The notes beneath the pieces were generated by a model. That model ran no database searches. It was given only the letters and a program-made list of their open reading frames with translations, and was not told the origin of the DNA. From contig JAIBBR010000029.1 of NCBI GenBank assembly GCA_019694575.1, positions 1-42,905 on the forward strand: 42,905 nucleotides of DNA, read 5' to 3'. The DNA is from Myxococcaceae bacterium. Lineage in GTDB: Bacteria > Myxococcota > Myxococcia > Myxococcales > Myxococcaceae. This document shows positions 1 through 42,905 of this stretch, in pieces. Each line of letters starts with the position of its first letter. Position 1 is the first letter of the stretch. The translations under genes and the position numbers were made by a program.

Positions 1-2
1 TA

Positions 3-300
3 GCGCTTCTTTTGGCGCCGCGGTCGAAGTTGAGCACGCACCGAAGCGGCGATGGTGTCGAAGAGCTGGTGCGCACTTTGGTGGGCCGCGCCGAAGTGCT
101 GACCCTCGATGAAGAGGCCGAAGTGAGGGGGCTGGTCGAGTCGTCGTCACGCACTGCCACGCCGACGGTGCCTTAAGCTCATTTCGCAACTGGGCCGGTT
201 CGCCGAGCCCAAGCTGCACCGCGCGGCGGCGTTGATGGCTGAACCGGCGCTGCGAGAGCACGCCCAGTGGCTCGCTAACCAGGCCAGCCAGGTGCCGTGA
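3..300 (+). CDS. C-terminal fragment of unidentified protein with apparent +1 frameshift
   Basis: The frame beginning at base 3 is open from the window edge to a TAA at 174-176 (57 residues, ending TATPTVP). If base T174 is skipped, reading continues from AAG at 175 with KLISQLGRFAEPKLHRAAAL and on to TGA at 298-300. The two parts join smoothly as ...TVP-KLISQ, and the second part has the charged/Ala-rich composition of real coding sequence and no start codon of its own near the junction. This looks like one reading frame split by an extra T, a true frameshift mutation, or a programmed +1 shift at CCT-TAA-G. The family is not recognised. The gene converges on the rRNA methyltransferase gene, leaving only 6 bases between the stops. 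Confidence 0.5.
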
Positions 301-306
301 GGCGCT

Positions 307-1446
307 CTACAGCTGGTAGCTCAGCTGCTGGCATTCAATCGGGCCGTTCCACATGCTGCGCCGCATCGTCGGCCGCTTGTGGAACGCGCTTTCGAATGCT
401 GAATTGCCGCACAGCATCGACGCGCGCCAGCCTTTCCATTCGGCCAGCGCCTCACCCAGCTGGTAGTAAAACGTCTTCATGCCTTTTTGCCCGCCGGCGG
501 TCAGGCGATCTCCATAGGGTGGGTTGCTGACGATGAGCCCCGCCTTGCCTTTCAGCATGGGCGCAACCATCACGTCGGCCACTTCGATTTTCACGTAGCG
601 TTCCAACCCCGCGCGGCGCACGTTGTGCTGGGCCGCGGCCACGGCTTCTTCATCACGGTCGCGCCCGACAATGGCTTCGGGGGGCCCGCGCAATTGCCCT
701 TCGGCTTCGGCTTTCAAGTCGGCCAGAATCGCTTTTGCTTCAACGCCCATTTTCGGCCAGCGCTCGACGTCGAATGAACGCTTCAACCCGGGGGGCCGCC
801 GCATGGCGATGAAGGCCGCTTCAATCAGCAGCGTGCCTGAACCGCACATGGGGTCGACCAGCGGTAACTTCGGCTCATACTGCGCGGCCTGCAGCACCGC
901 GGCGGCGAGCGTTTCTTTGAGCGGCGCGGTGGTGCTTTCTACCCGGTAGCCTCGGCGGTTGAGCGGTTCGCCACACAAGTCTAACGAGAGCGAGAGCGTG
1001 GTTTTCGCCAGGTGCGCCACCACGCGCAATTGTGGGTTTCGCGTGTCGACGTCGGGCCGGGAGCCGAGTTTTTCGCGCAGACGGTCGACCAAGGCGTCTT
1101 TGATTTTCAGCGCCACGAAGCCCGAATGGGTGTGCTCGCTTTCGCGCAGCGTGGCGTCGACCGCGAAGGTCGAGCTGGGCGTGAAGTGCTCTTCCCACGG
1201 CACCTGCTTCACCGCGTCGTACAAACCGTCGGCGCCCTTCGCTTCGAATTCACCCAAGGGGTACAGCACCCGCATGGCGATGCGTGAATGCAGGCAAACA
1301 CGCAGCGCTTCGTGCAGGTTGGCCGAGAAGCGAACGCCTCCCCGGCCTTGTTTCACCTTGGCAATGCCCAAGTCATTGAGCTCCGAGACGAGCAGGTCTT
1401 CAGTGCTTTTGGCCGCGGTCGCGAAGAGATCGAGTCGTTTGGGCAT
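307..1446 (-). CDS. rlmL: THUMP-domain 23S rRNA (guanine-N2)-methyltransferase, RlmL-like short form
   Basis: 379 aa, cytoplasmic. An N-terminal ferredoxin-like/THUMP RNA-binding region covers about residues 5-155. A class I SAM-dependent methyltransferase domain follows, with motif I DPMCGSGT at 198-205 and the N2-guanine methyltransferase motif NPPYG at 308-312. Family knowledge: this domain pair matches the N-terminal half of E. coli RlmKL, which makes m2G2445 in 23S rRNA, and the stand-alone YpsC-type enzymes of other bacteria. The RlmK half found in gamma-proteobacteria is absent, as is usual outside that group. The ATG at 1446 directly precedes the conserved start of the fold. It lies 14 bases downstream of the ftsK stop on the same strand, so the two are probably cotranscribed. 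The exact target base is inferred from the family. Confidence 0.85.
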   Translation of the reverse strand: MPKRLDLFATAAKSTEDLLVSELNDLGIAKVKQGRGGVRFSANLHEALRVCLHSRIAMRVLYPLGEFEAKGADGLYDAVKQVPWEEHFTPSSTFAVDATLRESEHTHSGFVALKIKDALVDRLREKLGSRPDVDTRNPQLRVVAHLAKTTLSLSLDLCGEPLNRRGYRVESTTAPLKETLAAAVLQAAQYEPKLPLVDPMCGSGTLLIEAAFIAMRRPPGLKRSFDVERWPKMGVEAKAILADLKAEAEGQLRGPPEAIVGRDRDEEAVAAAQHNVRRAGLERYVKIEVADVMVAPMLKGKAGLIVSNPPYGDRLTAGGQKGMKTFYYQLGEALAEWKGWRASMLCGNSAFESAFHKRPTMRRSMWNGPIECQQLSYQL

Positions 1447-1460
1447 CGAGAAAGAGGCCC

Positions 1461-4400
1461 TTACAACATCGCCCCGGCGCCGGGCATCTCACCCACGGGG
1501 CGAATCAACACATCGCGAGGTTTGGCGCCGTCGGCCGCGCCCACCATGCCGTCGCGCTCCATGCGTTCAATCATGCGGGCGGCGCGGTTGTAGCCAATGC
1601 GCATTTTGCGTTGGAGCATCGAGATAGATACCTGCTTCATCTCTGAAACGATGGCCACGGCTTGATCATACAGCTCGTCAGACAGGTCATCTTCGATGCC
1701 GCCTTCGCTCGCTTCTTCTTCACGCGGCTTGAGAATGGTGTCGTCGAAGACCGGCTTGCCTTGCGCTTTCAGGTGATCGACCGCCCGTTTGATTTCTTTT
1801 TCTGACACGAAGCAGCCGTGCACGCGCTGCAGGTGCGCGCTGGTGGGCGGCATAATCAACATGTCGCCCATGCCGAGCAGCGCTTCGGCGCCCACGGTGC
1901 CGAGAATCGTCATCGAGTCGGGCTTCGAGCGCAGCATGAAGCTGATGCGCGTGGGGAAGTTGGCCTTGATGACGCCGGTGACCACGTCAGTCGAGGGCCG
2001 TTGCGTCGCCACCATGAGGTGAATGCCGGCGGCACGCGCCATTTGCGCCAAACGGGCAATCGACGTTTCCACCTCTTTCGAAGCCACCATCATCAAGTCG
2101 GCGAGCTCGTCGATAATCACCACGATGTAAGGCAGCTTCTTGCGCTCGGCCGGCGCGTCGGCGGCGTTGGCTTCGGCCGCGGCGGCCAGCGCGGCCACTT
2201 CTTCGGGCGTGGGCACCGCCTCGGCGTCGACGCGAATCTCGGCTTCTTTCGCGGTCTCTTTCAGTTCCACCGCCACTGGCAAAGACAGCCCTTCGCGTGG
2301 GTCAGACGTTTCGGCCTGCGGCGAGGGCACGCCGATGCTGGGCGTGCCGGTCTCTTCAGACGGAGCCGCAGCCGCCTGGGCCGTTTCATCACCCACGTCG
2401 ACAATCAGCATTTTGCGCTTCTTGCCGGTGGGCGTGGGCGCGGGCGCGTTGACGGCCTTGGTTTCAATCACGGCGTCTTTCGCACCGGTCTTCTTCTTTT
2501 GCTCAGCCTCGAGCTGTTGGTTGTAGCTGGCAATGTTGCGCACGCCGGCCTCTGAAAGCAGCTTGTACCGGCGTGACATTTCGTCGACCGCCCACTGCAG
2601 CGCGAGTGACGCTTTGCGCGGGTCGGTCACCACGGGCAGCAACAAATGTGGAATGCCCTCGTACACCGAGAGCTCGAGCATTTTCGGGTCGACCATGATG
2701 AAGCGCACTTCTTCAGGTGTGCTCTTGAGCAAAATGCTCATAATCATCGCGTTCACCGCCACCGACTTGCCTGAGCCCGTGGTGCCGGCCATCAGCAAGT
2801 GAGGCGCTTTGGCCAAGTCGAAGACGTAGGGCATGCCTTCGATGTCTTTGCCCAAGCACATGGTGAGCCGCGACGACGATTTTTGAAAGGCGTCTTGCTC
2901 GGCGATTTCTTTCAAGAAAACCGTCTCGCGGTCTTTGTTCGGCACTTCGATACCCACCACGCCCTTGCCGGGAATGGGCGCCACGATGCGCACCCGCATC
3001 GCCTCCATCGCCATCGCCAAGTCGTCGGCCAAGCCGGCGATGCGCGAAATCTTGATGCCCGGGCCGGGCTGAAATTCGTACATCGTCACCACCGGGCCAG
3101 GGCGAATTTCCACCACCTCGCCTTCGATGCCGAAATCGGCCAGTTTGGCGCGCAGTTTTTCGGCGGTGCTGAAAAACGCTTCTTTGTCGACCTGGGTGCG
3201 CTCTTTCTTGTCGACTTCCAACACGTCAATCGGCGGCGTGCTGAAGCTCTTGCGGTCGCCCACGAATTCGAACTGCTCCTGTTCTTTTTTCTTCGTCGGC
3301 TTGGGAGGCGCTTTCGGTTCGACAATCACCGGCATGCGTGCGAGCGCCGCCGAAGAAGGTGGTGGCAAATGGGCCAGCGTGGCCACCGCGCTGTCGGTGA
3401 TGCCCGGCGCGGCCTTGGCTGTCACCGCGCTGGCGGCGACCGCGGGAGCGGCAGTCGCGACGTCAGTCAACGGCATGGGCTGCGCCTCAGGTGAAGCGGC
3501 GTTTGCCAAAGGCTCGACCAGGTTCGGCTTGCGGCTCTTTTTCTCGACGGGCGCGGGCAAAGGCGGCGGCTGCGGAGCCGGTTTGGGCAATGACATCGCC
3601 CATGCCGGCTCATGGCCTATCGCTTCAGAAAGCGGCAGCGGTGTCATGGGCAGCGGAGGAGGCATGGGCGGTTCTTGCCGCGCACGTTCACGGTCTTCGC
3701 GCACTTGGCGCTTCGTCTCACGCTCAGCCAAGCGGGCGTCTTTGGCGGCCTGGCGCGCAGCGCGTGCGGCTTCGACTCCGGCTTTGACGCGGGCTGCTTC
3801 AGCGTCGGCTTCTTCGGCTTCTTGCACCGCGCTTTCCATTTCTAACAGCTCGCGCTCTTTCTCTTCGAGCTGCGCCAAAAAGGCGGCTTCTTCTTCGGCG
3901 GCTTTTTCAGCCGCTGCTTTCTGGGTGGCACGCCGCTCTTGGTAGTGCTCCCACAATGAAGTTGCCATTACCCGCGCGCGCAACGCCGCCCACTGCAGGC
4001 CGCCCCACACCATGGCGCAGAAGCGCAAGAACGCGAACTGGGTGCCGACAATCAAGGCTACCGCCGCCAACGCGCTCACCAGCACCACCGTGCCGACGGT
4101 CGAAAAAAGGGCCGTCAACGTGCCGGCGACAGAGCTGCCGAGCAAACCGCCCGGGCTGTGGTTGAAGCGAAAGGCGTCTTTTAAAGTCAGCTCGGCCAGT
4201 ACCGCGCTCGAGACGAGCAGCAGCGCCAGGCACAGCACCTGAGGCCAGCGCCGTTTGGCATGGTCTCCACTCACAATGAGCCCCGTCACATAAAAACCGG
4301 CCAGGGGCAGCACGTAGGCGCACACCCCCAAGAAGCCGCGCAGCACTTCGGCCACCGCGTGCCCCACCGGGCCGATGAGGTTGTGAAAGCCAGGGCCCAC

Positions 4401-4592
4401 CCGGTCAGCGGCGTCGAAGGTCGCGACCGAGAGCATCGCCAGCGTGGCGGCGGCGAACACCACCACGCCGATGATGGCTCGCTTGCCCATGCTGGGGGCG
4501 CTCATCTTGGCTTCATTGAGCGCGCGCCGGCGCGAAGTCACTTCTTGGCGCGAGAGCACGCGCTTCTCGCGAATACGTTTGGCTGCCGACAT
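1461..4592 (-). CDS. ftsK: DNA translocase FtsK
   Basis: 1043 aa, inner membrane. About four transmembrane segments lie between residues 38 and 187. An Ala/Glu/Lys coiled-coil and Pro-rich linker spans roughly 215-450, followed by the alpha/beta motor (about 465-950) and a winged-helix gamma domain (about 965-1031) that in the family reads KOPS/SRS polarity sequences. The Walker A motif AGTTGSGKS is at 602-610 and the Walker B strand YIVVIIDEL at 822-830. It pumps DNA at the septum and activates XerCD at dif. Oddity: residues about 697-818, between Walker A and Walker B, form a long low-complexity Ala/Pro/Glu/Lys insert where typical FtsK proteins have a few tens of residues. The ATG at 4592 lies downstream of a good sigma-70-like promoter. 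Confidence 0.95.
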   Translation of the reverse strand: MSAAKRIREKRVLSRQEVTSRRRALNEAKMSAPSMGKRAIIGVVVFAAATLAMLSVATFDAADRVGPGFHNLIGPVGHAVAEVLRGFLGVCAYVLPLAGFYVTGLIVSGDHAKRRWPQVLCLALLLVSSAVLAELTLKDAFRFNHSPGGLLGSSVAGTLTALFSTVGTVVLVSALAAVALIVGTQFAFLRFCAMVWGGLQWAALRARVMATSLWEHYQERRATQKAAAEKAAEEEAAFLAQLEEKERELLEMESAVQEAEEADAEAARVKAGVEAARAARQAAKDARLAERETKRQVREDRERARQEPPMPPPLPMTPLPLSEAIGHEPAWAMSLPKPAPQPPPLPAPVEKKSRKPNLVEPLANAASPEAQPMPLTDVATAAPAVAASAVTAKAAPGITDSAVATLAHLPPPSSAALARMPVIVEPKAPPKPTKKKEQEQFEFVGDRKSFSTPPIDVLEVDKKERTQVDKEAFFSTAEKLRAKLADFGIEGEVVEIRPGPVVTMYEFQPGPGIKISRIAGLADDLAMAMEAMRVRIVAPIPGKGVVGIEVPNKDRETVFLKEIAEQDAFQKSSSRLTMCLGKDIEGMPYVFDLAKAPHLLMAGTTGSGKSVAVNAMIMSILLKSTPEEVRFIMVDPKMLELSVYEGIPHLLLPVVTDPRKASLALQWAVDEMSRRYKLLSEAGVRNIASYNQQLEAEQKKKTGAKDAVIETKAVNAPAPTPTGKKRKMLIVDVGDETAQAAAAPSEETGTPSIGVPSPQAETSDPREGLSLPVAVELKETAKEAEIRVDAEAVPTPEEVAALAAAAEANAADAPAERKKLPYIVVIIDELADLMMVASKEVETSIARLAQMARAAGIHLMVATQRPSTDVVTGVIKANFPTRISFMLRSKPDSMTILGTVGAEALLGMGDMLIMPPTSAHLQRVHGCFVSEKEIKRAVDHLKAQGKPVFDDTILKPREEEASEGGIEDDLSDELYDQAVAIVSEMKQVSISMLQRKMRIGYNRAARMIERMERDGMVGAADGAKPRDVLIRPVGEMPGAGAML

Positions 4593-4628
4593 CTTCAGAC
4601 ACCCCTGTGGTGATGTGTTGCAATGTCG

Positions 4629-4656
4629 AGTGTAGGGAGGGGTGACCGAGGGTCAA
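4629..4656 (-). promoter_or_regulatory. candidate ftsK promoter
   Basis: Reading the minus strand, TTGACC (4656-4651) and TACACT (4634-4629) are separated by 16 bases. The -10 box ends 36 bases before the ftsK start codon. Both hexamers are close to sigma-70 consensus. The intergenic region also serves the divergent gene at 4739. Confidence 0.5.
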
Positions 4657-4738
4657 TTTTCCGGCCCTCTCTTTGGTCTCAAGGTGGTGATTTTCCGCCG
4701 AAAATTTCAAGTCTGAACTAGGGTTTGTTTTAAGGTCC

Positions 4739-6388
4739 ATGGACGTCAGCTGCCCCCGTTGTAAAACGGAGTACGAGTTCGACGACGCGCGTGTGCCGGA
4801 AGCCGGCGTCACGGTGAAGTGCACCCAATGCAGCCATGTCTTTCGCGTCAAGCGCAAGGGGGCGGGAGGCGTGGCGCAAAGCATCGGCCCGGGCCCGGGT
4901 GGCGACGAGGTGTTGCACACCAAGCCGTATGGGCAGACGAAGTGGCCTGACGTGCACGTGGCCCCGCCGGCACCGCCGCGTTCGGCGCCTCCCCGGCCCA
5001 GCGCAACTGTTGAGCCGCTCTTGCCGCCTGCTCCGCCTCCCCGCGAGTGGAAGGTGCGCAACGCCGCGGGCAAAGTTTCTCAGTTTCAAGAGTTGACCAC
5101 GCTGCAGAAGTGGATCATCGAGCGCAAAGTCAGCCGCGACGACGAAATCAGCCTCACCGGCGAAACGTGGAAAAGCCTGGGCGCTATTGCCGAGCTCTCG
5201 AGCTTTTTTCAAGTGGTCGAAGAGGCGCAGCGCGGCCGCGAGCTCGACGCGATGGCTGGGCAGCACGCCACGGTGCCCTCGATAGAAAGCCCGATGGCCG
5301 CCCGGCCGCCGCCGCCCGAAGACGACGAAGCCGCGTTGGCCTCGCTGCCCATCAGTGCGCCGCGTTTGCGCAAGGGAACGCCAACGGTACCGCCTGCTCC
5401 CCCCAGTGGCTTAGACCCGCAGGTGTCTTTGCGGCCTTTTCCCAAGCTGAATACGCCCATTCGCGAAATTCAGTCGCCGCAGGTGCGCATGAATGCCCCG
5501 CTGGGTGACGAACGCCAGCCGGTGCGCACCGCGCCGCTGCAAGAGCGCCCCATCGATGAGCGCGCGGTGAAAATGCAGGCTGCGCCACCGCACGAAGACA
5601 TCGAAGAAACCGACGAAGAAATAGCCACATTCTCTGGCGTGGCAACCGGCGGTGCGGGCAAATGGTGGGGCCTGCTCTTGGTGGCGGTGGGCGCGTTCGG
5701 CGGTGGTGCATGGTATTTCTTGTCATGGGCCCCTGAACAGGCGCGGCTCAAGGCCGAGCGCGAGCAGCAACTGTGGGCGGCCAAAGAGAAAGAAAAGGCC
5801 GAGGCCGCGAAAGCCGTGGTCGACGCGGGTGCGGCCGAAAGAACGCCTGACACCACAGTGGCGCCCGTGGTGGTTGCCCCGGCCATCGACGCGGGAGCCG
5901 TCGTGGCGATGGCCATGGCGATGATGACTGACGCCGGCCTTCCGCTGAGCGCTGAAGTCGATGCAGGCAGGGCATTGACCGCGACGGGCAGCGAAGACGC
6001 GGGTGCCAAAGCCGAGCCGGTGCGTGACTACGACTATTACCTGTCGCAAGGTGACCGGCTGCGCGACCGCGAAAAGTCTGAAGCGGCGTTGGCTGCGTAC
6101 GGCAAAGCCGTCGACTTGAGCCCCGACCGCGCCGAAGCGTACGCCGGCCGTGGGTTGGCCTTGCTCGACTTGGGCCGCAGCGAGCAAGGTGAAGCCGCGC
6201 TCCAACAAGCGCTCAAGCTCAACCGCCGTTACGGCCCCGCTATCATGGGCCTCGCTGAAGCGTACAAGGGCATGGGTGAGAACGACAAAGCCCTCGAGTA
6301 CTACCAACTGTACCTAGAACGGTTACCCAACGGTCTTGAAGCGAACGTGGCCAAGAGCAACATCGAACGGCTAAAGAAGTCGCCATGA
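4739..6388 (+). CDS. Zinc-ribbon / GYF-like / TPR membrane protein
   Basis: 549 aa. The N-terminus is an MJ0042-type zinc ribbon with CxxC pairs at C5/C8 and C28/C31. After a Pro-rich linker, residues about 103-160 resemble a GYF_2/DUF4339-like fold (WKVRN..., then the helix TLQKWIIERK and GETWKSLG). A Pro/acidic linker leads to one transmembrane helix at about 308-330, an Ala/Glu/Lys helix, a DAG-rich linker, and at least three TPR-like repeats at about 430-535. With one membrane span the zinc ribbon should be cytoplasmic and the TPRs periplasmic. Such architectures are common in myxobacteria. Specific function is unknown; a scaffold role is inference. Its stop overlaps the gatC start by 4 bases (ATGA), suggesting cotranscription with gatCAB. 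Confidence 0.8.
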   Translation: MDVSCPRCKTEYEFDDARVPEAGVTVKCTQCSHVFRVKRKGAGGVAQSIGPGPGGDEVLHTKPYGQTKWPDVHVAPPAPPRSAPPRPSATVEPLLPPAPPPREWKVRNAAGKVSQFQELTTLQKWIIERKVSRDDEISLTGETWKSLGAIAELSSFFQVVEEAQRGRELDAMAGQHATVPSIESPMAARPPPPEDDEAALASLPISAPRLRKGTPTVPPAPPSGLDPQVSLRPFPKLNTPIREIQSPQVRMNAPLGDERQPVRTAPLQERPIDERAVKMQAAPPHEDIEETDEEIATFSGVATGGAGKWWGLLLVAVGAFGGGAWYFLSWAPEQARLKAEREQQLWAAKEKEKAEAAKAVVDAGAAERTPDTTVAPVVVAPAIDAGAVVAMAMAMMTDAGLPLSAEVDAGRALTATGSEDAGAKAEPVRDYDYYLSQGDRLRDREKSEAALAAYGKAVDLSPDRAEAYAGRGLALLDLGRSEQGEAALQQALKLNRRYGPAIMGLAEAYKGMGENDKALEYYQLYLERLPNGLEANVAKSNIERLKKSP

Positions 6389-6672
6389 AGCTTTCGGTTG
6401 ATGACGTGCGGCACGTGGCGCGGCTGGCGGCGTTGCGTCTGAGCCCCGAAGAAGAGAACGCCTTTCGCGGCCAGCTTGAAGACGTGCTTGGCGCGATGAG
6501 CGAACTTGCGACTTTGCCTACCGCGGCCGTGCCCGCCATGTGCTACGTGCAAGGCGACGGCGGGGCGACCCGGGCCGACGTGGTGCAGGGCGAATTGGGG
6601 CTCGAAAAGGCGCTGCAAAACGCGCCGGCACGCGTTGGCTCTCATTTCGCGGTTCCCAAAATCATCGAGTGA
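6385..6672 (+). CDS. gatC: Asp/Glu-tRNA(Asn/Gln) amidotransferase subunit C
   Basis: 95 aa, normal length for GatC. The opening region LSVDDVRHVARLAALRLSPE matches the conserved N-terminal helix of the family. GatC wraps around and stabilises GatA at the GatA-GatB interface of the cytoplasmic amidotransferase, which converts mischarged Glu-tRNA(Gln) and/or Asp-tRNA(Asn). The start codon overlaps the preceding stop by 4 bases, and gatA follows after 6 bases, giving the classic gatC-gatA-gatB order. Confidence 0.95.
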   Translation: MKLSVDDVRHVARLAALRLSPEEENAFRGQLEDVLGAMSELATLPTAAVPAMCYVQGDGGATRADVVQGELGLEKALQNAPARVGSHFAVPKIIE

Positions 6673-6678
6673 TTTGAG

Positions 6679-8163
6679 ATGAACTGCACCGCGCTTTCAT
6701 TGACGCAGCTTTCTGGGCGGCTGGCCGAAAAGGCGTTGAGCAGCGTTGAGGCCACCGAAGCCTGCCTGCGCCGCGTAGAGCAGGTAGACCCGAAAGTGAA
6801 GTCGTTCATTCGCGTCGACCGCGACGGAGCCCTGCGCGCGGCCCAAGCCTCTGACGCGCGGCGGGCGGCGGGCAAAACCGTGGGCGTGCTCGACGGCGTG
6901 CCGGTGGCGCTCAAAGACATGTTGCTCACCGAAGGTTTAGAGACGACGGCGGGCTCCAAAATTCTGCGGGGCTTCATTCCTCCCTATGACGCCACGGTGG
7001 TGCGGCTTTTGCGCGAGGCGGGAGCGCCGATTTTGGGCAAGTTGAACCAAGACGAGTTCGCGATGGGCTCGTCGACCGAAAGCAGCGCATTTGGGCCCAC
7101 GCACAACCCGTGGGACTTAAGCCGCACTCCGGGAGGCTCTTCGGGAGGCAGCGCCGCCGCGGTGGCCGCTCAACTGTGCTTCGGCGCGCTCGGCACCGAC
7201 ACCGGAGGCTCGATTCGCCAGCCCGCGGCGATGACCAACACGGTGGGCGTAAAGCCAACGTACGGCCGGGTGTCGCGCTACGGGGTGATTGCGTATGCCA
7301 GCTCGTTTGATCAGGTCGGCCCCATTACCCGAACGGTGGCTGACGCCGCGGCGATGCTCCAGGTGCTGGCCCGGCATGACGCACGTGATGCCACTTCACA
7401 CCGCGTCGATGCGCCCGACTATTCGCAGGGCCTCGAAGGCGGCGTGCGGGGGCTGCGCATTGGCGTGCCGAAAGAATATTTTGGTGACGGGTTAGACAGC
7501 GAAGTGGGCGAAGCGGTGCAGCGCGCGGCGAAGGTGTTTGAAAAGCTCGGCGCCACGCTGACCGACATTTCGTTGCCGCACACGCGGTACGCCCTGGCCA
7601 CGTACTACGTGCTCGCGCCGGCCGAAGCCTCGTCGAACTTGGCGCGCTACGACGGCATTCGCTATGGCCACCGGGCGCAAGGCATTAAGTCGCTCAAAGA
7701 CTTATACGCCACCACGCGCAGCGAAGGCTTCGGCCCCGAAGTGAAGCGCCGCATCATGCTGGGCACTTACGCGCTCTCGGCCGGTTACTACGACGCGTAC
7801 TACCGAAAAGCGCAGCAAGTGCGCACGCTGGTGCAGCGAGACTTTCAGAGCGCGTTTCAAAATGTCGACGTGGTGTTGTCGCCCACGTCTCCCGTGCCCG
7901 CGTTTCGTCTCGGCGAAAAGACCCAGAGCCCGCTCGCGATGTACTTGATGGACGTGCTGACCTTGCCTTGCAACTTGGCCGGGCTGCCAGGCGTGTCGGT
8001 GCCGTGCGGTTTCACCCGCGGTGGTTTGCCCATGGGGTTACAGCTGCTCGGCCGGCCTTTCGACGAAGCGGGGCTGCTCCAAGCGGCGCGCGCCTTCGAG
8101 CGAGAACACGACTTCAGCTCCCGGTGGCCCCCCCTGACGAGAGACGCCCGTGCCGATTGCTGA
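6679..8163 (+). CDS. gatA: Asp/Glu-tRNA(Asn/Gln) amidotransferase subunit A (amidase)
   Basis: 494 aa. This amidase-signature enzyme hydrolyses glutamine and passes ammonia to GatB. The Ser-cisSer-Lys triad is visible: Lys79 in VALKD, cis-Ser154 in PGGSSGGS and nucleophile Ser178 in [12 protein letters not shown]. These positions match the numbering known for S. aureus GatA. The length is typical. Its last 14 bases overlap the GTG start of gatB, indicating translational coupling. Confidence 0.97.
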
Positions 8164-9595
8164 CTTTCAACCTGTCATCGGGCTCGAAGTGCACGCCCAG
8201 CTGCTTACCGAGAGCAAAATTTTTTCGGGCGCATCGACCGGTTTCGGCGCCGAACCCAACCTTCACACCACCGAAGTATGCCTTGGCCTGCCGGGTGCGT
8301 TGCCGGTGTTGAACGAGAAAGTGGTGCACATGGCGGTGCGCGCGGGTTTGGCGCTCAACTGCCAAATTCGCCTGCACAGCGTGTGGGCGCGCAAGCACTA
8401 TTTCTACCCAGACTTGCCGAAGGGCTACCAAATCACCCAGTACGAAGAGCCGATTTGCGAGCACGGCAACTTGGTTTTCCCTTTCGGTGACACCGAGAAG
8501 TCAGTGCGCATTCTTCGCATTCATATGGAGGAAGACGCCGGCAAAAACATTCATCAAGGTGCGCAGTCGCTGGTCGACTTGAACCGCGCCGGCACGCCGT
8601 TGCTCGAAATCGTTAGCGAGCCTGACTTGCGCAGCGCCGACGAAGCGGCTGAATACTTGAAGGCCCTGCGCGATATTTTGGTGTACCTCGGCGTCAACGA
8701 CGGCAATTTAGAAGAAGGCAGCTTTCGCTGCGACGCCAACGTCAGCGTGATGAAAAAGGGCGCCACTGAATTCGGCACCCGCGTTGAATTGAAGAATTTG
8801 AATTCCTTTCGCTTCGTGAAGCAGGCCATCGACTACGAGATTGCGCGGCAGGTAGAGCTCGTCGAAGGCGGCGGCAAGGTAGAGCAAGAGACGCGGCTCT
8901 TCGACACCCAGCGCGGTGAAACACGGGCGATGCGGGGCAAAGAAGACGCGCGCGACTACCGCTATTTCCCCGACCCTGATTTGCCGCCGCTGGTGCTGGA
9001 GCCGGCCTTCGTTGATGGCATCAAAGCCACGTTGCCCGAGCTGCCTTTGGCCAAGGTGCGTCGCTATGTCGACGTGCTCGGTTTGTCTGAATATGACGCG
9101 CGGCTGCTCACCGCTGACAAAGCGTTGGCCGCGTTCTTTGAGTCAGCGCTGGCCCATTATGGCGACGCGAAGAAGCTCGCCAACTGGTGTCTGGGAGAGC
9201 TTTCGCGCCAGGTGAACGAGAAGGGCGTGGCGCTGACGCAGGTGAAAGTGACGCCGGTGCAACTGGCGGGTCTGCTCCAAGCCATCGATGGCAAAACCGT
9301 GTCGAACAACGCCGCCAAAGAAGTCTTCGGAGCGATGTTCGAGAGTGGGCGTGATGCGCAGAGCGTGATTGCTGAAAAAGGCCTCGGGCAAGTTTCAGAC
9401 ACGGGCGCCATCGAGGCGGTGGTGAATGACATTCTCGCCCGGCACCCCGCTGAGGTGGCGCAGTACAAAGCAGGCAAAGTGCAGGTGTTCGGCTTCTTCG
9501 TCGGGCAGGTGATGCGCGCGATGAAGGGCAAGGGCAACCCGCAGACGGTGAACGAGCTGCTCAAGGCAAAGCTTAAGCTGACGCGCGCGTTTTAG
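8150..9595 (+). CDS. gatB: Asp/Glu-tRNA(Asn/Gln) amidotransferase subunit B
   Basis: 481 aa. This is the kinase/transamidase subunit that activates the misacylated tRNA and receives ammonia from GatA. The N-terminus [13 protein letters not shown] is the family hallmark. The region with [11 protein letters not shown] and the later [11 protein letters not shown] block is conserved, and the C-terminal helical plus YqeY-like tail is present, so the protein is full length. The GTG start at 8150 is chosen because [13 protein letters not shown] aligns with known GatB N-termini. It overlaps gatA by 14 bases. The stop overlaps the convergent neighbour's stop by 4 bases. Confidence 0.97.
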
Positions 9596-10362
9596 GCCTT
9601 CATCATCGCTTCGTATTCTTTCTTTTCTGCTTCAGTTGCCTTTTGGCCGCCGAGCATCGTCTTCACCAAGTAAGGCGGCGCGTCGATTTTTTTGCCTTCG
9701 CTCATTGCCCACAGGTCCCACATCGAGGGCAGGTCAACGTGGCTGTTGCTGTCGTCGGGCACGTTGACGCCAGCGTCTTTGAGCGCCTTTTTCATCGCCT
9801 TCTCTTGGGCTTTCCACGCTTCTTTGGAGCCATTGAGAATGTTCTTCATGAAGTAGATGTCCCAGAATTTTTTCTCGGTCTCTTTGGACATTTTGCCCAG
9901 GCCCTTGCCTCCGCCTTCGCCCACGCCTTCTTTGATGGCGTCAATCATCTTGTTGCCGACGCTGTTGGTGGTTTTGTTGAAGCTGTTTTTCACCATCGTG
10001 CTGAACGTGTTGTCGCCCTTGAAAAGGTCGCCCAATGGTCCCAGCTCGCTGTTGCTCGGCGCCGACGTGCTGTCGTTGAAAAAGTTGGAGCTGGTCGACT
10101 TGCTGCCGTCGTCGCCAAAGAAACCGGTCACCGTGTTGTTGCCGAAGAGCGAACCGCCGAGTGAACTGGCCCTCTCTCCTCTGATAGCGCCGCCCACGTC
10201 TACCCCGAGCAACGCTGAGCTGGTCGCCTTGAGCTGAACGTCTTTATTCGAAAAGCTGGAGCTGCCCGAGAAGCCGCTCTCGGCGCCGGGTGCCTGCTGG
10301 GGTGCTGTTTCTTCGACCTTCTGCTGGGTCAGATTGCCGCTGCCGATTTTGGGAATACTCAT
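9592..10362 (-). CDS. Unrecognised Asn/Ser/Lys-rich protein
   Basis: 256 aa from the ATG at 10362 ([10 protein letters not shown]...). A TTG five codons upstream is less likely. There is no signal peptide or transmembrane segment. The N-terminal half (about 1-140) is low complexity, rich in Ser, Asn, Gly and Phe ([18 protein letters not shown]), and probably disordered. The C-terminal half (about 140-256) is helical and Lys/Glu/Met-rich, with WDIYFMKNI and the Trp-rich [16 protein letters not shown]. The composition differs from the Ala/Arg-rich neighbours, and the upstream 130 bases are visibly AT-rich, which may mark a later arrival. No family is recognised; a secreted or surface-associated role is only a guess. 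Confidence 0.65.
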
Positions 10363-10495
10363 GGCCCACGCTTTCAAAAAATTAAGAAAAAAGACGACTC
10401 TTTAGGTTTATCGACCACGACCCCGGCGGAGTTGTCTCTTTTTTTGATAATCAATGTGAAATCAGCATGTTAATTGGCTGGCGGCCCCGACAGGC

Positions 10496-11452
10496 CTACT
10501 TCATGAGGCCAATTTCTTTTAGCCGCTGGCGCAAAAACGCGTCGGCGGTCATCGGCGGGTAGCGGGCAGGGTTGTCTTGCGACGTGCAGGCGTCGAGCAC
10601 CGCCAAGGAGCAATCGGGGTAGGGGTGCACAAAAAACGGCATTGAGTAGCGCTCGATGTCGTCGTCAGCGCTCTTGGGGTTCACCACCCGGTGGGTGGTA
10701 GCGGGCACCACTTCGTTGGTGACCCGCGAAAGCATGTCGCCCGAGTCGACGACGATTTGCCCCTTTAACGCCTCGACGGCGATCCAGTCGCCTTGACGGG
10801 TCAGAATTTCGAGGCCTGACGACGTGCTCTCGCAAAGCAGAGTAATGAGGTTGATGTCCTCGTGTTCGGCCGCGCGCACCGCTCCGGGAATGAACCGCTT
10901 CTTCAGCGGTGGGTAGTGAATGATGCGCAAAATCGAATTGCCCTCCCTCGCCATGTCACTGAAGGTGCCTTGCGGCACTTTGAAATAATCGGCCAGCGCG
11001 CGCAGCATCACCGACGCCGCCCCGTCGAGCGCCTGGAAGAGTGCGAGCGAGTTCTCTTTGAACGTCTTTAACTCTTTCGGCCACACGTTGTTGCCATATG
11101 CGCCCGCTCGAGGGTGACCTTGGGCCAAGTCGCGGCCAATGTGAAAAAACTCTTTCATGTCGCCCACGGCACGGTTCTTTGCGTGCTCTTTGCCGTAACC
11201 GGTGTAGCCCCGCTGGCCGCCACCGCCCGGCACTTCGAGTGCGTGCTTCGCCTCTGAGGGCAGGGCGAAGAGCGTCGCGGCGTCGGCGTAGGTGCGGCGA
11301 ATCAACGCGTCGTCGACGCCGTGGTGGGTGAGCGAGACAAAACCGAAGGCTTTGATGCCGTCACCGAAGGCGGCGATGAAACGCTCACGCTGGGCCGGCG
11401 TTCCTTTCGAGTAGTCAGACAAATCAAGTTGGGGAATGCGGGCGGTAGACAT
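10496..11452 (-). CDS. 2-oxoglutarate/Fe(II) oxygenase, isopenicillin-N-synthase-like family
   Basis: 318 aa, predicted cytoplasmic. The N-terminal DIOX_N-type region (IPQLDLSDY..., FGFVSLTHHGV) is followed by the double-stranded beta-helix core. Visible ligands are the HxD pair at His197/Asp199 (AEHEDINLITLL), the distal His254 (TTHRV) and the 2-oxoglutarate-binding RxS at Arg268/Ser270 (ERYSMPFF). The family oxidises small molecules and the substrate cannot be read from sequence. The start MSTARIPQLDLSDY at 11452 is preferred over an 81-codon upstream extension, because the extension has no family resemblance and runs antisense into the divergent membrane-protein gene. Confidence 0.85.
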   Translation of the reverse strand: MSTARIPQLDLSDYSKGTPAQRERFIAAFGDGIKAFGFVSLTHHGVDDALIRRTYADAATLFALPSEAKHALEVPGGGGQRGYTGYGKEHAKNRAVGDMKEFFHIGRDLAQGHPRAGAYGNNVWPKELKTFKENSLALFQALDGAASVMLRALADYFKVPQGTFSDMAREGNSILRIIHYPPLKKRFIPGAVRAAEHEDINLITLLCESTSSGLEILTRQGDWIAVEALKGQIVVDSGDMLSRVTNEVVPATTHRVVNPKSADDDIERYSMPFFVHPYPDCSLAVLDACTSQDNPARYPPMTADAFLRQRLKEIGLMK

Positions 11453-11548
11453 GTGCGCTTGAGTGTACCGACACTGCCGCGGCTGCGCTCGAAACTGGCC
11501 AGCGCGCTTTTCACCCGTTGGGGGAACCGCTATGGGCTCCCACTGTCG

Positions 11549-13228
11549 ATGACAATTTCTCCCGTTCTCACGAGCCGTTGGCACTTGTGGGCCGCTGGCG
11601 CCTTTGGTGTTGCCTGGTACTTGGCTTTGGGGGGTGGGCACACCCTCGACGTCACCCAGATTGATTGGTTGATTCAGGGCGACTGGAACATGCACCTGTT
11701 CAGTTGGCTCTTTGCCCGCAACGCCCCGTGGGAATTTCCCTTAGGCCAAGCGCCAGCGCTGCTTTACCCGCATGGCAGCTCGCTCGCTTTCGCCGACGGC
11801 ATGCCGTGGGTGGGCGTGTTTTTTAAGCTGTTCTCTTCGCTGCTGCCGCTCGACTTTCAGCCGCAGGGGCTGTGGTTTTTGAGCTGCTTCGTGATGCAAG
11901 GCGTGGTCGGCGCGAAGTTGGCGACGCTCTTCACGAAAGACAAAGTGTCGGCGTTTTTTACCGGCATGCTGTGGGTGCTCTGCCCGGTGCTTTCGGCGCG
12001 CTTGGCTCACCCGTCACTGTGCGCGCTGTGGGTGCTGCTGGCACTTATTTACCTGCATGTAAAGCCGTACGCGGACAACGGCATGTTTCGGCGCGCGATG
12101 GTGACGGTGCTGCTGCTCGTTTCGTTCGTCAGCGGCATTCACATGTACCTCACCGCGATGGTGCTCGCGCTCTCGGTGGCGCTGCTGGTGCGCGTGGTGT
12201 TGATTGAGAAGAGCGTCTCGCTGGGCGAAGGCGCGGGCTGGTTCGGTGGCATCGCAGTCACCTGCTTGGGCACGATGTGGCTGCTCGGTTTCATCAAAGG
12301 CGCTCCCACCGGCCTTGGCGCTGAAGGCTTCGGCGACTTCTCGTCAGACCTGGCGACGTTCTTGAACCCCATGGGTTGGTCGCGGGTGGTTCCCGATTTT
12401 CCGGTCAACGCGCGGCAGGGCGAAGGCTTTGCGTATTTGGGCTTGGGCGTGGTGTTGCTCCTCGCCATTCGGGCGGTGTTGTGGCTCAAAAAACGCGATG
12501 CCAACTGGCAAACGGTGAAGCCGCTCATGCCGTTGCTCGTGGTGGCGGTGGTGATGGCGCTCTATGCGCTTTCATATCGCGTCACCGTTTTTGGCCGGCC
12601 GTTGTTCGAAGTGCCGGCACTGTTCAAATGGTTGAACCCGCTGCCTTCGATGTTTCGCAGCTCGGGGCGCTTCATGTGGCCCCTGCACTTGTGTCTCGTG
12701 GTCGCCGGCGTCAGCGCGCTGAAGACCTTGTCGGCCAAACCGGCGCTGGCCCGCGGCATCATCGGGCTGGTCTTCTTGCTGCAACTGCTCGACGTCGACT
12801 TCGAGCATTCAGAATTCAATCGCGCCAAGCCCATGCGCCTTGAAAAATTGACCGACCCGCGCTGGAGCTTGATGTCGCGTGACTACCAACACCTGGCGAT
12901 GCACCCACTGCAGCTGTTGTGGATCTGCCGATATGACTTCAACGCGATGCCGCGCTTTTCGTACGAGGCGTACCGGCAGAAGTTGACGTTCAACAGTGGG
13001 CACGTGGCGCGCGCTCCGCTGGGTATCGAAAAAGAGTGTGAGCAGCATTTGGGGGCAGCCCCGTTAGACGCTCAAACCGTTTACGTCGTCACTCCAGAAT
13101 TTCTTGTCGATTTTGTCGAGCGTTCGGCGACCTGCGGCGTGCTTGAAGGTTATGCGGTGTGCGTGTCGAACGAGCGGCGAACGGCGTTGCTCGAAGCGCT
13201 AGAAAAAACACCGCTGCGGTTGCGGTAA
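11549..13228 (+). CDS. Polytopic inner-membrane protein, GT-C-like
   Basis: 559 aa from ATG 11549 (MTISPVLTSRW...). Roughly ten or more hydrophobic segments span the first ~440 residues. There is a large non-membrane loop after the first helix (residues about 35-90), and an acidic/aromatic soluble C-terminal region of about 120 residues. This layout resembles membrane-bound glycosyltransferases of the GT-C fold and DUF6311-type proteins, which use polyprenyl-linked sugars, but no catalytic motif could be assigned. The 76 codons upstream of the chosen ATG are antisense to the oxygenase gene and lack membrane character, so they are excluded. Start choice is moderate because no clear ribosome binding site is visible. 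Confidence 0.7.
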   Translation: MTISPVLTSRWHLWAAGAFGVAWYLALGGGHTLDVTQIDWLIQGDWNMHLFSWLFARNAPWEFPLGQAPALLYPHGSSLAFADGMPWVGVFFKLFSSLLPLDFQPQGLWFLSCFVMQGVVGAKLATLFTKDKVSAFFTGMLWVLCPVLSARLAHPSLCALWVLLALIYLHVKPYADNGMFRRAMVTVLLLVSFVSGIHMYLTAMVLALSVALLVRVVLIEKSVSLGEGAGWFGGIAVTCLGTMWLLGFIKGAPTGLGAEGFGDFSSDLATFLNPMGWSRVVPDFPVNARQGEGFAYLGLGVVLLLAIRAVLWLKKRDANWQTVKPLMPLLVVAVVMALYALSYRVTVFGRPLFEVPALFKWLNPLPSMFRSSGRFMWPLHLCLVVAGVSALKTLSAKPALARGIIGLVFLLQLLDVDFEHSEFNRAKPMRLEKLTDPRWSLMSRDYQHLAMHPLQLLWICRYDFNAMPRFSYEAYRQKLTFNSGHVARAPLGIEKECEQHLGAAPLDAQTVYVVTPEFLVDFVERSATCGVLEGYAVCVSNERRTALLEALEKTPLRLR

Positions 13229-13343
13229 CGCGTCGCGAAATGCCTCACCGCGCACTTCTTCGCGTCTCCAAGTAAGCGACACGAGGCTGCCCGCATGCGG
13301 CACACGCCGTGCACAACGGCTTCTCACACGAGGAGGGCACACC

Positions 13344-13838
13344 ATGGAAACGCCAAAGCTAAAGAGCGAATTATTGAGTCTGGAACGGCAATATTGGCAG
13401 GCGCTCAAAGACCGCGACATTCAGGGAGCCGTGGCGCTGACCGACGACCCATGCATTGTCACTGGCAGCCAGGGGCTGGGCAGCATTGACCGCGAGACGT
13501 TCGTCACCATGATGCAGAATTCGAGCTACACGCTGAATGATTTTTCGCTCAGCGACGATGCCAAGGTGCTTCAGTTGAGCGATGAGGTGGCGATTCTGGC
13601 GTACAAGGTGCACGAAGACCTCACCGTCGAAGGCGAGCATATTACCCTCGACGCCGCCGACGCTTCGACGTGGGTGAAGCGCGATGGCAATTGGGTATGC
13701 GCGCTGCACACCGAGTCGATTACCGGTGACCCTTTTGGCCGAGACCGTCAGCCGATGAGCAATGGCCACGCGAAAGAAAAAAAGCCAGGCGGAGACGCCG
13801 AAGGCGCTGCGAGCAAAAAGAAAAGCCGCGCCAAGTAG
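13344..13838 (+). CDS. NTF2-like (SnoaL/DUF4440) protein with Lys-rich tail
   Basis: 164 aa. The first ~125 residues follow the cone-shaped NTF2-like layout: an N-terminal helix (ELLSLERQYWQALKDRDI), the loop ALTDDPCIVTGSQGL, then beta strands including EVAILAYKVHEDL and the closing WVKRDGNWVCALHTES. This matches DUF4440/SnoaL-like proteins, which are either small enzymes or ligand-binding folds. The last ~35 residues are Lys/Gly/Ala-rich and probably disordered. A strong GAGG ribosome binding site precedes the ATG. The 115-base gap upstream shows no clear promoter. The biochemical role is unknown. Confidence 0.7.
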   Translation: METPKLKSELLSLERQYWQALKDRDIQGAVALTDDPCIVTGSQGLGSIDRETFVTMMQNSSYTLNDFSLSDDAKVLQLSDEVAILAYKVHEDLTVEGEHITLDAADASTWVKRDGNWVCALHTESITGDPFGRDRQPMSNGHAKEKKPGGDAEGAASKKKSRAK

Positions 13839-13865
13839 CGTCACCCACTGCTAAATTTACCCCGT

Positions 13866-14885
13866 ATGATTCGTCTCGCGGTCGTCGGGGCGGGCCACTG
13901 GGGCCCCAACCTCATTCGTAATTTTCACGACGGTGCGCACAGCAAAGTCACGCGCATCATCGATTCACGGCCCGAGCGCCTAGAACAGCTCAAAGCCCGG
14001 TTCCCCGACATTCCCCTGGGTAGCGATGCGAGCACCGTGTGGTCTGATGCCCAGCTCGACGCGGTGGTGATTGCCACGCCGACCCACACCCACTTCGCGC
14101 TGACGAAAAAAGCGCTCGAAGCCGGCAAACACGTGCTGGTTGAAAAGCCGCTCGCCGACAACACAGAAGACGCTGAAGCGCTCACTGCGCTGGCCGTGAA
14201 AACCGGCAAAGTGTTGATGGTGGGCCACGTGTTTCTTTTCAACCCGGCCGTGCGCCGTGTGAAACAAATGCTCACCGCGGGTGACTTAGGCCGCGTCTAT
14301 TACATCTCGATGGTGCGAACGAATTTGGGGCCCATTCGACTCGACGTCAACGCCGCTTGGGACCTGGCCGCCCATGACATTTCAATCGCTGATGAGTGGC
14401 TGGGCGCGCAGGCTGTTTCGGCGTCGGCCGTCGGAGGGGCATACATCAACCCCGGCGTGCAAGACGCGGTGTTCGCCACGCTGCGCTACCCGGGTGATGT
14501 GCTGGTGAATTTGCACGCTTCGTGGCTCAACCCGCGCAAAAACCGCGACGTGACGGTGGTGGGAGACCGCCGCATGTTGACCTTCGACGACATGAACCTG
14601 CAGGAGCCCATTCGCGTGTACGACAAAGGCGTCACCGAGCAGAAGGTGGGCGGCGTCATCGACACGTTCGCGTCGTTTCGCGCGTCGGTGCGCGAGGGCG
14701 ACATTTCCATTCCCAAGGTGCCGATGGGTGAACCGCTCAAAGCCGAGTGTGAGCACTTCGTAGAATGCGTGATGAAAAACCAGACGCCGATTGCCAGTGC
14801 CGTGAAAGCCACTTCGGTGGTGCGCACGCTCGACGCCATTGCCCGGTCGCTCGCCAATGGTGGCCGCGAAGAAAAGGTGGGTTAA
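13866..14885 (+). CDS. Gfo/Idh/MocA-family sugar dehydrogenase
   Basis: 339 aa, cytoplasmic. The N-terminal Rossmann fold has the NAD(P)-binding motif VVGAGHWGPN (residues 6-15). The hallmark EKPLA is at 93-97 with catalytic Lys94, and DLAAH at 166-170 provides the likely catalytic His170. In the family these enzymes oxidise C3 of UDP-hexuronates or related sugars (the WbpB/WlbA type). The gene is followed after 4 bases by a PLP aminotransferase. This is the standard pair for making a 3-amino sugar for surface glycans, so that role is likely but the substrate is not shown. Confidence 0.88.
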   Translation: MIRLAVVGAGHWGPNLIRNFHDGAHSKVTRIIDSRPERLEQLKARFPDIPLGSDASTVWSDAQLDAVVIATPTHTHFALTKKALEAGKHVLVEKPLADNTEDAEALTALAVKTGKVLMVGHVFLFNPAVRRVKQMLTAGDLGRVYYISMVRTNLGPIRLDVNAAWDLAAHDISIADEWLGAQAVSASAVGGAYINPGVQDAVFATLRYPGDVLVNLHASWLNPRKNRDVTVVGDRRMLTFDDMNLQEPIRVYDKGVTEQKVGGVIDTFASFRASVREGDISIPKVPMGEPLKAECEHFVECVMKNQTPIASAVKATSVVRTLDAIARSLANGGREEKVG

Positions 14886-14889
14886 CCCG

Positions 14890-15984
14890 ATGATTCCGCT
14901 CGTCGACTTGAAGGCCAACTACCTGCCGTTGGCAAAAGAAATTGCCCAGGGTTTCGAGCGCGTGTGTAACGACACCGCGTTCATTTTGGGCGCCGACGTC
15001 AAAGAGTTCGAAAAAGAGTACGCCGCCTTCATCGGCGCCAAGCATTGCATCGGCGTGGCGAATGGTACCGACGCGCTCGAGCTGGCATTGCGCGCCGCGG
15101 GTTTACAGCCGGGTGACGAAGTGCTGGTGCCGACCAACAGCTTCATCGCCAGCGCGCTCGCGGTGGCCCGCGCCGGTGGGCAAGTGAAGTTGGTCGACTG
15201 CGATGACGACTACCTCATCGACCTCGAAAGCTGCGCCAAAGCCGTGACGCCGCGCACCAAGTTCATCATGCCGGTGCATCTGTTTGGCCAATGCGCTCCG
15301 ATGCAGAAGGTGGCTGACTTCGCCAAGGCTCACGCATTGGCAGTGGTTGAAGACGCGGCCCAGGCCCAAGGTGCCAAGCAGAACAACCGCGCGGCCGGTA
15401 CGTTTGGCATCGCCGCGGGCACCAGCTTCTACCCGGGTAAAAATTTGGGCGCGTACGGAGACGGCGGTGCCATCACCACTGACGACGACGCGGTGGCTCA
15501 GAAGCTGCGCGCGTTGCGCAATTACGGCAGTGAAGTGAAGTACCACCACCCCGAGACAGGCTTTAACAGCCGGCTCGATACGCTTCAGGCGGTGGTGCTG
15601 CGCGCCAAGCTGAAACACTTGTCTGACTACAATGCCCAACGCCGCGCCGCCGCCGAGCGCTACCAGGCGTTGCTGAAAGACGTCAGAGGAGTGGGGCTGC
15701 CGCGTACGGCGAGCGGCAACGAGCACATCTGGCACATTTACGCGGTGCGGGTGCCCAAGCGCGACGCGGTGTTGCATTCGCTGCAAGCGCAGAAAATCGG
15801 CGCGGGCATTCATTACCCGGTGCCCATTCATTTGCAGGGCGCGTTCAAATCGTTGGGCCATAAAGCGGGAGATTTTCCCCAGGCCGAAGCCGCCGCCAAC
15901 GAGATGATTTCGCTGCCGATGTACCCCGAGCTCACCGCGGCGCAGGCCGAGCAGGTGGTAGGGGCGCTGCGAAAGGCACTGTAA
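14890..15984 (+). CDS. DegT/DnrJ/EryC1/StrS-family sugar aminotransferase
   Basis: 364 aa. This PLP-dependent fold type I aminotransferase acts on keto-sugars of nucleotide sugars. Visible landmarks are the start MIPLVDLK, GVANGTDALELAL (about 55-67), the PLP-contacting Asp155 in VVEDAAQA, and Schiff-base Lys184 in FYPGKNLGAYGDGGA. The conserved substrate segment HIWHIYAVRV and the IHYPVPIHLQ block are near the C-terminus. The ATG at 14890 is chosen because the family begins at this motif. The gene is 4 bases downstream of the dehydrogenase, so the two are cotranscribed. It most likely aminates the dehydrogenase's 3-keto product, as in WbpE/WlbC-type pathways. Confidence 0.92.
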   Translation: MIPLVDLKANYLPLAKEIAQGFERVCNDTAFILGADVKEFEKEYAAFIGAKHCIGVANGTDALELALRAAGLQPGDEVLVPTNSFIASALAVARAGGQVKLVDCDDDYLIDLESCAKAVTPRTKFIMPVHLFGQCAPMQKVADFAKAHALAVVEDAAQAQGAKQNNRAAGTFGIAAGTSFYPGKNLGAYGDGGAITTDDDAVAQKLRALRNYGSEVKYHHPETGFNSRLDTLQAVVLRAKLKHLSDYNAQRRAAAERYQALLKDVRGVGLPRTASGNEHIWHIYAVRVPKRDAVLHSLQAQKIGAGIHYPVPIHLQGAFKSLGHKAGDFPQAEAAANEMISLPMYPELTAAQAEQVVGALRKAL

Positions 15985-16044
15985 ACAAGCGTGCTCAGCG
16001 CCCGCATTCGCGAGTCAATAGAGCAGTGTGGTTTGCTGCGCGCC

Positions 16045-17184
16045 ATGCGTACGTTCCTGGTCGGAATGCTGCTCTTCGTTCTCGGTGGCTGCTACCCCTC
16101 TATCGGTGACCTTCCCCAAATGGTTGGCGGGGGCACAGACGCCGGGGCAACGCACGGCATGGGCGGTGGCGGCGGCAGCGGGGGTGGCGGTGGTAGCGCC
16201 ACGGGTGGCGGAAATGGCACTGACGCCGGCAAAGACGCGGGGGTTCCCGACGGTGGGCCAAACGTAACGGGCCCCACCATTGGTGGTTGCCCGATGTTTC
16301 CTTTGACACACCCGTTCAACCGCGACGTTTCGAATGACCCGCTGCACCCTGACTCGGCGACGTTCATTACCAATTTGAGCACGCGCGCTCCGGTTATTCG
16401 CAAGCCCAACGGCAACGGTAACGAGTACTTCAACATCGTGCCTGCTTCGCAAGCGTTGGTGCCTTTCGACACCACGCACCAGCAATGGTTCGATTCGAGC
16501 GGAGCCTTCAAAGAATCGTTTGTGGCGGGAGAAGCGCCTGTTCCGACGGGTGTGCTTTACGAAAGTATGACGCCTGGCACCCAGGGCGACCACCACATGA
16601 TGATTGTTCAACAAGGCAGCTGTCGCCTGTTCGAAATGTACTCATGGAACCCCGGTGGACCGACCACGGGCTGGAGCCTTTTGCAGACGTGGGACCTCAC
16701 CAAGTACGAGCAGCTTCCCGAAGGCAAAGGGGCGACGACGGCGGCGGGCACTCCCATCATGCCGGGGGTGGTGTGGAAGCATGAGGTCGACACCGGTGAA
16801 ATCAAGCACGCGCTACAAATCGTCATGGGCTCGGCGGCGCTCTCGCGTTACACGCGCGTTCTGCCGGCGGGGCGTGCGGCGGGTGCCTGCGGCTCGGTCT
16901 ACCCGCTCGATGGTTTTCCTTATGGTGGGCGGCTGCGGCTCAAGGCGAGCTTCGACCCGGCGGCGCGGGGCATTACCGGGCAGACGTCGCTGGTGGTCAT
17001 CAAAGCGCTCAAGAAATACGGGCTATTCAACACCGACGACTCGGGTTACCAAGACCAAGCCGACTTCAGGTTTGGAGGCGGCGCGGTGTGGGACAAAGCC
17101 GACGTTGAGCAGCTCGGGCTTTTGAAGTGGACCGACTTCGAAGTGCCCCAGATGCAGCTGTTGGACAGCATGGCTTGCAATTAA
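16045..17184 (+). CDS. Secreted lipoprotein with Gly-rich linker
   Basis: 379 aa from ATG 16045. The N-terminus is a lipoprotein signal (MRTFLVGMLLFVLGGC) with the acylated Cys at 16. Residues about 30-75 form a Gly/Ser/Asp-rich linker (repeated GGGGS and DAG units), a typical myxobacterial spacer. The remainder looks like a compact secreted domain with paired cysteines (IGGCPMF, RAAGACGSVYPLDGFPYGG) and Tyr/Trp-rich strands. The family is not recognised. The position downstream of the sugar genes may be incidental. It precedes the rplU promoter. Confidence 0.75.
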   Translation: MRTFLVGMLLFVLGGCYPSIGDLPQMVGGGTDAGATHGMGGGGGSGGGGGSATGGGNGTDAGKDAGVPDGGPNVTGPTIGGCPMFPLTHPFNRDVSNDPLHPDSATFITNLSTRAPVIRKPNGNGNEYFNIVPASQALVPFDTTHQQWFDSSGAFKESFVAGEAPVPTGVLYESMTPGTQGDHHMMIVQQGSCRLFEMYSWNPGGPTTGWSLLQTWDLTKYEQLPEGKGATTAAGTPIMPGVVWKHEVDTGEIKHALQIVMGSAALSRYTRVLPAGRAAGACGSVYPLDGFPYGGRLRLKASFDPAARGITGQTSLVVIKALKKYGLFNTDDSGYQDQADFRFGGGAVWDKADVEQLGLLKWTDFEVPQMQLLDSMACN

Positions 17185-17187
17185 CTC

Positions 17188-17252
17188 TGGCCCCCCCCAC
17201 TTTTTTCTGATCAGAAACAAAAGCGTTTGGCTGATCTTGACTGTGGGGGCCA
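17188..17252. repeat. Nested inverted repeats overlapping the rplU promoter
   Basis: An outer arm with a run of eight C (TGGCCCCCCCCAC, 17188-17200) can pair with GTGGGGGCCA at 17243-17252. Inside it lies a perfect 14-bp palindrome TTTCTGATCAGAAA at 17204-17217. The right outer arm lies in the -35/-10 spacer of the putative rplU promoter. It could act as a terminator-like structure for the upstream lipoprotein gene or as an operator. Confidence 0.45.
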
Positions 17253-17265
17253 AACCTCATATTCG
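17237..17265 (+). promoter_or_regulatory. candidate rplU-rpmA promoter
   Basis: TTGACT (17237-17242) and TATTCG (17260-17265) are separated by 17 bases. The expected transcription start is near 17272, giving a leader of about 40 bases that contains GAGG at 17303-17306, six bases before the rplU ATG. Confidence 0.6.
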
Positions 17266-17312
17266 AACCGGCCTTTGCAGGCATATTTGCCCAAGTTCCT
17301 ACGAGGTTAAAG

Positions 17313-17618
17313 ATGTACGCAGTGATCCGCACTGGCGGAAAGCAATACAAAGTGGCTGAAGGCGACCTGCTCCGCATCGAGAAGATCGCGGGCGATGCTG
17401 ATGCCGTCGTGAAGTTCGATGAAGTGCTGATGATTGGCGGAGACGCTCCCAAAGTGGGTCGTCCCCACTTGAGCGGCGCCAAGGTGACGGGCCGTATCGT
17501 TCGCCAAAGCAAGGCTCGCCGCGTGCTCCACTTTCGTAAAGAGAAAGAAGGTTGGACCCGCCGCCGTGGTCACCGTCAGCCTTTCACTGAAGTTCGCATT
17601 TTGAGCATCACCGCTTAA
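17313..17618 (+). CDS. rplU: 50S ribosomal protein L21
   Basis: 101 aa, full length. The start [14 protein letters not shown] is diagnostic, as is the C-terminal [14 protein letters not shown] block. L21 binds 23S rRNA near L20 in the large subunit. It has its own putative promoter, a GAGG ribosome binding site, and rpmA 13 bases downstream, followed by obg. This is the widely conserved rplU-rpmA-obg order. Confidence 0.98.
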
Positions 17619-17631
17619 GGAAGAAGCAGCC

Positions 17632-17907
17632 ATGGCTCATAAAAAAGGACAAGGTTCATCTCGCAACGGGCGCGATTCAAAGTCGCAGCGCCGTGGCGTC
17701 AAAGTCTTTGGCGGCGAAGCCGTTAATGCCGGCAGCATTTTGGTTCGCCAGCTCGGCACCCAGATTCACCCCGGCGTCAACGTGCGTCTCGGCCGTGACT
17801 TCACGCTCTTCGCCACGGTTGATGGCGTGGTGAAGTATGAGCGCAAGGGCAAAGACAAGAAGAAGGTTTCGGTCTACCCGCCCGCAACGCCGACCGCGCA
17901 AGCTTAA
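17632..17907 (+). CDS. rpmA: 50S ribosomal protein L27
   Basis: 91 aa. The N-terminus [20 protein letters not shown] reaches the peptidyl transferase centre in the family. Here it starts directly with AHKKG and lacks the cleavable extension found in Firmicutes. Residues up to about 80 are conserved, and the C-terminus is a short Lys/Pro/Ala tail. A strong AAGGAAG ribosome binding site precedes the ATG. Confidence 0.98.
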
Positions 17908-17976
17908 TTGGCTCGAAAGCAGTGGTGAGCCGCGCTGCTAAACGGTGGCTCCCTTTGCCATGCTGTAAAGGCCGTC

Positions 17977-19125
17977 ATGAAGTTCGTTGATGAAGTGCGT
18001 ATCGAAGTCAAAGCCGGAGACGGCGGTGACGGTGCGGTCGCATTTCGCCGTGAAAAATTCATCGAAAAAGGCGGCCCTTCTGGCGGTGACGGGGGCAATG
18101 GCGGCTCGATTGTCTTTGAGGTGGACCCGCAGCTGACCACGCTGCTCGATTACCGCTACCAACAACACCACTTCGCACGCGCAGGCGGCCATGGCCTTGG
18201 CTCTGACTGCAACGGCGCCGCAGCCGACGATTTGGTGTTGAAGGTGCCTTTGGGCACGCTGATTCGCGACGAAGAAACGGGCGAGTTGCTTGCTGACATG
18301 AGCCAGCCCGAACAGCGGGTGGTGGTCGCCCAAGGCGGCCGCGGTGGTTTGGGCAATATCAACTTCGCCACTTCGACTCGGCAGACGCCCCGGTTCGCGC
18401 AAGACGGCACCAAGGGCGAGCACAAGCATTTGGTGCTCGAGCTGCGTTTGCTCGCTGACGTCGGTTTGCTGGGGTACCCCAACGCCGGCAAGAGCACGTT
18501 AATTGCCCGCATTTCTCGCGCGCGGCCGAAAATTGCTGACTACCCCTTCACCACCTTGGTGCCCAATTTGGGTGTGGTGGCGTACAAAGACGGGCTGTCG
18601 TTCGTGGTGGCCGACATTCCCGGCTTGATTGAAGGCGCGAGCGAAGGTGTGGGTTTGGGCCTCCAATTTTTGCGTCACGTCGAGCGCTGCCGCGTGCTGG
18701 TGCACTTGGTTGACCTGTCTGCCGTGGTTGAAGGGCGCGACCCACTGCGTGACTTCGACATCATCAACAAAGAGCTCGCCCGTTACAGCCCCGCGCTCGC
18801 GGCCAAGCCCCAAGTGGTGGTGGCCAATAAGCTCGACTTGCCCTACGCGCGTGAAGCGCTGTTGCCTTTTGTGGCGGCGATGAAGAAGCGCCGCGTGCGC
18901 GTGTTTCCTCTCTCGGGGGCGACGGGCGAAGGTGTGGGCGCCATGCTCGATGCGGTGGCGCAGGTGCTGTACGCCAAGCCCGAGCCGCCGGTGAAGAAAA
19001 AAGCCGTGGCCAAACAGAAAGTGGCTCCTCGTCGTCAAGTGAAGGCCAAAGCCCAAGCCAAAAAGCCGGTTGCCGCGCGCAAGAAACCAGCCACCAAAGC
19101 CGGCAAGCGAAAAGGCCGTGCGTAA
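17977..19125 (+). CDS. obg: Obg/CgtA ribosome-assembly GTPase
   Basis: 382 aa. The Obg glycine-rich fold occupies residues 1-158 (KAGDGGDGAVAFRREKF, GGPSGGDGGNGG). The GTPase domain has G1 GYPNAGKST (166-174), G3 DIPG (213-216), G4 NKLD (284-287) and SGATG (313-317). It works in 50S assembly and stress or growth control. Oddity: after about residue 335 the protein ends in a Lys/Ala/Pro-rich basic tail of about 45 residues instead of an OCT domain. The stop shares one base with the start of the next gene (TAATG), so the two are coupled. Confidence 0.97.
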   Translation: MKFVDEVRIEVKAGDGGDGAVAFRREKFIEKGGPSGGDGGNGGSIVFEVDPQLTTLLDYRYQQHHFARAGGHGLGSDCNGAAADDLVLKVPLGTLIRDEETGELLADMSQPEQRVVVAQGGRGGLGNINFATSTRQTPRFAQDGTKGEHKHLVLELRLLADVGLLGYPNAGKSTLIARISRARPKIADYPFTTLVPNLGVVAYKDGLSFVVADIPGLIEGASEGVGLGLQFLRHVERCRVLVHLVDLSAVVEGRDPLRDFDIINKELARYSPALAAKPQVVVANKLDLPYAREALLPFVAAMKKRRVRVFPLSGATGEGVGAMLDAVAQVLYAKPEPPVKKKAVAKQKVAPRRQVKAKAQAKKPVAARKKPATKAGKRKGRA

Positions 19126-19799
19126 TGGGCGGTGGAGGCCCCAAATACGAGGCCGCCGCTCGCGCCGTGCCTGCCCCCCAGTCGCTGCTCTTGGAGCCGC
19201 GTAAGGAGCGCATCGAAGAGGTGCTTCAGTTTCGCACCCGTACCCTGACCGTGGTGCTGGACCGCCTCGAAGACAGCTTCAATATGGCGGCGGTGCTGCG
19301 CACCTGCGAAGCCTTTGGCCTGCAAGAAGTGCACATCATCAAGAACCCTGAAACCGCCTGGAGCCCGAACGACAAAGTCACTCAAGGCTGCGACAAGTGG
19401 CTCGACTTGCACCGCTACGACACCTTCGCGCAGTGCAAAGCGGCGCTGAAGCAGCGCGGTTTTCAAGTCTGGGTTTCAGCGATTACCGACAAGGCTGAAA
19501 GTCTGTTCTCGCTCGACTTCAGTGGCAAAATGGCGCTGGTTTTTGGCAATGAGCGCTTCGGCGTGTCGAAAGAAGTGCTCGAAGGCGCCGACGGCATTTT
19601 TTGGATTCCCATGCGGGGGTTCACCCAGAGCCTGAACATTTCGGCGTCGGTGAGCGCGAGCGTGAGCCGGGCGATTGCCTGGCGGGGTGAGCACGGAGCT
19701 GCGGCGGGTGACTTGTCAGAGGCAGAACGCACCGCGTTGCGCGAAGCGTTTTATCGGTTGTCGGTCAAGCAGCGCGGCAGGTTGTACCCAGGTACCTAA
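19125..19799 (+). CDS. trmH: tRNA (guanosine-18-2'-O)-methyltransferase, TrmH-like (SPOUT)
   Basis: 224 aa. This SPOUT-fold RNA 2'-O-ribose methyltransferase shows all three motifs. Motif 1 is LDRLEDSFNMAAVLRTCEAFG (split here at about residues 47-67), with the Asn and catalytic Arg. Motif 2 is ALVFGNERFGVS, and motif 3 is IPMRGFTQSLNISAS, which forms the SAM-binding knot. Family knowledge assigns Gm18 of tRNA; a different rRNA target cannot be excluded. The start overlaps the obg stop by one base. The symbol is by similarity. Confidence 0.88.
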   Translation: MGGGGPKYEAAARAVPAPQSLLLEPRKERIEEVLQFRTRTLTVVLDRLEDSFNMAAVLRTCEAFGLQEVHIIKNPETAWSPNDKVTQGCDKWLDLHRYDTFAQCKAALKQRGFQVWVSAITDKAESLFSLDFSGKMALVFGNERFGVSKEVLEGADGIFWIPMRGFTQSLNISASVSASVSRAIAWRGEHGAAAGDLSEAERTALREAFYRLSVKQRGRLYPGT

Positions 19800-19802
19800 A
19801 AC

Positions 19803-20606
19803 ATGAACATCTCTTGGCTGCCGGCGTCTGTTTCTTCAACCATGCTGCTCACCGCCCTTGTCGTCACGACTTCTGTGTGGGGAATGCCACTGCAAGCTTC
19901 GGGCGTGCGCTTGAAGCCCATGCTGTTGAACCAAGCGCCCGTGGCCAAAGAGAAGACGCCGGTCAAAGGAGAAATGACAGCCGAAGTGAAAGCGCTCGTC
20001 GACCGCATGCAGGCTTTTTACGACAAGGCACAAGACTTCACCGCCACCTTCCAGCAGGACTACACGTACAAAGCGTTTAAACGCACGCAGACTTCAACTG
20101 GCACGGTGACGTTCAAGAAACCGGCGATGATGCGGTGGGAATATGAGAGGCCCGCGAAGAAGACTTTCGTGCTTGCGGGCGACAAAGTGTACGCGTTAGA
20201 CCCCGAAGCGATGACGCTGACCCGTGCAGCCATCGGCTCCAATCAATTGTCGGCCTCGGTCACTTTTTTGTGGGGGCAGGGCAAGTTGGCTGACGAATTT
20301 TCAATCGCGCAAAAAGCGTGTGAAAAGTGCAAGGGCACGTTGCTCGAAATGACGCCGCGCAAGCCTGACCCGCGCTTTCAAAAGGTGCTGCTCGAGGTCG
20401 ACCCGTCGAGCGCGCAGGTGTTGAAGAGCACCGTCATCGACCCCGACGGCAGTGAGAATGCGATTACCTTCAAGGCGTTGAAGCCCAATGTGGGTATCGA
20501 CGAGAAGGCATTCAAACTGCAGCCGCCTGCAGGTACGCAGATTGTTGACTACACGCAGGGCGCCGCGAATGCGCCTGCTGTAATTGACGCCGGCTTGGGC
20601 AAATAA
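19803..20606 (+). CDS. lolA: LolA-like outer-membrane lipoprotein carrier
   Basis: 267 aa, periplasmic. A signal-like hydrophobic segment lies at about 10-30 (alternative start Met14 at 19842), followed by a ~35-residue linker. The LolA fold begins at about residue 60: VDRMQAFYDKAQDFTATFQQ, then GTVTFKKPAMMRWEYERP, the classic LolA signature. LolA accepts lipoproteins from LolCDE and ferries them across the periplasm. Oddities: a CEKCKG pair in the middle and a long C-terminal tail. It lies 3 bases after trmH. Its presence fits the many lipoprotein genes nearby. Confidence 0.85.
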   Translation: MNISWLPASVSSTMLLTALVVTTSVWGMPLQASGVRLKPMLLNQAPVAKEKTPVKGEMTAEVKALVDRMQAFYDKAQDFTATFQQDYTYKAFKRTQTSTGTVTFKKPAMMRWEYERPAKKTFVLAGDKVYALDPEAMTLTRAAIGSNQLSASVTFLWGQGKLADEFSIAQKACEKCKGTLLEMTPRKPDPRFQKVLLEVDPSSAQVLKSTVIDPDGSENAITFKALKPNVGIDEKAFKLQPPAGTQIVDYTQGAANAPAVIDAGLGK

Positions 20607-20771
20607 GCGCGCCTGCGGGCCGTGTTGCTTTGATGTTGCGTTAAAGAAGTGACGCGCCTGACATGGCGGTCTCACTGGGCCTGTTCATCGGTGCCTTTTT
20701 CGGCAATGAGCGCGCACTGTTGTAGCCAGTCGCCGCCGGTCTACCGCTTGCAGTGTCGCGAAACCTTGAAA

Positions 20772-22100
20772 ATGCGAATTGATTGGTTTTTGGCTTCTCT
20801 GGGCGTGGCGTGCCTTGCGTGTCAGCCACCGGTGCGGGTGGACGATGCGGGTGTGACGCCCGAGAAATGTGAAGTGACTCTTCGCGATGGCGCTCCGGTC
20901 AGCGTCTCAGAAGGGGGCCGGGTGACGGTGACGCTGGTGCCTTCTGTGCCGTCGCTGCGCTTTGGCGTCGCTGACGCCAGTGTCTTCACAGTGTCGGGGG
21001 TGGGTGACACGCAGCTGACACTCAAGGCGCCTTATGGCCAAGTGGGAGAACACCCTTTGCGGTTGTCGCTCACCTGCCCAGAACAGACCGCCACGCAGAC
21101 GCTGCCAGTGACGGTACGTGCCTTGTCGTGGAGCCGAGCCACCGAGTGGACTGAAGGTGTCGATGGCCCACCGGGCCGCGAATACGGCTCGATGTGGGTC
21201 GATGACACCGCGCCTGATACCCTGTGGGTGTACGGAGGCTTTCACTACCAGCCGCAGCAATTCACTCCCGGCAAAGACTTGTGGGCGCTGAATCTGCTCG
21301 ACGGCAAATGGCAGCAGCTCATGCCCAGTGGCCCGGCTCCCGAGCTTACCGGAGGGCGCTTGGTACCGGTGCCCGGCACGGGAGACGCGCTGTACCTGGG
21401 CGGGGTCAATACGAGCTTCAAGAGTCCCTATGCGTTGAAGCGTCTTCACTTCAGCTTTGATTCGCCCAGCTGGGCTGATGAACCGCTGGCCTTTGGAGCC
21501 GGAAAGGGAGATTACCAACCTGGTTTCTTCTATGACTCGCGCCGAGGGCGCTTCGTGTCGGTCTGCGGTGCCAACACCACCATTGGGTACCACTGCTCGG
21601 TGCGGGCCTATACGCCAGGCACCGCGGGCGGAAAATGGGAAGACGTCGCAGTGGCCGGTACGGCCCCCCAAGGCCGCAACGGGCACTTTTTTGCTTATGA
21701 CGCCGAGACTGACCGCTTGATGATGTTTGGCGGAGACAACAACGGCAGCACGCTGGGTGACACGTGGGCGCTCGAGTTGGGTGAAACTCCGCCGCGTTGG
21801 GTGGCGCTCGGCGACGACCCGTCGATGAAGCGCCGCAATGGCGCGTTTGTGCTCGACGCTGAAAATCACCGCTTTTTCATGTGGGGAGGCACCGGCGACG
21901 GCGCGACCGCGCGGCCCGACCTGTGGGCCCTCGACCTCGAGCGCGGCAAGGAGCAATGGGTGCGCGTGCAGATTACCGGCAAGCCGCCCGACCGCGCGTC
22001 GGGCATGGCGGTGTTCGACGCCAAACGCAAACGCTTTTTGATGGGGTTTGGCAACAGCGACCAGGGCGTCTTCGTCGACCTGTGGGCGCTACAGCTGTGA
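20772..22100 (+). CDS. Kelch-repeat lipoprotein
   Basis: 442 aa from ATG 20772. The N-terminus MRIDWFLASLGVACLAC carries a lipobox with probable acylated Cys17. Residues ~30-115 form a beta-rich Ig-like region. After that come about five kelch-type blades, each with the Gly-Gly plus Trp pattern (LWVYGGFHY, ALYLGGVN, LMMFGGDNNGS...LGDTWALEL, FFMWGGTGDG...DLWALDL, FLMGFGN...DLWALQL). Such propellers bind partners or carbohydrate at the cell surface, and the ligand is unknown. The 165-base upstream gap shows no clear promoter. The 3' end overlaps the convergent phosphatase gene by 12 bases. Confidence 0.85.
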   Translation: MRIDWFLASLGVACLACQPPVRVDDAGVTPEKCEVTLRDGAPVSVSEGGRVTVTLVPSVPSLRFGVADASVFTVSGVGDTQLTLKAPYGQVGEHPLRLSLTCPEQTATQTLPVTVRALSWSRATEWTEGVDGPPGREYGSMWVDDTAPDTLWVYGGFHYQPQQFTPGKDLWALNLLDGKWQQLMPSGPAPELTGGRLVPVPGTGDALYLGGVNTSFKSPYALKRLHFSFDSPSWADEPLAFGAGKGDYQPGFFYDSRRGRFVSVCGANTTIGYHCSVRAYTPGTAGGKWEDVAVAGTAPQGRNGHFFAYDAETDRLMMFGGDNNGSTLGDTWALELGETPPRWVALGDDPSMKRRNGAFVLDAENHRFFMWGGTGDGATARPDLWALDLERGKEQWVRVQITGKPPDRASGMAVFDAKRKRFLMGFGNSDQGVFVDLWALQL

Positions 22101-23144
22101 ACGGGTGGCCTGTGCTTGCCGCTGCTCAATGAGCGCGTGCCGCGCGTCGGTTTCGCTGACGCGCACTTTGTCGACGTGCAAGCCGTCGAGAATGCGCAGC
22201 AGCAGCGTGGCCGAAGCGGGCAACTTGATGCCGTAGTCTTTCGCGCCCTTGGGTGTGTCAATGCCGAGCGCACGTTTCTCGGTGGCTGACTTGCCTTCGG
22301 TGACAACAGCAACGCGCTGCCTGTAGCTCAGCGCCCCCACCTTGCGCCGCAAGCCGTCGATTTCTGCGCGGCTGATTTCGTCTTTGCCGAAGTGTGTACG
22401 CAGAAATTTCGAGATGCCTCCCGTGGCCACGAGTTGCCGGTTGGCGAGCGCTTGGGCCGGCATGGGCATGGGGGCTATTTTCTTGAGCGCCTCATCAGCG
22501 CGCTTGAAACCGGCGGCGTCAATGCGCTCATGGGGAAAATATGCTTCCAGCACGTGGTTGCTGCCTACCTGTGTCGAAGCGCCGCGTTGCATGTGTGCTT
22601 CGGTGCCGATGGCCAATTGAAAGCTGCCGCCGCCCAAGTCGAGCGAGGCGAAGCGCGCAGGGCTGCCGTCGTGGCGAAAGGGTCTAATGGCGCCGAGGTA
22701 ACCCAACTGTGCCTCTTCGCGGCCGGTGAGAATGCGTGGCTTCAAACCCAACGTCTTCTCGATTTGCGCCGCGAAGGTTGCGCCGTTGACGGTGTTGCGC
22801 ATCACCGCGGTGGTGATGAACCCAATTTCTTTCGCCGGCACGCCGTGCTTCTGCGCCTGAACGATGAACTGGGTGAGCGCGGTGAGCGCGCGTTCTTGGT
22901 TTTCTTTGGGCAGCACGCGGTCGGCGCCAATGTCTTTACCCAGCCGGGTGCCTTCTTTCACGTCGAGGACGGTGCGCCATTTGCCGGTCGCCGTTTGTTT
23001 CACAATCAGCATCTTGGTGCTCGAGCTGCCCATGTCGATGGCCGCGAACACGTTGCTCTTTTCGCTTTGGCGAGAACGAATGGTGGCGGTGGTGGCGGTG
23101 GTGGCGACATGGCGAAGGCTCAACAGGCGAATCGGGGGTGGCAT
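22089..23144 (-). CDS. Ppx/GppA-family exopolyphosphatase/pppGpp phosphohydrolase
   Basis: 351 aa from ATG 23144 (a TTG two codons earlier is unlikely). The ASKHA fold is recognised by the phosphate-1 motif FAAIDMGSSSTKMLI near residue 33, GREEAQLGYLGA with the catalytic Glu, and the phosphate-2 motif SLDLGGGSFQLAIG. It lacks the C-terminal HD-like domain of E. coli Ppx and is the short two-domain form. The N-terminal ~30 residues are a Thr/Ala/Arg low-complexity leader encoded by a GGC-GGT-rich repeat at about 23083-23108. Role: hydrolysis of polyphosphate or pppGpp in stress signalling. Which substrate is used is not decided by sequence. Confidence 0.85.
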   Translation of the reverse strand: MPPPIRLLSLRHVATTATTATIRSRQSEKSNVFAAIDMGSSSTKMLIVKQTATGKWRTVLDVKEGTRLGKDIGADRVLPKENQERALTALTQFIVQAQKHGVPAKEIGFITTAVMRNTVNGATFAAQIEKTLGLKPRILTGREEAQLGYLGAIRPFRHDGSPARFASLDLGGGSFQLAIGTEAHMQRGASTQVGSNHVLEAYFPHERIDAAGFKRADEALKKIAPMPMPAQALANRQLVATGGISKFLRTHFGKDEISRAEIDGLRRKVGALSYRQRVAVVTEGKSATEKRALGIDTPKGAKDYGIKLPASATLLLRILDGLHVDKVRVSETDARHALIEQRQAQATRSQL

Positions 23145-23220
23145 GGTCAAAACAATAAGCGGCCCCGCGCATGAAGGGTGAGCCGGGGGCTTTTCGAAGT
23201 GTCATTTCTTGCGAGAGAGA

Positions 23221-24270
23221 ATGACAGAGAACGGTAAAAGCAAAAGCTGCATGCGCCCACTTCGCTTGGCCAGTGCGCTCGTCATCGCCACCCTCGCCGG
23301 GTGTGCGGCGCTGCGCCATGCATACCTCACCGATGACTTGAGCGGCCTGACGCTGCCCTTGCTCGCCGACGGGGGCATGCGCTTGGCCGTGGCGGGCCAC
23401 GTCGGTGGCCGCGAAGCCACCGTGCTCTTCGATTCAACCCGTGAATTGAGCAGCGCCAGTCAAGGCTGCTTCGCCGACGGTGCGCCTTTGGTGAGTCAGG
23501 TCAAAATGCAGGCCGTGACAGGGGCCGTGCTCCAACAAGCGGGGGCGAAGCTTTCTGGGCTTTCGGTGGGGCAGCTGCGCTACCGCGACATCGAAGTGGT
23601 GATTGAGCCCGGTACCGGCTGCACGGTGCGGCTGGGGCTAGAGCTGCTCGCGCCGTACGCGCTTTACTACGACGCGGTGGCCAAGCGGGTTACCGTGCAG
23701 CGTTCGATGAGCGACGAGGCGCTCGCGGCGCAGCGCCAATTCCCCGGTGTCACCGTGCTCTCGACAGAAAAAACGCAAGGGCACGAGTGGCCGCTGCTGG
23801 TCACCAAAGTGCACCAAGGCCCGGCAGAAAGTGTGGCCACGCTGGTGCTTGCCACGGCTGACGGCCAGAGCCAGCTGTCGTCAGCGCTGCTCGACAGCGA
23901 TGGGTTGAAGTCATTGGCGCAAATGGCCGAAGCGCTTGAACAACCGCTGTCATCAGTGCCCGCCGAGCTGCGTGACGCGGTGTACGTCGAGCACTTGGCG
24001 CTGACGCCGCACGTGGGGGTGGGCCCATTGTGGACCGCGCGGGCCACGCATTGGCGTGGCACGGTACAAGGCACCTTGGCGGGCGATGCGTGGGGTACCT
24101 TCGTAGCGACGTTCGATTTCGGACAAGACGTGGTGGTATTGCACCCCCAGCGGGTGCCGCCGACGACGTCGTCGACCGATTCGCCCCAGCAGCAATGGGT
24201 GAAACGCTATTTCGAGTGGCTCGATGTGCGTCGTGCTGCGCAGCACGAAACGGAGCCTGCTGAGCCCTAG
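23221..24270 (+). CDS. Lipoprotein with degenerate retropepsin-like fold
   Basis: 349 aa from ATG 23221; ATG 23251 (MRPLRLASALVIATLAGC) is an equally possible start. The lipobox LAGC is clear either way. The following domain (MRLAVAGHVGGREATVLFDST) resembles the start of periplasmic retropepsin-like aspartic proteases, where the strand ends in Asp-Thr-Gly. Here the triad reads Asp-Ser-Thr, so catalysis is doubtful. A later region (LVLATADGQSQLSSALLDSDG) could be the second half of the fold. A binding or structural envelope role is inference. GAGAG lies just upstream of 23221. Confidence 0.65.
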   Translation: MTENGKSKSCMRPLRLASALVIATLAGCAALRHAYLTDDLSGLTLPLLADGGMRLAVAGHVGGREATVLFDSTRELSSASQGCFADGAPLVSQVKMQAVTGAVLQQAGAKLSGLSVGQLRYRDIEVVIEPGTGCTVRLGLELLAPYALYYDAVAKRVTVQRSMSDEALAAQRQFPGVTVLSTEKTQGHEWPLLVTKVHQGPAESVATLVLATADGQSQLSSALLDSDGLKSLAQMAEALEQPLSSVPAELRDAVYVEHLALTPHVGVGPLWTARATHWRGTVQGTLAGDAWGTFVATFDFGQDVVVLHPQRVPPTTSSTDSPQQQWVKRYFEWLDVRRAAQHETEPAEP

Positions 24271-24283
24271 CCCGCCTTGACCA

Positions 24284-25174
24284 TTACTCGTCGTGCGCCG
24301 AGACCTTGAAAGTATCGAGTACGGCTTGCGACGCGCGCGCCAAGTACTTGCCCTTGCGAACCAAAATGCCAATGGGGCGGGTGTAAGTGCCTTCGGCGAA
24401 AGGCCGCGCCACCAAGCTGCCGCTCGCCACTTCTTGCTTCACCGTCGCCCAGGGCAGCACCGAAACGCCTAAGCCCAACTCCACGGCGCGTTTAATGGTT
24501 TCGACGTTGTCCATCTCCATGGTCGGTTGCAGCTCGAGCCCTTTGTCGCGGAACAATTTGTCAATGCCTTTGCGCGTGGGCGCTTCACGGTCGAAGGCGA
24601 TGAAGGGCAGGCCGGCCACCGCGCTCATCGCGACTTTTGATTTGCTCCCCAACGGGTGGTCGGGTTTGCAAATCAACGCCAGCTTGTCTTCACGAAAGGG
24701 AATCACGTCGACGCCAGCGCGTGGTTGTGGGTACGCCACCAGGCCGAGGTCAGCCGCTCCTAAAATCACGTCGTCGTAGACCTGGTCACTGCGGCGGTAA
24801 TTGAGCCGCATATTCACTTTGGGGTGTGCCTTGAGCAGCGCCCTCTGAATGCTCTGCAGCTCGTGCAGACCGACCGAGTAGATGGTCGAAATGGTGGCCG
24901 CCCCCGACACTTCGGTGGCCTGCTCACGAATTTCTTGCTCCACCTCGTCGAAGCGCGCCAAAATTTCTTTGCAGCCGCGAAACAGCCGCTCGCCCGCCGG
25001 CGTGGGTGTCACTTGCCGCGCGCTGCGTGAAAGCAACCGTTGCTCGTACCGGTTTTCAAGTGCTCGAATCTGCTGGCTTACCGCTGACTGGGTGACATGG
25101 TTGAGCTGCGCCGCGCGCGAAAAGGAACCAGTTTCGACCACATCGCAAAACATCTTCAATGATTCGAGCTGCAT
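24284..25174 (-). CDS. LysR-family transcriptional regulator
   Basis: 296 aa, normal LysR length. The N-terminal winged helix-turn-helix covers residues 1-60 (MQLESLKMFCDVVETGSFSR..., VTQSAVSQQIRALE), followed by a linker helix and a periplasmic-binding-protein-like effector domain (about 90-296, with GAADLGLVAYP and ELGLGVSVLPW). It resembles the CysB/CysL/CmpR branch, which senses metabolites in sulfur, nitrogen or carbon assimilation; the effector here is unknown. It is divergent from the vWA lipoprotein gene. An inverted repeat 11-36 bases upstream is a candidate autoregulatory operator. Confidence 0.93.
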   Translation of the reverse strand: MQLESLKMFCDVVETGSFSRAAQLNHVTQSAVSQQIRALENRYEQRLLSRSARQVTPTPAGERLFRGCKEILARFDEVEQEIREQATEVSGAATISTIYSVGLHELQSIQRALLKAHPKVNMRLNYRRSDQVYDDVILGAADLGLVAYPQPRAGVDVIPFREDKLALICKPDHPLGSKSKVAMSAVAGLPFIAFDREAPTRKGIDKLFRDKGLELQPTMEMDNVETIKRAVELGLGVSVLPWATVKQEVASGSLVARPFAEGTYTRPIGILVRKGKYLARASQAVLDTFKVSAHDE

Positions 25175-25184
25175 AGATACGCCT

Positions 25185-25210
25185 CTAATATCGACTCTAT
25201 AGACTATTAG
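25185..25210. promoter_or_regulatory. inverted repeat, candidate LysR operator
   Basis: CTAATA (25185-25190) and TATTAG (25205-25210) form a 6-bp inverted repeat with a 14-base centre containing CTATAG. It is 11 bases upstream of the LysR start. LysR proteins usually bind a T-N11-A dyad next to their own gene. The final G is also the first base of the adjacent target-site duplication. Confidence 0.4.
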
Positions 25211-25215
25211 CTAGG

Positions 25216-25374
25216 CCGCATATGTCACCGGTCTCTCGTAACGAGACTGGCAGGCTGTCGGCAGATTCGTGGTGGCGCACAGCGAAGGCGCACTTGTCGG
25301 TGCGCTTTTAGCGAGCACGCCGCGAAGGTGCCACAGACCGTCAGTCGCAGTCGTGAGACCGGTGACATATGCGG
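25216..25374. mobile_element. MITE-like element A (159 bp)
   Basis: Perfect 20-bp terminal inverted repeats CCGCATATGTCACCGGTCTC occupy 25216-25235 and 25355-25374. They are flanked immediately by exact 6-bp direct repeats GCTAGG (25210-25215 and 25375-25380), a target-site duplication. Weaker complementarity continues inward for about 35 more bases on each side (for example GACTG, CTGT and TTCG blocks in register). The element is therefore nearly palindromic around a ~45-base core. It has no ORF. The inner part of the repeat (TGTCACCGGTCTC) resembles ends of some IS21/IS481-type transposons, but relatedness is inference. Confidence 0.75.
25288..25309 (+). terminator. terminator-like hairpin inside MITE-like element A
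   Basis: GCGCAC (25288-25293) pairs with GTGCGC (25300-25305) across a 6-base loop and is followed directly by TTTT (25306-25309). Oriented on the plus strand, it would block read-through toward the vWA gene from the left. The stem is short, so activity is uncertain. Confidence 0.45.
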
Positions 25375-25471
25375 GCTAGGCCTACATGGGAGCGCAAACC
25401 GCGTTTCTCGATGCGCGGCCGTTACGAAATACCTTGTTTGAAGGTTTGGGCGGCTATCGGCCACTGGGCTT

Positions 25472-25487
25472 GTTCTCGAAGGAGAAC
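25472..25487 (+). promoter_or_regulatory. hairpin enclosing the Shine-Dalgarno of the vWA gene
   Basis: GTTCTC-GAAG-GAGAAC forms a 6-bp stem with a GAAG tetraloop. The strong ribosome binding site AAGGAG (25479-25484) lies half in the loop and half in the stem, 7 bases before the ATG at 25492. It settles the start choice and could tune translation. Confidence 0.4.
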
Positions 25488-25491
25488 CCCC

Positions 25492-26697
25492 ATGCCGCTA
25501 CCCCGCTTGGCGTTGAGTGTGCTGCTCACCTTGGCTGCCTGTCAGACTTACGAATTTCAGCCCGCCCCGCCCCTGGCTTGGGAAGTGGCCTTGGCCCATG
25601 AAGACTTGGCGGCCACCGCGCCCAAGCCGAACTTGTTCTTCTTGGTCGACAAGTCAGGGTCAATGACGCTCAGCGCTGACCCGTCTTGCGGCGCGAACTG
25701 CACCAGCCGCTGGCAGGCGCTGACTTCTGCGATGGAAAAATTCGCGAGCAGCTCGGGCACGGTGGCCCACACGGGCATGCTCGCTTTTCCCAAGGCCCCC
25801 ATGAGCGATGCCTGCCAGCCGCCCGACATGGGCGACCTCGACAGCCTGGGTGTGGCGCTCGATGGCTCAGCGGTCGACGACGACGCGGCGTTGCAACAAA
25901 AGACTGACGAGGTGTTGGGCAAGATTCGCGAAATCACGCCGCGAGGAGGCACGCCCACCGCGTTCAGTGTGCGCGCCTTGGCCCAGTACACGCCCTTGGT
26001 GCGGCCTGCGTATCACCGCGCCAGCTTCGTGGTGTTGATGACCGACGGCTTGCCCAACTGCAACCCGCAGCACAACGGCGAGTCGGCGAGCTGCTACTGC
26101 ACCAACACGAGAGACCAGGGCAGCTGCCGCACCCCAATCGGCGCGCCGCCCAACAACCAATGCCTCGACGGTTCGGGCACTGCTGCCGAAATTGCGTTTT
26201 TGCGCGAGCACTACGGCGTACGCACCATCGTGGTGGGGTTTGGCACCGACGTCACCGGCAGTGTGGGGCAAACCACGCTCGAGGCGATGGCGCGGGCGGG
26301 TGGTTTTCAACGGCGCTGCCAGAGCGACGCCGACTGCGGCGTGGCCGACACCTGCGCTCCGGGGGGTACCGACGCGTGCGGCCGAGCCATCACTGCCTGC
26401 ACCAAAAGTTTTTACCAAGCAGCCAACGCGTCAGAATTGGGCGATGCGCTGAGCAAAATTCGCGACCAAATTTCGTGCGACCCCTGCTCGCGAGCGCTGC
26501 CAGCCACTCCGAAAGACGCGCGTTTGGTTTCAGTCATCATCGATGGCACGCCGGTGCTGCCCGGGCCCGACACCTGGTCAGTGGTGGGCAGCAACGTGGT
26601 ATTCGTCGCGAACGGAAACATTTGCCAGCGCATTCGGGCGACCACGTTACTCGAGCCATTGAAGGCCGAGTTTCGCGTCGCCAACCCGCTCGAATAG
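25492..26697 (+). CDS. von Willebrand factor A domain lipoprotein
   Basis: 401 aa. The lipoprotein signal MPLPRLALSVLLTLAAC has the acylated Cys17. The vWA domain starts at about residue 46 (PNLFFLVDKSGSM) with an intact MIDAS Asp53-x-Ser55-x-Ser57. The TPRGGTPTAFSV loop and FVVLMTDGLPNC follow as the other metal-binding segments. A Cys-rich insertion (about 195-225 and 310-345, with many Cys/Asp/Gly, reminiscent of small disulfide or calcium-binding loops) interrupts or follows the domain. Predicted as a surface-attached, metal-dependent adhesion or sensing protein; this type is frequent in myxobacteria. The 41-codon upstream extension runs into the transposable element and is rejected. Confidence 0.88.
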   Translation: MPLPRLALSVLLTLAACQTYEFQPAPPLAWEVALAHEDLAATAPKPNLFFLVDKSGSMTLSADPSCGANCTSRWQALTSAMEKFASSSGTVAHTGMLAFPKAPMSDACQPPDMGDLDSLGVALDGSAVDDDAALQQKTDEVLGKIREITPRGGTPTAFSVRALAQYTPLVRPAYHRASFVVLMTDGLPNCNPQHNGESASCYCTNTRDQGSCRTPIGAPPNNQCLDGSGTAAEIAFLREHYGVRTIVVGFGTDVTGSVGQTTLEAMARAGGFQRRCQSDADCGVADTCAPGGTDACGRAITACTKSFYQAANASELGDALSKIRDQISCDPCSRALPATPKDARLVSVIIDGTPVLPGPDTWSVVGSNVVFVANGNICQRIRATTLLEPLKAEFRVANPLE

Positions 26698-26708
26698 GCT
26701 GAACTGAC

Positions 26709-28082
26709 CTACAACATGTACGAAAGCACGACGCCCATGCCTTTGTAGTCATCGAGCGCGCCACCGGCAACGTACGGGTCACCCGGCTGGGGGTTCATTT
26801 TGTAGCCGTAGCGCGTGTAGTCGATGCCGACCTTGGCTTCGAAGTTCTTGGTGATGGCGTAGCTGACCGACAGCCAAGCGTCCATGCCTTGCACTGACAG
26901 CCGGGGAAAATATTTGGGCCCGCCAATTTCGCCGGTGCTCAACGGTTGTTGGTACGCGATGCCCAACTGCACCGCCATTTTGTCGATGAAAGCGAACCGC
27001 GCGTTTCCTCCCAGTCGAAACGCGTTGTACGAAACTGCCGGCACGTTAATGGGCTCGGCCGTGGCGGGAGCGGTAATCGAATAGTTCTGCAGCGCGTAGC
27101 CAAGAATGGGCGAAAGCTCGAGCGGGCCCACGTTGAAGCGCACCGTTACGCCTAACTTGAAGCGCAACGCGCTGGTGTTGTACCGCGACTGCACCATGGT
27201 GGTGGGGTTGGTCGACACCGACGCAATGCCAAACGCGGTGTCAAACGAAGTCAACACACCGATGCGGCTGCCGAAGCCATTCGAAATGAAGGCGGCGGGG
27301 TAAAAGTCGATTTCCGCTCCCGCGGCCGGGCCGATGGGCAGCTCGTAGCGCATCAACTGGTTGAACAAGTCGGTGCGGTAGAAGAAGCGGCGGGTAAAGG
27401 CGCGCGCGGTGACACCCAAACGGAGCTTGGGCGCAGCGACTGTTTCTTCTGCCGGCTGCTCAGGCTCTTCTTTTTCTTTGCGCACCCGGGCTTCTTCTTC
27501 TTCGCGGGCCTCACGCGCTTCACGTTCGGCGCGGCGCTTTTCTTCAGCGCGTTCGCGCTTCGTAGGAGGAGGCGGCGGTGGGCTCTGCGCTTCTTTTTCT
27601 TTCTCTTTTTCGGGTTCTTTTTCTTTCCCCGGCTGCTTGTCATCGGCCGCCAGTTCGTCGGGCGACGGCTCAGCCTTCTTGGCTTGGGGGCCCCGTGCGC
27701 TGCGCAGGCCTTCTTCAACCCGCTTGTCGCTGCCTTTGGGCAGGGCTTTTAGCTTTCGTTTACCGTCAGGCGCCTTGAAACGAAAGCTGCTCAAAGGTGA
27801 GCCGTCGTACCCGTCGAGCACCTGCACGGTGATGAGCTTGCCTTCGATGCGGCAGATGACCAGGGCCTTCGCACCGGCCTTGCGGGTAATGTCGGTCACT
27901 TCATTGGCGGTGGGCTCGTCGCTCACCGGTTTGCCTGGCGGCACGGGCCGGTACTTCTTCATCAAAATTTTATTCACCAACGCGCGCACCGACGCGGGCC
28001 CGTCAATCACTACCTTCGGCTTGGGGGCCGCGAGCACGGGTGCCGCCAACAGCAACGCCAAGACGGAAAATCGCGCAATCAT
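26709..28082 (-). CDS. Outer-membrane beta-barrel protein with charged periplasmic linker
   Basis: 457 aa from ATG 28082 (a GTG one codon earlier is possible). The signal peptide covers residues ~1-18 (MIARFSVLALLLAAPVLA). A small N-terminal domain (~20-125) has a KVVIDGPASVRALVNKIL start. A highly charged Lys/Glu/Arg region with a Pro run covers ~130-215. The C-terminal ~240 residues show alternating amphipathic strands with many Tyr/Phe, typical of an 8-12 strand barrel, although the protein ends in Leu rather than Phe. The start overlaps the stop of the upstream lipoprotein gene (TGATG), so the two are coupled. Function unknown; a porin-like or structural role is inference. Confidence 0.75.
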   Translation of the reverse strand: MIARFSVLALLLAAPVLAAPKPKVVIDGPASVRALVNKILMKKYRPVPPGKPVSDEPTANEVTDITRKAGAKALVICRIEGKLITVQVLDGYDGSPLSSFRFKAPDGKRKLKALPKGSDKRVEEGLRSARGPQAKKAEPSPDELAADDKQPGKEKEPEKEKEKEAQSPPPPPPTKRERAEEKRRAEREAREAREEEEARVRKEKEEPEQPAEETVAAPKLRLGVTARAFTRRFFYRTDLFNQLMRYELPIGPAAGAEIDFYPAAFISNGFGSRIGVLTSFDTAFGIASVSTNPTTMVQSRYNTSALRFKLGVTVRFNVGPLELSPILGYALQNYSITAPATAEPINVPAVSYNAFRLGGNARFAFIDKMAVQLGIAYQQPLSTGEIGGPKYFPRLSVQGMDAWLSVSYAITKNFEAKVGIDYTRYGYKMNPQPGDPYVAGGALDDYKGMGVVLSYML

Positions 28083-28678
28083 CACATGCCCCCGTCGGTG
28101 AGACCGCGAATGTATTTTTCAAGGCAGTCGTATTCGCCCGCAGAAATACCGGTGGTCATGCCGAAGGGCATGGCGTCACCGCAGGTAGGGTTGGGCTTCA
28201 CCTTTTCTAAAATGAAGGCGGTGAGCGGCACATGCGCGCCCGCGTCGCCGCCGCACACGCTTTTGCTGGTGAGCAGGCGGTCAGCCACGCCCGGCGATAC
28301 CAAGTCGAGAGCCCCTTGCGGCATTTTCGAGTTGTGGCAGCCGGCGCTCCCGCATTTCGATTCATTGGGGTCGCCCGCCGAGCCAAAAAGCTTTCTTTCG
28401 ACGACGATTCTGCACTGGTCAAACTGCTCGGGGTGGTCGAGCTCGCCGGGGCAGCCCAACAAGCCCACGGCGCAGAGTGACATCGCTAGCGCACCGAACA
28501 GGTTACCCGAGCTACTGCGGCTGCCGATTTTCTCGCTGCAGCCTGCGGCCTCGTCAGTCTGCTCCTCGACGTGCCCAACGGCATGGCTCCGGGGCTCCTT
28601 CCTCGGGTGCCCGCCTCGCTTCGGTCTTAAGCCCCTCGTGACGATCCGGTAACCTGTTCGGTGCTCTAGAAGTCGCAT
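28082..28678 (-). CDS. Cytochrome-c-like lipoprotein, signal region interrupted in frame by element B
   Basis: The open frame from ATG 28678 is 198 aa. Residues 1-4 (MRLL) and from residue 65 on (AMSLCAVGLLGC) belong to a lipoprotein signal peptide split by a 60-codon in-frame insertion. Without it the start reads MRLLAMSLCAVGLLGC. The mature part is Cys-rich, with CGSAGCH and a later TCGDAMPFG. It resembles the short cytochrome-c-like domains of secreted myxobacterial and planctomycete proteins, although the motif is C-x4-CH rather than the standard C-x2-CH. A downstream start at ATG 28483 would give a 133-aa form whose signal lacks the positive n-region. Whether the protein is still exported is open. 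It is coupled to the downstream barrel gene. Confidence 0.65.
   Translation of the reverse strand: MRLLEHRTGYRIVTRGLRPKRGGHPRKEPRSHAVGHVEEQTDEAAGCSEKIGSRSSSGNLFGALAMSLCAVGLLGCPGELDHPEQFDQCRIVVERKLFGSAGDPNESKCGSAGCHNSKMPQGALDLVSPGVADRLLTSKSVCGGDAGAHVPLTAFILEKVKPNPTCGDAMPFGMTTGISAGEYDCLEKYIRGLTDGGM
28490..28665. mobile_element. MITE-like element B (176 bp), in-frame insertion
   Basis: Terminal inverted repeats GCACCGAACAGGTTACC occur at 28491-28507 and, inverted, at 28648-28664. They are flanked by CTAG direct repeats (28486-28489 and 28666-28669). Element plus one CTAG is 180 bp, exactly 60 codons, and the minus-strand frame stays open through it. Excising it joins MRLL to AMSLCAVGLLGC and restores a normal lipoprotein signal peptide. 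CTAG fits the YTAR target preference known for IS5-group transposases. The element encodes no transposase. Confidence 0.75.
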
Positions 28679-28760
28679 ACGGTGAATTTAAGCCCAAAGG
28701 TGATGCCGCGAAGAAGAGAAGTCGCGCGGTGCTCGCACGGTTCGTTCTTCGAGGCAAACC

Positions 28761-29387
28761 TTAAGGCAAAAGACGCTCCATTTCGGGGAAGCGAGACGAA
28801 AACTGTGGTGCGGTGAAGTTGCTGCTTGGCGGGAACGCATGAAACTTGATCAAGGCACGCGCTGGCAAGGCTAAGCGCGCCTGAAGACAATGCACGGACT
28901 GTGCGCGGTCATCGAGACGTGTAAGTCCGCGCAACTCGCCGCGGGTGAGTGTGACGAATGCCACAACATGTACACGCGAGTTCTCAGGTGGGCGCGCCGC
29001 ATTCGAGTCGAGCCGGCTGAAGAATTCGCTGCGGGTGCGCTCGAACTGGGCCAGCGCTTCGTTCAGGTCATTCGTCACGGTGTCGCCGTAACCAAAGTGT
29101 GTCCACCCGGCGGCGTTCTGAAGCAACGCCTCGATGCAGGCCTGTAGCCCAGCCAGCGTGTCAGCGGTAATGGGGGTCAACGCCAGCTCTTGCGCGTACG
29201 CCGCACTGGTCGCGCTGTCTAATGCGAGCGCGGTGACCACGACGTGAAAGGGCCCGCTCAATGGAGCGGCGTGCGCACGCGGCCGCCGAAACAGCAGCCA
29301 CGCGAAAATGAGCAAGCCCAGCGCGGCCCAAACCCCGAAGGGCACCATGCGCCAAAAACCAGGTTGTGCAGCGGTGAGCCCGTTCAC
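28761..29387 (-). CDS. DUF1517-like single-pass membrane protein
   Basis: 208 aa from a GTG at 29387, 10 bases after the creatininase stop. ATG 29348 is an alternative that removes 13 residues. One transmembrane helix lies near residues 16-34 (FGVWAALGLLIFAWLLF), followed by basic residues. The soluble domain has the arrangement VTALALDSATSAAYAQEL..., a helix LAGLQACIEALLQNAAGWTH, then a strand VHVVAFVTLTRGEL. This pattern resembles DUF1517-family proteins, whose function is unknown. It is part of the minus-strand operon running from 31963 to 26709. Confidence 0.6.
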   Translation of the reverse strand: MNGLTAAQPGFWRMVPFGVWAALGLLIFAWLLFRRPRAHAAPLSGPFHVVVTALALDSATSAAYAQELALTPITADTLAGLQACIEALLQNAAGWTHFGYGDTVTNDLNEALAQFERTRSEFFSRLDSNAARPPENSRVHVVAFVTLTRGELRGLTRLDDRAQSVHCLQARLALPARALIKFHAFPPSSNFTAPQFSSRFPEMERLLP

Positions 29388-29397
29388 GTGTGCAAGC

Positions 29398-30147
29398 TCA
29401 CGACAAGCCGAGCAGGGCCTGCTCGCTGACGTCTGCCAAAATTTCGAAGAGACGGTGGCCTTCTTCAGCGGTGGCTGCCGCGGGGTTGCCCAAATAGGCG
29501 AGCGGGCCTCCACATTCGTGAAAATTTTTCGCCCCGGCTTTGATGCGCGCCGGCAAGTCGACCTTCAGCTCGGGCAGCTTATGGCGCTCTTCTTCATCGA
29601 CCCATTGTGGCGCGGTGGCCAGCATCAGCGACGTTTCGTAGTGGCCCGCGTGGCTGCCTCCGTGGGTGAATTCAGCGCCCAAGCGCGGCCCGGTAGGCTT
29701 CTTGCGGTGGTCAGGCACGGCCACTTTGACGCCCGTGGCGGCGCGCGTGTGGGCGGCGGCTTTCTGCACCAAGGCGAAATGGGCTGGTTCTAAATGGTGG
29801 TTGAATACGCCGATGCGGGTGAAGCCGTGCTTGGCGATGCCGGTGAGCACCTCGGTGAGCATCGCTTCGACGGTTGGCGCAGAAAGCGATACCGTGCCCG
29901 AAAACGCCGCCGCGAATTCAGTCAAACCGTAGGCCACCGCGGGAAAAATCACCGCGGGTTGATTTTTGATTTGCAGCCGCATGGCCACCCGCAGACACAC
30001 TTCTTCGGCAATCAACACGTCGACATTGAGCGGCAAATGCGGCCCGTGCGCTTCGGTGGAGCCCACGGGCAACAGCGCATAGGCACCACTGTGCGCCAAC
30101 GCCTGTAACTTCGGCCACGACAGCTGGGCGGCGTAGAGCGTGCTCAT
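29398..30147 (-). CDS. Creatininase-family amidohydrolase
   Basis: 249 aa. The metal-binding signature ExHGxHLPxxxD is clear: Glu32, His34, His37 and Asp43 in GSTEAHGPHLPLNVD. A later FNHHLEPAHF provides another His, and AGHYETSLM another Glu. The family includes creatinine amidohydrolase and MftE-like peptidases, which cleave cyclic amides or formamides using two divalent metals. The substrate is unknown. The start overlaps the stop of the upstream ligase by 4 bases (ATGA), so the two are translationally coupled and may act in one pathway. Confidence 0.88.
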   Translation of the reverse strand: MSTLYAAQLSWPKLQALAHSGAYALLPVGSTEAHGPHLPLNVDVLIAEEVCLRVAMRLQIKNQPAVIFPAVAYGLTEFAAAFSGTVSLSAPTVEAMLTEVLTGIAKHGFTRIGVFNHHLEPAHFALVQKAAAHTRAATGVKVAVPDHRKKPTGPRLGAEFTHGGSHAGHYETSLMLATAPQWVDEEERHKLPELKVDLPARIKAGAKNFHECGGPLAYLGNPAAATAEEGHRLFEILADVSEQALLGLS

Positions 30148-31691
30148 TCTCGCAATTGTCCTTTGAGTACCTTGCCCCGGTCACTGCGCGGCAAGGCGTC
30201 GATGAACACCACTTGGCGCGGCGCTTTGAAAGCAGACAGGCCCTCGCGCACGTGGGCTTGCAGCGCTTGCGCCAGCGTTTCGTTCGCGGTGTGGTTGGGG
30301 TGAAGCGCTACGTACGCCTTGGGCTTTTCGAGCCCGTCTTTGTCTTTGAACGCCACCACCGCCGCTTCACGCACCGCGGGGTGTTTGAGCAAGTGGTTTT
30401 CAACTTCGAGCGGAGAAAGCCACTTGCCGCCCACCTTCAACATGTCGTCGCCGCGGCCGCAGTAATAGAAGTAGCCCGCTTCGTCTTGGCGAAATTTGTC
30501 GGCCGACACGCACCAGTCACCCCGAAAGGTGGCTTTGCTCTTGTCGTGCTGCTGCCAATATTCAACCGCCATGGAGTCGCCGCGAACCCATAAGGTGCCA
30601 ATGTCACCCGTCGGCAAGGTGCGCCCGTCGTCGTCGCAGATTTTCGCTTCGTAGCCGTCGACGACCCGACCCAATGAGCCCAGCTTCACGTCGCCCAGGC
30701 GGTTGGTGATGAAGATATGAAACATTTCGGCCGAGCCGATGCCATCGAGAATTTCGACCCCGGTCTTCGCTTTCCACTTTTCGTAGAGCTCGGCCGGCAG
30801 CGCTTCTCCCGCGCTGATGGTGACGCGCAGCGACTTCAAGTCAGCTTGCGCGATGCCGGGGGCATGCAAAATGTTGTTGAGCGACGTCGGCACCGCGGTG
30901 AAGAAAGTAGGGCGGTGCTTTGAAATCAGCGCGAAGAGTTTTTCGGGAGTCGCTTTTTCCTTGAAAAGCACCGTGCTTGCTCCGGCCAAAAACGGAAAGA
31001 GCAGGTTGGTACCCAATGCATAGCCAAAGGCCAGGCGCGGCACCGAAATGCACACGTCTTTCTCGGTGTACTGAAGAATGGGCAACGCGAAGGTGAGCGC
31101 GTTGAAGACGAAGTCGTGCTGCTTGTGCACCGCCGCCTTGGGAAAGCCGGTCGAGCCTGACGTGAAGAGCCACACCGCGGTGTCGTCGCGGTGGGTGGGC
31201 GCGAAGGTGGGGTCGGGCGTGGCCGCGCGCAGCTGTGCGTCGTAGTCGAGGTGCGTGCCGACGGGGCCACTGACGACCAACACATGCTTCAAATGGGGGC
31301 ATTGCGCGCGAATCGCGTCGAGCGTGGGCACCACTGAAGCGTCGACCACCGCGATTTTGGCGCGCGTGTAGTTCAAATAATACGCCGCCTCGTCAGGTTT
31401 TTGGTCTGGGTTCACCGCGCACACGGTGCCGCCGGCTTTCACCGCCGCGAACCAGGCCGAAGCGAACTGCGGTACGTCGGGCAGCATCAACAGCACGCGC
31501 TGCTCCAGCTCTAAGCCGAGCTTCTTGTACACGGCGGTGGCACGGTCGGTGGCGTCGGCCACTTGCGCGTAAGTTACGACGTGGTCTTCGAAATAGAGGG
31601 CCGGGGCATTCGGCGTGAGCGCGGCGCGGCGGTAGAGAAACACCTCGGCGATGTTCAACGCTTCGGGCAAGTCGTGTGGGTTCAAGTTCAT
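30144..31691 (-). CDS. Benzoate-CoA-ligase-like acyl/aryl-CoA synthetase
   Basis: 515 aa from ATG 31691. This ANL-superfamily adenylating enzyme has the P-loop-like motif TSGSTGFPKAAVHKQ, the A5 region DGIGSAEMFHIFITN, and the hinge/lysine region ending in LPRSDRGKVLKGQL. The phrase GIGSAEMFHIF is characteristic of the benzoate/4-hydroxybenzoate-CoA ligase subfamily, which activates aromatic acids with ATP and CoA. No benzoyl-CoA reductase or epoxidase genes are in the window, so an aromatic-degradation role is unproven. It overlaps its upstream and downstream neighbours by 4 bases each. Confidence 0.88.
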   Translation of the reverse strand: MNLNPHDLPEALNIAEVFLYRRAALTPNAPALYFEDHVVTYAQVADATDRATAVYKKLGLELEQRVLLMLPDVPQFASAWFAAVKAGGTVCAVNPDQKPDEAAYYLNYTRAKIAVVDASVVPTLDAIRAQCPHLKHVLVVSGPVGTHLDYDAQLRAATPDPTFAPTHRDDTAVWLFTSGSTGFPKAAVHKQHDFVFNALTFALPILQYTEKDVCISVPRLAFGYALGTNLLFPFLAGASTVLFKEKATPEKLFALISKHRPTFFTAVPTSLNNILHAPGIAQADLKSLRVTISAGEALPAELYEKWKAKTGVEILDGIGSAEMFHIFITNRLGDVKLGSLGRVVDGYEAKICDDDGRTLPTGDIGTLWVRGDSMAVEYWQQHDKSKATFRGDWCVSADKFRQDEAGYFYYCGRGDDMLKVGGKWLSPLEVENHLLKHPAVREAAVVAFKDKDGLEKPKAYVALHPNHTANETLAQALQAHVREGLSAFKAPRQVVFIDALPRSDRGKVLKGQLRE

Positions 31692-31963
31692 GACGCCTCT
31701 TTTTTCTTCATCGCCGAACGGGTGAGCAAAAGCCCGGCGATACCGAAGGCGCCCAGTGACGCCGCAAACAGCCACTGCTTTTGCGCCACGTTGCGCGCGA
31801 TGTCTTTTTCGAAACTGCACTCACTTGCAGGAAGCATGCTGCAATCGACCCGGTCGACCTTGAAGGCCGCTGAAACGGCGAGCACCAGGCACGCCACCAC
31901 GCAGCCCACGGTGAGCCCAAGCAGAATGGCGCGCTGAAAATTTGGCTGCGGCGGGTTGGCCAT
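31688..31963 (-). CDS. Small two-helix membrane protein
   Basis: 91 aa with two hydrophobic segments (about 13-33 and 65-80) joined by a loop with two Cys (DCSMLPASECSF) that would lie on one side of the membrane, probably periplasmic. The basic C-terminus MKKKEAS would be cytoplasmic. The stop overlaps the ligase start by 4 bases (ATGA), so it heads the operon. No family is recognised. It is divergent from the DoxX gene. Confidence 0.6.
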   Translation of the reverse strand: MANPPQPNFQRAILLGLTVGCVVACLVLAVSAAFKVDRVDCSMLPASECSFEKDIARNVAQKQWLFAASLGAFGIAGLLLTRSAMKKKEAS

Positions 31964-32031
31964 GAGAATCAGCCCTATATCAGAGCAAGGTCTGCCCTCA
32001 GCGCATAACCCAAGGTAAGTTGCGCCGCGTC

Positions 32032-32463
32032 ATGGCTGCCTTGAAGAAGCTGCTTTTTCCCCTTGTCGACGACCAGCGCATCTCGGCGGTGCTCTTGCTG
32101 CTGCGGGTGTTCGCCGGCGTGGCGTTGATGACCCACGGCTGGAAAAAGATTCAAGACCCCTTTCACTGGATGAACAATTCAGCCGCGCCTGCACCGGCGG
32201 TGTTTCAAATGCTGGCCGCGGTGGCCGAGTTTTTCGGCGGCTTGGGCCTGGCAGTGGGAGCGCTGACGGTGGTGGCGTCGTTCGGTGTGTTCTGCACCAT
32301 GGTGGTGGCGATTGAAACCCATGCCAGCAAAGGCGACCCGTTCGGCAAGTGGGAGCTCGCCGCCTTCTATGCGTGTGTGATGGTGTTTCTCGCGGTGGCC
32401 GGGCCGGGGCGCTTTTCGTTCGATGCTTGGCTGGCCCGTCGCTTGGGCTTTTCGTCAAAATAA
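32032..32463 (+). CDS. DoxX-family membrane protein
   Basis: 143 aa from ATG 32032. A TTG at 32020, which has AAGG five bases upstream, would add four residues and is possible. Four transmembrane segments are present, with the DoxX signature: a first helix ending ALMTHGWKKI, the segment AAVAEFFGGLGLAVG, the conserved cytoplasmic GDPFGKWELA, and a last helix. DoxX proteins are inner-membrane redox-related subunits of uncertain biochemistry. The glycosyltransferase gene follows 20 bases downstream. Confidence 0.85.
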   Translation: MAALKKLLFPLVDDQRISAVLLLLRVFAGVALMTHGWKKIQDPFHWMNNSAAPAPAVFQMLAAVAEFFGGLGLAVGALTVVASFGVFCTMVVAIETHASKGDPFGKWELAAFYACVMVFLAVAGPGRFSFDAWLARRLGFSSK

Positions 32464-32483
32464 AAATAAGGAGTCAAAACGCG

Positions 32484-33581
32484 ATGCGCATTCTTTACGG
32501 AGTGGTGGGCGAAGGCATGGGTCACGCCACGCGGTCGCGGGTGTTGCTCGAGCACTTGGTGAAACACCATGACGTGCACATCGTGGTCTCAGGGCGGGCG
32601 CGCGACTACTTGGCCAAGCGCTTCGAGAACGTGCACAACATTTGGGGCTTCACCATCAACTACGAAGGCAACTCGGTGAAGAAGTGGCAGACGGTGCTGC
32701 AAAATGTGAAAGGCGCCGTCACTGGCTGGCCGCAGAACGTTCGCGCGTACTTCGACTTGGTCGAAAAATTCGAGCCCGAGGTGGTGGTGAGCGACTTCGA
32801 GAGTTTCAGCTATTTGTTTGCTCGTAACCACCGCTTGCCGGTGCTGAGCGTCGACAACATGCAAGTCATCAACCGCTGCAGGCACGACGAGTCGATTCTC
32901 AAGGGCCATGAAGACGCCTTCGAGATGACCAAGGCCATCGTGAAGTCGAAATTGCCGGGCGCGTTTCATTACTTGGTGACGACGTTTTTCTACCCGCCGG
33001 TGCGCAAAGAGCGCACCACGCTGCTCCCTTCGATTTTGCGCCCTGAGATTTTAGCGGCCAAGTCGCAAGCCGGTGAGCACCTGCTCGTGTACCAGACGAT
33101 GCCCGAGAACAAGCCTCTGCTCGACGCGCTCAAAGCCAGTGGCCGTCAGTGTCGTGTGTACGGCATGCGCCGCGACATCAAAGAAGACCTGGTAGAAGGA
33201 GCGCTAACCTTTCGCCCTTTCAGCGAGCAGACGTTCATTGATGATTTGCGCACCAGCCGCGCGGTGATTGCCGGCGGCGGTTTTACGTTGATGAGCGAAG
33301 CGGTATACCTGCGCAAGCCAATGCTTTCGGTGCCCATCGAAGGGCAATTCGAGCAAGTCATCAACGCGCTTTACCTGCAGGGGTTGGGCTACGGGCAATA
33401 CACACCCATGCTCAATGGCGACTCGATAGGCGCGTTTTTAGAAAAAGTGCCCGACTGCGAAAAGGCGCTCCAGGGTTATTCGCAAGACGGCAACCAGTTG
33501 ATGATTGCCGCGCTCGACGAGCAGCTGCGCCTGGCGCGCGGGCACAAAGGTGAAGACTGGCAAGACGTCACGCAGAGCTAG
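32484..33581 (+). CDS. MurG/GT-B-like glycosyltransferase
   Basis: 365 aa from ATG 32484, chosen because it has a strong AAGGAG at 32468-32473 and begins with the donor-fold strand MRILYGVVGEGMGHATRS. This is the Gly-rich loop of the MJ1255/MurG-like GT-B class. The C-terminal sugar-nucleotide region reads VIAGGGFTLMSEAVYLRKPMLSVPI, with EGQFEQVINALYL after it. It probably transfers a sugar from a UDP donor to a lipid or glycan in the envelope; the exact substrate is unknown. The 3' end overlaps the convergent ClC gene by 14 bases. Confidence 0.85.
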   Translation: MRILYGVVGEGMGHATRSRVLLEHLVKHHDVHIVVSGRARDYLAKRFENVHNIWGFTINYEGNSVKKWQTVLQNVKGAVTGWPQNVRAYFDLVEKFEPEVVVSDFESFSYLFARNHRLPVLSVDNMQVINRCRHDESILKGHEDAFEMTKAIVKSKLPGAFHYLVTTFFYPPVRKERTTLLPSILRPEILAAKSQAGEHLLVYQTMPENKPLLDALKASGRQCRVYGMRRDIKEDLVEGALTFRPFSEQTFIDDLRTSRAVIAGGGFTLMSEAVYLRKPMLSVPIEGQFEQVINALYLQGLGYGQYTPMLNGDSIGAFLEKVPDCEKALQGYSQDGNQLMIAALDEQLRLARGHKGEDWQDVTQS

Positions 33582-35229
33582 GCTCGGTTTTCTTTCGCAG
33601 CCACGGGGTGAAGAGCAGGTAAATCGGGTACTGCCGCTCGCGCCGGGTCTCTTGTTCCAAATGGCGCTTGCGTGCGCGGAGCAAGTCGGCAAGCGAGATT
33701 CGGCCTACCACCACGTTGGGAGCGTCGCGCTGCACCACGCCCAGCTCGGTCTCTCCGCTTGAAGCCATGCGGTATGCCAGGCTGCGCAAGGTCTCGTCGG
33801 CGAACGCGGTGACAGCAGCTTGGGCATCGGCGGCAGCCTCACGCATCACGTCGCGCGCGAAGAGCACCTCCAGCGGGTCAATTTCGTACTCGCGCGTCAC
33901 GTGGTAGCCGCGGCGGCTCACTTTCTCGGTGAGAATCGAGCGGCGCAGCACCAACACGGTGAAAGCATGGGCCGTCACCACCGCCACCGCCAGCGGCATC
34001 ACCGAGCCCCAGTCATGGGTGATTTCGAGCGCGAAGAGCATGCCGGTGAGCGGTGAGCGCATGGCCCCCGCCAAAATGGCGCCCATGCTGATGAGCGGCC
34101 AAAAGCCGTCGCCCATGGGTGGCAACACCGGCGCTTCGAGGCTGCCCAGCGCGGCGCCCATCATCAACAACGGAGCCAGCACGCCCCCCGACGTGCCGGA
34201 ACCGAGCGCCAAGGCCCAGATGAACCATTTCACGGTGATCAACAGCAACACCGCCTTGAGCGCCATATGCCCTTGCAGCAATTCGCCAATCACTTCGTAA
34301 CCAACGCCCAGTGCTTGTGGGCACAGCAACCCGCCCAAACCAATGCCCAAACCGCCCAGGGCGGGCCACCACATCCAGTGAATGCGCTTGAGCTTCTCGA
34401 TGAAGAAGTCTTCGAAGAAATAAACGCTGCCGGTCATCAACACTGACAGCAGCCCCGCGGCCAAGCCCGCCAACATGCAAGCACCCAGCACCATGACACC
34501 GGCGTGTGAATGGGCGGGCACCTGCAACAGCGGCCCGGTGTTGCCGAGCAGCATTTCTCGGGTGCTCATCGCCGCGATTGAAGCGAGCGCGACGGGCACG
34601 AAGCTGCGCGGCTTCCACTCGAAGAGCAACAACTCGACGGCGAGCATAATCGCCGCCAGCGGGCTGCCGAAAGTGGCCGCCATGCCGCCTGCCGCTCCGG
34701 CCACGAGCAATGTTTTTCGCTCGGCGCTGGTGAGGTGAAAACCTTGTGCGATGAGCGAGCCCAGCGCGCCGCCGGTCATGATGATGGGGCCTTCAGCGCC
34801 GAACGGGCCGCCTGAGCCAATCGAAATGGCCGCCGAGAGCGGTTTCAGCACGGCCACCTTGGGCTCGACGTGGCTGCCGCGGGTCAAAATCGATTCTAGC
34901 GCTTCAGGTATGCCGTGCCCCCGAATGCGCTCTGAGCCGTAGCGGGCAATGAGACCGACCATCAGCGCGCCCACCACGGGAACGAGAACGGCCACCGGCC
35001 CCAGCGTGTGCCCCGCGGGTGAGACCAACGTGGTGTCGAAGGTCTGAAAAAAGAAGAGGTGGGTGAACAACCCAATCAACATTGTCAGGCCCTGCGAGAC
35101 AAACGCCGCGAGCACTCCCACGCCCAAAGCCACGACTGAAATGGGTATTAGCCTGGGGGTGGTGGTGAAGTCGCCCAAGCGCTGTGGCGGCTGGTCAGGA
35201 AAAAGGCGGGTAAACCAATCAGTCGTCAT
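33568..35229 (-). CDS. ClC-family chloride channel/transporter
   Basis: 553 aa, inner membrane. The ClC core has its three filter segments: GHGIPEA (about 105-111, equivalent to GSGIP), GPFGAEGPI (about 141-149) with the gating Glu146, and GGVLAPLLMMG in the third. About ten or more hydrophobic segments are seen. A short C-terminal region (about 455-553) resembles a CBS-type domain (EVLFARDVM, ETELGVVQRD, RISLADLL). Oddity: the usual GK/REGP motif has Ala in place of the basic residue. It probably moves chloride, nitrate or fluoride-like anions; channel versus exchanger cannot be decided by eye. The start overlaps the end of marR by 11 bases. Confidence 0.92.
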   Translation of the reverse strand: MTTDWFTRLFPDQPPQRLGDFTTTPRLIPISVVALGVGVLAAFVSQGLTMLIGLFTHLFFFQTFDTTLVSPAGHTLGPVAVLVPVVGALMVGLIARYGSERIRGHGIPEALESILTRGSHVEPKVAVLKPLSAAISIGSGGPFGAEGPIIMTGGALGSLIAQGFHLTSAERKTLLVAGAAGGMAATFGSPLAAIMLAVELLLFEWKPRSFVPVALASIAAMSTREMLLGNTGPLLQVPAHSHAGVMVLGACMLAGLAAGLLSVLMTGSVYFFEDFFIEKLKRIHWMWWPALGGLGIGLGGLLCPQALGVGYEVIGELLQGHMALKAVLLLITVKWFIWALALGSGTSGGVLAPLLMMGAALGSLEAPVLPPMGDGFWPLISMGAILAGAMRSPLTGMLFALEITHDWGSVMPLAVAVVTAHAFTVLVLRRSILTEKVSRRGYHVTREYEIDPLEVLFARDVMREAAADAQAAVTAFADETLRSLAYRMASSGETELGVVQRDAPNVVVGRISLADLLRARKRHLEQETRRERQYPIYLLFTPWLRKKTEPSSA

Positions 35230-35656
35230 TGCTGCCTTTCGAGGTGTTGTTGTTCAAGACGAACGTCAGGGCCTTGGCCAAGCGCGGCCCGGCGCGGCGC
35301 AACTCGGCGTGGTGCGCCAACGAGAGCTTCTCGAGCAGCACTTTGCCCTTGGGGGTGGCTTGCACTTGAGCCACCCGGCGGTCTTGCGTGCTTCGGGTGC
35401 GCTTCACCAGGCCGCGGTCTGCGAGCCGGTCGACCAGTTCTACCGTGCTGTGGTGCTTGAGCACCAAGCGTTCGGCCAATTGGCCAATCGTCGGTGGCTC
35501 GGGGCTGGCCCGCACCGCCAGAAGCAGTTGGTGCTGCTGGGGTTCCAACCCCGCTTCACGGGCGGCGGCCTCAGAGAAGGCGAAAAACAACCGCAACTGA
35601 TAACGCAACTCTGCCAGGGCCTCGTACTCTTCTTCGCTCAGTCGGCTTCGCGGCAC
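35219..35656 (-). CDS. MarR-family transcriptional regulator
   Basis: 145 aa from GTG 35656 (MPRSRLSEEEYEALAEL...). The winged helix-turn-helix (PTIGQLAERLVLKHHSTVELVDRL) is followed by the wing with the family's Asp-Arg-Arg (STQDRRVAQVQATPKG, about 89-104), and a dimerisation helix closes the protein. A longer form from GTG 35737 is possible but would contain the operator-like palindrome at 35668-35686 in its codons. The short form has the normal MarR length and puts the palindrome just upstream. It overlaps the clc gene by 11 bases, so the pair is an operon. Confidence 0.85.
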   Translation of the reverse strand: MPRSRLSEEEYEALAELRYQLRLFFAFSEAAAREAGLEPQQHQLLLAVRASPEPPTIGQLAERLVLKHHSTVELVDRLADRGLVKRTRSTQDRRVAQVQATPKGKVLLEKLSLAHHAELRRAGPRLAKALTFVLNNNTSKGSNDD

Positions 35657-35667
35657 GGTTTTCAAGA

Positions 35668-35686
35668 TATATCGTTTAGCGATATA
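35668..35686. promoter_or_regulatory. MarR-type operator palindrome
   Basis: TATATCG-TTTAG-CGATATA is a perfect 7-bp inverted repeat with a 5-base centre, 12 bases upstream of the GTG start of marR. The AT-rich dyad is the size and type bound by MarR dimers, so autoregulation of marR-clc is likely. It could also affect the divergent gene at 35794. Confidence 0.6.
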
Positions 35687-35793
35687 AAAGCGAAGCCGCG
35701 GCTCCAAGGGTTTGAGAAAGGTGCGAATGTCATTCACCTGGCCACAATGTGGACCTGGGGCCGTTCTGAAGAGAACATGGGCCGCAACGCACC

Positions 35794-38430
35794 ATGGCTG
35801 GCCCGATACTCCTCGTTCACGACGACTTGGCGACCATCGCCACCGCCCGACGTTTGCTCGGCCGCGAGGGGTACGAGGTGGTGTTGGCCTCGTCGGCCGC
35901 CGACGCGGTGATTGCATTTGGCCACCACTTGCCCTCGTTGGTGGTGCTGGCGCCCGCGGTAGAAGGCGACCGCGGGCAGATTGCACTCGAAGAAATTCAG
36001 CAGCACCCCGACGGCCCGCTGGCGCGGGTGCTGCTGCTGGGCGAGTCGATACCGGGTTTTGGCTACCCCATTGCGCCGCTGCCGCTCGAGCCAGACACCT
36101 TCATTGCCCAGGTGAATGAGCTGGTGCGCTCAAGCAGCAGCCCGGCCGAAGCTGAAAAGTGGCAAATGGTCGAAAACGCAGAGCGGGCCAGCACACCGCG
36201 CGTGGTTTCTACCCGGCTCTCTGATGATTGGCGCACCCAAGCGCCCCCCGACATCACGCTGCGCATCGCGGGCGACACGGCTGAAATGCCCGTCGCCAAC
36301 GAGCTCGAAGGGCGACTCTTCGGTGACTTACCGTCGCTCGAAGAAGAAGTGCACCGCGAAGTCGAAGCGCAGGCAATGGCGCATGTCGATTCAGCCATGG
36401 CCGCCGCGGTGCAGCCTGCGCCACCCCCGTCATCGCCGCCTCGCACGTTCGATGCGGGGCCGGCGTTCGAAGCGGTCGAGCGCGCACAGGCGATTGCCGA
36501 CAAAGCCCGTGTCGAAAAAGAAGCGGCTGACAGCGCTGCCGAAGCCGCGCTGAAGCGCCTCGAGGGGGTGAATGAGCAGTTGGCGCAACTTGACACCCAA
36601 GTCGAATTGCGCACCGCCGAGAACCTGAAGCTCGAGGCGCAGCTGGCGGCGCAAAAAGCCGAGTTCGCGGTCAAGCTGAAGTCGGCGAAAGATGACTTCG
36701 AAGAGCGGTTGCGGTCTGAAAAAGACGCCGCGGCGCGGGGCACCGAAGCGCAGTGGAAGACCCGCTTCGACGACGAAGGTGCCAAAGCGTCAGAGCGGGT
36801 GACACGTTTAGAAGAAAAACTTTCAGGGCTCGAAGAAACGCTCGCCGGGCTGCGTGATGCTTCTGCCACGCTGCAAACCCAGCTCAATGAGCGCACCGAA
36901 TGGGCCGCGCTGCTCGAACGCGAATTGGCGGGCATGAAAGAGCGCGCCGAGAAGGCCGAAGGCCAACTTGCCGACGAGCGCGCTGACGGTCAGAACCTGC
37001 GCCAGAACTTAGATGAAGCGCTCACTTCGTGGACCCAATCGGGCGCGCGCGAAAAAGAATGGCAGCGTGCGTTTGACGAGACGAAGCGCACCGCGGCTGA
37101 AGGCGAGCAGGTGTTGCAGCAACAGTTGGCGCAAGAGCGCGAACAGAAGGCGCAAGCCCTGGCCGAACGTGACGCCCTGGCCGAGCAAGTGGCCACTTTG
37201 CAGCTGAACGTCGCCCAGCAGGGCCAGCACATCGCGACGTTGACTGACTCGCTCGCCAAGCTGGAGCACGACTTACAAGACGCGCGGCAAGAGCGTGGCG
37301 TGCTGCAACAGAAAGCCGAAGTGGCGAAGCTTGCGGCTGAAGGTGCAGAGCGCAAGTTACGCGACTTGGAAACGAAGACAGTGCTCCCACTGGCGCCTCC
37401 GGGGCGGCCTGCGTTGGGGGTGCCGCGTTTCGGCGAGGTCGATTTATCGGGCTTGGCGCGGCTGATGCTCGAGCTGTCGCAAGCGCGTGTCGATGTGAAA
37501 GTCGAATGGGTGGTGGCTGAGGGTAAGCGCACCCTGTGGTTTCAGCGCGGGCAGCTCATCGCCGCAGAATCGACTTTTCCCTTAGAGACGTTGATTCACC
37601 GCGCGCGCCGTGACGGTTTGCTCGATGGGCGGCAAGAAGCCGAGCTGCGCATTCTGCACACTGCCGCTCCCGCCGAAGCGCTCAACGTGCTCAAGAGCCG
37701 CGGTTTCGTGCGCGAGCTCGAAGTGGTGCCGCTGGTGCAACGCTACACCGAGCAATTGGCTTTGGAGGCCTTCAGCGAGCTGCGTTCGTCGTACCGGTTG
37801 GCTGACGAAGTGCCGGGCAACGACGTGTTGGTGGCGGCGTCACCGCGGGCCACGTTGCCTTTGCTGACCGAGGCGCTTCGGCGCGCGCTTTCAGTCGACG
37901 AAGTGTTGGAAAGCCTGGGTGGTTCTCAGGCGATACCCGTGCCACTCGACAGCGAGCTCGACGCGCGCACCCTGGGTTTTTCAGACCGGGAGCGCCGGTT
38001 GCTTACCTTGGTTGACGGGCAGGCCACCGTCGAAGAAATCGCGCTCGCTTCTGGCTTGCGGCAAGAGGTGGCTTTCAAAGGGCTGCTGGTGGGCCGGCTG
38101 CTTGGGTTGTTTGACATCAAGGCGCCGGTTGCCAAGGCCCCGGCCATTTCACCGTCGCTCGATGCCCAGCGGCTAGAAGCGAAGTACGAAGAAATTCAAG
38201 AGGCTGACTACTTTTCGATTTTGGGGCTCACCCGCACCGCTGGCTCTGACGAGGTGCACCGGGCCTTCGAGCGGTTATCGACCGAGTTTGACCCTATTCG
38301 TTTCTCGGGCCACCCTGACATTGCGGTGCAGCAACGCGCGCAAATGGTGCATGCAATGCTGTCTGAAGCTGCCAAAGCGCTCGAAGACGACCGCCGCCGC
38401 TTGGAGTACGCGCGCCATCTTCTCGACTGA
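35794..38430 (+). CDS. Receiver-like / coiled-coil / DUF4388-like / J-like fusion protein
   Basis: 878 aa. Residues 1-115 look like a degenerate response-regulator receiver (ILLVHDDLATIATARRLLGREGYEVVLASSAADA), lacking a clear phospho-Asp/Lys set. A Pro-rich linker leads to a long Ala/Glu/Lys/Arg coiled coil (about 225-535). A region at about 548-770 fits DUF4388 and a following winged-helix-like part (VDLSGLARLMLELSQ, TLWFQRGQLIAAES). The C-terminal ~75 residues (from ADYFSILGLTRTAGSDEVHRAF) look like a J domain, with the HPD-like tripeptide displaced (FSGHPDI). Such multi-domain proteins are typical of myxobacterial signalling and motility systems. Function unknown; scaffold or chaperone recruiter is inference. 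Confidence 0.8.
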   Translation: MAGPILLVHDDLATIATARRLLGREGYEVVLASSAADAVIAFGHHLPSLVVLAPAVEGDRGQIALEEIQQHPDGPLARVLLLGESIPGFGYPIAPLPLEPDTFIAQVNELVRSSSSPAEAEKWQMVENAERASTPRVVSTRLSDDWRTQAPPDITLRIAGDTAEMPVANELEGRLFGDLPSLEEEVHREVEAQAMAHVDSAMAAAVQPAPPPSSPPRTFDAGPAFEAVERAQAIADKARVEKEAADSAAEAALKRLEGVNEQLAQLDTQVELRTAENLKLEAQLAAQKAEFAVKLKSAKDDFEERLRSEKDAAARGTEAQWKTRFDDEGAKASERVTRLEEKLSGLEETLAGLRDASATLQTQLNERTEWAALLERELAGMKERAEKAEGQLADERADGQNLRQNLDEALTSWTQSGAREKEWQRAFDETKRTAAEGEQVLQQQLAQEREQKAQALAERDALAEQVATLQLNVAQQGQHIATLTDSLAKLEHDLQDARQERGVLQQKAEVAKLAAEGAERKLRDLETKTVLPLAPPGRPALGVPRFGEVDLSGLARLMLELSQARVDVKVEWVVAEGKRTLWFQRGQLIAAESTFPLETLIHRARRDGLLDGRQEAELRILHTAAPAEALNVLKSRGFVRELEVVPLVQRYTEQLALEAFSELRSSYRLADEVPGNDVLVAASPRATLPLLTEALRRALSVDEVLESLGGSQAIPVPLDSELDARTLGFSDRERRLLTLVDGQATVEEIALASGLRQEVAFKGLLVGRLLGLFDIKAPVAKAPAISPSLDAQRLEAKYEEIQEADYFSILGLTRTAGSDEVHRAFERLSTEFDPIRFSGHPDIAVQQRAQMVHAMLSEAAKALEDDRRRLEYARHLLD

Positions 38431-38486
38431 TTTTAAGTTATTTTTCGTACGTGTTTACGGTCGTAAAAACCCACCCAGGCACTGGG

Positions 38487-38515
38487 TTGAAGCCTACGGC
38501 GGCAAAGGTTAATAA
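38487..38515 (+). promoter_or_regulatory. candidate def promoter
   Basis: TTGAAG (38487-38492) and TAATAA (38510-38515) are 17 bases apart. The predicted transcription start would be at about 38522-38523, at the ATG itself. A shifted -10 TAATAT (38513-38518) is also possible. Confidence 0.45.
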
Positions 38516-38522
38516 TATCGGC

Positions 38523-39059
38523 ATGGTTCGAGAGATTTTGGTGTGGCCACACCCCACCTTGAAGAAAAAGGCGGTACCCGTCGAAAAGGTCGATGACTCG
38601 GTGCGCGAGTTGGTGCGCGACATGTTCGAGTCAATGTACGCCGCTGACGGTGTGGGTTTGGCCGCTCCGCAAGTGGGTGTGCTGTTGAACGTGATTGTGC
38701 TCGACACCACGCCGCGCCAGCCTGAGTCGAAACCGGTGGCGATGATTAACCCTGTCATCACGTCGCTCGAAGGCACCACCACCTATACCGAAGGCTGCTT
38801 GTCGATTCCCGGTGAGGCCGAAGACGTGGACCGCGCGGCCGAGGTAACGGTTGAGTACCTCGACGAGCAGGGCAAAAAGCAGACGCTGCACGCCGATGGG
38901 CTGTTGGCGATTGCCATTCAGCACGAGACCGACCATCTGAAGGGCACGATGTTCGTCGACCATATTTCGACGCTGAAGCGCGAAGTGATTCGCAAGCGCA
39001 TGAAGCGTCTCAAGGCTGATCGCGCGTCGGAGCACGAGAGCTCGGCTTCAGCTCCTTGA
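38523..39059 (+). CDS. def: Peptide deformylase
   Basis: 178 aa from ATG 38523; MVREILVWPHPTLK aligns with known deformylase starts. It removes the formyl group from new proteins and is essential in most bacteria. All three motifs are present: GVGLAAPQ (43-50), EGCLSIP (90-96) with metal-ligand Cys92, and QHETDHL (133-139) with His134, catalytic Glu135 and His138. The C-terminal tail is charged and Ser/Ala-rich. No Shine-Dalgarno is seen near the ATG. The last 50 bases overlap the 3' end of the convergent nth gene. Confidence 0.97.
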   Translation: MVREILVWPHPTLKKKAVPVEKVDDSVRELVRDMFESMYAADGVGLAAPQVGVLLNVIVLDTTPRQPESKPVAMINPVITSLEGTTTYTEGCLSIPGEAEDVDRAAEVTVEYLDEQGKKQTLHADGLLAIAIQHETDHLKGTMFVDHISTLKREVIRKRMKRLKADRASEHESSASAP

Positions 39060-39702
39060 CGTTTCGCTTCGGGCAGAACGTCTTCACCACGCAGCGGTAG
39101 CACTCGGGTTTTCGCGCGTGGCAGACGCGCCGGCCGTGCCACACCAACAGCTGGTGGCCTTTGAACCACAACGGCTCTTCAACCACCCGCCGCATGTCGA
39201 GCTCGACTTTGTCGGGCACTTTTGCCGCGGTGAAGCCCATGCGGTGGCTCAAGCGAAACACGTGGGTGTCGACGGGGAAAGCGGTGTCTCCACCGATGTG
39301 CATGCTCACCACGCCGGCGGTTTTTTTACCCACGCCGGGCAGCGCTTCGAGCAATGCGCGTGAAGTGGGCACTTCGCCTCCGTGCTTCTTAAGCAGCGCC
39401 TTGCCCAGCGCCACCAAGTGCCGGGCCTTGCTGCGAAAAAGGCCCACGGTCTTGATGTACGGCTCGATTTTTTTTGGGGTGCTGCCGGCGTAATGCGCAG
39501 CCGTGGGAAAATCGCGAAAGAGCGCAGGAGAGACCAAATTGACACGCTTGTCGGTGCTTTGCGCCGCGAGCAGCACTGACACCAACAGCTGTAGCGGGTT
39601 TTGGTAGTCGAGCTCAATCACCGCTTCGGGCATTGCTTCGTCGAGCAAGCGCACAATTTCGGCTGCGCGTCGGCGTTTGCTGTCGGTTGTCTCTCGAGCC
39701 AT
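39010..39702 (-). CDS. nth: Endonuclease III
   Basis: 230 aa. This DNA glycosylase/AP lyase for oxidised pyrimidines acts in base excision repair. The helix-hairpin-helix LPGVGKKTAG (121-130) holds catalytic Lys127, and FPVDTHVFRLSHR holds Asp145. The 4Fe-4S cluster ligands follow C-x6-C-x2-C-x5-C at Cys194, 201, 204 and 210. The protein then runs about 20 residues beyond the cluster, encoded antisense to the end of def. The ATG at 39702 has charged N-terminal residues as in the family. Confidence 0.96.
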   Translation of the reverse strand: MARETTDSKRRRAAEIVRLLDEAMPEAVIELDYQNPLQLLVSVLLAAQSTDKRVNLVSPALFRDFPTAAHYAGSTPKKIEPYIKTVGLFRSKARHLVALGKALLKKHGGEVPTSRALLEALPGVGKKTAGVVSMHIGGDTAFPVDTHVFRLSHRMGFTAAKVPDKVELDMRRVVEEPLWFKGHQLLVWHGRRVCHARKPECYRCVVKTFCPKRNVKELKPSSRAPTRDQP

Positions 39703-39791
39703 GTTTTCAACCTACCTCGCGCTACACCTAACGACAGTGGCAAATCGCGGCTACGCCATTGCCGCGTGATAGTCTTGGCGCTCACTGGCAC

Positions 39792-40424
39792 ATGCAGAAG
39801 CGAGCAATTCTGATCAGCACGTTGCTGTTCATGGCGTTGGGGTGCGCCACCGTGCCCGCGCAACGCATCTCGGCGGCCGAAGCGTTGCGTGATGAGTCGG
39901 TGTTGGCTCCATTGTCGTCAGGGCCAAACGAGCCAGTCGAAGCGCCAGTCGCGGCGTCGCGAAGAAATGCACCAAAGCGAAAATGGGTGCAGCCCACTGA
40001 ATTCATGTGGCCGCTGACGCCGGTGGTGGTGAACAGCCCTTTCGGGCACCGGTTTCACCCCATCTCGGGCGCTTACGTTTTTCACGCGGGGTTAGACCTC
40101 GAGGCGTACAAGAAGCAGCGTGTCGTTTCAGCGTTTGCCGGTCGTGTGGTGTTTGCCGGCCGCAACGGCGCTCATGGCAACCATGTCGAGGTACAGCACG
40201 GCAAACGCTACGTCACCCGCTACAGTCACTTAGAGTCGATACGGGTGTCGGTGGGCGACTGGGTTGACCAAGGCGCGGTGGTGGGCACAGCTGGCGCCAC
40301 CGGCCATGTCACCGGCGTGCACCTGCATTTCGAAGTGTGGAAAGACGGCCACCCGGCTGACCCGCTCGACGTGCTGCCTGACCCCGACGGCCCGCGCACA
40401 TTGGTGCAGCAGACCGCCTGGTAA
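39792..40424 (+). CDS. M23-family (LytM) peptidase lipoprotein
   Basis: 210 aa from ATG 39792. The lipoprotein signal MQKRAILISTLLFMALGC has acylated Cys18. A short linker leads to the LytM domain from about residue 80: SPFGHRFHP, FHAGLDLEA (zinc His and Asp), RVVFAGRNGAHGNHVEVQH, and VHLHFEV (catalytic and zinc His). The set of zinc ligands looks complete, so it should cut peptide cross-links in peptidoglycan or act as an activator. The upstream 11 codons are rejected as they lack signal character. A hairpin follows the gene. Confidence 0.9.
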   Translation: MQKRAILISTLLFMALGCATVPAQRISAAEALRDESVLAPLSSGPNEPVEAPVAASRRNAPKRKWVQPTEFMWPLTPVVVNSPFGHRFHPISGAYVFHAGLDLEAYKKQRVVSAFAGRVVFAGRNGAHGNHVEVQHGKRYVTRYSHLESIRVSVGDWVDQGAVVGTAGATGHVTGVHLHFEVWKDGHPADPLDVLPDPDGPRTLVQQTAW

Positions 40425-40457
40425 AAAGAACGAAGCCCCTCGCGTCTGCCGAGGGGC
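40425..40457 (-). terminator. intrinsic terminator for the HU gene
   Basis: GCCCCTCG (40435-40442) pairs with CGAGGGGC (40450-40457) around a 7-base loop. Read on the minus strand, the stem is followed by TTCGTTCTTTTT, a T-rich tract, as expected for a terminator of the HU gene. On the plus strand no T run follows, so it is probably weaker for the M23 gene. Confidence 0.7.
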
Positions 40458-40509
40458 CCAAGGGCTTTGAAAAAAAGCTTCTTTCAGAACGTAAAAGAGG
40501 AGCGAGCGC

Positions 40510-40779
40510 TTACAGCGTCTCTTTGAGCTCTTTGGCTGGGCGAAAACCGATGGTCTTCGAGGCCTTCAGCTTCATGATTTCGTTGGTCTGGGGGTTACGA
40601 ACCTTGCGGGCCTTGCGTGAACGCATGGTCCAGGTGCCGAACCCAGGGTAGCTGAAGCGGTTCTCGGCCTTCACTGCCTTGCCGATGTTGTTGAACACCA
40701 CATCGATGATTTCGGCTGCTGACTTCTTGGTCAGCCGGGTCTGCATCGCAACGGTCTCGACGAGCTCTGCCTTGGTCAT
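40510..40779 (-). CDS. HU-family nucleoid protein
   Basis: 89 aa, typical HU length. The start MTKAELVETVAMQTRLTKKS is followed by the dimerisation helices. The beta-arm region includes GFGTWTMRSRKARKVRNPQT, with the conserved Pro at the arm tip, and the C-terminal IGFRPAKELKETL. It binds and bends DNA as a dimer in the nucleoid. The upstream promoter and downstream terminator make it a single-gene unit. Whether it is HU or a specialised paralogue such as a myxobacterial HU cannot be decided here. Confidence 0.95.
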   Translation of the reverse strand: MTKAELVETVAMQTRLTKKSAAEIIDVVFNNIGKAVKAENRFSYPGFGTWTMRSRKARKVRNPQTNEIMKLKASKTIGFRPAKELKETL

Positions 40780-41106
40780 GGTGTGAACGTGTCCCCTCTC
40801 AAGTGACTTAAAGCGCGGTGGAACAGCGGAGCGGGAAGTAACAAATTTTCGACATGCCAGTCAATCTAATACATACTTAGTAGACGGGCTGATTTATGTC
40901 TGATCTAAATGTTTGTTATTGAGATCTGCTGCGCGCCGATTCTTCAATGGCTGCGCGCGGTTCGCGGCGGGGAATGATCGGGGTTGACTGGCGGCAGATC
41001 GGCCTTGGGCGGGTTCTCTTTGAGGTCTTCGACAGCGAAATGGCCTGGGTCATGGGCTGTGTTTCAGATCGGCACTGAAGGGCTTCCTGTTACGCTGCCG
41101 CGCACT
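40780..41106. other. AT-rich intergenic region upstream of HU and the beta-helix lipoprotein
   Basis: 327 bases without a supported gene. The part at about 40840-40925 is clearly AT-rich compared with the rest of the window. It holds the HU promoter candidate on the minus strand. No clear promoter for the plus-strand lipoprotein gene, and no ORF longer than a few codons with coding character, was seen. Confidence 0.6.
40836..40864 (-). promoter_or_regulatory. candidate HU promoter
   Basis: On the minus strand TTGACT (40864-40859) and TTACTT (40841-40836) are 17 bases apart. The -10 box ends about 57 bases before the HU start, and the leader contains a GAGGGG tract 13 bases before the ATG. 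Confidence 0.55.
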
Positions 41107-42522
41107 GTGAAATGGCTGCTTGCGCTGACGCTGCTGGTTTTTTTGAGCTGCACCCGGGCGGTGCCTGAAGTTGATTTGCCCAAGCCTCAGCGTGAAGTGT
41201 GGGTCGACGCCAGTGCCCTTGGGCCAGGCGACGGCACGGCTGAAAGGCCCTTCAAAACACTCCCAGCCACCCTGAGCTCAGACACCCATGTTCGCCTGCG
41301 CACCGGCATGTACGCGGGGCCCTTCACCTTGCCGCCCGACGTGATGCTCTCGGGTGAGGGCAATGTGGTGCTCTACGCCGAGAACAGCCCGGTAACGGTG
41401 CACGCCGTGCGGGCGCGGCTCGAGGGGCTGGCGATTCAAGGTGGGACGACAGGGCTTGAGGTGACCGAAGCCGTGCAAGCAGAGCGCGTGCAGTTTTCGG
41501 GGCAGCGCGAGCGTGCGGTGGTGGCGCGGCGGGGTGCCTCGGTTCGGTTTTCTGACGCCAGCTTCGATGGAACCGTGGCCGGTACTGACGGGCTGGTGCT
41601 CGAGCCCGGTGCGCGTGCTTCGTTGGCCAAACTCTTTTTTACGGGCGCCTTTCGCCGGGCCATCGATTGCGCCGAGGCCTCGCTGACGTTGAAAGAGGCG
41701 CGCTTGCTGGGGCCGAAAGAAGCGGTGCATGCGGTCAACGGCTCCGTCGCGCTCGAGCAAGTGACAGTGGCAGGCGGTCAGGGCCCCGCGATTTTCGTGG
41801 CCGGCGTGACGGGCTCGATGAAGCGCATCGAAGTGCAGGGGCATGAGTACGGCTTGCTCGGTCGCGAATCGACCCTCGACATCGACGGTTTTCTTTCGGT
41901 GCGCGCGCAGACCGCGGGCATGGCGTTGACGCAGTCGAAGTTGGGGCTGCAGAACGCCCGTTTTGAAGACAGCGGCAGCTATGCGGCGGTGGGCCTGCTG
42001 CAAGTCGAGGCGAACCTGCGCGGGCTCGACATCAAACGCGCCCAGGCTTTTGGGGTCTTTTGGCGCGATGGCAAGGGCAGCCTCGACGACGCCAAAATTT
42101 ATACGGTGACGGCAGAAAGCGCGGGCAGCGGCGCCACGGGCGGTGACGCGGTGCACTTGCGGGGCGTTGACGCCGACCTGCGCCACATCGACGTGCGCGA
42201 CGCCCAGGGTTCAGGGTTGTTCGCCACCATGACGGCGAAGGTGAACGTCGACGACTTGGCGTGCAACCGCTGCGATTACGGCGTGGTGCTGGTTGAACGC
42301 TACGCCACGGTGACTGCGAAAAAACTCAAGAGCGCGTACAGCAAAGTGAGCGCGCTTTCCGTGCCTGACGTGGGGTTTCTCGAAGTGTTTGACATCGACG
42401 CTGACTCCGCTCCAGGCACGCTGCTGTACGCCGAGTGCTCGCAGGGCGCGAAAGTGCTGCTGCACGAAAAAGGCATCAACACGACGTGGACCGAAAGCCC
42501 CTGTGTCACCGCGGTGAAGTAG
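41107..42522 (+). CDS. Parallel beta-helix (DUF1565-like) lipoprotein
   Basis: 471 aa from GTG 41107 (MKWLLALTLLVFLSC; acylated Cys15). A GTG at 41059 would add 16 residues. After a short linker comes WVDASALGPGDGTAERPFKTL, the DUF1565-type opening of right-handed beta helices. About 350 residues of short repeats follow (LEGLAIQGGTTGLEV, VRFSDASFDGTV, LTLKEARLLGP and similar) with the spacing of beta-helix rungs. A few Cys occur late (ACNRCDY, AECSQG). It is likely surface exposed; carbohydrate binding or structural role is inference. Confidence 0.82.
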   Translation: MKWLLALTLLVFLSCTRAVPEVDLPKPQREVWVDASALGPGDGTAERPFKTLPATLSSDTHVRLRTGMYAGPFTLPPDVMLSGEGNVVLYAENSPVTVHAVRARLEGLAIQGGTTGLEVTEAVQAERVQFSGQRERAVVARRGASVRFSDASFDGTVAGTDGLVLEPGARASLAKLFFTGAFRRAIDCAEASLTLKEARLLGPKEAVHAVNGSVALEQVTVAGGQGPAIFVAGVTGSMKRIEVQGHEYGLLGRESTLDIDGFLSVRAQTAGMALTQSKLGLQNARFEDSGSYAAVGLLQVEANLRGLDIKRAQAFGVFWRDGKGSLDDAKIYTVTAESAGSGATGGDAVHLRGVDADLRHIDVRDAQGSGLFATMTAKVNVDDLACNRCDYGVVLVERYATVTAKKLKSAYSKVSALSVPDVGFLEVFDIDADSAPGTLLYAECSQGAKVLLHEKGINTTWTESPCVTAVK

Positions 42523-42523
42523 C

Positions 42524-42868
42524 GTGGTGGCGCGTGCTGCGCTGCGGGCCACGATCAATGGTCTGAAAAACGAGCTCAAGCGTGCTGCAGGCAGGCTCGT
42601 CGCGAAGCAAGCAGGTGGCAGAGCGGTTGAAGCGCTCGAAGACTTGGCGGCCCGCGTCGTGAGCAACCAAGGTTGGCGTGAAAAAGTACGCAATGGGGGT
42701 TTGCAAGCCGGCGGCGCTGTTGTTTCGCTGGGGCGTTTCGCAGAAGGCTCGAAGCGAAGTAGCTGCCGCACGAGGCGTGTTAGGGCCCGCCACAAAATAA
42801 ACGCTCCATATCAGCGCCGATCCATCCCGGCTGTCCGCGTTGCGCTCCCTGCGACTTACCACTGGTAA
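42524..42868 (+). CDS. Doubtful small ORF, possibly chimeric with a repeat
   Basis: 114 aa from a GTG one base after the previous stop. The first ~70 residues are Ala/Arg/Lys-rich and helical (INGLKNELKRAAGRLVAKQA, ALEDLAARVVSNQG) and could be a real small protein. The remainder (SSCRTRRVRARHKINAPY...) is Arg-rich without family character and runs into palindromic sequence. The true end may therefore have been lost, or the ORF may be chance. No family is recognised. Confidence 0.3.
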   Translation: MVARAALRATINGLKNELKRAAGRLVAKQAGGRAVEALEDLAARVVSNQGWREKVRNGGLQAGGAVVSLGRFAEGSKRSSCRTRRVRARHKINAPYQRRSIPAVRVALPATYHW

Positions 42869-42871
42869 GTC
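42853..42871. repeat. palindromic repeat near the right edge
   Basis: GACTTACCA-C-TGGTAAGTC is a 9-bp inverted repeat with a single central base. It is flanked by a further GCGAC (42851-42855) and GTCGC (42876-42880) pairing. It sits in a noncoding-looking stretch from about 42740 to the window end and looks like part of a dispersed repeat cut by the edge. Confidence 0.45.
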
Positions 42872-42905
42872 TTAGGTCGCGCGCCTCGCCATCCGGGCGC
42901 CTCGG

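Follow-up and report, generated by a model that had tools for sequence, protein, structure and literature searches.

The window (the whole stretch of 42,905 nucleotides that was analysed) carries, between a LysR-family regulator gene and a vWA lipoprotein-like gene, a miniature inverted-repeat transposable element (MITE) whose interior is shared with elements that have quite different ends. We consider it very probable that this is a non-autonomous, IS1380-ended MITE, moved in trans into YTAR, with a core homologous to that of MITEs with other ends. Judged from its letters and those of its relatives, the element is a real and fairly recent MITE, ordinary in behavior and new as a member of this class. 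The unusual part is the shared structured core with its exchangeable ends. The features of the element and its neighbors are collected in Table 1.

Table 1. Features of the element and of the flanking genes, in window coordinates
Feature	Position	Strand	Basis
LysR-family regulator gene	24284–25174	-	PF00126 and PF03466
Left target-site duplication CTAG (YTAR)	25211–25214		equals right copy; sibling flanks
Left terminal inverted repeat GCCGCATATGTCACCGGTCTC	25215–25235	+	first base C elsewhere; ends as on IS1380 elements
Structured core, long imperfect hairpin	25241–25350	+	R2 match, E 7e-6 in 380 kb; pair counts
Conserved basal loop of core	CGA 25242–25244 / GCAG 25347–25350	+	pair counts
Apical hairpin AGGCGCACTTGTCGGTGCG	25286–25304	+	common to G038 elements; pattern search
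Right terminal inverted repeat	25355–25375	-	letters; sibling copies
Right target-site duplication CTAG	25376–25379		sibling comparison
vWA lipoprotein-like gene	25492–26697	+	VWA_2, just below cut-off

The preliminary description of this DNA had the inverted arms in the right place: CCGCATATGTCACCGGTCTC at 25216–25235 has a perfect reverse complement at 25355–25374 (20 of 20 bp), and GCTAGG does occupy 25210–25215 and 25375–25380, as a check of the letters confirmed. It had taken GCTAGG for a 6-bp target duplication around an element of 159 bp, and both figures are revised by comparison with every other copy in the genome. All siblings start with CCCGC and have YTAR flanks, the layout being YTAR, CCCGCATATGTCACCGG, the interior, CCGGTGACATATGCGGG, and YTAR again. 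Because the siblings begin with CCCGC directly next to YTAR, the element spans 25215–25375 (161 bp) and the CTAG copies are those of Table 1. The window copy starts its left repeat with G where all other copies have C; this C-to-G change, together with flanking G's, mimics a longer repeat and explains the 6-bp appearance. The duplication is taken as 4-bp YTAR since the flank pairs match in most copies: CTAG/CTAG, TTAG/TTAG, or TTAA/TTAA is seen in most copies having both ends, and the YTAR flanks are one base apart in three or four copies. A 17-bp end is common to the copies. At 161 bp, the element falls within the 50–500 bp range of bacterial MITEs. It has a GC content of about 65%, and the ORF list contains no frame of at least 80 amino acids inside it. 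A single strand forms one long imperfect hairpin; with DNA parameters the whole element folds at −63.2 kcal/mol, compared with a shuffled mean of −33.2 (z −10.5; none of 200 shuffles as good).

The element is a repeated sequence. In its own genome (G000; 5.28 Mb in 220 contigs), it is present as ten full copies, another two truncated at contig ends, and fragments; these are 94–99% identical to one another, have unrelated flanks, and adjoin a dozen unrelated genes. Thus, the structure does not reflect a chance fold-back, which is excluded by the ten full and two cut copies at unrelated sites. The genome-wide recurrence, the target duplications, and the ends matching a known IS family bear out the earlier view of a MITE, and its picture of a recent transposition product lacking a transposase holds in that the insertion is fairly recent, the nearest siblings (on contigs C152 and C23) being 98.8% identical. 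The lack of any further copy, which that description had named as a refutation, does not apply. One further copy, at 76% identity, lies in G002, a genome of another genus of the same family. Neither a search of plasmid, phage, and viral-contig collections nor a scan of genome contigs with a 27-base pattern returned a match to the element. At one site in G000 (C180:4698–4881, L018), a full copy is directly followed by TTAA and then by another 17-base left end, which is a remnant of a nested or tandem insertion.

The ends of the element point to IS1380. The element end, YTAR followed by CCCGCATATGTCACC, also occurs at one end of complete IS1380-family elements elsewhere that carry a transposase, with 15 of 15 bp shared and the same YTAR duplication. 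In OX638343.1, three identical 1784-bp IS1380 copies begin with the same 15 bases, carry CTAG/CTAG and TTAG/TTAG duplications, and encode a transposase matching PF13701. OX638346.1 has independent MITEs of 240–287 bp with these ends and YTAR duplications. An end-pattern search over the order found similar YTAR-flanked ends starting IS1380-family elements; the transposase of one of them, in G111, is IS1380 (NCBIfam NF033539, E 4e-106; Pfam PF13701), and complete IS1380 elements with related ends and CTAG on both sides, 1653 and 1693 bp long, occur in relatives. IS1380-family elements therefore resemble the MITE in the terminal repeat and the 4-bp YTAR duplication, but they have a transposase and share only their ends with the MITE, which lacks one. 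Given these common ends and the common YTAR target, we file the element as an IS1380-type MITE.

An IS with the same ends, to which the preliminary description had looked as a further test, therefore exists in OX638343.1, but in G000 we found only IS1380-like contig ends. There, YTAR followed by CCCGTATCGGTCACCGG stands at nine contig ends (C13, C24, C57, C60, C144, C160, C164, C200, and C209), and this end matches the MITE end at 14 of 17 bases. The 125-bp left-end pieces on C24, C57, and C60 are mutually identical and have about 79% identity to the G111 IS, which suggests several recent IS copies with an unassembled interior. The ends on C13, C160, and C164 are probably the right ends of the same resident element, judging by their orientation and a shared repeat. 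No PF13701 domain and no complete IS1380 transposase gene were found in the G000 assembly. Collapsed multi-copy repeats can leave the interior of an IS out of an assembly, and the interior may be absent from G000 for this reason. Contig-end fragments and the 14 of 17 end bases are thus what connects the MITE, in sequence terms, to a resident IS.

The identity of the ends suggests how the element would move. An IS1380 transposase acting in trans would recognize CCCGCATATGTCACCGG at both ends and move the 161-bp unit into YTAR tetranucleotides, duplicating the target on insertion. The enzyme may belong to a resident IS1380 that was assembled without its interior, or to one since lost.

The interior of the element has relatives that lack these ends. 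When the order was searched with a covariance model of the MITE (R1), the G002 copy was recovered, together with weak matches to five loci in G038, which belongs to another family. The ends of the G038 elements differ (GAGGCTGTCGG, GGCGTGTCC, GGTGTGTTC, GAGCCTGTC, CCGGAAATCC, and AGCGGTTTTCAG), and the first four resemble the end of the IS5-type element resident in G000, GGCCTGTC. Every one of these elements contains the hairpin AGGCGCACTTNTCGGTGCG, exactly or with one base changed; a pattern search found 46 matches in G038, 12 in G000, all of them MITE copies, and background elsewhere. A second model (R2), built from G038 cores only and including no IS1380 end, matches all ten full-length G000 copies and the G002 copy from end to end (E 2e-8 to 3e-5 in 380 kb, the E-values of both models being rough), with nothing unrelated above about 20 bits apart from one locus on contig C55. 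With a sequence-only profile, a G000 core scores 27.8 bits, compared with a maximum of 14.4 in 1000 pair-preserving shuffles. Given the end-to-end matches and the profile score, the cores of G000 and G038 are, by their sequences, homologous although their ends differ. As candidates for the same core family, gammaproteobacterial IS1380 MITEs receive E-values of only 0.25–0.8 from R2. Since a homologous core lies inside different ends, cores and ends act as interchangeable modules, and the core resembles a structured unit that transposon ends of various kinds carry.

Several other loci were seen in these searches. The C55 locus of G000 (about 16604–16730; L021:5105–5231) reaches 50 bits with R2, has no recognizable IS1380 ends, and is perhaps a diverged, old relative of the core. 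In the 3.8-Mb genome G038 (e.g., L204–L231), a single core combined with several end types makes up about 46 hairpin elements, and some longer ones (223–299 bp) carry extra inserted segments. Palindromic MITEs with IS1380 ends occur in Gammaproteobacteria and in a Myxococcales MAG (L118, L120, L123, L126 [OX638346.1], L125, L130, and L127); their folding is strand-asymmetric too, and some have GCGAG/CGCAG loop motifs like the G000 core. An old MITE-like hairpin in G010 (L232, on C12) has ends like those of the CCCGGATTATTCACC type of IS1380 and the same GCGAGGC/GCCGCAG basal motif as here.

What maintains the core is a separate question. Standard pairs make up 91% of the pair cells in an alignment of 28 distinct cores, and 23 of the 39 pairs have changed on both sides, with a covariation score of 0.449 as compared with 0.159 for shuffled alignments and 0.05–0.10 for slid structures; this alignment (A6) was fitted to the structure and so leans that way, and its sequences are related. 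A separate alignment of the G000 and G002 copies contains double changes of the same kind. One account holds that the core is merely an inherited palindrome, kept up by quasi-palindrome correction at replication, that it acquired its ends by chance recombination with IS ends, and that it has no function. The interiors of MITEs are commonly regarded as passive, and homogenization of the arms can yield double changes in a single event. However, correction should remove mismatches, yet the internal loops persist. The unpaired positions are kept across types: CGA/GCAG at the base, xxA/GA below the apical stem, and UUNUC in the loop. A strand preference also persists across end types and two families. 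We regard the inherited palindrome as having not quite an even chance of being the whole explanation.

Alternatively, selection may conserve the core as a structured RNA (or single-strand) element, for which the transposon ends are only the vehicle. Transcribed within untranslated regions, such an RNA would bind a protein or withstand RNase III, its duplex being broken by the internal loops. The pairs changed on both sides across types and the unpaired motifs kept while helices vary favor selection on such a structure. So does the strand preference: in each of the 36 elements, the strand with the UUNUC loop gives the better fold, by a mean of 14 kcal/mol, although most single elements depart from a mutated-palindrome null by no more than about 2 sd and related copies do not count as independent. 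DNA parameters give a preference of the same sign, so RNA is suggested but not proven. Rfam gave no match up to E 1, or up to 0.5 in a second search. The orientation of the copies to neighboring genes is mixed, which leaves a cis-regulatory role unsupported at present. Taken together, selection on the core for its own sake is a possibility that we rate below an inherited palindrome. A fuller version, in which a folded, strand-specific, RNA-like core rides MITEs with several unrelated ends (IS1380, IS5-like, and at least two others), its loops being selected for an RNA-level role for itself or its host, is more tentative still. Further along this line, the core may act as RNA on the + strand.

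Ascribing the element to another family is very unlikely. A MITE of the IS630/Tc1 kind, with a TA target, or one derived from the resident IS5-family element would have some appeal, since IS630 elements have TA targets and the resident IS5-type element is likewise flanked by CTAG/CTAA. However, TTAG on both sides of copies suits a 4-bp rather than a 2-bp duplication, the resident IS5 and ISAs1 elements carry different ends, and G000 has no IS630 DDE_3 domain. For the same reasons of duplication length and absent DDE_3, MITEs of the IS630 type, such as RUP and Correia, were rejected. REP/BIME sequences, which are GTAG-headed hairpins without target duplication that RAYT, a Y1 transposase, mobilizes, were set aside because the element has target duplications and perfect terminal inverted repeats. 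Finally, a fixed, non-mobile regulatory hairpin of the LysR–vWA intergenic region, which the strong fold at the locus might have suggested, is refuted by the copies of this sequence, with target duplications, beside a dozen unrelated genes.

It is useful to contrast the element with known systems. A 2024 review of prokaryotic MITEs does not include IS1380 (PMC10969869), and the searchable literature on IS1380 and MITEs, of incomplete coverage and hence short of proving absence, describes no IS1380 MITE. By description, Coxiella QMITE2, Correia/nemis, and ERIC (PMC10969869) are likewise short, non-coding, fold-back elements with terminal inverted and direct repeats, lying beside or between genes; MITEs are said to be typically AT-rich (PMC10969869), whereas this one is GC-rich. 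The mosaic non-autonomous elements built by TIMEs, Tn3-derived end pairs that mobilize various DNA (PMC4133298), are also new combinations of ends and cargo, but here one folded core recurs in different end types. Animal piggyBac MITEs are likewise short, with 4-bp TTAA-like targets; they are eukaryotic and serve as an analogy only, IS1380 having been used as an outgroup to piggyBac (PMC10813416). Within the IS1380 family, a 5-bp duplication is listed for IS1247 of Paracoccus (PMC3281130).

The element may be relevant in several ways. First, the interior of a MITE is generally viewed as a decayed remnant of the parent transposon. One folded interior that recurs under different ends in two families, and that shows compensatory changes along with conserved loops, allows a direct test of whether MITE cores have a function. 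Second, IS1380, a bacterial relative of piggyBac, is added as a source of MITEs. Finally, R2 is a ready model for surveys.

At the locus itself, the placement between the LysR and vWA genes given in the preliminary description is correct, according to the ORF list and the domain matches. On one side, 37 bp separate the element with its duplication from the LysR start, and on the other about 112 bp separate it from the vWA start; no promoter or terminator consensus was found in this intergenic region. Within the family, no relative of the vWA protein exceeds about 45% identity. Across the genome, 6 of 12 copies coincide exactly with the stop codon of a neighboring gene, where the YTAR duplication restores TAG or TAA; at C131, the protein extends to the end of its family model. 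This preference is not significant (P 0.15), since 32% of non-disruptive YTAR sites fall at stop codons, and special stop-codon targeting was therefore rejected in favor of YTAR targeting combined with selection against disruption. The repeat also contains CATATG and thus supplies an outward ATG at each end. From the ATG inside the right repeat (25369), the vWA frame would be longer, 442 rather than 401 amino acids, and a naive gene caller would pick this start.
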